Origin: an uncultured SAR86 cluster bacterium | GTDB taxonomy: Bacteria; Pseudomonadota; Gammaproteobacteria; Magnimaribacterales; AG-339-G14 | Direction: 5' to 3' | DNA: 64,000 nucleotides | NCBI GenBank assembly: GCA_902525735.1 | Contig: CABZIF010000006.1 | Location: forward strand, 24,601-88,600 | Shown here: piece after piece, positions 1 to 64,000 of the stretch | How the letters are laid out: each line of letters starts with the position of its first letter | How positions within the stretch are numbered: the first letter of the stretch is position 1 | The notes under the pieces: model-generated | Databases searched by the model: none | What the model was told of the DNA's origin: nothing | What the model saw: only the letters and a program-made list of their open reading frames with translations | Translations under genes and position numbers: made by a program

Positions 1-666
1 GGCTTTTCTAGTCAAAAACCTGGTTGCGCAGGCAAACCATTTCTTGGCATTAATCCTGCGCTCATAGACGAACAAGGAAAGGAAGTCGAAGGCGCTGGAA
101 AAGGTAACTTAGTAATAAAAAGTTCTTGGCCTTCTCAGATAAGAACAGTCTATGGCGATCATAAAAGGTGCGTAGATACTTATTATTCAAATTACAGAGG
201 TTATTACTTCACGGGCGATGGCGCTGAAAGAGATGCCGATGGTTTTTATAGAATTACTGGAAGAGTTGATGATGTCTTGAATGTTTCTGGTCATAGACTC
301 GGTACTGCTGAAATAGAAAGTGCGTTAGTCTTGCACGAATCAGTTGCAGAAGCAGCGGTCGTTGGCTTTGAACACGAAATTAAAGGGCAAGGCATTTACT
401 GTTATGTAAATCTCATGAAAGAAGCAAAACCATCCGATGTAATAACCGGAGAATTAGTAAATCTTATTGTCAAAGAAATTGGACCAATTGCGAAACCTGA
501 TTCCATACAGTTTTGTTATGATTTACCAAAAACTAGATCAGGAAAAATCATGCGAAGAATTTTAAGAAAGATTGCTGAGAATGAATTAAATAATTTAGGA
601 GATACTACAACGCTTGCAGACCCTGGCATTGTAGACATATTGATAAAAGAAAGATTAAATAAATAA
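1..666 (+). CDS. acs: Acetyl-CoA synthetase, C-terminal part (5' truncated by window edge)
   Basis: Activates acetate to acetyl-CoA through an acetyl-AMP intermediate. The reading frame is open from base 1, so only about the last 221 codons are present. They hold the C-terminal half of an AMP-forming synthetase: [14 protein letters not shown] (ATP-binding aspartate), then [20 protein letters not shown] (hinge and A8 core motif), and [14 protein letters not shown] with the catalytic, acetylatable lysine. [12 protein letters not shown] is characteristic of Acs rather than of medium- or long-chain acyl-CoA ligases. The stop codon abuts the msrA start, so the two are probably co-transcribed. Propionyl-CoA synthetase is a less likely alternative. 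Confidence 0.92.
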
Positions 667-1296
667 ATGTTCAGATTTAAAAGCTTAAAAATGCCTTCAA
701 AAAATGATTGTCTCCCGGGTAGAAGTCAACGAATTTACAACCCAGAAAATCATTTTGTAACTGGTGCGCCTATGTCAGAGTGCATGTCCAAAGAAAAACC
801 TAGGATTCTTTTTGGAATGGGTTGTTTCTGGGGTGCTGAAAAAATGTTTTGGGATTTGGATTGCGTCAAAGTTACAGGCGTTGGCTATGCCTCTGGATAT
901 ACTCAGAATCCTACTTATGAAGAAGTTTGTTCGGGATTAACCGCGCATTCGGAAATTGTTTTTGTGACGTATGAAGATGAATCTAATTTGGAAGATTTAC
1001 TGCAAGTTTTTTGGGAAGGGCATGATCCTACCCAATTCATGCGTCAAGGTGGTGATGTTGGTACTCAATATAGATCTGGTATTTATTTTTTAGAAAAAAC
1101 TCAAGAGGAATTGGCTCTTAAGACAAAAGACATCTACCAAGCCAAGCTTAACGCCAAAGGATTTGGTGAAATTGTTACCGAAATCTTACCTGTCACTGAA
1201 GAATTTTATGCTGAGGATTATCATCAGCAATACCTAGCAAAAAACCCTAATGGTTATTGCGGGCATGGTGGCTGTGGAGTAAATTTTAAAGACTAA
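667..1296 (+). CDS. msrA: Peptide methionine sulfoxide reductase MsrA
   Basis: Reduces methionine-S-sulfoxide in proteins, repairing oxidative damage in the cytoplasm. The 209-residue product matches the long enterobacterial form. An N-terminal LPGR segment precedes the catalytic GCFWGAEKMFW, whose cysteine attacks the sulfoxide, and a C-terminal GYCGHGGCG holds resolving cysteines. The ATG follows the acs stop codon with no spacer, so translational coupling is likely. The upstream ATG is preferred over internal ones because the LPGR segment is conserved in the family. Confidence 0.95.
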   Translation: MFRFKSLKMPSKNDCLPGRSQRIYNPENHFVTGAPMSECMSKEKPRILFGMGCFWGAEKMFWDLDCVKVTGVGYASGYTQNPTYEEVCSGLTAHSEIVFVTYEDESNLEDLLQVFWEGHDPTQFMRQGGDVGTQYRSGIYFLEKTQEELALKTKDIYQAKLNAKGFGEIVTEILPVTEEFYAEDYHQQYLAKNPNGYCGHGGCGVNFKD

Positions 1297-1332
1297 GGAA
1301 TCAATTAATTTACTTCTTGAAATTATATTTTT

Positions 1333-2148
1333 TTAGCCTTTCCAGAAATAATTATCTTGGTCTTTGAGAACTCTATCTTCTTCGATAAGTTTATTAAGAT
1401 GCGCCTCTAGTGAATATTTAGCTATTCCATATAGGTTCTTATCAACATCGTCATAGACAGAATAAATTAGCTCATCAATTGTTGCTTTAGATGCTTCAGT
1501 AATTGAATCGATTACTTTTTTTTCTCGATACATTCGATGACCAACAATCCAATCAACTACTGAATGAGGGTTTTCCAAGACATTACCATGTCCAGGCGCA
1601 ATATATTTTAGATCTATTCCTTTTAGTAATTCTAAAGAATCAATATATTGTTTCATGTTTCCATCTGGAGGAGCTATAACTACAGTTGATCCATCCATAA
1701 TATGATCGCCAGTAAAAATTAACTTTTCTTCTTCAAGCAAAAAACAAAGATGATTGGAAGCATGCCCGGGAGTATGAATAACTTTCAAAGTATATTCTGC
1801 TTCATTAATTTCATCGCCGTGTTTCAATTCTTTTTTTGTTTTGAAAGTAGGATCTTGCATTTCCTTGTGAAGGGGATACATTCCCATAATAGGTGCAGCA
1901 GTCCTTTGGTGAAGTAATTTTGCCCCCGGAGAATGGTCGTTGTGAGTATGAGTAACTAAAATTTGTTTTATATCTTCTCCGCAAATCTTTGCGATATTTT
2001 CTACGTGCTCTGTTGATGCAGGGCCTGGATCAATGACTGTAATTTCTTGGTGGCCAACTAAATATGTATTAGTGCCTCCACCAGTAAATACTCCTCCATT
2101 ATCAGCAGTAATTCTTCTTACTAAAGGTGATATTTCAATAATCTTCAT
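1333..2148 (-). CDS. Metallo-beta-lactamase fold hydrolase (LACTB2/GloB-like)
   Basis: A 271-residue soluble MBL-fold hydrolase. The metal-binding THTHNDHSPG lies at residues 66-75 (H67, H69, D71, H72), with further ligands in HTPGHAS and FTGDHIMDG and a late PGHG motif. The C-terminal winged-helix-like region is typical of the LACTB2 group of thioester hydrolases or RNases. Its start overlaps the upstream NUDIX gene by 14 bp, so the two are translated as a pair. The substrate cannot be told from sequence; thioesters, lactones or RNA are all possible. Confidence 0.85.
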   Translation of the reverse strand: MKIIEISPLVRRITADNGGVFTGGGTNTYLVGHQEITVIDPGPASTEHVENIAKICGEDIKQILVTHTHNDHSPGAKLLHQRTAAPIMGMYPLHKEMQDPTFKTKKELKHGDEINEAEYTLKVIHTPGHASNHLCFLLEEEKLIFTGDHIMDGSTVVIAPPDGNMKQYIDSLELLKGIDLKYIAPGHGNVLENPHSVVDWIVGHRMYREKKVIDSITEASKATIDELIYSVYDDVDKNLYGIAKYSLEAHLNKLIEEDRVLKDQDNYFWKG

Positions 2149-3004
2149 AACCTTCGTCGCCTGGAAGCAAACCTATCATTTTTCCATCTTTCATAAAAAA
2201 TTTTGGTTCGATTGACGAAACCTCTCTTTGGCACTTAACTTTGTTTTCCAATAAATCATCTGTAGACGAAAATCCTACTATTGCCTCAAGATTTCTTATT
2301 GTCGGCAATATTATTGGAAATTTTCCTTCTTCTCCGCCTTTGATAGCATTTTCTGGAGTTATCCATATGCTTTCTACTCCTTCGCTTCCATCATGTATTG
2401 CTTTTTGATCTGATGGCGCCAAAGCAATAAAAAATCTTGTGCTATATCGTTTCATTTCCATTTTAGGTGTAATCCAATGTGATACATAGGCCAGCCTATC
2501 AACGGCTAATTTTAAATTTAATTGTTTACACAGCTCCAATAAAACTGGCTCACCTCTATTAAGTTTATCTCTATATGAAGCTAATATTTCTATCTCTTCT
2601 TCATCGGAAGCCCCAAATAAATCGCCATTTTCTCTATAAGCAAGTAGCACGCCACATTCTTCAAAGCACTCTCTTATGCATGCTATCCAATAATTTAATC
2701 CACCGCTTTCAACATTGAGAATTTGTGAAGCCATCTCATCAGTTAAACCAGAACAAAAACTATTTATTTCTATTTCTTCATCAACAGGATCAAGTTTTCC
2801 CCCTGGAAAAACCCACGCACCTCCAAAATTTGTTTTTGCATTTCTCTTGATCATAAAAACTTCAATTTCATTTTCAAAAGCCCTTACCAGCAGCACTGTG
2901 GCTGCTGGTTTAGGATCTGAAGGAGGAGCTCCAGGCTCAGCTTTCTGAATGTTTACAGATTCTTGTTTAGACAAGATTTCGGGAAATTCTTGATCTTTTG
3001 CCAT
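2135..3004 (-). CDS. NUDIX hydrolase, NUDT19-like, with split Nudix box
   Basis: Likely hydrolyses a nucleoside-diphosphate-linked compound. By family analogy with NUDT19/RP2 this could be CoA or acyl-CoA derivatives, which is an inference. The Nudix signature starts at FPGGKLDP (residues 66-73) and resumes at RECFEECGVLL (111-121). A roughly 30-residue insertion separates the two halves, as in NUDT19 relatives. The product is 289 residues, longer than simple MutT proteins. It overlaps the MBL gene downstream by 14 bp and lies 6 bp from the nitronate monooxygenase gene, so all three probably form one operon. Confidence 0.85.
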   Translation of the reverse strand: MAKDQEFPEILSKQESVNIQKAEPGAPPSDPKPAATVLLVRAFENEIEVFMIKRNAKTNFGGAWVFPGGKLDPVDEEIEINSFCSGLTDEMASQILNVESGGLNYWIACIRECFEECGVLLAYRENGDLFGASDEEEIEILASYRDKLNRGEPVLLELCKQLNLKLAVDRLAYVSHWITPKMEMKRYSTRFFIALAPSDQKAIHDGSEGVESIWITPENAIKGGEEGKFPIILPTIRNLEAIVGFSSTDDLLENKVKCQREVSSIEPKFFMKDGKMIGLLPGDEGYEDY

Positions 3005-3010
3005 TTAAAA

Positions 3011-3988
3011 CTAGGCAACGAATTTAGAAAGTCTGGCTTTTATTATTTCTTCTGCATCTGAAACAATTCTTTCAACAAGATCAGAACAAGTTGGAATATC
3101 ATGAATCAAGCCCGCAACCATTCCACAACTCCAAGCGCCTGCATCCATGGTGCCTTCCTGCATAATTTTTGGATATACTCCAGCAACTTCATCCATGATA
3201 TCTGTAATTTGTATATCATCTCCAAGAGCTTTTTCTTTCTCTAAAATTTTATCTACTGCTCCATTCGCTAAGACTCTCTCAGTATTCCTTAAAGGTCTCA
3301 TAATTAACTTGGTATCAAGCTCTGACGCAGCTACTAATGCTTCTTTAACATTTTGATGAACAGGAGCTTCTTTAGTAGCAATAAATCTGGTACCCATATT
3401 TATTCCATCTGCTCCCATTGATAAGGCAGCTGCTAATTGTTGTCCATTACCCATGCCTCCTGATGCAACAAAAGGAATAGATAATTCCTCTGCAGCTCTT
3501 GGAAGGAGGATCATGTTTGGAATATCATCTTCTCCTGGGTGCCCACCACACTCGAAACCATCGACACTTACTGCATCACATCCAATTTTTTCTGCCTTTA
3601 ATGAGTGTCTAACAGAGGTACATTTATGAATCACCTTGATTCCTGCACCCTTCAAGTCCGGCATGTAAGCTTCAGGACTTCTTCCAGCAGTTTCAACTAT
3701 CTTTATGCCACCTTCAACAATAGCTTGGATATAACCAGGATAATCTGGCTCCTGAAATCCTGGTAAAAAAGTTAAATTAACTCCAAAAGGTTTATCAGTC
3801 ATTTCATGACATTTTGCTATTTCCTTTGCTAAGTCTTCGGGACTTTTTTGAGTAAGACCAGTTATTATTCCTAGCCCTCCAGCATTTGCAACAGCGGATG
3901 CCATTTCCGCAAAACCTACATAATGCATTCCCCCTTGAATGATTGGGTGTTTAATTCCGAACATTTCTGTGATTTTCGTTTTAATCAT
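3011..3988 (-). CDS. Nitronate monooxygenase / 2-nitropropane dioxygenase family flavoprotein
   Basis: An FMN-dependent TIM-barrel oxidoreductase of 325 residues. The N-terminal HPIIQGGMHYVG, the central VDGFECGGHPGEDD, and the phosphate-binding ASGGMGNGQQLAAALSMGAD are hallmarks of the NMO/NPD family. Members detoxify nitronates or act as enoyl reductases of the FabK type; this sequence does not resolve which. It is the first gene of the NMO-NUDIX-MBL run on the minus strand and is transcribed divergently from nnrD. Confidence 0.85.
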   Translation of the reverse strand: MIKTKITEMFGIKHPIIQGGMHYVGFAEMASAVANAGGLGIITGLTQKSPEDLAKEIAKCHEMTDKPFGVNLTFLPGFQEPDYPGYIQAIVEGGIKIVETAGRSPEAYMPDLKGAGIKVIHKCTSVRHSLKAEKIGCDAVSVDGFECGGHPGEDDIPNMILLPRAAEELSIPFVASGGMGNGQQLAAALSMGADGINMGTRFIATKEAPVHQNVKEALVAASELDTKLIMRPLRNTERVLANGAVDKILEKEKALGDDIQITDIMDEVAGVYPKIMQEGTMDAGAWSCGMVAGLIHDIPTCSDLVERIVSDAEEIIKARLSKFVA

Positions 3989-4034
3989 CTTTTATCTCTC
4001 CAAAAAAATTAGTTAGTACATTACTATATCTATA

Positions 4035-4913
4035 ATGACGAGGGTTGCAATAAATGATACAAACAACTTCAAAAAAATAATGAAAGCGCAAAAAATAAAT
4101 TCCTTAACACTTAAAAGGAAACTAATTAGATCTTCCGACGCTCATAAGGGGGAATTTGGACATGTGCTAGTTATAGGAGGAAATATTGGATTTGGGGGAG
4201 CTGGCCTATTGGCTTCCAAAGCTTCAGTTAATTGTGGAGCCGGTTTAGTATCTTTAGCAACCAGATCCAGTCATGTATCTGCCTCGTTGAATTTTTGCCC
4301 TGAAGTTATGGTCAAGCCTGTTGACTCGGGTCAAGCGCTTGAAAAATACTTGAATTCGCCATCGGTAATTTGTTTAGGTCCAGGTCTAGGGCAGGACTTT
4401 TGGTCCGAACAAATGATATATAAATCTTTAGAAGCAGCAAAAAAAAATAATGTGCCCATGCTTATTGATGCAGATGGCCTGAATCTTTTGCCTAAGTTTA
4501 TAAAAAAATTACCTCTCCCAAAAAAAATAGTTCTTACCCCGCATGTTGGGGAAGCCTCAATACTTTTAAATACATCCAAAGAAAAAATAAAAAAAAATAG
4601 AGTACTGAGCGCCAAAAGAATTTCAAAAAAATATTCAGCGGTTGTTGTTTTAAAAGGAGAAAACTCAATTATTTGTTGGAAAGATAATTATTTTATCTGT
4701 GAAAAAGGCAACGCTGGAATGGCTACTGGAGGAATGGGAGATGTCTTAAGCGGAATAATAAGTAGTTTTATTGCCCAAAAAATGACGTTATTAGATGCTG
4801 CGTGTTTAGGTGTCGAATTGCATGCTGAAGCTGCAGATGAATACTCCGAAGTTATTGGAATAAATAGTCTAACCCCAACGGATGTTCTGGATATTGTTAA
4901 AGAACTTATTTAA
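4035..4913 (+). CDS. nnrD: ADP-dependent NAD(P)H-hydrate dehydratase (YjeF C-terminal domain only)
   Basis: Repairs hydrated NAD(P)H (NADHX/NADPHX). The 292 residues match the ribokinase-fold C-terminal half of E. coli YjeF/Nnr. Visible are GHVLVIGGNIGFGGA, VICLGPGLGQ, LIDADGLNLL, LTPHVGE and the catalytic TGGMGDVLSG. The N-terminal NnrE epimerase half is missing here and may be encoded elsewhere. A second in-frame ATG at 4080 is an equally plausible start, since the first 15 residues look non-conserved. The next gene is tsaE, 8 bp away, which preserves the common nnr-tsaE order. Confidence 0.9.
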   Translation: MTRVAINDTNNFKKIMKAQKINSLTLKRKLIRSSDAHKGEFGHVLVIGGNIGFGGAGLLASKASVNCGAGLVSLATRSSHVSASLNFCPEVMVKPVDSGQALEKYLNSPSVICLGPGLGQDFWSEQMIYKSLEAAKKNNVPMLIDADGLNLLPKFIKKLPLPKKIVLTPHVGEASILLNTSKEKIKKNRVLSAKRISKKYSAVVVLKGENSIICWKDNYFICEKGNAGMATGGMGDVLSGIISSFIAQKMTLLDAACLGVELHAEAADEYSEVIGINSLTPTDVLDIVKELI

Positions 4914-4921
4914 TAATTCTA

Positions 4922-5365
4922 ATGAAGAATAAATTAACGTTAAGCTCTTTAGAAGATACAAAAAAATTAGGTCAAGAATTAGCTAAAGAAATATTAAAAA
5001 GAAAGGGTGAGGCTGCATTTATTGTTTTTCTTGATGGCGACCTTGGAACAGGCAAAACAACTCTAGTTAAAGAAATTATTTTTGCCCTAGGAGTGAAAGA
5101 GAAAGTTAAAAGTCCAACATTTACCATCATTGAGCCTTACGAACTTAATAATGAAAATATCTATCACATTGATCTCTATAGAATAATTGATCCCACTGAA
5201 CTTGAAATTATTGGCCTAAGAGAATATTTAAACGAATCAAATGCAATAATATTTATAGAATGGCCAGAGAAAAGCTACGGATATTTGAAAAAATTTGATT
5301 TGAAAATTTCCTTGAAACATTCATCTGAAAAGGAAAGAAAATGCAGAATTGAACTAAATACCTAG
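4922..5365 (+). CDS. tsaE: tRNA threonylcarbamoyladenosine biosynthesis ATPase TsaE
   Basis: ATPase that drives turnover of the TsaBD complex making t6A37 in ANN-decoding tRNAs. The 147-residue product carries a Walker A at GDLGTGKTTL, a SPTFTIIEPY switch segment, and HIDLYRI plus FIEWPEK in the C-terminal half, all typical of TsaE/YjeE. It follows nnrD by 8 bp. The 3' end overlaps the convergent MazG-like gene by 12 bp. Confidence 0.93.
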   Translation: MKNKLTLSSLEDTKKLGQELAKEILKRKGEAAFIVFLDGDLGTGKTTLVKEIIFALGVKEKVKSPTFTIIEPYELNNENIYHIDLYRIIDPTELEIIGLREYLNESNAIIFIEWPEKSYGYLKKFDLKISLKHSSEKERKCRIELNT

Positions 5366-5722
5366 AACTTTTTTTAAATCAGGTTTGAAATAAGTATCAG
5401 GCTTCATGATTTTGCCAGCGTCGTTTTTTACAGCTTTTCCGTCAACAAATTTGCTCATGTTTGAGGATCTTACTTCCTCCCAAACTTTATTGAAATCTAT
5501 GCCACAACTAGAACACATGCCCATAATTACCCATACCATATCTGTGAGCCCGTCCGCTACTTCTACCAAATCATTGTTTTCAAAAGCTTGAAGCGTCTCT
5601 TTATATTCTTCCGTTATTAAATTCATATAAAGTTTTTGTTGATCTCCCTGCAACGAAAGTTCTTTATTTATTGGTTGGTCTCCTGCGGTCATAAAATCTT
5701 CGACATCTTTTTGATAGGACAT
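5354..5722 (-). CDS. MazG-like nucleotide pyrophosphohydrolase
   Basis: A 122-residue all-alpha NTP pyrophosphohydrolase-like protein. The metal-binding pattern EEYKE (about residues 38-42) followed by EVADGLTDMVWV (about 54-65) fits the MazG/HisE fold. Small stand-alone members like this are frequent in phages and marine bacteria and are thought to clean the nucleotide pool or lower (p)ppGpp. It is a single gene, convergent on tsaE and divergent from the next small gene. The function is inferred from fold motifs only. Confidence 0.72.
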   Translation of the reverse strand: MSYQKDVEDFMTAGDQPINKELSLQGDQQKLYMNLITEEYKETLQAFENNDLVEVADGLTDMVWVIMGMCSSCGIDFNKVWEEVRSSNMSKFVDGKAVKNDAGKIMKPDTYFKPDLKKVLGI

Positions 5723-5788
5723 GAATTCTCCTTAACTTGATTACTTTTTTTTAATACTTCTATATTATTTCAGGTAAACAGTTAAAAG

Positions 5789-6223
5789 ATGGAAATTATT
5801 TTAAAAGATGGTTCTTACTATGAAATTGAGCAAAGCGATTTAATTTCTTGGCAAAGAACATATCATGAGTGCAATGTTTATCATGAAATAAATGCAGCTA
5901 GAGAATGGTGTCAAGCTAATCCATCTAGAAGAAAAACTAAAAGGGGGATAAAAAGATTTCTTAATGCTTGGCTTTCTAAAGCACATAAATTAAAAGGAAG
6001 CCCCTTTATTTTTAGTAATCAGACAAACTCAAACTCTATTAAAGAATCAATGTACGATATTTCTTGGGTAGAGGAAGAAAACAAGCTAGAAATCTCTAAG
6101 TGGTATATAAAAAACAAAGGATTTTATTTTCATGATGGAAAAAAATACACTGAGCCTTTCGGCATAAAAAAAGTAGTTAATATTTCTGAAAAAAGTAAAA
6201 GTCTAAAGAAAAATAAGAAGTAA
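5789..6223 (+). CDS. Small protein resembling the C-terminal domain of phage replication proteins
   Basis: A 144-residue basic protein of unknown function. Its N-terminal half contains W-x(8)-Y-x(3)-N-x(5)-E-x-N-A-A, then REWCQANPSRRKTKRG and FLNAWLSKA. This matches, by memory of the pattern, the short tail domain found at the C-terminus of many phage replisome organiser or DnaT-like proteins (WL-x-NP-x-x-RKT-x-x-G-x-x-x-F-x-x-x-WL). Here it stands alone without a primase, helicase or DNA-binding winged helix, followed by a lysine-rich end. It could be a domesticated phage fragment. The homology is an inference. Confidence 0.6.
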   Translation: MEIILKDGSYYEIEQSDLISWQRTYHECNVYHEINAAREWCQANPSRRKTKRGIKRFLNAWLSKAHKLKGSPFIFSNQTNSNSIKESMYDISWVEEENKLEISKWYIKNKGFYFHDGKKYTEPFGIKKVVNISEKSKSLKKNKK

Positions 6224-6282
6224 ATTCTATTTCTTAAAAAAAATTCTTCTGGTATTATGCGCCAGCATATTTTTAAAGAATT

Positions 6283-6687
6283 ATGAAAAAGGAAACTCAT
6301 CCAGAATATAGAGAAGTATTGTTCCATGACACTAGCGTGGACAAGTATTTTTTAATTCCATCAACTTTAAATACTGATCAAACCAAAGAGTGGGAAGATG
6401 GTAAAACTTATCCTTATTACCCTCTTGATATTTCATCTGCTTCTCATCCTTTTTACACGGGAAAACACAAAATTGTCGATACTGGCGGAAGAGTAGATAG
6501 ATTCAAAAAACGTTTTGCTAAAACTGCATCAGCTAAGCAAAATTTAGTCGAAGCTCCAACTGAAGAAGTTGTTAAAGTAGCTCAAGAAGAAGTATCTGAA
6601 GCTTCAACTGAAGAAGTCCAAGAAGATATAACTGTAGCTCCAACTGAAGAAGTTGTTGAAGAAGAAACACCAAAAGAAAAAGAATAA
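6283..6687 (+). CDS. rpmE2: 50S ribosomal protein L31 type B with acidic repeat tail
   Basis: Ribosomal large-subunit protein. Residues 1-85 match L31 type B (YkgM): [29 protein letters not shown] and [12 protein letters not shown]. The zinc-binding CxxC pairs of type A L31 are absent, so this is the zinc-independent form. Residues after about 88 form a non-family extension of about 45 residues, rich in Glu, Val, Thr and Ala, with APTEEVV present twice and one degenerate copy. The total is 134 residues against the usual 80-90. A -10-like TATTAT lies about 25 bp upstream of the start. Confidence 0.93.
6553..6657 (+). repeat. Direct repeats in the rpmE2 tail
   Basis: A 21-bp sequence beginning GCTCCAACTGAAGAAG occurs identically at 6553-6573 and 6637-6657. 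A diverged copy lies at 6601-6618 (GCTTCAACTGAAGAAGTC). All three are in frame and encode the A-P/S-T-E-E-V units of the acidic tail, which points to expansion by slippage or unequal exchange. Confidence 0.85.
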
Positions 6688-6750
6688 TCCTTAGCTAACT
6701 TTCATTAAAGTTATTCATTTGAAGATTGCTCTTTTAAAATCTGAAATTTT

Positions 6751-8538
6751 ATGAATTCGAAAGATATAAGAAATATCGCAATAATTGCTCATGTTGATCA
6801 TGGAAAAACTACATTGGTTGATAAGTTGCTTCAGCAATCAGGAACTCTTGATAGAAAAGATATTGGTTCTGAGAGAATTATGGATTCGAATGATCAGGAA
6901 AAAGAAAGAGGCATTACAATTTTGGCAAAAAATACAGCTATAAAATGGAAAGATCATAAAATAAATATTGTGGATACCCCTGGTCATGCAGATTTTGGAG
7001 GAGAAGTTGAAAGAGTTTTGTCCATGGTCGACTCTGTTCTTTTGCTAGTTGATGCTGTAGATGGGCCAATGCCACAGACTAGATTTGTTACTGAAAAAGC
7101 CTTCGAACAGGGTCTTAATCCAATATTAGTTATTAATAAAATTGACAGACCTGGAGCTCGGCCTGATTGGGTTTTAGATCAGGTTTTCGATCTATTTGAC
7201 CGGCTTGGAGGAAATGACCAACAAATGGATTTCCCTGTTATTTATGCTTCTGCATTAAATGGCGTGGCGGGAAATGAGTTAGAAGATATTAAAGAGGACA
7301 TGGCTCCTTTATTGGACTTAGTGCTTAAAGAAGTCAGCCCTCCAGATGTTGATACTGAAAAGCCTTTTCAAATGCAAATAAGTGCTTTAGATAGTAATAG
7401 CTATGTGGGGGTGATCGGCATTGGAAGAATTACTTGTGGAAAACTCAAACCTAACGATCAAGTAATAGTAATTGATGTAAAAAAAGATCAAAGAAAAGCA
7501 AAAATTTTACAGGTCATGAGTCACGATGGATTAGAAAGAATAGAAGTTGAAGAAGCAGAAGCAGGAGATATTATTTGTATAACCGGAATAGAAAACCTAT
7601 ATATATCAGATACTTTATGTAACCCTGAAAAAATCGAAGCTCTTCCTCCTTTGTCTGTAGACGAACCTACTGTAAGTATGACATTTCAAGTAAATGATTC
7701 GCCTTTTGCAGGGCAAGACGGAAAGTTTGTAACTTCAAGAAATATAAAAGAAAGACTTGAACAAGAACTCTTGAGTAATGTTGCGCTTAGGGTTGAACCT
7801 GGTGAATCATCAGATAAATTTAAGGTTTCTGGTAGAGGCGAATTACATTTGTCAGTTCTAATTGAAAGTATGCGAAGAGATGGTTTTGAATTAGGCGTAT
7901 CAAAACCTCAAGTAATTCAAAAAGAAGTAAATGGGGAAATTCATGAGCCTTTTGAGCAAATTGTTATCGATCTTGAAGAAGAGCATCAAGGCTCAATTAT
8001 GGAAGAAATGGGTTTAAGAAAAGCAGAACTAAAAAATATGCAGCCAGATGGAAAAGGAAGAATCAAACTTGAATTTATAGCGCCCTCGAGGGGAATGATT
8101 GGGTTTAGGTCGCATTTCTTAACTTTAACGAGTGGCTCAGGAATTTTGACAAGTGTTTTTGATCATTATGGTCCAGCTAAAAAAGGTGAAGTTACTAATA
8201 GACAAAGTGGGGTTTTGGTATCGATGACAAATGGAAAAACTTTGTCTTATTCACTATTCAATCTTCAAAATAGAGGAAAATTATTTGTTGGTCATGGACT
8301 TGATATTTATAAAGGGCAAATTGTCGGTCTTCATTCAAGAGATAATGATTTGCCAGTAAACCCAACTAAGGCAAAACAACTTACAAATGTCAGAGCCTCA
8401 GGCACAGATGAAAATCTAATTTTAACTCCTCATATAGAACATTCTTTGGAGCAAGCTTTGGAATTTATAGAAGACGATGAGTTGGTAGAGGTGACTCCAA
8501 GCGCTATAAGACTCAGAAAGAAATCTTTTACTTTTTAA
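6751..8538 (+). CDS. typA: Ribosome-associated GTPase TypA/BipA
   Basis: Translational GTPase involved in 50S assembly and stress adaptation. The 595-residue product has [12 protein letters not shown] (G1), RGITIL (G2), [13 protein letters not shown] (G3) and [10 protein letters not shown] (G4). EF-G-like domains and the BipA-specific C-terminal domain follow ([26 protein letters not shown]). The length is normal. The last 4 bp overlap the convergent mpl gene. Confidence 0.97.
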
Positions 8539-9884
8539 AGTCTCTCTAGAATAGCATGATGGATTTGATCAAATGATCCATTTGATAAGCATATGATATG
8601 AGTATTAGGTTCATTGAACTCAGGCAAAAAATTTAAGAATTCTCTAGTCCCGGAACAAGTTGAAAATTTTTTACTTTTTTCAGCTATTTTTTTTATTTGA
8701 TTTTGATTTTTTGAGAAAAGAAAAACGTTATCAGCGTCTTCAAGAGATTTGGGTATTGCTTCATCGTGGTATCCAGATGACATTGTGTTAGATCTCATTT
8801 CTAACAAGCAAATGATTTTCTGATCACCAACTTTTTTTCTTAAACCGTCCAAAGTGTATTTGATAGCAGTTGGATGATGAGCAAAATCATCGTAAACGGA
8901 GATAGAGTTTTTCTCCCCAATCATTTCCATTCTTCTAGCCGTTCCTTTAAATGCTGAAAGGGACTCTGAAATTTGTTTGTTCTTAAGTCCTAAAGAGGCG
9001 GCGATAATAAAAGTTGCCAAAGCATTTTTTTTATTATGCTCTCCAATTAAATTCCAATTTATTGACCCCTTAATTTTTTTATCGTGAAAGATGTCAAATG
9101 AAGAACATTCAGGATTTTTAATTCTGGCGTGCCAGCCCTTGCTCTTACCTACTGCATCAAATGACTCTTCTTTGCAATAAACACCCATCTCTAACAATTT
9201 TTTTATGTTTAAGTCATCAACTGGGTAAAATAGCTTTGCATCTTTAGGCAATGTTCTTAGTAAATGATGGAATTGTTTTTTAATGGCGTCTAAATCATCA
9301 AATATATCGGCATGATCGAATTCCAAATTATTAATCAATAAAGTTGACGGGCTATAGTGAATAAACTTAGAGCGCTTATCGAAAAAAGCAGTGTCATACT
9401 CATCGGCTTCGATAACAAAATATTTGTGTTTACCAAGATAAGCTGTTGAATCTAAATCTATTGCTCGACCGGCAATCATATAACCAATATCTAAACCCGC
9501 ATCAATCAGCACCTTAGCCAACATTGAAGATGTGGAAGTTTTGCCGTGCGTTCCACTGACTGCTATGACATGTCTATCTTCTAAAATTGATTCAGTAAGA
9601 AATTGTGGACCTGAGACAAACTTAAGTCTTCTTTTTAAGATTTCTTCCATCATTGGATTTCCTCTGGAAACAACATTTCCAATAACAAAGAGGTCGATGT
9701 CATCGGCTATATTTTTTACACTAAATCCTTGATCTACTTTTATCCCTTGTTCTGCCAGTACGTTGCTCATTGGAGGGTAAGCATTTTCATCGCAGCCAGA
9801 AACTTCGAAACCTTTTTGAACCGCTAATTGTGCAAGGCCTCCCATGAAGGTTCCACAAACTCCTAAGACGTAAATTTTCATCAT
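8535..9884 (-). CDS. mpl: UDP-N-acetylmuramate:L-Ala-gamma-D-Glu-meso-DAP ligase
   Basis: Murein-recycling ligase that joins the recovered tripeptide to UDP-MurNAc. The 449-residue product has the Rossmann-like start YVLGVCGTFMGGLAQLA, the ATP loop SGTHGKTSTSSMLAKVL near residue 110, VIEADEYDTAFFDKRSK, and YDDFAHHPTAIK, all characteristic of Mpl as against MurC. Two ATGs are adjacent at the start; either is possible. It is divergent from the phosphofructokinase gene across 47 bp. Confidence 0.94.
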   Translation of the reverse strand: MMKIYVLGVCGTFMGGLAQLAVQKGFEVSGCDENAYPPMSNVLAEQGIKVDQGFSVKNIADDIDLFVIGNVVSRGNPMMEEILKRRLKFVSGPQFLTESILEDRHVIAVSGTHGKTSTSSMLAKVLIDAGLDIGYMIAGRAIDLDSTAYLGKHKYFVIEADEYDTAFFDKRSKFIHYSPSTLLINNLEFDHADIFDDLDAIKKQFHHLLRTLPKDAKLFYPVDDLNIKKLLEMGVYCKEESFDAVGKSKGWHARIKNPECSSFDIFHDKKIKGSINWNLIGEHNKKNALATFIIAASLGLKNKQISESLSAFKGTARRMEMIGEKNSISVYDDFAHHPTAIKYTLDGLRKKVGDQKIICLLEMRSNTMSSGYHDEAIPKSLEDADNVFLFSKNQNQIKKIAEKSKKFSTCSGTREFLNFLPEFNEPNTHIICLSNGSFDQIHHAILERL

Positions 9885-9931
9885 GCTGATTATATCTTTT
9901 TCCAGAACTACTTTTTTCAGTTATATTTCTC

Positions 9932-11188
9932 ATGATGAATTCAAAAAAGAATGCTTTTTATGCCCAATCAGGTGGGGTTACTGCAGTAATTAATGCTTCA
10001 GCCTGTGGTGTCATCGAGACGGCTGCTAAATCAAAAAAGATCAGTAAAGTACTTTGCGGTGAGAACGGTATTCTTGGGGCATTAAATGAAAATTTAATTG
10101 ATACCTCAAAAGAATCAAAAACTACCATTGCTAAATTAAAAAATACACCTGGTGGTGCATTTGGTTCCTGTCGATTTAAATTGCAAGATCCAGTCAAACA
10201 AAAAAAAGAGTATGAACGTCTCTTTGAAGTTTTTGCCGCTCATGATATTAATTATTTTTTTTATAATGGCGGAGGCGATAGTCAAGACACAACCTATAAG
10301 GTATCTGAAATGGCTAAAAAGCTAAAGTTTCCTCTTCAGTGCATTGGTATTCCAAAAACTGTAGATAATGATCTGCCCTTTACTGATTGTTCGCCTGGTT
10401 TTGGTTCGGTAGCAAAGTATGTTGCAACTTCAACACTTGAAGCCGGATTGGATGTCAAAAGTATGGCCGCAACCTCAACGAAGGTCTTTATCTTAGAAGT
10501 TATGGGTCGTCATGCTGGTTGGATAGCAGCAGCATCTTGTTTAGCGTCATCTAATTCAGAAGACCCGCCTCATATTATCTTGTTACCAGAAGTGCCCTTC
10601 GAAAAAAATAAATTTCTCACTCAAGTAAAACAGACAGTAAGGAAAAATGGCTTTTGTGTAATTGTTGCTTCAGAGGGAACTCAGATGAAAAACGGTAAGT
10701 TTCTAGCAGATTCAGGATTAACCGATGCTTTTGGCCATAAGCAACTTGGCGGAGTGGCTCCAGTATTGTCAGGGATGATTTCAAAACTTGGTTTAAAAAA
10801 TCATTGGGCTGTGGCTGATTATCTTCAACGTTCAGCTAGACACATCGCATCTAAAACAGATTTAGATCAGGCATATGCAGTAGGAGAATTTGCAGTAAAA
10901 CTTGCTACTTCAGGAAAAACTGCAGTTATGCCAATTATAAAGAGAATAAGTGATGAGCCCTATAAATGGAAAATAGATACTGTATCTTTGAAGAAAGTTG
11001 CAAATGTAGAAAAAACAGTTCCAAAAAAGTTTATCTCAAAAAATGGTTTTAAAATTACATCTGCAGGGAGAAAATATTTAAGTCCTTTGATTCAAGGTGA
11101 AGCCCAAACTAATTTCAATCTTGGAATTCCTGATGTAGCTTTTCTAAAGAAAAATCTATTAAAAAAGAAATTAAAAAAGTTTAATTAA
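9932..11188 (+). CDS. Phosphofructokinase, PPi-dependent type
   Basis: Interconverts fructose 6-phosphate and fructose 1,6-bisphosphate. The key donor site reads NGGGDSQDT where ATP-PFK has GGDGS, so an Asp sits at the position equivalent to Gly104 of E. coli PfkA. GIPKTVDNDLPFTDCSPGFG carries Lys in place of Gly124. Both substitutions mark pyrophosphate as the phosphoryl donor, which makes the reaction reversible. MGRHAGWIAA is also typical. The length of 418 residues suits non-plant PPi-PFK. With fba, pgk and tkt elsewhere in the window it suggests PPi-linked glycolysis/gluconeogenesis. The donor is inferred from residues. Confidence 0.88.
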   Translation: MMNSKKNAFYAQSGGVTAVINASACGVIETAAKSKKISKVLCGENGILGALNENLIDTSKESKTTIAKLKNTPGGAFGSCRFKLQDPVKQKKEYERLFEVFAAHDINYFFYNGGGDSQDTTYKVSEMAKKLKFPLQCIGIPKTVDNDLPFTDCSPGFGSVAKYVATSTLEAGLDVKSMAATSTKVFILEVMGRHAGWIAAASCLASSNSEDPPHIILLPEVPFEKNKFLTQVKQTVRKNGFCVIVASEGTQMKNGKFLADSGLTDAFGHKQLGGVAPVLSGMISKLGLKNHWAVADYLQRSARHIASKTDLDQAYAVGEFAVKLATSGKTAVMPIIKRISDEPYKWKIDTVSLKKVANVEKTVPKKFISKNGFKITSAGRKYLSPLIQGEAQTNFNLGIPDVAFLKKNLLKKKLKKFN

Positions 11189-11303
11189 ATATACGACTTA
11201 ATTTCGTTAAAATTATTAATTCCTCATTTTTTTTTCAAAGCTTAAGTGCTAATCTTTATAGCCATTCTCAATGATGGGAATGGGGATTTCTTAAGGAGAG
11301 AAA

Positions 11304-12089
11304 ATGAGAAATATTTTAAAAATTTTATTGTCACTAACTTTACTGACGGTTTCTTCAATTTCGTTAGCTCAAGAACAAGCAAACGTAACACCAATGGAAT
11401 TTTACGCTAATTGTGAATTTCAACCTGGAAAAACAAAAGCTGATTTATATGATGTCATTGAGAAATGGAATAAATTTAACGACGACTCAAAAGATAAGTC
11501 TTATACAGCTTTTTTATTGACTCCAATTGCAGCAAGCAACATTGATTTTGAAAATACCCTTATTTGGATGGGTGTTTGGGATAATTTTGAAGGAATGGGA
11601 AATAGTCTTGAGAATTATTATGAAAATGGATCTGAAATTGCTGAAAGTTTTAACTCTGTATGGAAATGTAATAGTCATTCTTTTGCTGCAAGCTTGCTTA
11701 CTTATGAAGAAAATAGAAAGGATAATTACGCTGGTCCAAGAACTTCGGAGATTTTTTCTTTTTCGGATTGTTCAATTAATGATGGTGTAACATATGCGGA
11801 TCTTTTAAAAGCAGATGCTAAATACAGTGCTTTTCTAAAGAAATTAGAAAAAGAAGATCCAGTATTTAGAATTTTCCCTACGGCCGGTTTACCTCAAGAT
11901 TCAGATTTTGATTTCAAAATGATGGATATAAATTCTTCTTGGAGTCAAAGAGGAAAGGAGACACAAACCTTTGTAGATAATGGCGGTCCTCTAAAGCAAT
12001 TAGAAACTTATGGTTCAATGGTAAGTTGCGACAGCCCAAGAGTTTATCAAATGGAAAGGGTAAGATTAGGTAAGCCCTGGGTTAATTAA
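11304..12089 (+). CDS. Secreted two-domain protein of unknown function
   Basis: A 261-residue protein with a clear signal peptide (MRNILKILLSLTLLTVSSIS, cleavage near LA-Q at residues 21-23). The mature part is two copies of a roughly 100-residue unit. Cysteines at 37 and 122 are 85 residues apart, those at 156 and 242 are 86 apart, and both units share a T-x-ADL start and an F-x(n)-NG segment before the second cysteine. It is probably periplasmic with one disulfide per unit. A strong AAGGAGAG site precedes the ATG and a terminator follows, so it is monocistronic and likely well expressed. No known family is assigned. Confidence 0.8.
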   Translation: MRNILKILLSLTLLTVSSISLAQEQANVTPMEFYANCEFQPGKTKADLYDVIEKWNKFNDDSKDKSYTAFLLTPIAASNIDFENTLIWMGVWDNFEGMGNSLENYYENGSEIAESFNSVWKCNSHSFAASLLTYEENRKDNYAGPRTSEIFSFSDCSINDGVTYADLLKADAKYSAFLKKLEKEDPVFRIFPTAGLPQDSDFDFKMMDINSSWSQRGKETQTFVDNGGPLKQLETYGSMVSCDSPRVYQMERVRLGKPWVN

Positions 12090-12096
12090 TTTATTT

Positions 12097-12126
12097 AAAA
12101 AAGGCTTCTTATAGAAGCCTTTTTTA
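12097..12126. terminator. Bidirectional rho-independent terminator
   Basis: Perfect hairpin with arms AGGCTTCT (12102-12109) and AGAAGCCT (12113-12120), a 3-nt loop, an A-run on the left and a T-run on the right. It lies between two convergent genes and can end transcription in both directions. Confidence 0.92.
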
Positions 12127-12537
12127 TATTTTCTTTACAACTCCGCTAAAACTGAAAACAATTTCACCATCGCAGAATATTTTACCTGCGCCAAAGACTA
12201 AGGATTTAGTTGCTCTTGTTATTGACGTATGAACTTCGGCTAATGAATGTATTTTGGCAGGAGCGATGAATTCTGATCGAAAGCTTATTGTTGCCACATA
12301 TTTATCCCTTGAAGGCATCGAGGCAGAAGCTAACGAATAATCAGCAATACTCATTAGCATGCCTCCATGAGCAACATCAGCTGAATTACAATTTTCTTTT
12401 TTAATCCAAAATGCCATTATCAGATTGCCTTCTTCATCACGCCTATAAAAGCCTTCGCCAATGTTGCGAATATGGTGTTCAGTTTGATGGATAGGTTCAA
12501 ATCCTTCCGGAATGGGATATTTATTTTCTTTGGGCAT
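12124..12537 (-). CDS. PaaI-type hotdog-fold acyl-CoA thioesterase
   Basis: A 137-residue single hotdog domain. NSADVAHGGMLMSIADYSLA is the PaaI signature (HGG before the long helix, with an acidic catalytic residue in ADYS). It is likely to hydrolyse acyl- or aryl-CoA in the cytoplasm; the substrate is unknown. It is divergent from an acyl-CoA dehydrogenase gene across about 50 bp, which suggests linked acyl-CoA metabolism. Its 3' end lies inside the T-run of the shared terminator. Confidence 0.85.
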   Translation of the reverse strand: MPKENKYPIPEGFEPIHQTEHHIRNIGEGFYRRDEEGNLIMAFWIKKENCNSADVAHGGMLMSIADYSLASASMPSRDKYVATISFRSEFIAPAKIHSLAEVHTSITRATKSLVFGAGKIFCDGEIVFSFSGVVKKI

Positions 12538-12559
12538 GTCGATATTTTAACTCAATGTG

Positions 12560-12565
12560 TATAAT
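12560..12565 (+). promoter_or_regulatory. -10 box (TATAAT) for the acyl-CoA dehydrogenase gene
   Basis: A consensus TATAAT lies 24 bp before the chosen ATG in the intergenic region shared with the divergent thioesterase gene. No good -35 hexamer is seen at 16-18 bp, so this is a tentative promoter. Confidence 0.45.
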
Positions 12566-12588
12566 TGCTCGCAAAATTAAAAAAAATT

Positions 12589-13755
12589 ATGGATTTCAAA
12601 CTAACACCAGAACAACTAGAACTACAAAAAGTTGCACGAGAATATGCGCAAAATGAGCTACCAGCTTTAGCAAATGAATTGGAAGAAACAGGCGATCCTG
12701 TCCCTAAAGACGCCTTAATGAAAATTGGTGAGATGGGTTTTCTTGGCGTCAATACACCTACCGAATATGGTGGTCAAGGTCTTACAAATTTAGAAGCAAT
12801 TATTATTTTAGAAGAATTTGGAAAAATCTCTTCTGCAGTTGGCTGGCCAGTTTTTGAAGCAAATGCTGGGCCTGTAAAAGTTCTACAACATTTTGCAACT
12901 GACGCTTTAAAAGAGAGGGTTATCCCCAAAGTTTGCAGCGGTGAAATGGTTGTCGCCGTGAGTATGTCTGAACCAGGAGCGGGTACTGGATTGACCGACT
13001 TGAAAACTAAGGCAGAAATAAAAGGCGACAAAATTGTTATCAATGGAAATAAGCGCTGGTGTTCTGGTGCTGGTCATTCTGATGGCTATGTAGTCTACGC
13101 AAGAATGTCAGATGCTCCGGCAGCTAAAGGCATTGGAGCGGTATTTGTGGATATTGATACTCCTGGTTTGACTTTTGGAAATAATGAAAACCTCATGGGT
13201 TGGCGAGGGATACCCTCTGCAGATATTTATTTTGATAACGTTGAGGTGCCGATTGAAAACCTTCTCGTAGAACCTGAAGATGGCTTTAAAAAGCTCATGG
13301 AGACTTTTGATTTAGAAAGATGTGGAAATGCCACAATGGCTCTCGCTCAAGCTTCTTCTGCCTTGGACTATGTTCAAAATTATGTCCAAGAAAGAGAACA
13401 GTTTGGAAAACCCATTGTTGATTTTCAAGCTGTCCAAATCAAATTAGCTGATATGTTGATGAAGGTTGAAGCTTCTCGTCTGTTAATCCATCGTGCGGTA
13501 TTTAATGCGGCAAACGGACTGCCTGACATTTTAGAATCAAGCTCTGCAAAATGTTTTGCTAATGAAATTTCCAGAGAAGTTACAACAACCGCGATGCAAT
13601 TAATGGGCGGTTATGGTTTTAATAAAGAATATGGCATGGAGCGCAAAGTAAGAGATTCTTTTGGATGGGGAATTGCAGGCGGCACAATTGATGTGCAGAA
13701 AGTCAATATCGCTTCAGCTATGATTGGTCGCAGATTTAATCAAAGAGCAAAGTAA
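12589..13755 (+). CDS. Acyl-CoA dehydrogenase
   Basis: FAD-dependent alpha,beta-dehydrogenase of acyl-CoAs. Visible motifs are VAVSMSEPGAGTGLTDLKTK (FAD/substrate loop), KRWCSGAGHSDGYVVYAR, RCGNATMALAQASSALDYVQ and the C-terminal QLMGGYGFNKEYGMER. I start at the ATG 12589 (MDFKLTPEQLELQ, the usual family N-terminus) rather than the in-frame TTG at 12565. A TATAAT -10 box lies at 12560-12565, which the longer start would place inside the coding region. The chain length specificity is not determinable. Its 3' end is 2 bp from the convergent DUF2244 gene. Confidence 0.92.
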   Translation: MDFKLTPEQLELQKVAREYAQNELPALANELEETGDPVPKDALMKIGEMGFLGVNTPTEYGGQGLTNLEAIIILEEFGKISSAVGWPVFEANAGPVKVLQHFATDALKERVIPKVCSGEMVVAVSMSEPGAGTGLTDLKTKAEIKGDKIVINGNKRWCSGAGHSDGYVVYARMSDAPAAKGIGAVFVDIDTPGLTFGNNENLMGWRGIPSADIYFDNVEVPIENLLVEPEDGFKKLMETFDLERCGNATMALAQASSALDYVQNYVQEREQFGKPIVDFQAVQIKLADMLMKVEASRLLIHRAVFNAANGLPDILESSSAKCFANEISREVTTTAMQLMGGYGFNKEYGMERKVRDSFGWGIAGGTIDVQKVNIASAMIGRRFNQRAK

Positions 13756-13757
13756 GC

Positions 13758-14246
13758 TTAAGCAGTTCTTAATTCTTGGATAATTTCATCCATCTTTTCA
13801 ATAAGAATTTTTTTATCTTCTTCTGTTAGGAAATCTCCTATCGGCACTCTTTCACCTTTTGAAGAGATAACTATATGCAGCGGATACCAGGGGTGAGTGG
13901 CCTTTTCAACAAATACATAAGCCCACTCTCTGACAAATTCTGTTGTTGTTTCTGGTCTCAATCTACCTTTTTCGATAATTAATTTTTCAGGAGTGAATGT
14001 AAGAATTTCTTTTCTATTTGCATCTTTGAAAACAAAATATAAAGCAGTAAGAACTAGTAAAATCTCTAAGCCAGCAAAAGGCAAAATAATAGGTGCTCCA
14101 ACATACAAAAATCCCAAAGCTATTATGGTTAAAGGCACAGAAACTAAAAAAACAAATATTAAATTACCACGCCAAGAAATCGAACGATTAGGGGTGATTG
14201 AAACTCTAAAAGAATTATCAGAGTTGAGACGATCTGCTATAACCAT
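13758..14246 (-). CDS. DUF2244 inner-membrane protein
   Basis: A 162-residue protein with two adjacent hydrophobic segments (about residues 28-47 and 51-72) following an N-terminal FRVSITPNRSISWRGN. A C-terminal soluble beta-rich domain includes REWAYVFVE and HPLHIVISSKGERVPIGDFL. This layout matches the DUF2244 family of proteobacteria, whose function is unknown. It is divergent from argD. Confidence 0.75.
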   Translation of the reverse strand: MVIADRLNSDNSFRVSITPNRSISWRGNLIFVFLVSVPLTIIALGFLYVGAPIILPFAGLEILLVLTALYFVFKDANRKEILTFTPEKLIIEKGRLRPETTTEFVREWAYVFVEKATHPWYPLHIVISSKGERVPIGDFLTEEDKKILIEKMDEIIQELRTA

Positions 14247-14300
14247 GTTTTAATAATACTTTAAAAGTCATTATGACTATTCTAAAAAAAATTATATTTA

Positions 14301-15494
14301 ATGAAAAAAAATAATTCTATTGATAGAACGGCATTGATGCCAAATTATGCCCCTGCAGAATTTATTCCTGTCAAAGGAAAAAAATCTATTCTTTGGGATG
14401 ATAAAGGCAAAGATTATGTAGATTTTGGAGGAGGCATTGCCGTCACATGCCTCGGGCATTCTCATCCCGCACTAAATAAAGTTCTCAAAGAACAATCGAC
14501 AAAACTTTGGCATGTAAGCAATTACTTATATAACAAGCCGGCTTTAGAGCTTAGCGAAATGTTAGCCAAAAAAACTTTTGCAGATAAAGTTTTTTTCTCA
14601 AATTCAGGAAATGAAGCAAATGAAGCAGCAATAAAACTAGCTCGAAAATATTATTATGATCAAAAAAGACCTGAGAAACATGAAATTATAGTCTTTACTA
14701 AAGCTTTTCATGGTCGATCCATGCTGAACATTACTGCAGGTGATTCTGAAATTCAGAAAACTGGATTTGGGCCGCTTTTGAAAGGTTTCAAAAGAGCTAC
14801 TTTCAACGACCTAAAATCAGTAAAAAAAGTAATAAGCAAAAGAACTGCAGCAATTTTTGTTGAACCAATCTTAGGAGAATCGGGAATAATTAGAGCAGAA
14901 AATCCTTTCTTGGAAGGGCTAAGAAAGTTAGCAGACGCTAATGACTGTCTGCTTATCTTTGACGAAGTACAAAGCGGTATTGGTCGAACTGGATCGCTAA
15001 TGGCATATATGGGATATGGAGTCACGCCAGATATTTCAACTTTAGCAAAAGGCTTAGGGGGAGGAATTCCAATTGGCGCTACTCTCACAACAACTAAAAT
15101 CGCGCAAGCTTTTCAACCTGGAACGCATGGCAGCACTTTTGGAGGCAATCCTTTAGCCTGTGAAGTTGCTAAGAAAGTAGTAGAAATAATTTCGACTAAA
15201 AAAGTCTTAACTGGAGTTGTGGAAAAAACCATTAAATTTAATAAAGAACTGAAAAGAATATCCGAAAAATATAATTTGTTTAGCGACGTTAGATCTGCAG
15301 GTCTTTGGATTTGTTGTGATTTTAAAAAATTAAAATCCGTAGATGTTATAAATGAATGCTACAAAAAAAGATTAATTCTTGTTCAGGCCTCTGGTGATAA
15401 AACAATTAGATTAGCTCCATCCTTAATTATTGAGGACTCAGAAATAGGTGAAGGTTTTAAAAGATTTGAAAGGGCAATAAAAAAATTAGTTTAG
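14301..15494 (+). CDS. argD: Acetylornithine/succinyldiaminopimelate aminotransferase
   Basis: PLP-dependent class III aminotransferase of arginine (and often lysine) synthesis. The 397-residue product has DFGGGIAVTCLGHSHP, FSNSGNEANEAAIKLARKYY, the PLP-binding LIFDEVQSGIGRTG and the Schiff-base lysine in STLAKGLGGGIPIGA, followed by GTHGSTFGGNPLAC. ArgD is the best match; ornithine or 4-aminobutyrate aminotransferases are less likely on length and motif. The stop overlaps the convergent M48 gene by 4 bp. argH lies elsewhere in the window. Confidence 0.9.
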   Translation: MKKNNSIDRTALMPNYAPAEFIPVKGKKSILWDDKGKDYVDFGGGIAVTCLGHSHPALNKVLKEQSTKLWHVSNYLYNKPALELSEMLAKKTFADKVFFSNSGNEANEAAIKLARKYYYDQKRPEKHEIIVFTKAFHGRSMLNITAGDSEIQKTGFGPLLKGFKRATFNDLKSVKKVISKRTAAIFVEPILGESGIIRAENPFLEGLRKLADANDCLLIFDEVQSGIGRTGSLMAYMGYGVTPDISTLAKGLGGGIPIGATLTTTKIAQAFQPGTHGSTFGGNPLACEVAKKVVEIISTKKVLTGVVEKTIKFNKELKRISEKYNLFSDVRSAGLWICCDFKKLKSVDVINECYKKRLILVQASGDKTIRLAPSLIIEDSEIGEGFKRFERAIKKLV

Positions 15495-16243
15495 TTTTTT
15501 ATAAATTCCTTATAAGTTTCGTTAAACCTCGCCAATCTTTCAGGGCCCGTTGGGTGAGTATCAAAAAAAGTTGACCGATCATCTCTTTCTGATTTTTGCG
15601 CCATTCTAATAATGATATTTCTTGCTTCCAGCAAATCATATCCAGAATCTTTTAAGATCAACAAAGAAAAATAGTCTGCCTCTTTTTCTTGATCCCTAGA
15701 AAAAACCAAAGATCCAAACCTTGCTCCTAAGTCTGTAGTTTGAGAAATTAAATCGTCGGATCCGTCTATGACACTCCCTAAAACCCTTCCAGCCAAACTA
15801 CCCAGTAAAATATTCCTTTGTGCATTGGCGACATGATTGCCTAAGTGATGAGCTATTTCATGAGCAATTACAAATGCTACTTCTTCTTCAGAAGCAACGC
15901 CATTCATTAAGCCTTTTGTATAAGTAATTGTATTTCTTCCAGATGCAAAAGCATTAAACATATCATCATCTAGGTAATTTACTTTCCAATTGCATCTGAC
16001 ATCAGGAATGTTATTTTCATCACACCATTTATCTGTAACTGGTGAAATCTTTTCAATGATATCTTCGACTAATACTACGGATTCTTTTCTTGTTCTTTCA
16101 ACAGGTTCATCGAGTTCTGTATTTTTTATAATCGCAATGGCTTCGTCAATTTGAGTTTGATCTAGCTCCTCAAAAGTAGTTCCTGGAGCCACGCAACTAA
16201 CAAGAAAAAAAAGGATTAATGAAAGAAATAAACTTCTAATCAT
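15491..16243 (-). CDS. M48-family metalloprotease lipoprotein
   Basis: A 250-residue lipoprotein with a lipobox (FFLVSC, Cys about residue 17), so it is membrane-anchored and likely periplasm-facing. The zinc site HEIAHHLGNH and the downstream third ligand in KEADYFSLLIL define M48 peptidases of the LoiP/YcaL group. The C-terminal DTHPTGPERLARF is also typical. It probably takes part in envelope protein quality control. The VOC gene lies 8 bp upstream of it on the same strand. Confidence 0.9.
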   Translation of the reverse strand: MIRSLFLSLILFFLVSCVAPGTTFEELDQTQIDEAIAIIKNTELDEPVERTRKESVVLVEDIIEKISPVTDKWCDENNIPDVRCNWKVNYLDDDMFNAFASGRNTITYTKGLMNGVASEEEVAFVIAHEIAHHLGNHVANAQRNILLGSLAGRVLGSVIDGSDDLISQTTDLGARFGSLVFSRDQEKEADYFSLLILKDSGYDLLEARNIIIRMAQKSERDDRSTFFDTHPTGPERLARFNETYKEFIKN

Positions 16244-16251
16244 TAGTTGGC

Positions 16252-16938
16252 TTATTTAAATTTTTTCCTCATATTCATTACCGCTTCCATTCCAAAAACC
16301 GGTTTTTTACCCTCAGGCACAGTATTTCCTTTTACGATTAATTCTTCAAAGGTTGCGCCATTTTTAAACATTTCATAAAGCACTTCTATATCCATATTCG
16401 TTCCCACTGGCTCTTCAATAAAATCTGGCGCAATATTAGATTTGAATTCAGCTTCGTTTCGCCAGTGCTCAAAAAATATTTCGACTAAGTGACCATCTGG
16501 GTCTTTGTAGTACATCCCAGTTATCCATCCATGATTAATTGTCCAGTGCGGTTCTATGCCGTTATTTTTTGCATTTTGATAAAACTCAAACCACTTATCT
16601 ATTGGATTTAACAAATATGAAATGTGATCTAGTCCTACTGTATCTGGAAGATTTTTATTCATCCAATTTTTGACTTTGATGATTAATCTTGGGATAAAAC
16701 CAACTCTCTCCAAAACAGGGGAAGTGTTAGCAATTGCTACTCTATGATGTTCTTGATCAAAAGCTAAAAAAGTAATTTGATCGCTTTCGTAAAGTGCCTC
16801 ACACCCAAATAATCTAGTGTAAAAATCTACCATTTTTTCATATTGCATTGTCTTCCAAGCAACGTGATGAAAAGCATCAGGTGGAAAATCTGATTTATAA
16901 TTTTTGTATAAATCTAAGTTTAAAACTGGTTTTGACAT
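16252..16938 (-). CDS. VOC-superfamily (glyoxalase/extradiol dioxygenase-like) protein
   Basis: A 228-residue protein with one recognisable VOC module. HHVAWKTMQYEKMVDFYTRL opens it, LDHISYLL marks the second half, and GMYYKDPDGHLVEIFFEHW closes it. The His and Glu residues are arranged as in Fe-dependent extradiol dioxygenases and glyoxalases. The C-terminal 60 residues are outside the domain. The reaction is unknown; aromatic or quinone-like substrates are possible. Confidence 0.75.
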   Translation of the reverse strand: MSKPVLNLDLYKNYKSDFPPDAFHHVAWKTMQYEKMVDFYTRLFGCEALYESDQITFLAFDQEHHRVAIANTSPVLERVGFIPRLIIKVKNWMNKNLPDTVGLDHISYLLNPIDKWFEFYQNAKNNGIEPHWTINHGWITGMYYKDPDGHLVEIFFEHWRNEAEFKSNIAPDFIEEPVGTNMDIEVLYEMFKNGATFEELIVKGNTVPEGKKPVFGMEAVMNMRKKFK

Positions 16939-16974
16939 TTACGTCTCCTATTATTCAAAAGAGTATATCTCAAC

Positions 16975-19212
16975 TTAATTATTTTCTGGAACAATGACTT
17001 CAGTAGAATCCACCCTTCTGAATCCTTTTGGTAAAAAGTTTCCTTTTCTACCTCTTGTCCCAACAAAATTATTTAAATCATTTGGTTTAATAACATAGTG
17101 TTGTTTTCCACTATTTAACTTTAAGGACCCGCCTTTAGGCAAAACAACAAGATGTAACAATTCATCTTCTGCTGCTGCGTGTTTAGTTTTATCAATTGAA
17201 ATTATTTTATTTCCTTTTCCTTTCGATAAAATAGGTAAATCTGTAGCTTCGATGAGAAGCATTTTTCCTTCACTCGATATAGAAACGATATAAGAGTCTT
17301 CAATGGATTTTATAGTTTTAGGGTCCAGTGGCTTGGCACCTTTAACATTTATAGCTGCCTTTCCAGATTTATTCTTTGTTTGCAAGTCAGAGATTTTGGC
17401 TATGAATCCATAGCCTGCATTAGTTGCTAGGATACAAAGATCTTCGTCAGTTCCAGCCACGACTCCTGAAAAGAAAGCACCTGATTGAGCATTGATGCTT
17501 CCTGAAACAGGATCGCCCTGACCTCTAGCACTTGGCAACTTATGAATTGGTATAGAGTAAGCTTTCCCAAAATTATCTAAAATCACTGCGTTTTGACTAT
17601 TCCTCGCTTTAGTAGAAGAAAGATATCCATCTCCTTCTCTATATTGGAGTGATTCAGCATCAACATCATGACCTTTTGCAGCTCTAATCCAGCCTCTTTG
17701 AGATAAAACTACTGTCATCGGGTCATTGGAAATTAACTCTTTTTCGTCAAACGCTTTTGATTCTTCGGCTTCCGTCAAAGAGCTGTTTCTTTCGTCACCA
17801 AATTCTTCTAAATCCTCTTTAAGTTCTTTTTTAATCAAAGTTTTTAATCTGCTGGTCGAACTTAAGGTCTTTTCAATATCTTTTGCTTCTTGAGAGAGCT
17901 CGTTTTTTTCCGATAAGATTGCCTCTTCCTCAAGCTTAGCCAATTGTCTAAGCCTTATATCTAGAATCGCGTTTGCTTGAATTTCAGAAAGTTTGAATTT
18001 CTTCATAAGTTCTTTTTTTGGCTTGTCATGTGTTCGAATAATTTTTATCACTTTATCCAAATTCAAATAAGCAACTAAAAGTCCCTCTAAAATATGCAAT
18101 CGGTCGTTAACCCAATCCAAACGATTTTGAAGCCTTCTTTTGACAGTGTCGGTTCTAAATTTAAGCCATTCCTTGAGTAATTTTTTTAAATCAAAAACCT
18201 GTGGTTTACCATTCAACCCAATAGCGTTTATGTTAACTCTGATATTTTTTTCTAAATCTGTTGTAGCGAAAAGGTGACTCATTAAAGCAGCTTTATCAAT
18301 CCTATTAGACCTCGGAACCACAATTATTCTTGAAGGATTATCCTCATCGCTTTCATCTCTCAAGTCATCAATCATATTTATTTTCTTGGTTTCAACCTGA
18401 ACAGCAATTTGCTCCAATATTTTTGAAGTCGAAACTTGGTACGGCAAAGCAGTAATCACAATCTCGCCGTCCTCTATTTCATAGGTAGCTCTCAGCTTTA
18501 CTGAACCTCTGCCAGTCGAATACATCTCCAACATCTCTTCAGGAGAAGAGATAATTTCTGCTTTTGTTGGAAAATCAGGACTCGGAATGAAAGACATCAA
18601 ATCAGAGACTGTCATTTTTGGATTATCTATTAGAGAGATAGAAGCTTTTACAACATCGGTCAAATTATGCGGCGGGATATCGGTTGCCATTCCAACAGCT
18701 ATCCCAGAAGCACCATTCAATAATACATTCGGCAATCTTGACGAAAGAAATTTTGGCTCTATTAAAGTGCCATCAAAATTTGGCATCCAATCAACGGTAC
18801 CTTGAGAAATCTCACTTAACAAAGTTTGAGCATATGCCGAAAGTCGACATTCGGTGTAACGCATTGCTGCAAAACTTTTAGGATCATCCAATGAGCCGAA
18901 GTTTCCTTGACCCTCAATTAAAGGGTAACGTGTTGAGAAATTTTGTGCCATCAAGACCATCGCTTCATAGGCAGCTCCGTCTCCGTGTGGATGAAATTTA
19001 CCAATGACATCGCCAACGGTTCTTGCACTTTTCTTAAATTTTGAAGTAGATTTTAGTCCGAGTTCAGACATCGCATATACAATTCTTCTCTGCACGGGTT
19101 TGAGTCCATCGCCCACAAAAGGCAAAGCTCTATCCAAAATAACATACATGGAATACTCCAAGTAAGCTTTCTCTGCGTATCCTCCAATCGGTAAACTTTC
19201 TTCTTTACTCAT
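16975..19212 (-). CDS. parC: DNA topoisomerase IV subunit A
   Basis: Breakage-reunion subunit that decatenates daughter chromosomes. The 745-residue product has [20 protein letters not shown], the active-site tyrosine in [11 protein letters not shown] (Tyr119) and a C-terminal beta-pinwheel. YEAMVLMAQ identifies ParC rather than GyrA. At the quinolone-determining position the motif reads HPHGDGA, Gly79 where E. coli ParC has Ser80, while Glu83 (Glu84) is kept. Its start overlaps the parE end by 8 bp. Confidence 0.95.
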
Positions 19213-21100
19213 TCAGTGTCGCTAAATTTCCTTTTGTCTCCAACCAGTCTTTTCTGTCAGCTGCTCGTTTTTTAGAAAGCAATTTATCCATCATTGAAGT
19301 AGCTGTGTTTCCTTTTTCGAGTGTTAATTTTAATAACCTTCTTCCATCGACCCGCATAGTTGTTTCTCTTAATTGAGAGGGATTCATCTCACCAAGCCCT
19401 TTGAATCTTTGAATTTCTATTTTTTTCACTTTATTTTGTTTTGTTAATTGTTTAACTATTTGATCCTTTTCGTCTTCATCAAGGGCATAAAATACGTCTT
19501 TGCCTTGATCTATTCTAAATAAAGGAGGTTGAGCAACGAATAGGTGTCCTTTCTCTACCAATGGTCTGAAGTGTTTTAAAAATAAAGCACAAATTAAAGT
19601 TGCAATATGAGCGCCATCGGTATCAGCATCTGCCAAAATACATATTTTCCCGTAGCGCAAACCAGTTAACTCTTTGCACCCAGGATCTAATCCAACCGCC
19701 ATGGCTATATCTTTGACTTCTTGTGATTGAGTAACTGAGTCAGTATTTACTTCCCAAGTATTTAAAATTTTACCCTTTAAGGACATGACTGCTTGAAAGT
19801 TTCTATTCCTTGCTTGCTTTGCTGAGCCACCAGCTGACTCTCCTTCAACTAAAAACAGCTCTGTTTCTTCAAAATTTGATGAAACACAATCAGATAATTT
19901 TCCTGGCAATGTAATCCCTTTAGTTATTTTTTTTCTTTCAACTTTCTGACTTGCCCTTGCACGAGCTTGAGCATTTTCAATACATAAAAAAGCAATTTCT
20001 TCTGCCGCTTGGGTTTCCTGATTCAGCCAAATTGAAAATGAATCTTTTGTGATTGAAGTTGCGATGTTCTGGAAGTCTTTAGAAGATAATTTCTCTTTGG
20101 TTTGTCCAGTAAACTGTGGATCTTTTAATTTTGCAGATAAAATATACGAACAATTTTTCCAAACATCATCGGGTGTGAGTTTTACTCCCTTTGGAAGTAA
20201 TTTTCTGTAATCACAAAACTCTTTTATTGCATCCGTAATGCCTGTTCTCATACCTGAAACATGAGTACCGCCCTGCAATGTTGGAATAAGATTCACATAA
20301 CTTTCGTTTATGCTTTCCCTGTCGCCTCTTTCCCAGATCACTGCCCAGGATAAAGCAGTTTCATTATCATTAAATTCTCCGATGATTGGCTCTCCTGGAA
20401 CATATGTTCCCTCTCCCAATTCAGTAGAAAGGTAATCACCTAACCCGTCAACGAAACACCATTCTTCTTTATCGCCGCTAATTTCATTTTTAAACTTTAT
20501 TTTTAATCCAGGACAAAGGACTGCTTTAGCTCTTAAAGAGTAAGATAAAGACTTTGCAGATATTTTTTCTGTATCAAAAAAACTTTCGTCAGGTTTGAAA
20601 GTTATTTTCGTTCCAGTATTTCTTTGGCCAACTTTATCAATTTCTTTTAGCTCCTTTTTTTTAAGACTATTCGCAAAAGATATCTCAAACTTTTTTCCAT
20701 CTCTTTTAATCTCTGCTTTTAATTTTTTTGATAAGGCATTTACTACAGAGACTCCAACCCCGTGTAAGCCTCCTGAAAATGCATATTCTTTATTAGTAAA
20801 CTTTGCGCCGGCGTGAAGTCTAGAAAAAATTAATTCAACTCCTGGCACCTTTTCTTCTGGGTGGATATCAACTGGCATTCCTCTTCCATCATCTTCTACG
20901 GTAACAGAGAAATCTTTGTGTAAGTTGACTGATATTTCCTTTGCGAAACCTGCTAAAGCCTCATCAACACTGTTGTCAATAACCTCCATGACCAGATGAT
21001 TTGGACTTGCCGTATCTGTATACATTCCTGGTCTTTTTCTAACGGGCTCTAGCCCCGTTAAGACTTCAATAGACTCGGAAGTATAATTTGATGCTGCCAA
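19205..21100 (-). CDS. parE: DNA topoisomerase IV subunit B
   Basis: ATPase subunit of topoisomerase IV. The 631 residues match the E. coli length. The GHKL motifs are visible ([38 protein letters not shown]), as is the TOPRIM domain ([27 protein letters not shown]) and the C-terminal [14 protein letters not shown]. parE precedes parC in one overlapping operon. The peroxiredoxin gene ends 1 bp upstream of the parE start codon, so it may be in the same transcript. Confidence 0.95.
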
Positions 21101-21101
21101 T

Positions 21102-21581
21102 TTAAAGTTTCTCTAAAATATTTTCTGCACTGCTTATATCAAATGCACCGCCTTCTTCGGCTAATAAAGAGGTAACTGTTCCATCTTCAATAATGATTGC
21201 AAACCTTGATGAAACTTTTCCAATCCCCATCACAGAAAGATCTAATTCAAGCTCGCATGCTTGTGCAAAGGCACCATTGCCATCGGCAAGCATGGTTATT
21301 TTTCCACCAACGGATAAACTCTCTCCCCAGGCTTTCATAACAAAAGGATTGGTTACTGATACACAAATAATTTCATCAACGTTCTTGGATAGAATTTCAT
21401 CAGCATTTTTTACAAATCCTGGCATCTGCTTCAAGGAACAAGTAGGAGTGAATGCTCCTGGTACTCCTACAAGCACAACTTTCTTACCCGAAACATATTC
21501 CAATGAATCTATTTCATCAATGCCTTTTTCACCAACTTTAAAAAGTGATGCGCTAGGAAGTTTTTTTCCAATTTCAATCAT
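21102..21581 (-). CDS. Peroxiredoxin, Prx5 type
   Basis: Thiol peroxidase of 159 residues. The peroxidatic cysteine is Cys48 in PGAFTPTCSLKQMPGF, the signature of the Prx5/hybrid-Prx class, which usually uses glutathione or glutaredoxin. NPFVMKAWG and the C-terminal region are also typical. It lies between thiC and parE on the minus strand, 9 bp from thiC. It works in the cytoplasm against H2O2 and organic peroxides. Confidence 0.92.
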   Translation of the reverse strand: MIEIGKKLPSASLFKVGEKGIDEIDSLEYVSGKKVVLVGVPGAFTPTCSLKQMPGFVKNADEILSKNVDEIICVSVTNPFVMKAWGESLSVGGKITMLADGNGAFAQACELELDLSVMGIGKVSSRFAIIIEDGTVTSLLAEEGGAFDISSAENILEKL

Positions 21582-21590
21582 ACTGACCTC

Positions 21591-23454
<1,864 letters not shown>

Positions 23455-24810
23455 TTGAATATTTTTAAGTTTTTTTTACCTGTTTTTTTTACATTTTTCT
23501 CTCTAAATATTTTTTCTGAAACTTTGACACTCGCGGAAGTTTACGAAATTGCTCTAAAAGAAGATCCACAGCTAAAAATTGCGCAAGCAACCTATAAAGC
23601 TAATAAAGAGGCTAAGGCAAAAGGAATTGCTGGTCTTTTACCAACCATCACAACGCGAGCGACAACAAATTGGAACGAGTCTGAAGTAATAAAAGGCGGA
23701 AGCGTAACTTTTGATGAAGAGGGGAGCAGCGGAAATAATTCCTACTCTTATTCGGCAGATCTTGTCCAACCAGTTTTTAGATTGGATAGATGGTTTCAAT
23801 TTGGTCAAGGAAGGGCAATGAGCGAGGTTGCAAAAGCACAATTTGGTTACGCTCAGCAAGAAACCATATTAAGAGTAACAGAAACATATTTTAATCTGCT
23901 GAAGGCAAAAAAAGATTTGGAAGTAGCTAAATCAGAAGAAGCGGCCATAAAAAAACAGCGTGATCGTTCCAAAAGACTTTTCGAGGAAGGTGTATCTTCT
24001 GTAACAGAATTTCAAGAAGCCCAAGCCTTTTATGATCTAGCAAAGGTTTCAACCATCGCTGGGGAAGGTCAACTTGAATTTGCTAGAGAGGCGCTGATAG
24101 CAATTATAGGCGAAGCCCCTGAACTGAAAGATTTAAATCAAGACTTTCCCATAAGTTCTCCCAATCCTAAATCACAAGAAGAATGGGTTGGTACGGCTTT
24201 GAGTAATAACTTCCTTTTAAAAGCTGCTCAAATGGCTACGACAGCTGCAAAAAGAAATGCACGCAGCAAACTCTCTAACCATCTTCCTGATGTTGATTTG
24301 GTTGGAAATATTACAAGAAATACAAATAGAACAATCTCCGGCTTTTCTGGAAACGGTTTTAGCTTTGATGAAACAGAGATAGAAAACACTAGATACAGTC
24401 TTCAGTTTTCATGGCCCTTAATGGCTGGAGGACTGGTAAGTTCTGAGAGAAGAGAAGCTTATGCGCTATTGGAAAAAGCAAAGCAAGAGGAAATTTTAGC
24501 TGAAAGATCTACGATTAGAGATGTAAAATCAAGATACTCTTCTGTCCTAACTAACCTTGCAAATGTTAAAGCAAGAAATCAAGCATTAACTTCATCGGAA
24601 TTGGCCTTAAAAGCCACGAGGTTTGGATATGAATCAGATACAAGGAATATTGTCGATTTATTGAATGCAGAAAAAAGTTTTTTTTCAGCACAACGAGATT
24701 TAAATTCAGCCAGATATGATTTTATTTTGTCAGAATTTGCTTTAAAAATAGCCTCAGGCTCACTGTCGCCTAGAGATGTTTATGATTTAAGTAATTTCAT
24801 GACTGAATAA
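23455..24810 (+). CDS. tolC: TolC-family outer-membrane efflux channel
   Basis: Outer-membrane/periplasmic tunnel for type I secretion and RND efflux. The product has 451 residues with a signal peptide (hydrophobic residues 5-20, cleavage near FSE-T) and two TolC repeats, with LAEVYEIALKEDPQLKIAQA opening the first. Long amphipathic helices (AKKDLEVAKSEEAAIKKQRD, then the RDLNSARYDFILSEFALKIA region) form the barrel-tunnel helices. The start codon is TTG, 8-9 bp downstream of a GGGG stretch. It is coupled to mutM by an overlapping TAATG. No pump genes are adjacent. Confidence 0.9.
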   Translation: MNIFKFFLPVFFTFFSLNIFSETLTLAEVYEIALKEDPQLKIAQATYKANKEAKAKGIAGLLPTITTRATTNWNESEVIKGGSVTFDEEGSSGNNSYSYSADLVQPVFRLDRWFQFGQGRAMSEVAKAQFGYAQQETILRVTETYFNLLKAKKDLEVAKSEEAAIKKQRDRSKRLFEEGVSSVTEFQEAQAFYDLAKVSTIAGEGQLEFAREALIAIIGEAPELKDLNQDFPISSPNPKSQEEWVGTALSNNFLLKAAQMATTAAKRNARSKLSNHLPDVDLVGNITRNTNRTISGFSGNGFSFDETEIENTRYSLQFSWPLMAGGLVSSERREAYALLEKAKQEEILAERSTIRDVKSRYSSVLTNLANVKARNQALTSSELALKATRFGYESDTRNIVDLLNAEKSFFSAQRDLNSARYDFILSEFALKIASGSLSPRDVYDLSNFMTE

Positions 24811-25631
24811 TGCCTGAGCTTCCCGAAGTAGAAACAACTTTGAGAGGAATATCTAATGAAATTCTTCATAAAAAAATTAAATCTTTCGACTGCCGAGACA
24901 GGAGTTTAAGGTGGCTTATTCCTAAGGACATGGGTTCCTTTTTGAAAAATGAAAATTTTGAAAGCGCTTATCGAAGAGGAAAATATATTATTCTAAATTT
25001 GGCTAACAAAAAAGGCTCTGTATTAATTCATCTTGGAATGTCAGGAAAATTAAGAATTTCTCCTAATTTAAAACAACCTATTAAACACGAACATTGGGAC
25101 ATTAATTTTACTGATGGCTGGACTTTAAGATATACAGACATAAGAAAATTTGGAGCTTTACTAAAAACAAGACAAGATCCTGCAAATCATGTGTTGATCA
25201 AAAATTTAGGTCCTGAACCTCTAGGCAATGGATTCAGCGGTGAATATTTATTTAAAAAATCTAGGAAAAGAACTTTACCAATTAAAAATTTCATAATGGA
25301 TTCTAAAATTGTGGTCGGGGTAGGAAATATATATGCGAACGAAGCCTTGTTTATGGCTGGAATAAGACCAACTAGAAAATCTGGAACGATAAGCAGAGCC
25401 AAGTATGATTTGCTCGGTCGCTCAATTATAATGACTTTGAGAGAAGCAATTGAAGCCGGAGGAACAACACTTAAGGATTACACGAATGCTGATGAAGCCC
25501 CTGGTTATTTTAAAAAAGAATTGAAAGTTTACGATCGAGCTGGAGAACCCTGTGTAACATGCGGCAAAGCTCTCAAGGAGATTAGACAATCAAACAGACA
25601 GACCGTTTATTGCACAAATTGTCAGAATTAA
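24810..25631 (+). CDS. mutM: Formamidopyrimidine-DNA glycosylase
   Basis: Base-excision repair enzyme for 8-oxoguanine and Fapy lesions. It starts with the invariant [13 protein letters not shown] (Pro2 and Glu3 catalytic after Met removal). It has [13 protein letters not shown] (helix-two-turn-helix) and a C-terminal zinc finger with CVTCG and CTNCQ. The 273-residue length is normal. The ATG overlaps the tolC stop, so translation is coupled. The last 4 bp overlap the convergent coaD. Confidence 0.97.
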
Positions 25632-26107
25632 CCATATTTTCTCTTTAACTCCGATAATGAAATAGGATCGACAAACTCAGAAACATCACCGCCCATCTTA
25701 CATATTTCTTTTACTAAGGAAGAAGAAATATAGCTGTACTGCTCTTTAGGAGTTAAAAACACGCTTTCTAATTCTGGCATCATAGCTCTATTCATATTGG
25801 CTAATTGAAATTCATACTCAAAATCAGCAACAACTCTTAATCCACGAATTAAAATTTTTGCGTCATTATCTTTTGCTAGATCTACTAATAATCCAGAAAA
25901 ACCGACTACTTTAACTTTATCATTGCTTTCAAAAATCTTTTCAGCAATCTGAATTCTTTCATCTAGGGTAAAAAGTGGATTTTTTGCTTCGCTAGCTGCT
26001 ATAGCAATAACTATTTCGTCAAAAAGTTTGCACGCTCTTTCAATGAGATCTACGTGTCCCTTTGTCATTGGATCAAAAGTACCAGGATAAATTGCTCTCT
26101 GAGTCAT
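25628..26107 (-). CDS. coaD: Phosphopantetheine adenylyltransferase
   Basis: Penultimate step of CoA synthesis, joining AMP to 4'-phosphopantetheine. The 159-residue product has the nucleotidyl-transferase start [14 protein letters not shown] (T/HxGH motif), [14 protein letters not shown], and the C-terminal [18 protein letters not shown]. In other proteobacteria coaD often adjoins mutM, as here. It ends 3 bp into mutM in a convergent overlap. Confidence 0.97.
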
Positions 26108-26188
26108 TCAAACATTATATTCTAAAAATACAGCCTAAAGTTTAGAAACATATCTATTATTAATATCTAAAATCGAGGTATTTTTTAA

Positions 26189-26398
26189 ATAGATGCTTGC
26201 CTCTATGATCTCCTAAGCAAAAATAATCGACCAGAAATTGTTCACGCAAGTTCTAAAAAAATAGAAAAATACGCTAAAGAAAGTAATTTGGAAGTTGGCG
26301 AAGAAATTAAATCTTACTCTCCAGCGATGTTGTTAAAATAGGTGAGATCAGGAAATAATCCTCGTTTAGTTTCCAGACCATGGAAATACAATAAATGA
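26189..26398 (+). pseudogene. Decayed gene fragment in the coaD-corC gap
   Basis: The 291-bp gap between coaD and corC contains a plus-strand open stretch of 50 codons (26189-26338). It has protein-like composition (RPEIVHASSKKIEKYAKESN, then LEVGEEIKSYSP) but no usable start codon. A TAG at 26339-26341 is followed in the same frame by 18 more codons (RSGNNPRLVSRPWKYNK) and a TGA next to corC. This looks like the 3' remnant of a lost gene. I do not recognise the family. Chance coding is possible. Confidence 0.35.
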
Positions 26399-27280
26399 TT
26401 AAACTTTTACTCTTAATTTATTTATTTGCTTCTTATTTGCTGACGAAACAGTAAATATTATTTTTTCCAATTTAATCGATTCATTTACGACTGGGAACTT
26501 TCCAAATTTATTCATGACATAGCCCGCGATAGTATCGAAATCTGTATCTTCAAAAGTAGTATTAAATTTTTCATTAAATTCTACTATTTCGGTTAAACCG
26601 GAAACACTATATTCACGACTTGAGATTTGTGTAATTTTTTGATCGTCAGCTTGATCGGTCTCATCTTCTATTTCGCCTACAATTTCTTCTAGAACATCTT
26701 CAATTGTCACCAAACCACTTACCTCACCAAATTCATCCACTACCAAGGCCATGTGACTTCTATTTGACTTAAATTCTTCTAAAAGAATATTTATTTTTTT
26801 ACTTTCAGGTATGTGTTTTACGGGTCTGATAATTTTAGTTAATTCAAATTCTTGACTATCAAACTCGTCTTTTATAAGTCCAGGAGCAAATTTTAAAAGA
26901 TCTTTCGCGAGTAAAATACCAACTATGCTATTTTTAGCCTCGTCTAAAACCGGAAATCTTGAATGAGAAGATTCAACGACTTTTTTTAACAAAATATCCA
27001 AAGAGTCATTGTCGTTTATTAAGATCATTTGGGATCTTGGTACCATTACGTCTCTAACAGGAATGGAAGAGAACTCAATTGTTTCCTCAATCATGCCCAA
27101 GATGCCTTTATCAATGACATTGTTTTCTTCTGCGTCTCTTAGCACAGAAGTAAGTTCTTCTTGGTCCAGTGGTTTGTAAGAGAGCTTAATATAAAGCTCC
27201 CTAAAATAATTTTTGATTTTTTTTACTAAGCCCAACTTTATTTCAGATTGAGCCTCTGTACTTGGAGGTTCTTCTCTCAT
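26399..27280 (-). CDS. corC: CorC/HlyC-type CBS-domain protein
   Basis: The 293-residue product has an N-terminal short helix, two CBS domains beginning around VPRSQMILINDNDSLDILLK and ending with VVDEFGEVSGLVTIEDVLEEIVGEI, and a C-terminal CorC/HlyC domain. There are no membrane segments, as in YbeX. It is associated with magnesium/cobalt efflux and ribosome maturation. It is the last gene of the miaB-ybeZ-ybeY-corC operon. The lnt gene that follows corC in E. coli is absent at this position. Confidence 0.93.
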   Translation of the reverse strand: MREEPPSTEAQSEIKLGLVKKIKNYFRELYIKLSYKPLDQEELTSVLRDAEENNVIDKGILGMIEETIEFSSIPVRDVMVPRSQMILINDNDSLDILLKKVVESSHSRFPVLDEAKNSIVGILLAKDLLKFAPGLIKDEFDSQEFELTKIIRPVKHIPESKKINILLEEFKSNRSHMALVVDEFGEVSGLVTIEDVLEEIVGEIEDETDQADDQKITQISSREYSVSGLTEIVEFNEKFNTTFEDTDFDTIAGYVMNKFGKFPVVNESIKLEKIIFTVSSANKKQINKLRVKV

Positions 27281-27283
27281 TAA

Positions 27284-27745
27284 CTAATAAGGTTCTCCCG
27301 CTGATATGGTATCCATTATATTTTTTTCAATATTTTCCATTTTTATTCTTTCATGCTTTGCTTCATGATTAAAGTTCAAAAGATGTAAAAAGCCGTGAAT
27401 TATCATATGTTTTAGTCTATTTTCAAAGTCTTTTGAATATTCTTTGGCCTCTTTTTTGATGATTTCAATACATAAAACTATATCGCCAATCAAAAGGTTC
27501 TTTGTTAATAGTTCATCAACGCCAAATGATAAAACATTGGTCGCTTCATCTTTTCCTCTATATTTTTTATTGAGAAGTTTAATTTCTTTTTTTGAAACAC
27601 AAGAAATACTCAACTCTTTGTCTGTAAATTCTTCTTGTTTAAAGCCTGCCTCTTCAATTGTCTTATTCAAAATAGTTGCAACTTGATTTTTAGTGATTGA
27701 TGACGATAAATTTTCAAAACTATTAAGAAATACTTTCATCACCAA
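27284..27745 (-). CDS. ybeY: Endoribonuclease YbeY
   Basis: Zinc-dependent endonuclease for 16S rRNA 3' maturation and ribosome quality control. The 153-residue product has the metal motif HGFLHLLNFNH (three His as H-x3-H-x5-H), preceded by the NKKYRGKDEATNVLSF conserved block. The usual GYDH is replaced by NFNH, which keeps the histidine. The start at 27745 overlaps ybeZ by 7 bp, and a second ATG 6 bases downstream (27739) is possible. Confidence 0.93.
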   Translation of the reverse strand: MVMKVFLNSFENLSSSITKNQVATILNKTIEEAGFKQEEFTDKELSISCVSKKEIKLLNKKYRGKDEATNVLSFGVDELLTKNLLIGDIVLCIEIIKKEAKEYSKDFENRLKHMIIHGFLHLLNFNHEAKHERIKMENIEKNIMDTISAGEPY

Positions 27746-28710
27746 GAATTTTTTTCATAAGCTTCGATAATCTTTTGTACTAGGCCATGTCTTACAACAT
27801 CTTCTGGATGAAAGTAAAAAAATGAAATTCCTTTTTCCTTTTCCAAAACCTTAATTGCATCAGATAAACCTGATCTAGAGCCTTTTGGGAGATCGGTTTG
27901 CGTAATATCTCCTGTTACTACTGCTGTTGAACCAAATCCTATTCTGGTAAGAAACATTTTCATTTGAGCGGGTGTACAATTTTGTGCTTCATCAAGGATT
28001 AAGAAAGCATCATTCAGAGTTCGGCCTCTCATATAGGCTAGTGGTGCTACTTCAATTTTTCCGTTTTCTACCAACCGGTTCACTTTTTCCATACCCATCA
28101 TCTCATAGAGTGCATCATATAAAGGTCGTAAATAAGGATCGATTTTTTCAGAGAGATCCCCAGGTAAAAAACCTAAATGTTCTCCTGCTTCAACTGCTGG
28201 TCTAGTTAAAATTATTTTGTTTACTTTGTCCTCCATAAATTGATTTACTGCTGCTGCAACAGCTAAGTAAGTTTTCCCAGTACCTGCAGGACCAATTCCA
28301 AATGCGATATCTTTTTCATAAATGGAAGAAAGAAATTCTACTTGTGACTTGTTTCTGGGAGAAACATAAAGTTTGGGAGTCTGAATAGTTAAATCTTTTT
28401 CTTTTTTTAATTCAAAAATTTGTCCATTGTTATCTTTGGTAGCTCCATTTAATGCCCTTCTAATAGAAAAGTGAACTTCATCAGCGCTCACTGAATCTCT
28501 AGATTTAGCTAACGTAGCTAAATCTTCAATTATCAATCTACTTTTAATGACGTTATTCTTTTCTCCTGAAATAGAAAAGCTATTTCCTCTACTTTTAATT
28601 TTTACTTCAAGAGATTGTTCAATTTGATTTAGATTTGTGTTCACTGGTCCACAAAGCAAAGAAAGATTTTCAGATTCTATGGCAGGAAGTTTAAATTTTA
28701 GTTTTGGCAT
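27739..28710 (-). CDS. ybeZ: PhoH-like ATPase YbeZ
   Basis: P-loop ATPase of the PhoH family that partners YbeY in RNA metabolism. The 323-residue product has Walker [13 protein letters not shown] and Walker [13 protein letters not shown], with [10 protein letters not shown] and an N-terminal KH-like region. It overlaps miaB by 13 bp and ybeY by 7 bp, consistent with a single translationally coupled operon. Confidence 0.93.
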
Positions 28711-30038
28711 AAATTAGATTCAGTTTTTATCTTACCTCTCAAACAATTAGTTAATTGATCGACTATTTCAATATCTACGAATTCTCCTATCAATTTTGCA
28801 CTTGAAGGAAAGTTCACAACTCTATTATTTTCAGTTCTTGCTTGCAATTCGCCAGGATCTTTTTTAGAAATTCCGGTTACTAGACATCTTTCTATTGTGC
28901 CAACCATTTTTCTACCGATATTAAATGCATGATGATTGAGTCGGTTTTGTAAGATTGCTAACCTTTCTTTTTTTTCTTCTGGACTAACGTTATCCTCCAT
29001 CTCAGCGGCAGGCGTATTTGGCCTTGGGCTATAAATAAAACTAAACGATTCGTCGTATTTAATTTCGTCTATAACAGATAGAGTATCTTCGAAATCCTGC
29101 TGAGATTCATTCGGAAAGCCTACAATGAAATCAGAAGATAAACTTATATTAGGTCTATTTTTTTTCAATCTGAAGACTAAATCTAGATACTTTTCAACAG
29201 TATATCTTCGTCTCATTAACTTAAGAATTCGATCCGAGCCGCTTTGAATTGGTAAATGCACGTGACTTACTAGTTCTGGCAAGTGCGCATAAAGTTCTAC
29301 CAAATCGTCACGAAACTCAAATGGGTGGCTTGTGGTATATCTTATTCGGTCAATACCATCGATTTTTGCTGTTCTTTCAATCAAAAAAGCTAAAGATTTT
29401 TTTTCTCCGCAGTCTATTCCTTTGTAGTTGTTTACATTTTGACCTAGCAGATTGATCTCTCTTACACCTTGATCAGCTAGGTTTTTTATTTCTTCAATAA
29501 TATCTTGAACTGGCCTACTTACTTCATGACCCCTGGTATGAGGGACTACACAAAAGGAGCAATATTTATTGCAGCCTTCCGCTATTGAAACAAAAGCAGT
29601 TGGTTCGTCTGTTTTTGAATCGGGAATATGATCAAATTTTTCTATTTTTGGAAACGATATATCTATTTGATTTTTTTCTTCTTGTACTGCGTTTCTGTAC
29701 ATGTTGGGAAGTCTATGCAAGGTTTGTGGCCCAAATACTATATCCACAGCAGGTGCTCTCTTAGTAATTTGTTGACCTTCTTGACTGGCCACACAACCTC
29801 CAATGGCAATTTTCAAATCGGGGTTCTTATTTTTTAATTTTTTCCACCTGCCAACTTGATGGAACACCCTTTCTTGAGCTTTTTCTCTAATCGAACAAGT
29901 GTTTAATACCAAAAGATCTGCTTCTTCTTGATTTGTAGTTTGAATGAATTTTTCTTCCAGAGACAACATATCCAGCATTTTTTCTGAATCGTATTCATTC
30001 ATTTGACAGCCATGTGTCTTTATAAAAACTTTTTTCAT
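28698..30038 (-). CDS. miaB: tRNA-2-methylthio-N6-dimethylallyladenosine synthase
   Basis: Radical-SAM methylthiotransferase modifying A37 of tRNAs. The 446-residue product has the UPF0004 domain starting [19 protein letters not shown] with [10 protein letters not shown], the radical-SAM cluster [13 protein letters not shown] (CxxxCxxC), and a C-terminal TRAM domain. It heads the ybe operon and is probably the first gene of the transcript. Confidence 0.96.
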
Positions 30039-30080
30039 TTTCTAAATTTCGAGAGCGGAATTATAAAGAATATCCAAATA

Positions 30081-30626
30081 TTAGCTAGATTGAGCAAAGA
30101 TTGTATCCCTATAAAATCTCAATTCGTTAATAGATTCATAAACATCAGCTTCAGCTCTGTGAGCAGCAGTTTTTTTTGCATGTTGAATATTTATGTCTGG
30201 TCTCCATCTTTTCGTAAGCTCTTTAATCGAGCTTACATCTATACAGCGATAATGAAAATAGTCTTCAAGCTCTGGCATGTAAAGGTTTAAAAATTTTCTA
30301 TCGTGCCAGACGGTATTTCCACACAGAGGTGATTCATTTTTGCCGACGTGTTGCTTTATGAACTCTAAAGTTCTTTGTTCGGCCTCTTGTTCAGAGATCT
30401 TGCTTGCCAAAACTTCATCAATTAAGCCTGAAGCTGAGTGATGTTCTTGATTCCACTCATCCATTCCATCTATCAGTTCTTTTGATTGAGAAATAACCAT
30501 CCCTGGGCCCTCAATTATTTCGGTGAGATCTTCGTTAGTTATGCAAGTGTAAATCTCAATGATTCTTTCTGCATTCGGATCTAAGCCCGTCATTTCTAAA
30601 TCTAGCCAGATTAATTTTTTTTCCAT
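30081..30626 (-). CDS. orn: Oligoribonuclease
   Basis: DEDDh 3'-5' exonuclease that finishes degradation of 2-5 nt RNAs, including pGpG. The 181-residue product has WLDLEMTGLDPNAERIIEI (first acidic pair), CGNTVWHDRKFLNLYMPE, and the AAHRAEADVYESI end with His and Asp. The length is typical. It is divergent from ubiE across 37 bp. Confidence 0.96.
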   Translation of the reverse strand: MEKKLIWLDLEMTGLDPNAERIIEIYTCITNEDLTEIIEGPGMVISQSKELIDGMDEWNQEHHSASGLIDEVLASKISEQEAEQRTLEFIKQHVGKNESPLCGNTVWHDRKFLNLYMPELEDYFHYRCIDVSSIKELTKRWRPDINIQHAKKTAAHRAEADVYESINELRFYRDTIFAQSS

Positions 30627-30663
30627 GTGTTTACTTTACAATACTACTATCTAAAAGAATATT

Positions 30664-31416
30664 ATGAACGACGAAAGTGAAAAAGAAGCCAATTTTGGTT
30701 ATAAAAAGGTTAATCCTAATGAAAAACCTGACTTAGTGAAAGGAGTTTTTGATTCCGTCGCAAGTAAATACGACCTGATGAATGACTTAATGTCTGTCGG
30801 AATCCATAGACTCTGGAAGAAAGCTACTGTTCAAATGAGTAATCTCAAAGCAAATGGCTCAGTATTAGATGTTGCCGGTGGCACAGGTGATTTAGCTATT
30901 TTATTTTCAGAAATTGTTGGAGACCAAGGAGAAGTTTTTCTCACCGACATAAATGAAAAAATGTTAGAAATAGGTCGTGATCGAGTTTTAGATTCGGGCC
31001 TTTTAAATGTCAAGAGTCTAGTTGCTGATGCCGAAGACTTACCTTTCCCCGATAATTCTTTTGATTGTATATCAATTGCTTTTGGGATCAGGAATGTGAC
31101 TAACAAAGATAAAGCTCTTAAAGAGTTTCATAGATGCTTAAAGCCAAAGGGAAGGTTGTTGGTCTTGGAGTTTTCTAAACCTGAATCCAATTTATTATCT
31201 GATTTATACGATCTTTATTCATTTAATGTCTTGCCCCATTTAGGTCAGTGGATTGCAGGAGATGCCGATAGTTACGAATATTTAGCTGAATCTATTCGCA
31301 TGCACCCAAACCAAGAAGAATTTTTAAAACTCATGAATATGGCAGGATTTCAAAACACCGAATATCAGAATATGACCGGTGGCATTGTAGCTCTTCATTA
31401 TGGGGATAAATCCTAG
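30664..31416 (+). CDS. ubiE: Ubiquinone/menaquinone C-methyltransferase
   Basis: SAM-dependent methyltransferase of ubiquinone synthesis. The 250-residue product has FDSVASKYDLMNDLMSVGIH, the SAM loop LDVAGGTGDLAI, DAEDLPFPDNSFDCISIAFG and the C-terminal GGIVALHYG. The stop codon is immediately followed by the ubiB ATG. ubiJ, the usual gene between ubiE and ubiB, is absent. Confidence 0.96.
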   Translation: MNDESEKEANFGYKKVNPNEKPDLVKGVFDSVASKYDLMNDLMSVGIHRLWKKATVQMSNLKANGSVLDVAGGTGDLAILFSEIVGDQGEVFLTDINEKMLEIGRDRVLDSGLLNVKSLVADAEDLPFPDNSFDCISIAFGIRNVTNKDKALKEFHRCLKPKGRLLVLEFSKPESNLLSDLYDLYSFNVLPHLGQWIAGDADSYEYLAESIRMHPNQEEFLKLMNMAGFQNTEYQNMTGGIVALHYGDKS

Positions 31417-32961
31417 ATGCCTTTCCTAAAGCTTGCCAGAATAATTTTTATCTTTTTAAGATTTCGTTTGAATGAGATATTTCCCAAAGAGATCTTGCCA
31501 TTTTGGCTAAAAATAGTTTTTTTCTTATCACCTTTCAACTTGATTCCAACCAATAAAAAACTTGGCATCAGATTAGCAGAGGCTTTGGAGATGGCTGGTC
31601 CAATTTTTGTTAAATTCGGACAACTTCTCTCAACTAGGCCTGATTTTCTTGATGAAGATGTGATTCTAGAACTACAAAAATTTCAAAATAATCTGAAACC
31701 ATTTCCCTCTGAAGAAGCTATAAAAATAATAGAAAAGGATTTGGGTCACCCAATCAATGAGTTATTTGCACAATTTAACGAATCTCCTTTAGCAGCTGCT
31801 TCGATTGCACAAGTGCATGAGGCAACTTTAAAGAGTGGCGAAAATGTTGTTGTGAAAGTTGTAAGACCAAATTTGGATAAAAAAATTAAAGATGATGTAT
31901 CCATCTTAAAAATGATTGGAAAAGTCGCTAACACCTTTGATGCTGATGCCAGAAGACTTCAGCTGTTAGAAATGATTCGTGAATACGAATACGTAATCAC
32001 ATCAGAAGTTGATTTAAAAAAAGAAGCAGGAAATACCATTCAAACTGCAAAATTTTTTGAAGATTCGAATCTGCTTTATGTACCAAAAGTCTATCTTGAG
32101 TATTCAAGCAACAAAACTTTGACTTTGGAAAAAATTGAAGGAATTCCTGTCACCGATCTTAAAGTTTTAGAAGATAAAAAAGTGGATCTGAAAAAACTAT
32201 CTGAACGAGGAGTGAGTATATTTTTCAAACAACTCTTTGATGATAATTTTTTTCATGCTGATATGCATCCAGGTAATATTTTTGTAAGTGCTGAAAATCC
32301 AAATGAGCCCACATATGTAGCAGTCGATTATGCTATCTGCGGTAGTTTGTCAGAAAAAGAACAACTGTTAATAGGAAAAATGTTAGCTGATATGTTCAAT
32401 CGAAATTATTCGGGCGTCGCCAAAACAATGATCAGTGCAGGCTGGGTATCAAGCTCGACTAAACCCATAGAATTGGAAGTCACAATCCGTACAGCCATTG
32501 ATCCAATTTTTGAAAAACCATTCAGTGAAATCAATTTTGGAGAAATGCTTCTTTTCTTGTTCGAAGAAACCAGAGCTTATCAGCTTTCCCTACCGGCCTC
32601 GCTCTTATTGCTTCATAAAACATTAATCAATATTGAAGGTTTGGGCCGTCAAATTTATCCCGATTTAGATTTATGGACTACGGCAAAGCCATTCATACAA
32701 AATTGGATTTCAAAGCGGTACAACCCTAAAAATATAATGGAACAGCTAAAAAATAATACTGGTGATTTTGCGGAGAAGGCTTACGAATTGCCAGAAAAAC
32801 TTGAATCAATTTTCAACAATCTTGCGAATCTAGATGAATTTAATGACGAAATTAAGAGTCTAAGAAGGGATATGTCGAAACAAAAACAAAACTCAAGATT
32901 TTTGTTTATTTCATCAACTGCAGCAATTATCGTTATAATTTCTACAATAATTTTTTTATGA
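31417..32961 (+). CDS. ubiB: Ubiquinone biosynthesis protein UbiB (atypical kinase)
   Basis: ADCK/UbiB-family ATPase needed for ubiquinone synthesis at the inner membrane. The 514-residue product has KFGQLLSTRPDFL (KxGQ motif), the Ala-rich loop SPLAAASIAQVHEA, NFFHADMHPGNIF, and a C-terminal hydrophobic anchor near residues 493-513. An N-terminal hydrophobic stretch is also present. It begins immediately after ubiE and overlaps hisE by 4 bp. Confidence 0.95.
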   Translation: MPFLKLARIIFIFLRFRLNEIFPKEILPFWLKIVFFLSPFNLIPTNKKLGIRLAEALEMAGPIFVKFGQLLSTRPDFLDEDVILELQKFQNNLKPFPSEEAIKIIEKDLGHPINELFAQFNESPLAAASIAQVHEATLKSGENVVVKVVRPNLDKKIKDDVSILKMIGKVANTFDADARRLQLLEMIREYEYVITSEVDLKKEAGNTIQTAKFFEDSNLLYVPKVYLEYSSNKTLTLEKIEGIPVTDLKVLEDKKVDLKKLSERGVSIFFKQLFDDNFFHADMHPGNIFVSAENPNEPTYVAVDYAICGSLSEKEQLLIGKMLADMFNRNYSGVAKTMISAGWVSSSTKPIELEVTIRTAIDPIFEKPFSEINFGEMLLFLFEETRAYQLSLPASLLLLHKTLINIEGLGRQIYPDLDLWTTAKPFIQNWISKRYNPKNIMEQLKNNTGDFAEKAYELPEKLESIFNNLANLDEFNDEIKSLRRDMSKQKQNSRFLFISSTAAIIVIISTIIFL

Positions 32962-33287
32962 GCGAAAAAAAAGATATTCTTGAAAGACTCAGCAGCCTAC
33001 TAATTGAAAGGAAAAATTATGCTGAAGACAACTCGTACACAAATCAGTTGTATAGTGCAGGAAATGCCAAAATTCTTAAAAAGATCAAAGAAGAAGCATC
33101 TGAATTAATAGAAGCAGGTTCTGAAGAAAAAGTAATAAAGAAAGAAATTGTTCACGAAGCGGCCGATCTCTGGTTTCACACCATGGTATTATTAGCTTTT
33201 AACGAAATTAATCCTTTGGAAATATTAAACGAATTGGAACGCAGAGAAGGAGTTTCAGGCATAGAAGAAAAGTCTAGGAGGTCTTAA
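32958..33287 (+). CDS. hisE: Phosphoribosyl-ATP pyrophosphatase
   Basis: Second step of histidine synthesis. The 109-residue all-alpha product has [20 protein letters not shown] and EASELIEAG, then [17 protein letters not shown], the MazG/HisE metal-binding pattern. It is stand-alone, not fused to HisI. Placement between ubiB and tatA is the conserved proteobacterial position. It is linked to both neighbours by ATGA/TAATG overlaps. Confidence 0.93.
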
Positions 33288-33517
33288 TGGGATTTGGCGG
33301 AATAAGTATCTGGCAATTATTGATAATTCTAGCGATTATCATTTTAATTTTTGGCACCAAAAGGCTCAGAAATATGGGTGGAGATTTAGGTTCAGCCTTC
33401 AAAGGCTTCAAGAAAGCAGTCAATGACGATTCAGAAAAATCGTCTCCTTCATCTGCAGTTGATGATGCAGCCGAAGTAATGTCAGAAACAGCTAAAAAAG
33501 AAGAGGAAGACTCTTAA
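33287..33517 (+). CDS. tatA: Twin-arginine translocase subunit TatA
   Basis: The 76-residue product has a short periplasmic end, one transmembrane helix ([19 protein letters not shown]), and the amphipathic helix with the F-K-G-F hinge ([15 protein letters not shown]), followed by a charged tail. It forms the protein-conducting pore of the Tat system. It is the first of tatABC. The ATG overlaps the hisE stop. Confidence 0.96.
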
Positions 33518-33529
33518 CTTAAAGTTTCA

Positions 33530-33724
33530 ATGTTTGGTATTGGGTTTTTCGAACTTCTACTAATTTGTGTAATTTCTTTATTAATTTTAGGGCCAACCAG
33601 ACTACCTCAATTCATCACAACGGTTGAAGAGCTTTTTATAAAAAGTCGCAATGGGATAAATCGTCTCAAGCAAGAATTTTACTCCGAGGGTTTCGAGAAG
33701 CGGGAAAAAGAAAAAGATGAGTGA
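33530..33724 (+). CDS. tatB: Twin-arginine translocase subunit TatB (short)
   Basis: The 64-residue product has FGIGFFELLLICVISLLILG followed by GPTRLPQ, the TatB membrane helix and elbow (TatB has the glutamate in the helix and the LGPTRLP hinge). The C-terminal amphipathic tail is very short (about 40 residues) compared with the 170-residue E. coli TatB. It assembles with TatC for signal-peptide recognition. It overlaps tatC by 8 bp. Confidence 0.9.
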   Translation: MFGIGFFELLLICVISLLILGPTRLPQFITTVEELFIKSRNGINRLKQEFYSEGFEKREKEKDE

Positions 33725-34427
33725 GAACAGCTCCATGTTGGAACAATTGGGATTGCTTCGTAATTTACTTCTAAGGGTTCTAGGTGTAACGATTTTGATC
33801 TTTATTTGTTTAGCCTTCTTTCAAGATTCAATTTATTTATCTATTTCTGAACCTTTAATACGTTTTCTTCCAGATAACTCTTCTATGATTGCAACTGAAG
33901 TTACCTCGCCCTTTTTAACGCCATTAAAATTGACTTTTTATATGGCTATCTTCGTTGCAATACCATATCTAATGTTTGAACTTTGGAGATTTGTTACTCC
34001 TGGCCTCTTTAAATCTGAAAAAATTTATACCATTGGTTTAACTGGCTTGAGTACTCTCTTATTTTACCTTGGAACTTTTTTCGCTTTTTATGCGGTCTTT
34101 CCTTTAATTTTTTCTTTTTTCATTAACGCTGCTCCCGAGGGAGTAGCAGTTATGACCGATATTTCTAGTTATCTAAACTTTGTAATCAAACTTTTAGTAG
34201 CTTTTGGTCTGGCTTTTCAAATGCCGATCGTAATATTTACCTTGGTAAAAAGTGAAATCACCTCTACAGCTACTCTTTCAAATGCAAGACCATATGTAGT
34301 TATTGGTTGTTTTGTAGTTGGAATGCTTTTAACTCCGCCAGATATAATTTCGCAAACGCTTTTAGCTATTCCAACATGGATTTTATTTGAACTAGGTTTA
34401 TTTGGAGCGAAGTTAATTAAAAAATAA
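33717..34427 (+). CDS. tatC: Twin-arginine translocase subunit TatC
   Basis: Polytopic receptor for twin-arginine signal peptides, with 236 residues and six predicted membrane helices. ATEVTSPFLTPLKLTFYMAI, FELWRFVTPGLFKSEK and AFGLAFQMPIVIF are conserved TatC signatures. It ends 2 bp before the convergent fba stop, with no terminator between them. Confidence 0.96.
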   Translation: MSENSSMLEQLGLLRNLLLRVLGVTILIFICLAFFQDSIYLSISEPLIRFLPDNSSMIATEVTSPFLTPLKLTFYMAIFVAIPYLMFELWRFVTPGLFKSEKIYTIGLTGLSTLLFYLGTFFAFYAVFPLIFSFFINAAPEGVAVMTDISSYLNFVIKLLVAFGLAFQMPIVIFTLVKSEITSTATLSNARPYVVIGCFVVGMLLTPPDIISQTLLAIPTWILFELGLFGAKLIKK

Positions 34428-34429
34428 AT

Positions 34430-35440
34430 TTAATTTTCTAACTCCTTTTGCCATTCACCTTTGCTAGCGAGTCTGTTCATTGAAGCTCGGTGACTGAAAG
34501 CCTTTTGAGCTGCCTCTTTATTATCACTTTGTCCCATCCAAGCTTTTAAAGCAGGTTGTTGCAAAGCTCTTCCATAAGAAAAACTCAACGGACATAACAA
34601 TCCACCGATTTTATTCATCGCATCTAAATGCTCTGTGGCCAAAAGATCTGATTGTCCGCCAGATAGAAAAGCAATTCCTGCCAACTCAGAAGGAACATTT
34701 TCTTTTAATACCTTAAGAGTTAATTCAGCAACTTCTTGCACGCCCGCTTGCACAGGAGCTTCGGTTCCAGAGACAACCATGTTAGGTTTTAAAATCGTAC
34801 CTCTAATATTTACTCCGTTTGCTGCCAACATTGAAAAAAGTGTTTTTAAACAGTTGGCAGTAACGTCAAAACAGTTTTGAGCTGAATGTTCGCCATCCAT
34901 TAGTACTTCAGGTTCAACCATAGGAACCATCTTGTTGTCTTGAACAATTTTTGCATAATCTGCTAATGCCTTCATATTGGCATCAATACATTCTTGAGTA
35001 GGTATGCCCTCACCAATTTTAATCACCGCGCGCCACTTGGTAAATTTTGCGCCTAACGAGAAATATTCAGCACATCTTTCGTCAAGATCCTCAAGACCGC
35101 CTGTTAAAACTTCATCTGAGTCGTTGAAAGGACTAATACCTTTGTCTACCTTGATACCCGGTAAAGCTCCGGTTGAATTTATTAAATCTTTGAGTAGTGT
35201 GCCATCTGCAGCACTTTGTCGAAGCGTCTCGTCAAATAATATAACGCCACCAATATTATCCTGCATACCTTCCGCTCTGAATAATAATTCTCGATAGTCT
35301 CTTCTTGAGTCTTCAGTAGATTCTGTATTTATCGCATCGAATCTTTTACCAATTGTCCCTGTGCTCTCATCTGCAGCTAAAAATCCTTTTCCGTCTGATA
35401 CCAAATAAGCTGCTATTTCTTCTAATGATGACAATGACAT
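34430..35440 (-). CDS. Class I fructose-bisphosphate aldolase
   Basis: Cleaves or forms fructose 1,6-bisphosphate via a Schiff base. The 336-residue product resembles the animal-type class I enzyme: GKGFLAADESTGTIGKRF, GVILFDETLRQ, KVDKGISP and the Schiff-base lysine in TILKPNMVVSG. ALKAWMGQ is near the C-terminus. It is the distal gene of the tkt-pgk-fba operon. Class I enzymes need no divalent metal, unlike the common class II bacterial enzyme. Confidence 0.93.
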   Translation of the reverse strand: MSLSSLEEIAAYLVSDGKGFLAADESTGTIGKRFDAINTESTEDSRRDYRELLFRAEGMQDNIGGVILFDETLRQSAADGTLLKDLINSTGALPGIKVDKGISPFNDSDEVLTGGLEDLDERCAEYFSLGAKFTKWRAVIKIGEGIPTQECIDANMKALADYAKIVQDNKMVPMVEPEVLMDGEHSAQNCFDVTANCLKTLFSMLAANGVNIRGTILKPNMVVSGTEAPVQAGVQEVAELTLKVLKENVPSELAGIAFLSGGQSDLLATEHLDAMNKIGGLLCPLSFSYGRALQQPALKAWMGQSDNKEAAQKAFSHRASMNRLASKGEWQKELEN

Positions 35441-35442
35441 AT

Positions 35443-36606
35443 CTAATTCCCCAATTTCTTATTTTTTATCACTTCTATACAAGGTAATTTACCTAATTCT
35501 ATATATTCTAGAAAGGCTCCTCCAGCCGTAGATGCGTAATCAACGCAATCCATCATATTTAAATTTGAAAAGGAAGCCAAAGTCTCACCGCCGCCGATGA
35601 TGCTGTAGCCTTGTGATTCAGAAATTTTAATGGCTATTCCTGCTGTGCCTTGAGCAAACCTTTCCTCTTCGAAATATCCCATGGGTCCGTTCCAGATTAT
35701 CGTTTTTGCAGAATTTATGTATTTAGAAAAATCCTCAATTGAAGTTTGGCCAACATCAAAAATTATGTCGTCGTCGTCAACAAGATCAACGTGTTTTTCT
35801 TCTAAATCTGAATCTCTGCCTTTAGTAACGACAACATGTGAAGGCAATAGTATTTTTTTATTTTTTATAATTGTCTTTGCAAGCTCAATGAAATCTTTTT
35901 CGTACAAAGACTTGCCAATATTTTTTCCTAATGCTTTAAAGCAAGTATTAGCTAAAGCACCACCAATAATTAAATGATCAACATGCTTCGTCAAAGACTC
36001 TAACACCTTCATTTTAGTTGATATTTTTGAACCCCCGATTATTCCTAAAAGAGGCTTTTCAGGAGAATCTACTATCTTTTTTAAAGCTTTTAATTCTTCT
36101 TCTACTAAAAAACCTACACAAGCTTCTTTTATGAAACTTGTTACGCCATAAGTTGAGGCTTGTTTACGATGCGCTGTACCAAAAGCATCCATGACAAACA
36201 CATCGGCTGTATCTGCCAAGGCCTTGGAGAGTTTTTCTTCGTTTTGTTTCTCGCCTTTATAAAACCTTATATTTTCCAGCATAGAGATGCTGTCCAAAGA
36301 CTTTAATTCTTTTATTGAGTTCACAAGTTTTACTTCTTTATGTAACAATTCGCCAAGTTTTTTTGCCACAGGCTTCAGTGAAAACTTATCTTGCACAAGA
36401 CCTGTTTCTTCTGGCCTTCCAAGATGAGAAATGATTTTTAAAGATCTTGCTTTTTCTGCAAGAAATTCAATGGTGGGTAAAGCCCTTACGAGTCTCTCGT
36501 CGTCTAAGAGCTCACTTCCTTTCAAAGGAACGTTGAAATCAACTCTCAGTAAGACACTTTTATTGGTTAAGTCTAAAGAGCTGATAGAGTTTTCAATTTG
36601 ACTCAT
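35443..36606 (-). CDS. pgk: Phosphoglycerate kinase
   Basis: Transfers phosphate between 1,3-bisphosphoglycerate and ADP. The 387-residue product has [38 protein letters not shown], and the C-terminal [11 protein letters not shown] with TAGGAFLEY. It lies between fba and tkt, overlapping the latter by 4 bp. No gap (GAPDH) gene is in the run, although gap commonly sits between tkt and pgk. Confidence 0.96.
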
Positions 36607-38582
36607 TTTCCTAGGACTTTTTTACAAGTCTCTACAACCTTTTCATTGGTAAAGCCAAAATGCTCAAGCAAGTCTTTTAAAGGCGCAGATTCACCAAAAC
36701 AATCCAGCCCAATTACTTCATCTCCTGTATTTAAATATTTGTACCAAAAATCTTTTGAGCCCGCTTCGATAGCAACTTTTGGCTTAATTCCTAAGACCTG
36801 AAGTTTGTAATCTTCAGATTGTGAATCGAATAATTCTGTACACGGGATAGAAACCACTTTTACTTTGATGCCCTCAGCTTGAAGAAGTTCAGCAGAATTT
36901 ATAGCTAATTCAACTTCTGAGCCGGTAGCAATAATGACAAGATCTTCGTCTTCAGCTTCTAGTAGAACGTAACCACCTTTGGCAATCAATCCGGAATCAT
37001 TTCTATTTTGTGGCGGTAAGTTTTGTCTGGACAGTATTAACGCGGTGGGCAAAACCTTTGATTCTAGGGCATGCTTCCAAGCATAAGCAGTTTCAACCCC
37101 ATCACAGGGTCTCCAAGTGTGTATTCCAGGCGTGGCTCTTAACATTGATATGTGTTCGACTGGTTGATGAGTTGGACCATCTTCACCAACACCTATTGAA
37201 TCATGGGTGTAGACGTAAACTACTGGAAGTTTCATCAAAGCAGACATTCTTACTGCATTTCTTGCATAATCAAGAAAAGTTAAAAAAGTTCCGGCATAAG
37301 GTCTGATACCGCCATGCAATATTAAGCCATTCATTATCGCGGACATGCCGAATTCTCTCACTCCGTAATTAAGATAATTTCCTGTACCATCTGAACTTAG
37401 TTGTTCGGCTCCTTTCCATTGAGTATTGTTAGATGGAGTTAGATCAGCAGAGCCGCCTATCAACTCAGGCATGACCGGCCCTATACTATCTAAACAAATT
37501 CCTGAACACTTTCTACTAGCGTAATCCGACTCGTCTGTTTCAAAACTTTTGATTAAATCTGAAATTGTAGATTCAAATTCAACTGGTAGGTCGCCAGATA
37601 CAAGTCTCTCAAATTCTTTGGCTTCACTTGCATGATTTTTTGCATATTCATTTAATTTTTCTAGCCAGTGATCTTCGATACTTTGACCGATGCTTTTATG
37701 ATCCCAGTCCTTATAAATATCTTCTGGAATGAAAAAAGGCTCATGCTGCCAATTTATGTTTTCTCTTGTGAGAGCGATTTCATCATCGCCAAGTGCAGCT
37801 CCATGTGCGTCCGCTGAGCCTGCCTTGTTTGGTGAGCCTTTGCCTATTTCAGTCTTGCAACAGATCAGAGTTGGTTTATCAGAGTTCTTAGCTTCTTTCA
37901 AAGCTTGATCTATGCTTTCAAAATTATGTCCATCAATTTCTCTGATTACTTTCCATCCATAACTTTCAAATCTGCCAGGTGTATCATCAGTGAACCAGCC
38001 TTCTACTCTACCATCAATGCTTATTTCATTATCGTCATAGAGCATTATGAGTTTGTTGAGTTTTTGAGTGCCCGCAAAAGAACATACTTCATGAGAAATG
38101 CCTTCCATTAGACAACCGTCGCCACAAAAAACGTACGTATAATGATCAATTAAATCTATTTCTTTTTTATTAAATTTTTTGGCTAGAATCTTTTCAGCCA
38201 TAGCCATTCCAACAGCATTTGCAATGCCTTGTCCTAAAGGACCAGTTGTTGTTTCAACGCCTGGCGTCACATCGCATTCTGGATGTCCAGGGGTTTTAGA
38301 CCCCAATTGTCTAAAAGCTTTTAATTCAGCCATTGGTAGATCAAACCCTGTAAGATGCAACAAAGAATAGAGCAGCATCGAGCCGTGGCCATTCGATAGA
38401 ACGAATCGGTCTCTATCAAACCAGTCTGGATTGTTGGGGTTGTATTTTAAGTGTTTTTTCCAAAGAACCTGCGCTATGTCAGCCATACCCATGGGCATTC
38501 CAGGATGTCCGCATTTAGCAGCTTGAACAGCATCCATGGAAAGAGCCCTTATTGCGTTTGCTAAATCTTGTTGGTTGGCCAT
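36603..38582 (-). CDS. tkt: Transketolase
   Basis: Thiamine-diphosphate-dependent ketol transfer of the pentose-phosphate pathway. The 659-residue product has [20 protein letters not shown], the ThDP-binding [12 protein letters not shown] block and [20 protein letters not shown] in the C-terminal pyrimidine domain. It is the first gene of the tkt-pgk-fba operon. It is divergent from metK. Confidence 0.96.
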
Positions 38583-38600
38583 GAATTTTTTTGTCTATTT

Positions 38601-38630
38601 TCTACTATTTCTTATTCACTTCATAGTAGA
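38601..38630. promoter_or_regulatory. Inverted repeat in the tkt/metK divergent promoter region
   Basis: Perfect 8-bp arms TCTACTAT (38601-38608) and ATAGTAGA (38623-38630), separated by 14 nt, in the 75-bp intergenic region. It could be an operator or a hairpin in a leader. There is no T-run, so it is not a terminator. I see no SAM riboswitch core here. Confidence 0.35.
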
Positions 38631-38657
38631 ATTCATTCCGTTCAAAAAAATTAAATC

Positions 38658-39818
38658 ATGTCCGAATACAAAACTTTTACTTCCGAATCCGTTTCTGAAG
38701 GACACCCTGATAAAATGTCAGATCAAATTTCTGATGCCATCTTGGATGCATTTTTAAAAGATGATCCTGAGTCAAGAGTCGCTTGTGAAACCCTCGTAAA
38801 AACTGACTTAGTTGTTATTGCCGGTGAAATAACCTCTGATGCAAAGCCCAATTTAGAAGAAGTCGTTAGAAAAGTTATAAATGATATTGGTTATGACAAT
38901 GACGAAGTCGGGTTCAACGGATCAAAAGTAGAGATAGTTAACGCAATTGGTATGCAATCAAATGACATTGCCCAAGGCGTTGATGAAGGAACTGGCACCG
39001 ATGAAAGTCAAGGTGCTGGAGATCAGGGGTTAATGTTTGGTTATGCCAACAACGAAACAAGTGTTTTGATGCCTGCACCTATTACTTACTCACATCTTTT
39101 GGTAAAAAAACAAGCTGAAGTAAGAAAATCTGGATTATTGCCTTGGCTACGTCCAGATGCGAAAAGTCAGTTAAGTTTTGTTTATGATGAATTGGGTAAA
39201 CCAAATTATATTTCCGCAATAGTTTTGTCTTCACAACATAGCCCTGAAATTTCCCAAAAAGATCTAGAAGAAGGAATCAGAGAAGAAGTTATCTATAAAA
39301 CTATCCCTTCTGAATGGATAACTGACAAAACTAAAATTTATATAAATCCAACTGGTAGATTTGTCATCGGTGGACCAGTTGGAGATTGTGGTTTGACGGG
39401 TAGAAAAATTATTGTCGATACCTATGGCGGTATGGCGCGTCATGGAGGCGGAGCATTCTCTGGAAAAGATCCTTCAAAAGTAGATAGATCGGCTGCTTAT
39501 GCAGGACGTTATGTTGCTAAAAATATAGTGGCAGCAAATTTAGCGGAAAAATGTGAAATCCAAGTCTCCTATGCAATTGGAGTTGCCGAACCCACTTCGA
39601 TCAGTATTAATACTTTTGGAACTGGAAACGTATCCAATGAAGAGATTGCAAATATTGTCAGTGACAATTTTGAACTTAAACCAAAAGAATTAATCCAAAT
39701 GTTGGATTTAAAAAAACCTATTTATCAAAATACTGCAGCGTATGGTCACTTTGGTAGGGAAGATGTCGATTTCTCTTGGGAAAAAACAGACAAATCAAGT
39801 ACGATTAATAAAAGTTAA
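38658..39818 (+). CDS. metK: S-adenosylmethionine synthetase
   Basis: Makes SAM from methionine and ATP. The 386-residue product has [32 protein letters not shown], the P-loop-like [20 protein letters not shown] and [14 protein letters not shown] at the C-terminus. It is followed by ahcY 9 bp later, so SAM synthesis and SAH removal are co-expressed. Confidence 0.97.
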
Positions 39819-39827
39819 AGGAAAATT

Positions 39828-41201
39828 ATGGATTTTAAAGACTACAAAGTAGCGGATATCTCTTTAGCAGAATTTGGAAGAAAAGAAATTGCTTTAGCAG
39901 AATCTGAAATGCCTGCACTGATGAAATTGAGAGAGAAATATGGTTCTTCTCAACCTCTAGCAGGAGCCAAAATTATGGGCTGCATACACATGACAGTCCA
40001 AACCGCTGTTTTGATAGAAACTTTGGTGGCATTGGGCGCTTCTGTTCGTTGGTCTTCATGTAATATCTTTTCAACTCAAGATCATGCTGCTGCTGCAATT
40101 GCAGCTGCTGGTATTCCAGTTTTTGCTTGGAAAGGAATGAACGATGAAGAATTTGATTGGTGTATTGAACAAACTATTTTATCAGATGGCTCGCCCTGGG
40201 ATGCAAACATGATTCTTGATGACGGAGGTGATTTAACTTCTATGGTTCACACAAAATTTCCTGAAATGTTAGCTAATATCCATGGTATCTCCGAAGAGAC
40301 TACAACAGGTGTTCACAGGTTGTGGGAAATGTTAGAAAAAGGAGAATTAAAAGTTCCAGCGATCAACGTAAATGATTCCGTTACTAAATCTAAGAATGAT
40401 AATAAATATGGCTGTCGTCATAGTCTAAATGACGCTATCAAAAGAGGGACCGATATTCTTATGGCTGGAAGAAAGGCTTTAGTGGTCGGCTACGGCGATG
40501 TGGGCAAAGGCTCAGCCATGAGCTTAAGACAGGAAGGTATGATTGTAAGAATTACTGAAATAGACCCTATATGTGCAATGCAAGCTTGCATGGACGGCTT
40601 TGAAGTAGTTTCTCCTTATATTAATGGAGAAAATAAAGGCAATGACGAATGCATTAATAAAACACTTTTAGAAGATACGGATCTGATTGTTACGACAACC
40701 GGAAATATAAATGTTTGTGACAAATTTATTTTAAATAATCTGAAAGCAGGCTCAACCGTTTGTAATATTGGTCATTTCGATAATGAGATTGACACACAAT
40801 ACATGCGAGATAATTGGCAATGGGAAGAGGTTAAGCCTCAAGTTCACAAAGTCTCTAGATCAGATAAAGCTGGAGATTACTTGATCCTTTTAGCTGAAGG
40901 AAGATTGGTTAATCTGGGGAATGCTACGGGTCACCCTTCTAGAATAATGGATGGTTCATTTGCTAATCAGGTGTTGGCTCAGATGTTTCTTTATAAACAA
41001 GCATTTGCAACTATTAACGATGAGGAAACAAAAAAAGAATTATTAAAAATAGAAGTCTTGCCAATGGAACTCGATGAAGAAGTCGCCTCTTATATGGTAG
41101 AGGGATTTGGAGGAGTTGTTACAAAACTAACTAAAGATCAAGCCAAATATATCAATGTAAAAGTTGAGGGCCCTTTTAAACCAGAGAGCTACAAATATTA
41201 A
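39828..41201 (+). CDS. ahcY: Adenosylhomocysteinase
   Basis: NAD-dependent hydrolysis of SAH to adenosine and homocysteine. The 457-residue product has [32 protein letters not shown], the NAD loop [12 protein letters not shown] and the C-terminal [10 protein letters not shown] with PFKPESYKY. The length is that of the long bacterial form. It lies between metK and argH and overlaps argH by one base (TAATG). No SAH riboswitch is possible in the 9-bp gap before it. Confidence 0.97.
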
Positions 41202-42586
41202 TGGCAAAAAAAAATACTAGCTGGGGTGGTCGTTTTAAAAAACATACAGCAAAAAAAGCTCAAGAGTTTTCTTCATCCATAGGCATCGACAACAAACTTT
41301 ATAAAGAAGACATTCTTGGTTCGATTGCTTATGCAGAAGCCTTGCAAAATGCCGGAGTTCTCAATAAAAGCGAACTATCAAAAATTAAATCCGGACTGAA
41401 GCACATAAAACAGAAAATTGAATCTGGTAAATTTAATTGGCAAGAGGCTCTTGAAGACGTTCACATGAATATTGAATCTTCTCTAGAGAAGGTAATTGGC
41501 TCTGCTGCAAAAAAACTCCACACAGGCAGATCTCGAAACGATCAAGTGGTGACAGATCTAAAGCTGTATCTTTTGGGAAAATCAAAAGATATACAAATCT
41601 GTCTCACAGATCTTTTAGAAATAATCGTTTTGAAAGCTGAATCAGAGGTAGAAACTTTAATGCCTGGTTTCACTCACATGCAAATAGCTCAGCCCATAAC
41701 TCTCGGTCATCACCTAATGGCTTGGTATGAGATGTTATCTAGAGATCTAGATAGATTTAAAGAATGTGAAAGTCGCTTAAAGATAAGTCCCTTAGGTTCT
41801 GGCGCTTTAGCAGGAAATAAATTTAAGATAAACAGAAAAAAGTTGGCTAAATCTTTAGGTTTCACAGAAGTTACCAATAATTCTATAGATGCCGTTAGTG
41901 ATCGTGATTATGTTATAGAAATGATGTTTAACATTAGTCTAATGGGGGTGCATCTATCTAGAATTGCAGAAGAATTGATTATTTGGTCCTCTTCGCAATT
42001 TGATTATGTGGACCTACCCGAAGAATTATGTACTGGATCTTCAATAATGCCCCAGAAAAAAAATCCTGACATGGCGGAATTAGTAAGAGGCGGATCAAGC
42101 AAAACGATTGGTAATTTGGTTTCTCTTCTGAGTTTGATTAAAAATCAGCCACTTTCTTACAATAGAGACAACCAAGAGGATAAAGGACCTCTTTTTGACT
42201 CCATTGACTACGCTCTGGGGTCACTAGATATCACCGCGGCAATGGTCGCAGGAGCTGAATTTAATAGAGACTCAATGTTGACTGATGTTTATGACGGTCA
42301 TATTTGTGCTACTGATTTAGCTGAGTATTTAGTGATGAAGGGTATACCTTTTAGAGATGCCCATGCCATTTCAGGAAAAGCCGTTCAACTGGCAGAATCA
42401 AAAGATTTTTTATTATCTGAGTTATCATTAAAAGAATTAAAAAAATTAAATGCATTAATTGAGAAAGATGTTTTTAAACACTTGGACCCTTTGAAGTCAA
42501 TTTCCTCAAAAAGCAGTATTGGTGGAACAGCTCCAAGTCAAGTTTCAAAACAAATAATTCAGGCTAAAAGTAAATTGAAAATTTAA
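41201..42586 (+). CDS. argH: Argininosuccinate lyase
   Basis: Last step of arginine synthesis. The 461-residue product has SWGGRFKKHT, TGRSRNDQVVTDLKLYL, PGFTHMQIAQPITLGHHLMA, and the catalytic-serine loop SSIMPQKKNPDMAELVRG of the fumarase/aspartase superfamily. It is coupled to ahcY by a 1-base overlap; this order is less usual. Confidence 0.97.
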   Translation: MAKKNTSWGGRFKKHTAKKAQEFSSSIGIDNKLYKEDILGSIAYAEALQNAGVLNKSELSKIKSGLKHIKQKIESGKFNWQEALEDVHMNIESSLEKVIGSAAKKLHTGRSRNDQVVTDLKLYLLGKSKDIQICLTDLLEIIVLKAESEVETLMPGFTHMQIAQPITLGHHLMAWYEMLSRDLDRFKECESRLKISPLGSGALAGNKFKINRKKLAKSLGFTEVTNNSIDAVSDRDYVIEMMFNISLMGVHLSRIAEELIIWSSSQFDYVDLPEELCTGSSIMPQKKNPDMAELVRGGSSKTIGNLVSLLSLIKNQPLSYNRDNQEDKGPLFDSIDYALGSLDITAAMVAGAEFNRDSMLTDVYDGHICATDLAEYLVMKGIPFRDAHAISGKAVQLAESKDFLLSELSLKELKKLNALIEKDVFKHLDPLKSISSKSSIGGTAPSQVSKQIIQAKSKLKI

Positions 42587-42613
42587 AAAAGTTTCAAATT
42601 TTAGGAGAACATT

Positions 42614-43708
42614 ATGAAATCTTTATTTAAACCAATAACAATTAATAAACTAGAGGTGCCCAATAGGATTGCGATGGCTCCAATGACTCGCATGATGTCT
42701 CCAGATGGCATCCCTGGAGAAAATGTTAAAGATTATTACCAAAGACGTGCTGCGGGAGAGGTGGGCTTGATAATTACCGAGGGTGTTGAAGTCAGTCACC
42801 CTTCATCAAGTGGTTACCCAAATGTACCTGGATTTCAGGATAAAGCAGATGAAGGTTGGAAAAAAATAATTGAAGTAGTGCAGGCCGAAGGTTCAAAAAT
42901 TTTTCCACAACTTTGGCATGTTGGTGCTATGAGAAAAGAAGGCATGGCTCCAGATCCAAAAGTGCCCGGTTACACCCCATCTGGTTTGGTTAATACCAAC
43001 AAACAAGCTGCTCACGCAATGACAGCTGATGAGGTTGAAATGTTGATTGAGTGCTTCGTCAAAGATATTTTAAAAATCAAAGATCTTGGCTTTGATGGTG
43101 TTGAATTGCATGGCGCGCATGGTTATCTGATTGATAATTTCTTCTGGGAAGGCACCAATCAAAGAGATGATACTTACGGAGGCGAAATCGACAAACGAAC
43201 AAAATTTGCTTGTGAAATTATCAAAAGAACAAGAAAAGAAATAGGAAAAGATTTCCCAATTGCAATTAGATTTTCTCAGTGGAAGCAACAAGACTACGAA
43301 GCAAAATTGGCACACACTCCGGATGAATTAGAAAAATTTCTCATGCCTCTTGTTGATGCCGGCGTCGATGTTTTTCATGCTAGCAATAGAAGATACTGGG
43401 AACCTGAATTTGAAGGTTCGGACCTTAATCTAGCGGGTTGGACCAAAAAGATTTCCGGCCTACCAACGATCACCGTAGGAAGTGTCGGCTTAAAATCAGA
43501 TTTTATTGGTCTATATGCGGGTGAGGATGCAGTAGAAAGTGCGCCGATAGATGAGCTCGTCAGCAGGTTAGATGCCGAAGAATTCGACATGGTCGCCGTC
43601 GGTCGAGCGCTGTTGTCAGACCCTGACTGGGTTAAAAAAATTAGAGAAGAACGCTTTGATGAAATAATTCCTTTTGAAAGTAAATATGCTCAGTCTGTTT
43701 ATTATTAA
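42614..43708 (+). CDS. Old-yellow-enzyme family NADH:flavin oxidoreductase
   Basis: FMN-dependent ene-reductase of 364 residues. N-terminal LFKPITINKLEVPNRIAMAP and the GFDGVELHGAHGYLIDNFFW block identify the OYE/NADH:flavin oxidoreductase family, with FDMVAVGRALLSDPDWVKKI at the phosphate-binding end. No C-terminal FAD/NAD domains as in 2,4-dienoyl-CoA reductase. It probably reduces activated C=C bonds; the substrate is unknown. An AGGAGA site precedes the ATG. Confidence 0.88.
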   Translation: MKSLFKPITINKLEVPNRIAMAPMTRMMSPDGIPGENVKDYYQRRAAGEVGLIITEGVEVSHPSSSGYPNVPGFQDKADEGWKKIIEVVQAEGSKIFPQLWHVGAMRKEGMAPDPKVPGYTPSGLVNTNKQAAHAMTADEVEMLIECFVKDILKIKDLGFDGVELHGAHGYLIDNFFWEGTNQRDDTYGGEIDKRTKFACEIIKRTRKEIGKDFPIAIRFSQWKQQDYEAKLAHTPDELEKFLMPLVDAGVDVFHASNRRYWEPEFEGSDLNLAGWTKKISGLPTITVGSVGLKSDFIGLYAGEDAVESAPIDELVSRLDAEEFDMVAVGRALLSDPDWVKKIREERFDEIIPFESKYAQSVYY

Positions 43709-43713
43709 CTGAA

Positions 43714-43821
43714 TTGAAAAAAACTTCTAAAAAGTCTAAAAAAGTAAGAACAAAATCCAAGCAAGAAAAGTCTAAATACGACTTTGATCCTATACAATAT
43801 GAGAAACCGCCTCATCATTGA
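43714..43821 (+). CDS. Possible 35-residue lysine-rich small protein
   Basis: TTG-started open frame after the OYE gene, encoding a run rich in Lys and Ser followed by YDFDPIQYEKPPHH. No ribosome-binding site is evident before the TTG, so this is weakly supported. It could be a small nucleic-acid-binding protein or non-coding spacer. It is listed because it fills a 231-bp gap and has protein-like ordering. Confidence 0.22.
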   Translation: MKKTSKKSKKVRTKSKQEKSKYDFDPIQYEKPPHH

Positions 43822-43839
43822 ATAGAGAGGATTTTAAAA

Positions 43840-43953
43840 ATGAAAAAAATAGCTGTATTTACTTTTCTCGTTCTAATATCTTTCTCCGCTTGCGGTGTGA
43901 AGGGACCTTTGTCATTACCAACAGAAAACTTTATCAACCATGAGACCAGATAA
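43840..43953 (+). CDS. lptM: LPS-translocon maturation lipoprotein LptM (YifL)
   Basis: A 37-residue lipoprotein. A hydrophobic signal ends in FSAC, then GVKGPLSLP. The SACGVKGPL pattern is the hallmark of YifL/LptM, which helps LptD/LptE assembly in the outer membrane. The ATG has an AGAGAGG site 10-16 bp upstream. The stop codon overlaps the lysA start by 14 bp. The lptM-lysA-dapF order is conserved in Gammaproteobacteria, which supports the call. Confidence 0.85.
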   Translation: MKKIAVFTFLVLISFSACGVKGPLSLPTENFINHETR

Positions 43954-45160
43954 TTTCACTTTTAAAGAAGGAAGATTATTCCTTGAAGATATTTCAATTG
44001 AGGAAATAACAAGAGAAATTCCTACTCCGTTTTATCTATATTCAAAAGCGAGCTTAGATGCCTCATGCGAAGCTTACATGTCAAATATGGATTCTTCTGA
44101 CTTGGTTTGTTACTCGGTGAAAGCTAACAATAATCTAAATATATTAAGAAGTTTTGTAGATAAGGGATTGGGGTTTGATGTTGTTTCCGGTGGAGAGTTA
44201 CAAAAGGCAATAAAAGCAGGAGCTAATCCAAAAAAAATTGTCTTTTCAGGGGTTGGCAAAACTAGTGCGGAGTTAAAATTAGCTGCCGACTTGGACATTT
44301 ATTCTATAAATGTGGAATCTACTTTTGAATTGAAAAACATAATTGATTTAAATAAAAGTCCTAGGATTTCTTTTCGAATCAATCCAGATATGGAAGGCGA
44401 CACTCATCCCTATATTGAAACAGGGAAGGCAGATTGTAAATTTGGTATGTCAGAAGAAGAAGCATTGCTTTTAGCAAAACAATTTTCAAAGGAACAAATT
44501 AATTTGGTTGGATTGACAGCTCATATTGGCTCACAAATAACTGATACAGAACTCTATTTGGAGCTATTGGCAAAATTGCAAGGCCTTGCAAGTAAAATGG
44601 AGGCTCTGGGTCACCCTATTGATCATTTAGACGTTGGCGGTGGATTGGCAATTGATTACGAAATGCAAACTAATTTTGATCCCTCAGAACTTGTTAAAAA
44701 AATTAAAAATAAAACAGGAAAATACGATCTTCTTTTAGAACCGGGAAGATCAATGATTGCTCAGGCTGGAGTACTCATCACTAAAGTAATAGGTATTAAA
44801 GAAAATGGTCAAAGAAAATTTATAGTTGTTGATGCAGGCATGAACGATCTCATGCGCCCTTCTCTTTATAATGCCAGACACAAAATAGAAAATATTTCTT
44901 CTAGTGAAAATGAAGATGATATCTTTTCCATAGTCGGTCCGGTGTGTGAAACCGCTGATTCTTTTGGGGACGATTTTTCTATCTCAGCTAAAGAAGCCGA
45001 TCATCTAGTTATATATTCCGCCGGTGCGTACGGATCGAGTATGAGTTCGAATTATAATTTGCGCCTAAAGCCGGCAGAAATATTAGTTTCAGGAACTAAT
45101 TTTTCTGAGATTAGAAAAGCAGAGAGTTTTGAGGATACTTTACAATTAGAGGATATTTGA
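43940..45160 (+). CDS. lysA: Diaminopimelate decarboxylase
   Basis: PLP enzyme converting meso-DAP to lysine. The 406-residue product has LVCYSVKANNNLNIL (PLP lysine), ISFRINPDMEGDTHPYI with KFGM, LDVGGGLAI, EPGRSMIAQAG and CETADSFG, in family order. It overlaps lptM and is followed by dapF with no gap, as in related bacteria. Confidence 0.96.
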   Translation: MRPDNFTFKEGRLFLEDISIEEITREIPTPFYLYSKASLDASCEAYMSNMDSSDLVCYSVKANNNLNILRSFVDKGLGFDVVSGGELQKAIKAGANPKKIVFSGVGKTSAELKLAADLDIYSINVESTFELKNIIDLNKSPRISFRINPDMEGDTHPYIETGKADCKFGMSEEEALLLAKQFSKEQINLVGLTAHIGSQITDTELYLELLAKLQGLASKMEALGHPIDHLDVGGGLAIDYEMQTNFDPSELVKKIKNKTGKYDLLLEPGRSMIAQAGVLITKVIGIKENGQRKFIVVDAGMNDLMRPSLYNARHKIENISSSENEDDIFSIVGPVCETADSFGDDFSISAKEADHLVIYSAGAYGSSMSSNYNLRLKPAEILVSGTNFSEIRKAESFEDTLQLEDI

Positions 45161-45979
45161 ATGTTGGAAGTTCAATATATGGAGTCTCTAGGAAATGACT
45201 TCGTTGTTATCGATGGAGTTACTCAATTCTTCGAACCAAGTTCTAAAGAAATTTCTAAAGTATTGAATTTTGATCATGACTTTTCGATCGATCAAATTAT
45301 GCTCATCTTACCTCCTAGTAATAGTAATTTTGATTTTCAAATTAAAATTTTCAATCAAGATGGAAGTGAGGCGGAAAACTGTGTAAATGGTATTCGCTGT
45401 ATATCTAAATATATTTTTGATCAAAAATTAGTTTTTTCTGATCAAATAAATTTTATGGTTGGAAACGATCTTGTCATTGTTTCCAATACGAAAAAAAATC
45501 AATTGAAAGTTGATATGTTCAATATTAGTTTTAAATCTGAAGATATCGGAATCAAAAATGACGACATTAATTCTTTTAGTTTTAATGATAAAGAAATATT
45601 TTTTGATGCGGTTTCCGTGGGCAATCCTCATGCAGTAATTTTCAATTACGATAAAGAGCTTAATGTGCCGGAAGTTGGAGCAGCGTTACAGCAAAGTGGA
45701 ATTTTTAAACACGGTGTTAATGTTGGCTTTGCCAACAGTATCAATGATTCAGAAATAAACCTGAGAGTTGTCGAAAGAGGTGTTGGTGAAACACAGGCTT
45801 GTGGAAGTGGCGCATGTGCTGCAGCAATAATTGGTCAAAAAACAAGGAATTTAAGTCAAAAAATCAAAGTAAATTTCAACGAAGGATTTTTAGAAACGGA
45901 AACGGATTTATCTTCTGGAAAAGTTTCTCTAACCGGCACTGCGAACTACAGAGCGAAAGCGGTAACATTGAAGATATGA
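45161..45979 (+). CDS. dapF: Diaminopimelate epimerase
   Basis: Converts LL-DAP to meso-DAP with two catalytic cysteines. The 272-residue product has SLGNDFVVIDGV, the first Cys in ENCVNGIRCI and the second in QACGSGACAA. The usual CGNG of the first site is CVNG here, which keeps the Cys and Asn. It starts at the base after the lysA stop and overlaps the DUF484 start (ATGA). Confidence 0.93.
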   Translation: MLEVQYMESLGNDFVVIDGVTQFFEPSSKEISKVLNFDHDFSIDQIMLILPPSNSNFDFQIKIFNQDGSEAENCVNGIRCISKYIFDQKLVFSDQINFMVGNDLVIVSNTKKNQLKVDMFNISFKSEDIGIKNDDINSFSFNDKEIFFDAVSVGNPHAVIFNYDKELNVPEVGAALQQSGIFKHGVNVGFANSINDSEINLRVVERGVGETQACGSGACAAAIIGQKTRNLSQKIKVNFNEGFLETETDLSSGKVSLTGTANYRAKAVTLKI

Positions 45980-46662
45980 GTATCTTTGGTAAAAAAATAT
46001 CTGAAAGTGAAGTTGTTAAATATTTAAGCGAAAACCCAGACTTTTTTTTAAAGAACCCAGGTTCTTTAGAAGACTTAGACATAAAACATGAAAGCGGCGA
46101 GGCAGTGTCTTTAATTGAAAAACAAGTTGAGATAATCAAAAAGAAAAGTTTGCTTACAAATTCTAGGTTAAGTGAATTTCTGACAAATGCTGAATTTAAT
46201 CAAAAATTATTTATCAAAGTTCAAAAATTAATTTTGATAATTCTTAAAGCAAAGAACTTAGACAACCTTAGCGATCAAGTAGAGTTATTCTTTAAAAAAG
46301 AATTTGGTACAGAAAAATGCAAGTTATTTTTCTTTACCCAGGAAGAGCTTTATGACTTATCTGCGGAGAAAATAATCTCTCCAGAAATAGCTACTCCTAT
46401 TTTTTCAAAGGTATTCAAAGAAAATACAATTTATTTGGGAGGATTAAAGTCTGAACTTTCGGCATTGGTTTTTGGAAGCAAAGCAATGGTTGAAGAAGGC
46501 GCAATCTGTAAGTTTTCCTCCGATAAAATTGCAGGTACTTTAGCTTTGGGAAGTACGAAAAAAGGTAAATTCACTCAAGACAGTGAAACTTTATTCTTAG
46601 AATTTGTATTGGCTGTTTTGAGTCATCAGATTGACTTTCTTTTAGGTGAGATTGATGCATAA
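45976..46662 (+). CDS. DUF484 family protein (YigA-like)
   Basis: A 228-residue GAF-like protein of unknown function. ISESEVVKYLSENPDFFLKN is the DUF484 N-terminal signature. A helical linker and a C-terminal GAF-like domain follow (GTLALGSTKKGKFT). I start at ATG 45976, overlapping the dapF stop by 4 bp; the longer GTG start at 45799 would lie inside dapF. The dapF-DUF484-xerC order is conserved and suggests a role with XerC or cell division, as yet unknown. Confidence 0.85.
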   Translation: MSIFGKKISESEVVKYLSENPDFFLKNPGSLEDLDIKHESGEAVSLIEKQVEIIKKKSLLTNSRLSEFLTNAEFNQKLFIKVQKLILIILKAKNLDNLSDQVELFFKKEFGTEKCKLFFFTQEELYDLSAEKIISPEIATPIFSKVFKENTIYLGGLKSELSALVFGSKAMVEEGAICKFSSDKIAGTLALGSTKKGKFTQDSETLFLEFVLAVLSHQIDFLLGEIDA

Positions 46663-47536
46663 AGATATTAGAAACTTTTTAAATTACCTTAAGAATGCCA
46701 AAAACTACTCTGATCATACTATAAAAAGCTATGAAAATGACTTGCTTAAATTTGATAATTTCCTTACTGAAAAAAAATTTTCCTCTTGGTCGGATTTAAA
46801 ACAAGCGGATATCAGAAACTTCATTGGGGCCTATAGACGTCAAGGACTGAGCCCAAGAAGTGTTGCTAGGATATTATCATCATTAAGAAGTTTCTATAAG
46901 TATTTAAGCCTTGAGGGTTTAACAAAAGAAAACCCCATACTTGGTATCTCTGCGCCCAAATTGAATTCGCTTTTACCAAAAGCTTTGGATACAGATATGG
47001 TAAATAAATTGTTGCAATTCGAACCGAAAACTTGGGGCGACTACAGAGACAAAGCTATTGCTGAATTAATGTATTCTTCTGGTTTGAGGCTTTCTGAATT
47101 ATGTCAGTTGGATATGAACGATCTTTCCATTGAAGGTCAAATGTGCAGAGTCTTAGGAAAAGGGCAAAAAGAAAGAGAAGTCCCAATTGGTTCAAAAGCT
47201 ATAGAAGCTATCAAAATTTGGTTCAAACATCGTGATGCACGTGTTGAGAACAAAGAACGAGCAATATTTATTAATAACTTAGGAAAGAGGCTAAGTCAAA
47301 GGTCGGTGCAAAATGGCCTGAAAAAAATGAGTAGTAAGATGGGGTTGCCATATATTCATCCCCATATGCTGAGACATTCTTTTGCCTCTCATATTCTGGA
47401 ATCAAGTGGTGATTTAAGAGCTGTACAAGAACTTCTTGGCCATGCTAATTTATCCACTACCCAAATTTATACAAAATTAGATTTTCAGCATTTGGCTAAG
47501 GTTTATGACAAAAGCCATCCTCATGCCAAAAAATAA
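46655..47536 (+). CDS. xerC: Tyrosine recombinase XerC
   Basis: Site-specific recombinase resolving chromosome dimers at dif with XerD. The product has a SAM-like core-binding domain (YLKNAKNYSDHTIKSYENDL) and catalytic residues in YSSGLRLSEL (Arg), GKGQKEREVP (Lys), HPHMLRHSFASH (His, Arg), GHANLSTTQIYTKL (His, Tyr). I start at ATG 46655 because AGGTGAG lies just upstream; an in-frame GTG at 46646 is the alternative. The chromosomal position makes it housekeeping, not a phage integrase. Confidence 0.94.
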   Translation: MHKDIRNFLNYLKNAKNYSDHTIKSYENDLLKFDNFLTEKKFSSWSDLKQADIRNFIGAYRRQGLSPRSVARILSSLRSFYKYLSLEGLTKENPILGISAPKLNSLLPKALDTDMVNKLLQFEPKTWGDYRDKAIAELMYSSGLRLSELCQLDMNDLSIEGQMCRVLGKGQKEREVPIGSKAIEAIKIWFKHRDARVENKERAIFINNLGKRLSQRSVQNGLKKMSSKMGLPYIHPHMLRHSFASHILESSGDLRAVQELLGHANLSTTQIYTKLDFQHLAKVYDKSHPHAKK

Positions 47537-47537
47537 T

Positions 47538-48236
47538 ATGACTATTAAAGCAGTTACTTTTGATCTAGATGACACCTTATGGCCTCTCTATGACGTCATT
47601 ATGAATTCTCACAAACTTTCAAATGATTGGTTGATCGAAAGACATCCCCAAATGGATGGAATCCTTTTTAGTAAAAAAGAAAGAGAAATGTGGCAAACGC
47701 TTATTAAAGCTGAGCCCTCCTTAGCAAATAGATTGTCTGAGTTAAGAAAAAAAGTAATTGAGACATTGTTGCTGGAAAATGGTGTTGAAAGTTCAGCTGC
47801 TTTGAAAGATTCTGAAGAGGCTTTTGAAATTTTTTTAAATGAGCGCCACAAGGTAACTTATTTTGATCATGTTCTAGAAGTTTTAAAAAAACTTAAAGAG
47901 ACTTACCAGCTGGGAGTTTTAACTAACGGTAATGCAAATATCAAAACTTTAGGTATTGATCATCTGTTTGATTTTTATTTGAATGCAGAAATGGTCAATG
48001 ACAGCAAGCCTGGTGCAAAAATGTTTGAAGAAGCTATGTCGATCACAAAACTCAAAGCGAATGAAATTTGTCATGTGGGTGATCATCCCGTAAATGATAT
48101 CGAAGGAGCACTTAATGTTGGGTTCAAAGCAATATGGCTTAATGCCTTGGAGAACTCTTGGCCCGATGGACAGGAATGCCATGTCCCAGAGGTTAAAAAT
48201 TGGAAAGACTTAGAATCTACAATCGCTGCTTTTTAA
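47538..48236 (+). CDS. yigB: HAD-family hydrolase YigB (FMN phosphatase-like)
   Basis: Haloacid-dehalogenase phosphatase. In E. coli, YigB acts on FMN; that activity is inferred here. FDLDDTLWPL (DxDxT), LTNGN, and the C-terminal HVGDHPVNDIEGALN are the HAD motifs. I choose ATG 47538, right after the xerC stop, since the two earlier ATGs (47505, 47523) lie inside xerC. The length is about 232 residues. It closes the lptM-xerC operon. Confidence 0.88.
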   Translation: MTIKAVTFDLDDTLWPLYDVIMNSHKLSNDWLIERHPQMDGILFSKKEREMWQTLIKAEPSLANRLSELRKKVIETLLLENGVESSAALKDSEEAFEIFLNERHKVTYFDHVLEVLKKLKETYQLGVLTNGNANIKTLGIDHLFDFYLNAEMVNDSKPGAKMFEEAMSITKLKANEICHVGDHPVNDIEGALNVGFKAIWLNALENSWPDGQECHVPEVKNWKDLESTIAAF

Positions 48237-48850
48237 AGCTGTGACAGATACTCGTCTAGACGATCGGTATTAGAAACAAAAATAGATTTTTTCTGACTAG
48301 CTTCAGCTTTCACTGCATCCAAATTGATAGCCTCGCCAACTTGAATGACACCAACCATAGCCATCATAGCGTGAGGCGTGCATTGATAGACATAAACTCC
48401 TTCCTCAGTAAAAGTAATGCTAATGTCTTGACTCAAGGCTCCATTCCAAGAATCTGCCCCTGCCGGAATCATCCCATCAAGAGATGCAGAATTATGAGAC
48501 ATATCTGTTGCTACGAAATTGACCGTATCGCCTTTGGAAATTTTTATCACTGCTGGTTCGAATACCATAATTCCATCCGCTCCCGAATTAAGCATTTTAA
48601 CTTCGTGCTCAGGACCCTCCGATAAGGCAATTTTATTAGAACTTACTTCAACAGGTGCACCAGTCATCGCAGCTAGAGGGTTGACTTTGTAACCAGGGCC
48701 AGCGCTTGAGATTCCGCAGCCATCGCCTTTCAGACATATTGAACCCAAAGGTTTGGTTCTTTCTTCAATTGCGGATTCACGCATATCAGAAGACATTGCA
48801 AGACTTGCAAAAAAAGTTAATAGAATCAATAGTTGTTTAAGTGAGTTCAT
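48233..48850 (-). CDS. Periplasmic pseudoazurin-like cupredoxin with unusual leader region
   Basis: Blue-copper electron carrier. The C-terminal domain has GDTVNFVATDMSHN (His119), YQCTPHAMMAMVGVIQVGE (Cys157, His160, Met165), spaced as in pseudoazurin. Before it lies an extra segment with EERTKPLGSICLKGDGC, which resembles the N-terminal leader of marine cytochrome c5 proteins rather than any cupredoxin. I start at ATG 48850 (signal peptide LLILLTFFASLAMSS), not the upstream TTG at 48877. It probably carries electrons in the periplasm. Confidence 0.8.
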   Translation of the reverse strand: MNSLKQLLILLTFFASLAMSSDMRESAIEERTKPLGSICLKGDGCGISSAGPGYKVNPLAAMTGAPVEVSSNKIALSEGPEHEVKMLNSGADGIMVFEPAVIKISKGDTVNFVATDMSHNSASLDGMIPAGADSWNGALSQDISITFTEEGVYVYQCTPHAMMAMVGVIQVGEAINLDAVKAEASQKKSIFVSNTDRLDEYLSQL

Positions 48851-48884
48851 GCGAAAAGCATTATAGAGGTAGTCCAAGTTATTA

Positions 48885-50078
48885 TTAAATAATATTTTCT
48901 TCTTTTAGCTCTGCTATTTGCTCGTCAGTCATTCCCAACCAAGTATTAAGAATTTCAGCAGAATGCTCACCTAATTCTGGAGAACTTTTGTATTCTGTTT
49001 TGGCATCTCCTATCTTTAGAGGGTTGCCAGGCATTTTGACTACTTTCCCTGAAGGTTGCATGACTTCAGCAATCATCTCTCTTTTGATCAAATCCGGATC
49101 ATTAAAAACCTCGGACAATTTATTTACCGGCCCGCAAGGTACTCGATGATCATTTAATATCTTTAACCAATGATCGGACGAATTAGTAATGAATATCTTT
49201 TGCAGTACTGAGTCTATTTTGGCTCTATCTTTTGACCTGCCAATAGCAGACTTATACTCCTCATTGTCTAAATCTTTTAAGTCTAAAGCTTTGACTAGGT
49301 TGGGCCAAAAATCCTCGTGAACGACGCTCAAAATTATAAAACCATCGGCAGTCTTGTATGAATTAAATGGGGTATGCACAGGATGTTCGTTTCCAATAGG
49401 CTCTGGATCTTTCCCAGAAATTAAATGCATGGTGGCCATGTAATTCAATAAACTAGCCTGACAATCCAACATAGATATATCAATTTTCTCACCGATTCCA
49501 GTTGCTTCTTTTTTTCTAAGAGCTGTCAATATGCCAATGATGGCAAAGAGCCCAGTCGATAAATCACTTATTGGGACTCCTGACTTTACTGGATTTTCTG
49601 AATTCAAACCGGTTAAAGACATCAAACCACTCACACCTTGGATAACGTTGTCATATGCGGGTCTATTTAACTCAGCATCTTCGCCAAAACCACTAATCGA
49701 GCAAGAAATAATTTTTTCGTTATGAGTCATTAAAGTTTCGTGATCAATTTTAAGTCGTTTCGTAACACCTGAGCTGAAGTTATCAATGACAACATCAGCC
49801 TTTTTAACCAATTGATAAAAAATATTCTTTCCTGGATCAGATTTTAGATCCAAGGTTAAGCTTTTTTTATTTCTTCCAAGTGTTAAATGATAAGCACCTA
49901 CGCCATCTACAGAATAATCCGGATCATTTTTTAAAAGGTTTCTTGTTATCTCTCCTTTTAATGGAGGCTCAATTTTTATAATCTCTGCACCAAGATCAGC
50001 CAAAACCATAGTCCCATAAGGACCAGCTAACATGTGCGTTAAATCGAGAACTTTAATTCCTTTAAGGGGTGACGACAT
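48885..50078 (-). CDS. CaiB/BaiF family CoA transferase
   Basis: Class III CoA transferase of 397 residues. LDLTHMLAGPYGTMVLADLG with EIIKIEPP opens it; RNKKSLTLDLKSDPGK and DVVIDNFSSGV are family motifs, and ISMLDCQASLLNYM is the region around the middle. CoA donor and acceptor are unknown. It is 5 bp from a CitE-like lyase gene on the same strand, so the pair may form a CoA-ester and lyase step for a C5 or C4 hydroxy acid. Confidence 0.87.
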   Translation of the reverse strand: MSSPLKGIKVLDLTHMLAGPYGTMVLADLGAEIIKIEPPLKGEITRNLLKNDPDYSVDGVGAYHLTLGRNKKSLTLDLKSDPGKNIFYQLVKKADVVIDNFSSGVTKRLKIDHETLMTHNEKIISCSISGFGEDAELNRPAYDNVIQGVSGLMSLTGLNSENPVKSGVPISDLSTGLFAIIGILTALRKKEATGIGEKIDISMLDCQASLLNYMATMHLISGKDPEPIGNEHPVHTPFNSYKTADGFIILSVVHEDFWPNLVKALDLKDLDNEEYKSAIGRSKDRAKIDSVLQKIFITNSSDHWLKILNDHRVPCGPVNKLSEVFNDPDLIKREMIAEVMQPSGKVVKMPGNPLKIGDAKTEYKSSPELGEHSAEILNTWLGMTDEQIAELKEENII

Positions 50079-50083
50079 AAAAT

Positions 50084-50911
50084 CTAGTCTTCGTTTTCTT
50101 CTTCTCCAAGAGAAATTTTGAGCCTCATAGCCTCTGCTATTGGCTCATCAACCATTTGGCCATCGATCTTCACTGCGCCTCCGCCTGATTTTTGATACTC
50201 TTCTAAGACTTTTTTACCTTCAGCAATTTCTTCAGAAGTTGGGGCAAAAGATTCATTAATAAAATCAATTTGATCAGGATGGATGGCTGCTTTACCTGTA
50301 AAGCCTAAATTTTTAACCGCTTCTGCTTCTTTTTTTAATCCTTCTTTATCATCGATATAAAAAAACGGCGCGTCAATGGTGAATAAATTATACATTGCTG
50401 CTGCTAGGACTACTTTTTGTCTAGCGTATAACAAAGGCTCCCATGCAAGCTTGCATCCCAAGCTAGCAGAGGAGTCAGCAGCTCCAAAAAATAATCCAAC
50501 AACATCTTTGAAAGCAGCGATTTGCGTTACGGTGTCAATTGCTCTTGGGGTTTCGATTAAGGGCACCAATTTATTTGAAAAATCAATCATTGGAGCTAAG
50601 GTTGCTAAGAAATCAAAACTTTGAGTTTTAGGAAGAATTATTGCTTCTATCTGATCTTGATATGGAGAAATAGCGTCAATATCTTCTCTTCCGATGGCAT
50701 CCATCGCATCATTTACTCTAATAAAAACCGGTTTGGTAAAAACATTTTCTTTAAGAAGATTGATAAGTTCTTCTCGTGCCAATACCTTTTTATCAGCAGG
50801 ACAACCATCTTCTAAGTCAATAATTAAGGCATCGGCATTGCTGTTTAAGCCACGCTCCAATCGGTCAAGAGTGTGCCCCGGAATGAACAGGTTCGACTTG
50901 TATTTACTCAT
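50084..50911 (-). CDS. CitE/malyl-CoA lyase-like HpcH/HpaI aldolase
   Basis: A 275-residue TIM-barrel aldolase with SNLFIPGHTLDRLERGLN, ALIIDLEDGCPADKKV (metal-binding DLEDG), IRVND, ILPKT and PLIETPRA as in citrate-lyase beta subunit and (3S)-malyl-CoA or citramalyl-CoA lyases. No citrate lyase alpha or gamma genes are present, so it is not a citrate lyase subunit. The neighbouring CaiB transferase suggests a CoA-thioester substrate. The actual substrate is unknown. Confidence 0.82.
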   Translation of the reverse strand: MSKYKSNLFIPGHTLDRLERGLNSNADALIIDLEDGCPADKKVLAREELINLLKENVFTKPVFIRVNDAMDAIGREDIDAISPYQDQIEAIILPKTQSFDFLATLAPMIDFSNKLVPLIETPRAIDTVTQIAAFKDVVGLFFGAADSSASLGCKLAWEPLLYARQKVVLAAAMYNLFTIDAPFFYIDDKEGLKKEAEAVKNLGFTGKAAIHPDQIDFINESFAPTSEEIAEGKKVLEEYQKSGGGAVKIDGQMVDEPIAEAMRLKISLGEEENED

Positions 50912-51544
50912 TTATTGTTTTCTTTCTTTCGCTATTAAAAAATCAACTACATCAAGTAAATCCTTTGTTTCAATCTCGCGATTTCCAGAAACAGCGTATT
51001 TACCATTCACAATGAAAGTTGGGACGCCTTTTATACCGTATTTTTGACCAAAAAGATCGGCTTTTTTAACATTATTTTTCAAACCAAAGGAATTTATTAA
51101 GCCAACATACTGCTCTTCTGAAACTCCGTAGGTCTTAATAAAAGGAATAATCTCCTTATCTGAAGCGAGCATTCTTTGTTGAATATGAATGGCAGAGAAA
51201 ACACCATCAATTATCTCTGGTTTGTTTAGAGCCTCAGCAATAAAGAATAACTTTCCATGAGTTTCAACCATTTTATTCCAGATGACCGGATACCTGAAAA
51301 AATCAACTGAACTAGGTAGTTCTTTTTTCCAATCGGTCAAAGAGCCTTCTAAGGTAAAGCAATGGCCACAGCCAAACCAAAAAAATTCAATGACTTCGAC
51401 TTTAGAATTGTCTCTGGTTAAAACTGGCTGCGATAAAATCTCATAATGTCGACCAGGCTTATACTTGTCAGCTGCTTCCGAGCACTGAGCGCTTAGAAGA
51501 AAAATTAATGAAAAAGCAAAAAGTTTAGTAAAGACCTGAGACAT
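50912..51544 (-). CDS. dsbA: Periplasmic thiol:disulfide interchange protein DsbA (CGHC type)
   Basis: Primary disulfide-forming oxidase in the periplasm. The 210-residue product has a signal peptide (residues 1-25, ending AEA-A), the thioredoxin-fold active site FFWFGCGHCF (Cys59, Cys62) and the cis-proline loop GVPTFIVNG. The dipeptide is GH rather than the PH of DsbA. It overlaps the cytochrome c4 gene by 20 bp. dsbB, its re-oxidant, is 4.2 kb away. The cytochrome c4-dsbA order is common in Gammaproteobacteria. Confidence 0.92.
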   Translation of the reverse strand: MSQVFTKLFAFSLIFLLSAQCSEAADKYKPGRHYEILSQPVLTRDNSKVEVIEFFWFGCGHCFTLEGSLTDWKKELPSSVDFFRYPVIWNKMVETHGKLFFIAEALNKPEIIDGVFSAIHIQQRMLASDKEIIPFIKTYGVSEEQYVGLINSFGLKNNVKKADLFGQKYGIKGVPTFIVNGKYAVSGNREIETKDLLDVVDFLIAKERKQ

Positions 51545-52172
51545 AATTAGCCACTGCTTGAATTTCTTCTAATGTAAGTCTGGCAGCTATTCCTTGCATT
51601 GATTTTCCTTTAGTGTCGTATCCTCTGTTGCCATTTTGATAGGCAATAAGAGAAGTAACTACGTATTCAGCCTTTTGACCACCCAACATTGGATATCCAG
51701 CAGATTCTATGCCTTTTCCTTTGGCACCGTGACAACCCGTACAAGCAGGGACTCCTGAATTTATGTTTCCCGCCCTGTAAATTTTTTCTCCAAGCGCTAG
51801 ATTTTCTTTATCCGCTTGTCCAACCTTCATTTGTTGTGCTGCGTAGTAAGCCGCCATATCTCTTAGATCATCATAATCATAGGCATCCAATAATCCCATC
51901 ATCGAAGCAATCACCCTTTCGCCATCCTTTATATGTTCAAGTTGATCAAACAGATAACTTTCCCGTTGTCCTGCTAGAGTTGGCCACTGGCCAACCACAC
52001 TATTGCCATCGACTCCGTGACAACCGGCACAAACCATAACTTTTCCCTCACCAGCAATAGGATCTCCTCTAAGAGGGGCTTTGGCTACTTTGCTTACATC
52101 AGCTGCTGATGCTGCATGGAATAAGGGCGCTAGAAGTAAAATAAAAGCTGAAAAAATTAATTTTTTTATCAT
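51525..52172 (-). CDS. Diheme cytochrome c4
   Basis: Membrane-associated or periplasmic electron carrier to terminal oxidases. The product has two CXXCH heme sites (VCAGCHG and PACTGCHG), one per half, with a signal peptide (MIKKLIFSAFILLLAPLF, cleavage near AASA). The two halves are homologous, as in cytochrome c4. I start at ATG 52172; the upstream frame extends 15 residues further but lacks signal-peptide character. It overlaps dsbA by 20 bp. Confidence 0.93.
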   Translation of the reverse strand: MIKKLIFSAFILLLAPLFHAASAADVSKVAKAPLRGDPIAGEGKVMVCAGCHGVDGNSVVGQWPTLAGQRESYLFDQLEHIKDGERVIASMMGLLDAYDYDDLRDMAAYYAAQQMKVGQADKENLALGEKIYRAGNINSGVPACTGCHGAKGKGIESAGYPMLGGQKAEYVVTSLIAYQNGNRGYDTKGKSMQGIAARLTLEEIQAVANYVSGLY

Positions 52173-52244
52173 TTTTGTTCTATATTGCGGGCTATGCGAG
52201 CGTGAATTATATACCATAGCAATTGAATTTACCCTGTTTTGGAG

Positions 52245-52856
52245 ATGAATAGAAAAAGTAGTTATTTGAATATAGAGTTTTTATCGGCATGCACTGAAGC
52301 CAAGCTATATCCTGAAGATTTTGGCAACGAAGTAGCCATTTGCGGCCGCTCAAACTCTGGTAAATCGAGCATTATCAACGCTTTAGCTAACTCCAAAAAA
52401 CTGGCGAAAACCTCCAATACCCCAGGTCGAACTCAATCCATTAATTTTTTCAGCATCAATAGTGACGTTGACTATAAACTCGTTGACCTGCCAGGTTACG
52501 GTTATGCCAAAGCATCAAAAAAAATACAAAAAGAGTGGGGTCGGCAGATTACGAATTACATGAATTCAAGAGAGTCACTGCGCGGCATTATTTTGATCAT
52601 GGATATCAGACACCCCTTCCAAAAAGCTGACCAAGATTTTTTGGCTTGGTGCAAGCAATATCATCTCCCAGTTCAATTACTGCTGAACAAGGCCGATAAA
52701 TTATCTCGCAACCAAGGTTTGAACGTTTTGTCGGCGAGCAAAAAAGAATTGATAGATTTGGAGTTGCTCAATGAACCCCTATTATTTTCTGCCAAGACTC
52801 ATGATGGTGTGGAACAGCTGACAAAGAATATTTTATCTTGGGTGGAATCCGCCTAA
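52245..52856 (+). CDS. engB: Ribosome-biogenesis GTPase YihA/EngB
   Basis: GTPase needed for 50S assembly. The 203-residue product has VAICGRSNSGKSSIINALA (G1), PGRTQSINFF (G2/G3 region), KLVDLPGYGYAK (G3), LLNKADKLSR (G4). A TTG at 52239 is an alternative start; neither has a well-spaced ribosome-binding site. It is convergent with polA, with a structured gap between them. Confidence 0.93.
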   Translation: MNRKSSYLNIEFLSACTEAKLYPEDFGNEVAICGRSNSGKSSIINALANSKKLAKTSNTPGRTQSINFFSINSDVDYKLVDLPGYGYAKASKKIQKEWGRQITNYMNSRESLRGIILIMDIRHPFQKADQDFLAWCKQYHLPVQLLLNKADKLSRNQGLNVLSASKKELIDLELLNEPLLFSAKTHDGVEQLTKNILSWVESA

Positions 52857-52858
52857 GC

Positions 52859-52921
52859 GCCCATTGACAAAAAAGGAGGAGAGAGAGTATCAATGGGCTC
52901 TAAGGAAGAATCCTTAGTTTT
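52859..52921 (+). ncRNA. Structured intergenic RNA candidate or terminator between engB and polA
   Basis: Two hairpins fill the gap. Arms GCCCATTGA (52859-52867) and TCAATGGGC (52890-52898) are perfect 9-bp partners around a 22-nt purine-rich loop containing GGAGGAGAG. A second hairpin, CTAAGGA (52900-52906) with TCCTTAG (52911-52917) and a 4-nt AGAA loop, ends in TTTT and fits a rho-independent terminator for the plus strand. In E. coli this gap encodes the Spot 42 sRNA, in Pseudomonas ErsA. It may be the engB 3' end or an sRNA. TTGACA (52864-52869) and TATCAA (52888-52893), 18 bp apart, could be a promoter. Confidence 0.4.
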
Positions 52922-52969
52922 CTTAGGAGAAAATCTTTAGACATAGCTCCTTCGAAAAAAGTTCACTGC

Positions 52970-55711
52970 TTAATGTGCTTCGCCCCAATTTTCAGCAATG
53001 CCGCTCTCAACTTCCAAAGGCACGCTCAGTTTGGCTGCCTTCGACATAATTTCTGAAATTTTTGTTGCCACCGAATCAGCCTCCTTTGTGGCCACTTCTA
53101 AAATAACTTCATCATGCACCTGCAAAATCATTTTTGCTTTTATCTTTTCTTTTTCCAACCATTCTTGAATATTGATCATGGCAATCTTCATAATATCTGC
53201 TGCCGTACCTTGCATCGGGGCATTAATTGCTGCTCTTTCTGCCGCTTGTCTCGTTCTACCACTATGAATGCCTGGTAAATATAGCCTGCGTCCAAATAAG
53301 GTTTCGACAAAGCCTTTTTCTCGAGCGATTTCTTTGGTTTGTTCCATATACAGCTTCACACCTGGATATTTAGCAAAGTAAGAGTCGATATATTCTTGTG
53401 CCATATTCCTAGGGATGCCCAAAGCTTTGCCCAAGCCAAAAGCAGACATGCCGTAGATAAGACCAAAGTTAATGGCTTTGGCGCTGCGTCTGTCTTCTTC
53501 AGAGGCGGCCTCCCCAGGATTTCCAAAGACTTCTGCAGCTGTCGCTGAGTGAATGTCTTCTCCATTTTGAAATGCCGAAATCATTCCTTTGTCTTTAGAA
53601 AGATGAGCCATAATTCTTAATTCAATTTGCGAGTAATCAATTGATAAAAGTTTTTGTCCCTTAGGCGCCACGAAAGCATTACGAATCATTCGTCCCTCTT
53701 CGGTTTTAATGGGAATATTTTGCAAGTTTGGATCTGCTGAAGATAATCTTCCGGTTGTTGTAACAGCTTGTAGATAAGAAGTGTGTATGCGGCCTGTCTT
53801 TGGTGAAATCTGCTCCGGTAAACTATCGGTATAAGTATTTTTAAGTTTTGCTAGTGTTCTATGTTCCAACAAAATTTTGGGAAGTTCATAGTCTCTTGCT
53901 AGGTCTTGCAGTACCGATTCATCAGTAGATGGCTGACCGCCTGGCGTTTTCTTCATCACCGGCATGTTCATTTCCTCAAAAAATATTTCTCGTAGATCTT
54001 TGGTAGATGCCAAATTGAATTCTTTACCAGCTTCACTAAAAGCTTTTTCTTCCAAACCGCTGATGCGTTGTCCTAAATTGTTGGATTGAATTCTCAGAAC
54101 TTCTGGATCGATCAAAGCCCCATTTTGCTCAACCTCTGATAAGACTTTTATCATCGGCAGATCAATTTCAGACAGCACTTTTTCTAACTCGGGTTTTTGT
54201 GAAAGCTTTTCTTTTAATAATTCGTAACAACGAAAAGTAATGTCAGCATCTTCTGCAGCATAATGACTGCCACTCTCTAAATTCACTTGGTTAAATGTGA
54301 TTTGTTTGACACCTTTGCCGGCAACTTCTTCATAAGTAGTCGTCTCATAATTTAAATAAAACTTAGCCATCGCATCTAAATTATGTCGAGTTGCAGTTGA
54401 ATCAAGGACATAGGACATCAGCATGCTGTCGCTGCCAATATTATTTAATTCCAGACCGTGTTGAGCCAGAACATTACGATCAAACTTTATGTGTTGACCA
54501 ACCACTGGTACTTTTTCTAATAGAGGTTTTAATTTTTCGATCACCAGTTTTTTTGAAAGTTGTTTGGGGGCACCTTCATAGTCGTGCTGGATAGGAATAT
54601 AAGCCGCTTCGCCAGCTTTGGCTGAAACAGAAATTCCCACTAGATTAGCCACAGTAAAATCAAGCCCATCGGTTTCGGTATCGAGGGCTAGTATTTTTGC
54701 TTTGGATAATTTTTTTATCAAAGCATCAAGATCTTTCTCCGTTAAAATACAATGATATTTCGAATCGACAGCTTTTGGTGGAACATGCTCTTCTGTTGAT
54801 GGTGCGACGTATTCTTTTTTTGTTGTCTTGGTTTTCTCTTTTGTAGTAGCACTTTTAATTAGAGTTTTAAATTCTAAGTCAGTGAAAAGCTTGTGTAATT
54901 GATCGGTATCTCTTTTGCCAACTTTCAAATCATTGATGCCAAAATCCAATTCCACATCTTTTTTTATGGTTGTGAGTTGCTGAGAAAGTTTCAATTGTTC
55001 AATGCCTTCACGCAGATATTCACCAACCTTGCCTGAAATTTCTTCAGCATTGGCAATGATATTCTCAACGGTTTCGTATTTAGTCAGCCAGTTCACCGCT
55101 GTTTTAGGGCCGACTTTTTGAACGCCTGGAATATTATCTGAAGTATCGCCAACCAGTGCTAAATAGTCGATGATTTGATTTGGTTTGACACCAAACTTCT
55201 TCATAACGCCCGCTTCATCCAAAACTTCGTTGCTCATGGTATTAACCAAACGAATATTTTTAGTAACCAATTGGGCAAGATCTTTATCGCCCGTCGAAAC
55301 CACCGTCTTGATACCTTCTGCTTCTGCTTGGGTAGCCAATGTACCAATCACATCATCCGCCTCGACATTATCAACAACAAAAATCTTTAGGCCCAAAGCT
55401 TCGCAGATGTCATAAATAGGTTGGATTTGTGGACGCAAATCATCTGGCATCGGCGGTCGGTTGGCTTTGTACTGATCGTACATATCGTGTCGGAAGGTGC
55501 TGCCTTTTGCATCAAAGATCATGCCCACTGGGCTATTTGGGTGATCTTCTAAAATTCGCATCACCATAGTGGTGACGCCTCTGACTGCGCCTGTTGGTTG
55601 ACCGGTCGAAGTCGAAAGCGGTGGCAAAGCATGATAAGCACGATATACATAAGATGAACCATCCACCAAAATGATGGAGTCGTTGTCTGAAGTGCTTTCT
55701 GGTTTGACCAT
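52970..55711 (-). CDS. polA: DNA polymerase I
   Basis: Repair and Okazaki-fragment polymerase, 913 residues. The product has the N-terminal 5'-3' exonuclease (VDGSSYVYRAYHAL, then VADDVIGTLA), a proofreading domain (LALDTETDGLDF, then GQHIKFDRNVL) and the polymerase domain (SIDYSQIELRIMAHLSKD, then MQGTAADIMK and VHDEVILEV). The three domains are intact and the length is typical. It is divergent from dsbB. Confidence 0.97.
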   Translation of the reverse strand: MVKPESTSDNDSIILVDGSSYVYRAYHALPPLSTSTGQPTGAVRGVTTMVMRILEDHPNSPVGMIFDAKGSTFRHDMYDQYKANRPPMPDDLRPQIQPIYDICEALGLKIFVVDNVEADDVIGTLATQAEAEGIKTVVSTGDKDLAQLVTKNIRLVNTMSNEVLDEAGVMKKFGVKPNQIIDYLALVGDTSDNIPGVQKVGPKTAVNWLTKYETVENIIANAEEISGKVGEYLREGIEQLKLSQQLTTIKKDVELDFGINDLKVGKRDTDQLHKLFTDLEFKTLIKSATTKEKTKTTKKEYVAPSTEEHVPPKAVDSKYHCILTEKDLDALIKKLSKAKILALDTETDGLDFTVANLVGISVSAKAGEAAYIPIQHDYEGAPKQLSKKLVIEKLKPLLEKVPVVGQHIKFDRNVLAQHGLELNNIGSDSMLMSYVLDSTATRHNLDAMAKFYLNYETTTYEEVAGKGVKQITFNQVNLESGSHYAAEDADITFRCYELLKEKLSQKPELEKVLSEIDLPMIKVLSEVEQNGALIDPEVLRIQSNNLGQRISGLEEKAFSEAGKEFNLASTKDLREIFFEEMNMPVMKKTPGGQPSTDESVLQDLARDYELPKILLEHRTLAKLKNTYTDSLPEQISPKTGRIHTSYLQAVTTTGRLSSADPNLQNIPIKTEEGRMIRNAFVAPKGQKLLSIDYSQIELRIMAHLSKDKGMISAFQNGEDIHSATAAEVFGNPGEAASEEDRRSAKAINFGLIYGMSAFGLGKALGIPRNMAQEYIDSYFAKYPGVKLYMEQTKEIAREKGFVETLFGRRLYLPGIHSGRTRQAAERAAINAPMQGTAADIMKIAMINIQEWLEKEKIKAKMILQVHDEVILEVATKEADSVATKISEIMSKAAKLSVPLEVESGIAENWGEAH

Positions 55712-55735
55712 GAATACTTTAGTTTAATGGTTAGA

Positions 55736-55741
55736 TATAAT
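55736..55741 (+). promoter_or_regulatory. -10 box for dsbB
   Basis: Consensus TATAAT in the 53-bp gap between polA and dsbB, 24 bp before the dsbB ATG. No clear -35 hexamer. The mRNA would have almost no leader and no obvious Shine-Dalgarno sequence. Confidence 0.4.
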
Positions 55742-55764
55742 TACTGTAAGAGTTTTTTTAAACA

Positions 55765-56238
55765 ATGAGAATCGCCCTAACTTTGATATTGGTTTTTTGT
55801 CTGGCCCTTCTAGGTACTGCCTACTATATGGAATATGCGTTGGGTCTAAAGCCATGTCCGATGTGCATCATACAAAGAATCGCTGTTGCTCTTGCTGGCT
55901 TGGCAGCTCTCATTGGACTGATTCACAATCAATATCCAAAAGTTTATTTTGGACTCACCGCATTTTTCAGTGCAGGCGGTGCAGCCTCTGCCAGTCGACA
56001 TCTATACTTACAATCTTTGCCAGCAGATCAAGTACCGACTTGTGGTCCGGACCTCGCTTATTTAATTGATAAGTCCTATTTTGCTGATGCTTTGAGTATG
56101 TTATTTATCGGCGACGGTAATTGTGCCGAAGTTATGTGGAGTCTTTTGGGCATTTCTATTCCTGGCTGGGTATTAATTTGCTGTGGTTTAATTTTAATAT
56201 CATCTTCCTACCCAATATTGATTTCAAAAAAAATTTAA
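55765..56238 (+). CDS. dsbB: Disulfide bond formation protein DsbB
   Basis: Inner-membrane quinone reductase that re-oxidises DsbA. The 157-residue product has four membrane helices and the first cysteine pair in KPCPMCIIQR (Cys31, Cys34), with periplasmic cysteines at 93 and 120. The spacing fits DsbB. It is the last housekeeping gene before the DISARM-linked region. Confidence 0.94.
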   Translation: MRIALTLILVFCLALLGTAYYMEYALGLKPCPMCIIQRIAVALAGLAALIGLIHNQYPKVYFGLTAFFSAGGAASASRHLYLQSLPADQVPTCGPDLAYLIDKSYFADALSMLFIGDGNCAEVMWSLLGISIPGWVLICCGLILISSSYPILISKKI

Positions 56239-56254
56239 AAGAGATTTAAATATT

Positions 56255-56440
56255 TTACTTCTTTTTTTTATTTCTAATACTGGGACCAACAATAACGGTT
56301 GGCGGTTCTTGATAGATTGGGTGATCATCAGGCAAGATTTTTATATTATACTTTTTGGCAAGAGCTTCAAGAGTCTCTTGAGTGATCTCCTTGTCCATAT
56401 CTATTTCTACTTCTTTATCTTTGTCTTCTTTTTTAGTCAT
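56255..56440 (-). CDS. Small charged hypothetical protein
   Basis: A 61-residue protein, very rich in Lys, Asp and Glu at both ends, with a middle of ALAKKYNIKILPDDHPIYQE and a PPTVIVGPS motif. I do not recognise a family. It follows the small membrane protein gene on the same strand with a 1-bp gap, so the two are probably co-transcribed. Confidence 0.55.
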   Translation of the reverse strand: MTKKEDKDKEVEIDMDKEITQETLEALAKKYNIKILPDDHPIYQEPPTVIVGPSIRNKKKK

Positions 56441-56441
56441 T

Positions 56442-56696
56442 TTATCTAGGTATTAAGGTTTGGTTAGCTGAAAAATTATCAGAATTTTTAAACGCCGTTC
56501 TTACCATGTATTTTCTAACCACAGACACAATAGTCAAAACCAAAGTCTGAATTGCAGAAATTAGAAAAGCATTGCTCATGCCCATATTCATCATCAAAGC
56601 CAAAGTTCCGAAAGAAGTAATCCAGGCAATTGGCATCGCAATTGAAGTGTCTATCATAGACTCACGAAGTGTTTTTTTATCTAATTTTTTAATCAT
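56442..56696 (-). CDS. Small two-helix membrane protein, phage-like appearance
   Basis: An 84-residue protein with two hydrophobic segments (about residues 20-39 and 43-60) and a C-terminal SVVRKYMVRTAFKN. The layout (short basic start with L-x-E-S, two helices, then S-x-x-R-x-Y-x-x-R-x-x-F) resembles small membrane proteins seen in marine phage genomes (DUF7220-like by pattern memory). The function is unknown. The homology is an inference. Confidence 0.5.
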   Translation of the reverse strand: MIKKLDKKTLRESMIDTSIAMPIAWITSFGTLALMMNMGMSNAFLISAIQTLVLTIVSVVRKYMVRTAFKNSDNFSANQTLIPR

Positions 56697-56717
56697 ATTT
56701 ATTTTTAAAAAGCTGCG

Positions 56718-56752
56718 TATTATAGTTATATGAAGCGACAGATTATGTCGCT
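56718..56752 (+). promoter_or_regulatory. Candidate promoter and operator for the WYL regulator
   Basis: A perfect inverted repeat, AGCGACA (56734-56740) and TGTCGCT (56746-56752) with a 5-nt centre, lies 35 bp upstream of the WYL regulator ATG. A TATTAT -10-like hexamer (56718-56723) precedes it, so the repeat would overlap the transcription start. This fits an autorepression operator for a dimeric regulator. There is no T-run, so it is not a terminator. Confidence 0.5.
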
Positions 56753-56787
56753 ATGAAAAGATAAAATTTAATAATTAAGAGAGAACT

Positions 56788-57789
56788 ATGAGTAATCCTA
56801 CCTTGAGACAAATATCCATGTTGGAGCTAATTCCTCGAGCACCGAGAAAAACTTATGCCAAGAAATTAAAAGCGCAATTGAGCGATCGAGGATATGACGT
56901 AGACGAACGAACCATACAAAGAGATTTGGTTTCTTTGGAACGAGTTTTGCCATTGATATGTGACGCACGAGACAAACCGTATGGCTGGTCTTGGGCTGAA
57001 ACTGGACTTGGAATTCAAGCACCTGCGATGGATCCCATTGAAGCCCTGACTATGTCTTTGGCCCATCAATATTTAGAACCTTTAATGCCTTCGGCCAGCT
57101 TCAATAGAATCAATATTTTCTTTAAAAGAGCAAACGAAACATTAAAAGAGAGTAGTCCAAAGTTAATCAATCGTTGGCGTAATAGGGTGCGAGTCTTGCC
57201 AGAGCTTTTGAGATTTAAAAAACCCAAATTAAACAAAGATGTTGAACAAGCTCTTTATAAAGCTGCATTTGAAGGCCTGCAAATAAAGGCTTTGTACCGT
57301 AAGAGAGGAGAATCTCAATCAAGCTTGAGATTGATTCATCCCATGGGTTTGGTTATGAAAGGCAGTATTAATTACTTAATTTGCATGATGGATGAAGATC
57401 CTGATCAACCTCGTTATCTGCCACTGCATAGATTTGAAAGGGTAGAAATTTTAGATTTGCCTGTGCACGAACCTAAAAACTTTAATTTAGACGAATTCAC
57501 GCATACCAATAATTTGAGTTACGAATATTCAAAAAACCTTTATACCTTCAAAGCGCTTTTTGATTACACAGCGGCTGCACATTTGATTGAAACTCCTTTA
57601 AATAGTTCTCAGAAAACGAAACGGTTAGAAGATGGACGATTGCTAGTTTCTGCGCGCATGACTGACACTCTGCAATTTGAGCAATGGCTCATGAGTTTTG
57701 GGTCGGACGTTGAAGTTCTTGCTCCTGGCAAGTTAAGAAATAAATTTAAAATACTGGCAAAAGAGTTAATAAAAAAATATGATGATTAG
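56788..57789 (+). CDS. WYL-domain transcriptional regulator
   Basis: A 333-residue regulator of the YafY/BrxR type. An N-terminal winged helix-turn-helix (TYAKKLKAQLSDRGYDVDER, TIQRDLVSLERVLPL) is followed by a central WYL domain (KALYRKRGESQSSLRLIHPM, with YLPLHRFERVEIL) and a C-terminal WCX extension (EQWLMSFGSDVEVLAPGKL). WYL regulators of this layout often control phage-defence islands and sense a nucleic-acid or nucleotide ligand. An AGAGAG site precedes the ATG. It is 3 bp from the RmuC-like gene, so the two form an operon. Confidence 0.85.
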   Translation: MSNPTLRQISMLELIPRAPRKTYAKKLKAQLSDRGYDVDERTIQRDLVSLERVLPLICDARDKPYGWSWAETGLGIQAPAMDPIEALTMSLAHQYLEPLMPSASFNRINIFFKRANETLKESSPKLINRWRNRVRVLPELLRFKKPKLNKDVEQALYKAAFEGLQIKALYRKRGESQSSLRLIHPMGLVMKGSINYLICMMDEDPDQPRYLPLHRFERVEILDLPVHEPKNFNLDEFTHTNNLSYEYSKNLYTFKALFDYTAAAHLIETPLNSSQKTKRLEDGRLLVSARMTDTLQFEQWLMSFGSDVEVLAPGKLRNKFKILAKELIKKYDD

Positions 57790-57792
57790 AGG

Positions 57793-58695
57793 ATGACCAT
57801 AGATAATTTTTTAATTCTTTTTGTTGTTTTTTTATTAGCAGTAATAATTGTATTTCTTTTTTTAATTTTTTTTGATTTTAAAAATTCTAATAAAAATTCC
57901 ATCGACAAAGATCATAACTTTAATAATAAAATAGATTTACTTTCGAGCGAAATGTCTGAGATAGAAAGTAAACTAATCTCAGTAACTACCCCAATTAACG
58001 AGCTAAATAGATTTCTAGGTGGTAGCGTCTCCGCTGGTCGTTTGGGCGAGTGGAATCTTGAGTCCATAGTAAAAGATATAATGCCTTCTTCAAGTTATGA
58101 ATTTCAAAAAATAATAAATCCAGAAACAACTGAACAGGTAGATTGTGCAATCTTTAGTGCCGATGGTCTAATTATTCCAATAGACTCAAAACTTTATTCG
58201 GGACAGTTTAAAAACTATCAAGCTACTTCTAAAAAATCTGAGCAAGAAAAAATATTAAAAGGCTTAAGAACTTCGATTTTAAAAGATGCGGATGAAATAT
58301 CTCAAAAATATATCAGACAAAATACTACAACTAATTACGCAATTCTCTATATAGCTTCTGAAAAAATGAATGATTTAGTCGACTCAATCGAAGATCTTCG
58401 TCAAGAATGTCTTTCTGAAAAAAAGGTTCTTATTCAAGGTCCTAATACCATGGCTGCTTTTTTAGACACAATTAAAATAGGCCACCATTATTTAAATTTG
58501 AATGAGACAGCTGAAAAAGTTGCCGAAATTGTTAGAAAAGTTAATAAGCAATTTAAAGCTTTTGATGAAAGCACAATTAATGTCAAGAAGAAGTTGGAGG
58601 CGTCAGTAAAAGAAGTCGATGAATTGCAAACCCGTATAAATGTTCTAGGAAGAGAATTAGATCGAGGAGCAGAAGAAATAAAAGCCAATAAATAA
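57793..58695 (+). CDS. Membrane-anchored RmuC-family protein
   Basis: A 300-residue protein with a long N-terminal membrane helix (residues about 6-28), a coiled-coil linker (45-78), and an RmuC domain. SAGRLGEWNLESIV (about 80-93) matches the RG-x-GE-x-x-L-E entry. QVDCAIFSADG (115-125) and IPIDSKLYSGQFKNY (128-142) give the D...DxK pattern of PD-(D/E)XK nucleases (Asp117, Asp131, Lys133). A helical tail follows. It is shorter than chromosomal RmuC (about 450-500). Position between a WYL regulator and a DISARM methylase suggests a defence role. RmuC nuclease activity itself is not well established. Confidence 0.82.
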   Translation: MTIDNFLILFVVFLLAVIIVFLFLIFFDFKNSNKNSIDKDHNFNNKIDLLSSEMSEIESKLISVTTPINELNRFLGGSVSAGRLGEWNLESIVKDIMPSSSYEFQKIINPETTEQVDCAIFSADGLIIPIDSKLYSGQFKNYQATSKKSEQEKILKGLRTSILKDADEISQKYIRQNTTTNYAILYIASEKMNDLVDSIEDLRQECLSEKKVLIQGPNTMAAFLDTIKIGHHYLNLNETAEKVAEIVRKVNKQFKAFDESTINVKKKLEASVKEVDELQTRINVLGRELDRGAEEIKANK

Positions 58696-58754
58696 TAAAA
58701 TTATCAACCTATTTCTCCTGGATTATATACCCGAGAGATGAGAAAATTGATTCA

Positions 58755-60002
58755 TTGAAAGAAAAAAAGAAATTTATAGACTTATTTGCTGGTTGTGGAG
58801 GTTTATCTTTAGGATTAGAAGAAGCTGGGTTTCAGCCAGTATACGTAAACGAATTAAACAGAGATGCGTTAGAAACTTACTTATTAAATAGAGATGAAAT
58901 ATATCCTTATTTAAGAGATAACAAATTTCATTCTCGAGATATAAAAAAATGTATTAATGAAGAGTTTTTTAAAAATTTAAAATTTAACTTAGTTGCAAAG
59001 TTTGGGTCGGAAAAAATTGATCTAGTTTGTGGCGGGCCTCCTTGCCAAGGCTTCTCCAGACTAGGAATAAGAAGATCTTATTCTGTAGACAAAGAACAGC
59101 TTCCTTCAAATCTTTTATATCAAGATATGTCTTTTTTTATTCATAAAATGCAACCAAAAATTTTTTTATTTGAAAATGTAGAAGGCCTATTGACTGCAAA
59201 ATGGAACCAGTCTGGTTTGAAGGGAGAAATTTTTAAAGATGTTTTAAAAACTTTTGAAAACCTAAAGGGTTATGAAGTTAAATATAAATTGATTTACTCC
59301 AAAGACTATGGAGTTCCTCAAAATAGGCCAAGAGTATTCATTATTGGATTCAAGTCAGAAATTATAAAAAACAAAATTGAAGAAACTGATGCTGTTAAAG
59401 CTGGCTTTTTTCCTCAAGAAACAAGAGATTATCCTCACTTAAAAAACGTACTTTCTGACTTAATAGACAATAATTTTAGTTATGGACAAAAAACAGAATT
59501 TTATCCTAATAATGCCAAAACAGAATGGCAAAAAAAAATAAGAACAAAAAAAAATGGTTCTATCTTTTTAAAGAACGATGCTCTTTCAGAGCATGAATAT
59601 AGTAATCATAGCCTTAAGACTCGGGCTAAATTTAATTCATTAATTTTGAATAAAGGAGATATTTCAGAAAATTTTAAAACAAAAAAATTTGCTCAAAGAG
59701 TATTGCCAAAAAAGTGGGGCAGCAAAGGGCCTAATATAACTATTACGTCTATGCCAGATGATTTTATTCATTATGAGCAAGCTAGAGCTCCCTCTGTCAG
59801 AGAATGTGCAAGAATTCAAACTTTTCCAGATTGGTATGAATTCTCTGGGAAACGAACTACTGGAGGAATAAGAAGAGCCGGAAATCCAAAAAAAAATAAC
59901 TTTGAAAGAGAGGTTCCAAAATTCACTCAAATTGGTAATGCCGTTCCAGTAAAACTAGCTTTTGAGATTGGTAAGCACTTCCTAAAAGTTTTAGAGATCT
60001 AA
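58755..60002 (+). CDS. drmMII: DNA (cytosine-5)-methyltransferase, DISARM DrmMII-like
   Basis: Transfers methyl from SAM to cytosine C5, protecting host DNA in DISARM. The 415-residue product has motif I IDLFAGCGGLSLGLEEAGF (residues 8-26), motif IV GGPPCQGFSR with catalytic Cys97, motif VI ENVEG (140-144), motif VIII QNRPRVF (189-195), motif IX RECARIQTFP (349-358) and motif X GNAVP (394-398). All catalytic blocks are intact. The start is TTG at 58755. It overlaps drmB by 12 bp at its 3' end in convergent orientation, unlike usual DISARM operons. The recognition sequence is unknown. A stand-alone orphan methylase is the alternative. Confidence 0.85.
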   Translation: MKEKKKFIDLFAGCGGLSLGLEEAGFQPVYVNELNRDALETYLLNRDEIYPYLRDNKFHSRDIKKCINEEFFKNLKFNLVAKFGSEKIDLVCGGPPCQGFSRLGIRRSYSVDKEQLPSNLLYQDMSFFIHKMQPKIFLFENVEGLLTAKWNQSGLKGEIFKDVLKTFENLKGYEVKYKLIYSKDYGVPQNRPRVFIIGFKSEIIKNKIEETDAVKAGFFPQETRDYPHLKNVLSDLIDNNFSYGQKTEFYPNNAKTEWQKKIRTKKNGSIFLKNDALSEHEYSNHSLKTRAKFNSLILNKGDISENFKTKKFAQRVLPKKWGSKGPNITITSMPDDFIHYEQARAPSVRECARIQTFPDWYEFSGKRTTGGIRRAGNPKKNNFEREVPKFTQIGNAVPVKLAFEIGKHFLKVLEI

Positions 60003-61940
60003 AAAGTATCCTTGGGCATCTGTTTCTGAACCAATTAAAGAATTTCTATCCAAAAGAATATTTTTGGGAAAAGTGCAACAAGCTAAATCAGGAACCATTA
60101 AACAAGCATGGCATGCTGCGAGGTTCATTCCGCCAAGTCCTTGTCCATCTGATTCAGAACATATAGGATCATTCGAGCAAAATCTCGAGTTTTCAATAGC
60201 ATTTTTCAATATTCCCTCAAACAATTCTGGCTTGATCGTTCTTACTAAGCCTCCAAGAGAGCCTGAAGAATCGGCAGAAGCTGTATAAATTAAAACACCT
60301 GCCATTTCTTTTTCTTTACTAAAATAAATCCTTTCCAATAATTCCGTAATACCGTATCCACATTCCATTGCTAGCTGCGTCATGAGCGCATGAGAAAAGG
60401 AGTGAATTAATACAAATCCTGCATCTAAAGATTCTGAGTCTTTAAGTTTTTCATACAAAAAAGAGTTCTTAGCATTATTTTTCAGGTTTTTTGTTATTTC
60501 GGAAATTTTTGAATTATTATTTAGCCAATTTTTAATTTTTTCATAACCAAAGTTAATGAAGATACCTTCTCCAGTAACTTCGCTGCAAGGTAAAAAATCG
60601 ACATTTTCTCTGGCGGGATTGAATTTTTCTTCTGGAGAAATTTTTCTAATGCTTTCTGCTTGACGTTCAAAGCCTATTAGAGCTGTAGCAGTTTTAACTT
60701 TTTTTATCTGGTGGAGACTTAAAAAGTACTTTTCTAAATCTAAATTTTTATATGAATCTAAAGCTATTGAATCAGACTTAAAATCTTCGTCATCTACACT
60801 GTTTTGTATCAAAGTTTGATATTCTTTGAATAAAAAATCTCGGTCTAATTCTTCTTGCTCTATAACCTCTTGGTCATCTTCTGTAAGTCTATTTATTTCC
60901 TCAATTATTAAATTTTTTGCCTCATCAATTTCTAAATCATATGACCCATGAAGATTCCCCATATCGAGGACTATTTCTATATCGCTAATTTCTCTTTCTC
61001 CATCAATAATCTTTTGAACGATATTGATAGTCGATTCATCATCAAGTATTTCATGTCTTACGCTGTAAGGATCAGGAACATAAATAGCACTTTTATGAAT
61101 TGGCAGGTAAATTTTTGATGCTCCTCTTGGCTGAACATCTAATAGTTCTTCGCATTGTTCATTTGGTGCAGTAGGACCCAGCCAAGGTTTTTCTCCTTTG
61201 CAGGAAAATATTTTATTTCCATTTTGATCAATAATTTTTTCTCTTTCTTCAAGCTGGCTTATGCCAGTGAGTGCTTTTGATTTTCCACAAACTTTACAAG
61301 TAATTCTAAGGCTAGAAAAACCTCCTCCCTGCCCATTATCATCAAGATATAAAGAAGGGTTGCTTGGTCCATGATTTTCATCATTTAACATTGCACAATT
61401 TTCATTGCAATTCGTTGCCATTAATTCTGGCCAAGGAATGTCTTGAATGTGTCCTTTTTGACAATAGGCAATAAAACGAACTGGTTCCGTTTTTGAGCCA
61501 TGACGATTTGTACTACTTGTACTACAAGGATTGCCTTTCTTCCAGTTCGGAAGATGGTTGTTATTACACCTTCTATTTCCCGCAGGACTATGTTTCATTA
61601 ATGCATTACAATTCATACAAACTGACCATTTAGGGAAAGTCGTAACTTCAATTTTTCCAGAAATATCATGCAGCGCTTCCTGCATTTGATCGTAAGCTAC
61701 TGGGGGTTCAATGAGTTTATTTATTCTTACCGCATTCACCCCTTCGTAATTTTTTAAAACCTTATTTAAATATTCAACAAACCTAAAATTATTTACTTTT
61801 AATTTTTGAATAGTTCTTGGGTTTAACTGCCATTCATCTACTGTTAGAGTCATTCCTGGAAATTCAACGTAGTCGTAAGTTGCTCCCACTCCAAAAGTTG
61901 TAACAACCTGAGATCTTCTTAAATCGCTTTTAAATGCCAT
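59991..61940 (-). CDS. drmB: DISARM protein DrmB (DUF1998)
   Basis: DISARM core component that forms a complex with the DrmA helicase. The product is about 649 residues. It starts LRRSQVVTTFGVGATYDYVE, the family N-terminus; CMNCNALMKH is a zinc-ribbon-like pair. The DUF1998 C-terminus contains VLIHSFSHALMTQLAMECGY, IYTASADSSGSLGGLVRTIK and the cysteine-rich GGMNLAACHACLMVPDLACC. I start at ATG 61940 because it gives the conserved start; an ATG at 61961 adds 7 residues. It overlaps drmA by 11 bp with this start, consistent with a tight operon. Confidence 0.9.
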   Translation of the reverse strand: MAFKSDLRRSQVVTTFGVGATYDYVEFPGMTLTVDEWQLNPRTIQKLKVNNFRFVEYLNKVLKNYEGVNAVRINKLIEPPVAYDQMQEALHDISGKIEVTTFPKWSVCMNCNALMKHSPAGNRRCNNNHLPNWKKGNPCSTSSTNRHGSKTEPVRFIAYCQKGHIQDIPWPELMATNCNENCAMLNDENHGPSNPSLYLDDNGQGGGFSSLRITCKVCGKSKALTGISQLEEREKIIDQNGNKIFSCKGEKPWLGPTAPNEQCEELLDVQPRGASKIYLPIHKSAIYVPDPYSVRHEILDDESTINIVQKIIDGEREISDIEIVLDMGNLHGSYDLEIDEAKNLIIEEINRLTEDDQEVIEQEELDRDFLFKEYQTLIQNSVDDEDFKSDSIALDSYKNLDLEKYFLSLHQIKKVKTATALIGFERQAESIRKISPEEKFNPARENVDFLPCSEVTGEGIFINFGYEKIKNWLNNNSKISEITKNLKNNAKNSFLYEKLKDSESLDAGFVLIHSFSHALMTQLAMECGYGITELLERIYFSKEKEMAGVLIYTASADSSGSLGGLVRTIKPELFEGILKNAIENSRFCSNDPICSESDGQGLGGMNLAACHACLMVPDLACCTFPKNILLDRNSLIGSETDAQGYFLDL

Positions 61941-64000
61941 CGTTTTTATTAACCTCAACATCTAAATCAGAATTTCTCATACTTGTGGGTGCGGAGAATA
62001 CTGCTCCGTCTCCTATTATCGACGATGGATCAAACAAACGAGTATCTGCTTGTCTTCCGCCCATTTTGCCCCATTCTTCAATTTGTCCAAATCTTTTCCA
62101 TCTTTCCTGAATTTCTTCTAACTCTTTCTTAACAGAATCATATTCCTCTGGATCCGACTTTAAAACAGAATCCAAAATCCATTCTTCTGACTTCAAAAAT
62201 CGATCTTCATCTTCGTTTTGGTTAAAAGTTGGTGCATTTATATTTTTTCCAAAACTCAAAACAAGAGAAGCAAAAACAGCGGCAAGCCCTTTTTTTCTAG
62301 CACCAGATGAGAAAGGTGTGACACTTACGGTTTCAACATATTTATATATTGATTGATGATAGTTTTTAAACATTTCATAAACCGATCTATCTTTTGATTT
62401 TCCATGATTGTATATTGCTAAAACTAGACCCGGATGTCTTCTACCAACTCTCGAAGAGGCCTGAATATATTCAGCCGTTGTTTTTGGTTGTCCATGCATC
62501 AACATTAACCCAAGTCTTGGGATATCTACACCGACAGAAATCATATTAGTTGCCATCAAAATATCAATTCCCTTGGTCGGATCAGTTGGACTTCTAAAAG
62601 TTTGGGTCCATGGAACATTAAGAAGATCCAAAATTGACTCAATCTCATCCTGACTTCTTCTGCCAGTTAATTCTCTTATTTTCTTGATTTTTCTAGAAAA
62701 TCTTACTAATTTTCCGTCTGTTATAGATCCAAATTTTCCTTTATTTATTGTCTTAGCATTCCGTCTAAGGGCAGACTCCATAGCTTGAACTTGATTGCTC
62801 ATATATGCTAACTCTCTTTTGCTATTAAAATACCAAACTAGAGTTCCATATGGATCAAAAGACATTTCTTTCTTCGTCGGTGAAGGATACAAAGTTGCTG
62901 ACACAGGTAATTCTTTAGTAAAAGGTTCAGAAAGAACGATTTCAAACTGCTTGAGTTCCTCTGTTTCAATCTCCTGATCTATTTCCTTAATATCTTCAAT
63001 TGTAAATTCTAAGACTTCTTTTCCATCGTAAAATGTGAAACTACTTCCAGGTTTTAAAGAAGACCCCGGAGATACAAATATGCTCGTATCACCTCGATTT
63101 ACTTCATTTGTTGTAATTGGCAAAAAGTCTTGGGGCGATTGTAATAGAGGTGTTGCTGCAGTTACAGACGATTCAATCATTGAGCCTTTAGCTGAACCAA
63201 AAAAACCCATATACATTCGACCTGGCTCTTCATCAATTTCTCGTTCTTTAGCAAAGAAAGAATCTTCCCAATCTATTACCTGAGGAGGAAATATATTGGA
63301 AGATCTACCTCGATATAGAGATTTCGATTGAGCATCCGAGAAAGTTAAAGTTGCTGAAGCACCAATAATCTTTGGTGTTTTTTTATCAAAGGACATCAAT
63401 TTTATTAATACATTTTCAAAAAGACCGACCATTGTGCCCAAGGGACCAGATATTAAATGTAATTCATCTTGGATAACCAGTTCAGGCGGGTCAAAGTCGT
63501 TATTTTTAATTAAATTTATCGCTTCTTCTTTCCAACTTAATTTGGCAAAGTTATCCACTGTACCTAAAAGTAAAGAAGGCTTTTCTTCAAAAATCGCTTC
63601 TTCCCAGAGATAAACAGGTAGCTTTTGATGAAAGAAACAATTTGCATCTGAACACCTAATTATCGCTTTTCCAGTTGTTCCGGGTTTGGGAATGTACCCA
63701 TAGTCTAATGGATTTGAAATTTTTGATTTACACCATGGGCACTGATGTAAAATAAATTTATAGTTTCCATTTCTATCTTTCCCAGTAGGATCTCTTCCTC
63801 TAATAATATCTAATGCTCTTTTATGAGTATTTGGACTCCCCGCAGCACCAACCCACAAACCAAGAGAAATTTCATCTTCACCAAGCTCTAAATCCAAAAT
63901 TCCTTCTTTCCTAATAAATTCTAATGCGCAAATTAAAGCTGCCGATCTTCTAAATTGATCTGATGTCAAAAGCCTTAAGGTATATCGCATAATGGCAGAA
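61930..64000 (-). CDS. drmA: DISARM helicase DrmA (5' end beyond window)
   Basis: SF2 helicase of DISARM. The frame is open to the window edge, so the N-terminal part including Walker A lies outside; the first visible ATG (63990) is probably internal. Residues counted from it: a four-cysteine CPWC..C..C finger-like segment (84-118), motif II VIQDELHLISGPLG (172-185, DELH), motif III ASATL (211-215), motif V ATNMISVGVDIPRLG (480-494) and motif VI QASSRVGRR (510-518). A long insertion (about 230-380) sits between motif III and the second RecA domain. These features match DrmA closely. It overlaps drmB. Confidence 0.9.
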   Translation of the reverse strand, partial: SAIMRYTLRLLTSDQFRRSAALICALEFIRKEGILDLELGEDEISLGLWVGAAGSPNTHKRALDIIRGRDPTGKDRNGNYKFILHQCPWCKSKISNPLDYGYIPKPGTTGKAIIRCSDANCFFHQKLPVYLWEEAIFEEKPSLLLGTVDNFAKLSWKEEAINLIKNNDFDPPELVIQDELHLISGPLGTMVGLFENVLIKLMSFDKKTPKIIGASATLTFSDAQSKSLYRGRSSNIFPPQVIDWEDSFFAKEREIDEEPGRMYMGFFGSAKGSMIESSVTAATPLLQSPQDFLPITTNEVNRGDTSIFVSPGSSLKPGSSFTFYDGKEVLEFTIEDIKEIDQEIETEELKQFEIVLSEPFTKELPVSATLYPSPTKKEMSFDPYGTLVWYFNSKRELAYMSNQVQAMESALRRNAKTINKGKFGSITDGKLVRFSRKIKKIRELTGRRSQDEIESILDLLNVPWTQTFRSPTDPTKGIDILMATNMISVGVDIPRLGLMLMHGQPKTTAEYIQASSRVGRRHPGLVLAIYNHGKSKDRSVYEMFKNYHQSIYKYVETVSVTPFSSGARKKGLAAVFASLVLSFGKNINAPTFNQNEDEDRFLKSEEWILDSVLKSDPEEYDSVKKELEEIQERWKRFGQIEEWGKMGGRQADTRLFDPSSIIGDGAVFSAPTSMRNSDLDVEVNKNDGI

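Follow-up and report, generated by a model that had tools for sequence, protein, structure and literature searches.

The exchange of copper for heme in small electron carriers is known from photosynthesis, where a copper protein, plastocyanin, and a heme protein, cytochrome c6, fill the same carrier role. Pseudoazurin and cytochrome c5 are likewise established proteins, and replacement of heme by copper at the level of whole genes is already known. Cytochrome c5 of Pseudomonas aeruginosa works with a cbb3 oxidase. PDB entries 8smr and 8snh, which we take to be the P. aeruginosa bc1-cbb3 supercomplex, contain this c5 together with a leader segment that precedes its heme domain; cytochrome c4 and the bc1 Rieske subunit are further chains of 8smr. 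A literature search with most subscription journals outside its scope returned no paper on an architecture in which such a leader is joined to a pseudoazurin, and none, within the same scope, that connects SAR86 with pseudoazurin or blue copper. The gene described here has this architecture.

The window analyzed is a stretch of 64,000 nucleotides from an uncultured SAR86 bacterium, and the gene of interest lies on its minus strand at 48233..48850 (ATG at 48850, stop codon 48233-48235 included), encoding 205 residues. A hydrophobic N-terminus with a predicted helix at residues 2-18 marks a signal peptide (residues 1-21, boundary approximate; 48788..48850, minus strand). It is followed on the same strand by a cytochrome c5-type leader (residues 22-58; 48677..48787), a variable linker of low pLDDT (residues 59-80; 48611..48676), and a pseudoazurin, or cupredoxin, domain (residues 81-205; 48236..48610). 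The 37 residues of the leader read DMRESAIEERTKPLGSICLKGDGCGISSAGPGYKVNP, and residues 29-45 of the protein, EERTKPLGSICLKGDGC, include Arg31 and the Cys39/Cys45 pair. Residues 81-205 match Pfam PF00127 (Copper-bind) at 5e-19, and the NCBI pseudoazurin equivalog TIGR02375 is matched with 141.8 bits, above its cutoff of 109.85 (E 7e-42). PDB pseudoazurins align from residue 81 on only, and residues 22-80 precede the cupredoxin domain. The protein contains no CXXCH, and a Pfam search of it gave zero cytochrome c matches. An earlier note on this DNA, made from the letters alone, had described a cupredoxin without CXXCH at these coordinates, as the reading frame and both domain models bear out. 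Residues H119, C157, H160, and M165 constitute a full His-Cys-His-Met set of type 1 copper ligands and are invariant across 32 SAR86 leader-pseudoazurins, as are R31, C39, and C45 of the leader. Counterparts in the same genus (g1) are 92-96% identical in four of seven genomes and 72-85% identical in the other three; the signal peptide is weakly conserved across the genus, and the linker has a mean identity of 66%. A second, leaderless pseudoazurin is encoded in the same genome (L036:2741-3181; G000:C1:310740-311117), and such free pseudoazurins, common in SAR86, are candidate donors of a swapped domain.

Homology of the leader was assessed with profiles in both directions. The forward profile comprised 24 c5 leaders of 27 residues each, drawn from other orders of Gammaproteobacteria with no SAR86 among them, and was run with all filters off against 2,221 open reading frames of the window and the SAR86 loci. 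It matched the window gene at E 3.6e-5, and its matches below E 10 were all c5 or pseudoazurin genes of the leader locus, with zero unrelated. The reverse profile, built from 12 SAR86 pseudoazurin leaders and zero c5 sequences, was searched against 177,635 PDB sequences; its sole match up to E 10 was the P. aeruginosa cytochrome C5 of 8smr/8snh (8smr_L; E 8.4e-6), with the alignment DDAIAKRLEPVGKVCVQGKEC. At the level of sequence profiles, homology of the window leader to the gammaproteobacterial c5 leader is confirmed. The earlier note had likened this segment to the stretch before the heme in c5 and had named dissimilarity by profile alignment, beforehand, as refuting; the profiles match both ways. 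A segment this short might be suspected of chance convergence on a motif, or the gene of being a chimeric assembly, and yet the two E values rule out chance, dozens of genome records of differing origin show the same architecture, and DNA homology is continuous through the junction. On those three grounds this explanation, to which only a negligible probability was given, is refuted.

The locus is recognizable from its neighbors, whichever carrier domain stands behind the leader (the combination is hereafter called leader-X). A gene for a yigB-type HAD phosphatase (47505..48236, plus strand) converges on leader-X, adjoins it in every SAR86 locus examined, and marks one side of the locus. Beside it lies xerC (46646-47536), and the xerC-yigB pair adjoins leader-X in all four SAR86 families. 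Two genes separate the window's leader-pseudoazurin from dsbA (50912..51544, minus strand), which is directly beside leader-X in families f3 and f4 and in a second lineage, f42, discussed below. The gene for diheme cytochrome c4 (51525..52217, minus strand) is kept near all carrier types, and dsbA-c4-engB-polA are found beside or near leader-X in families f1, f3, and f4. Farther along the window, a WYL regulator (56788-57789) precedes a DISARM-like defense set (58755-63990) that extends as far as the window's end and includes DrmA (6e-137), DrmB (6e-76), and a cytosine methyltransferase matched by the type II MTase and DrmMII models.

Across 61 SAR86 genomes, the leader is joined to pseudoazurin in 40, to a c5 heme domain in 15, and to a c552-like heme domain in three, counts to be read in the knowledge that leaders in family f4 and in genus g11 (part of f3) are degenerate and that f4 was assigned mainly by position. 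The other three genomes (G030-G032), which are incomplete (60-84%), have none of the three carriers behind a leader. In none of the 61 is the leader present on both pseudoazurin and c5. (QCMW01000001, or G038, is among the genome records that name the SAR86 order.) Leader-pseudoazurin is found in genera g1 (the window's genus), g2, g6, g8, g11, and g13, and leader-c5 in family f4, in G049 and G052 of f2, in G438-G440 of f3, and in five g3 genomes. In g9 and g10 the third head, a monoheme domain resembling c552/c554, occupies the same locus (L278:9065-9478; L292:6058-6495). Pseudoazurin and c5 alternate within each of the genera g3, g8, and g14. In g3, g4, g5, and g14 a c5 gene of its own, without a leader, comes after leader-pseudoazurin, so replacement is not always complete; in the g1 and g2 genomes, no c5 heme domain was found in addition to leader-pseudoazurin. 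This distribution bears on whether the protein is a respiratory carrier at all. It might instead store copper in the periplasm or act there as a chaperone or stress protein, given that free pseudoazurins coexist with it in many genomes and one of two copper proteins could serve a different purpose. That role is nonetheless improbable for a protein whose residues make up an intact type 1 site for electron transfer, that passes the pseudoazurin equivalog cutoff, that alternates with c5 at a single locus, and that in g1 and g2 has no c5 heme domain found alongside it.

Comparisons of close relatives place the exchange at the DNA level. In g8, the stretch from the signal peptide through the second leader cysteine is 73% identical between G049 (c5) and G046 (pseudoazurin), and beyond it the two genes are unrelated. 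In g14, G440 (leader-c5) and G441 (leader-pseudoazurin, then c5) share 83% identity over signal peptide and leader, 84% over the c5 heme domain at the protein level, and 91% downstream. What distinguishes these two is a clean cassette of ~600 bp, which lies between the leader and the heme domain and carries the pseudoazurin along with a new c5 signal peptide. A different picture emerges in g3 (L082, L086), where flanks are 77-92% identical and signal peptide plus leader only 57%, among very close relatives. In the tree, the leader-c5 domain of g3 falls outside the clade of the neighboring leaderless c5 domains of that genus (the c5 of G009, G012, G021, G024, and G036 in the tree is the leaderless one). 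Origin of the g3 leader-c5 by simple deletion is disfavored, because its c5 is not sister to the leaderless c5 and because of the low identity of the leader relative to the flanks; a search for direct repeats at the junction that could explain a deletion found a single weak 15-nt pair, in L082. Recombination with a relative that replaced the entire gene fits these two observations better and seems to be what took place in g3.

With the flanking-gene tree as frame, signal peptide plus leader are closer to those of family members with a different carrier (63-66% in g8, 35-46% in f1) than to those on the same carrier in other families. Exchange of the domain behind the leader at one locus, the swap that the earlier note had proposed, is strongly supported by the combination of two-way profile homology, a shared locus, DNA that stays alike as far as the junction, alternation within genera, and a second independent case. 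Since leader-c5 is the common state in other gammaproteobacteria, the simplest history is that pseudoazurin was inserted behind the leader, ahead of the heme domain, and that some lineages then lost c5, the directions of the events being those we infer. As a refinement of the original proposal, the exchange also appears to run the opposite way, or by cassette exchange, and the c552-like head is a third carrier in some SAR86.

The second case is that of f42, whose records are labeled AH-287-I11, AG-447-N20, MED781, and SI036_bin62. Here c5 has a membrane-anchored, cysteine-free leader and follows polA-engB-c4-dsbA. Within one genus of this lineage, the position after polA-engB-c4-dsbA holds pseudoazurin in six genomes and c5 in four, with the first 59 residues 81-85% identical across carriers. 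In the copper-domain tree, the f42 leader-pseudoazurins group with free pseudoazurins of f42 (support 100/100), apart from those of SAR86, and the branches with good support require two or more changes of leader label. Thus placed, f42, which is unrelated to SAR86, evidently made the same exchange independently. Two of its loci, L197 and L199, are labeled 'uncultured Thiothrix sp.' in GenBank, probably wrongly, as the name fits poorly with genomes of 1.0-1.1 Mb. Other groups also encode leader-pseudoazurins. In SAR92/HTCC2207/Porticoccaceae records the protein has a lipobox, and in L220 (2324-3425), L228 (2363-3426), and L241 a leaderless c5 lipoprotein is encoded downstream; the direct tandem of L220 and L228, of SAR92/HTCC2207 type, is the arrangement also seen in some SAR86. 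The architecture is present in the K189A clade too. The copper domain of the genes in these groups is the one also found in SAR86, so they may have been transferred or may go back to a common origin.

Within g1, dN/dS is 0.042 for the leader, 0.068 for pseudoazurin, and 0.165 for the linker. Purifying selection is stronger on the leader than on the linker or the copper domain, which argues that it still has a function once the domain behind it has been exchanged. Its cysteines are both present or both absent (two apparent exceptions are false motif matches), a pattern that suggests a Cys39-Cys45 disulfide. An AlphaFold model of the leader-pseudoazurin has a mean pLDDT of 61, with a largely disordered leader containing a short helix; predicted disorder is as expected of a tether, and no proof of one. 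As c5, c4, and the Rieske protein of bc1 are all present in 8smr, docking of the leader on the bc1-oxidase chain is most likely, with bc1, c4, or the oxidase as the probable partner. The genome of the window encodes a Rieske protein, c4, and a CtaD/CoxA oxidase. A cbb3 oxidase was considered as the SAR86 partner and rejected, because no CcoN above cutoff was found in SAR86, the window's genome included; the partner surface need not match that of P. aeruginosa, where the oxidase is cbb3. Alternatively, the leader could be an element of export, assembly, or membrane association, which would act in the same way on any carrier and be kept simply because the exchanges fell downstream of it. That this end of the protein handles localization is indicated by other lineages, in which a transmembrane helix or a lipobox replaces the signal peptide before the leader. 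Anchor and leader are separate, however, with the leader persisting behind all three anchor types, and leaderless c5 and free pseudoazurins in related genomes manage without such an element; this role is accordingly regarded as unlikely, if less so than that of a copper store.

The reading of the gene as the SAR86 counterpart of c5, in which pseudoazurin has replaced the heme domain, the leader is a putative docking tag, and the copper domain does c5's job, is held with reasonable confidence. The tag would become ordered only once bound, a Cys39-Cys45 disulfide closing its soluble version, and would keep this small carrier at the chain of bc1, c4, and oxidase. On its tether, the copper domain would then shuttle electrons from bc1 or c4 to an aa3-type oxidase, as c5 would. 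With recognition in the leader and the redox center on a flexible linker, the metal could change while the partners stay the same. Iron saving, a further hypothesis, would be modest at best, one heme per carrier, since diheme cytochrome c4, bc1, and the heme-copper oxidase keep theirs.

These observations suggest that the leader is a plug-in tag behind which iron and copper carriers can stand in for each other. A broader proposal, judged somewhat better than an even bet, is that the c5 leader is a general gammaproteobacterial docking plug of respiration with interchangeable heads (c5, c552-like, and pseudoazurin), abundant ocean bacteria having swapped them repeatedly and in parallel. If so, the metal of a small carrier can be changed by one domain exchange, and the binding site of the carrier is predicted to be set by the leader and not by the surface of the redox domain. 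The presence of pseudoazurin or c5 behind the leader would also provide a genetic marker that can be mapped against oceanic iron and copper.

Compared with P. aeruginosa cytochrome c5 (8smr_L), the window protein has a homologous leader with a C-x5-C pair, and its gene occupies the locus at which relatives encode leader-c5, each SAR86 genome having one leader gene; its redox domain differs, being pseudoazurin and not a class I heme domain, with no CXXCH. Relative to solved pseudoazurins (TIGR02375; PDB 3tu6 and 1bqk), the whole cupredoxin domain is alike, including the copper site and the C-terminal helices, whereas the c5 leader, the linker, and the position in the locus of c5 are additions. 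What is new is the retention of a putative recognition segment while the redox domain behind it is exchanged; this takes place at a single locus in marine bacteria that are abundant, and it has a second independent origin. In the plastocyanin/cytochrome c6 system, separate and unrelated genes are swapped, whereas in the present case a single gene changes its redox domain with leader and locus retained.
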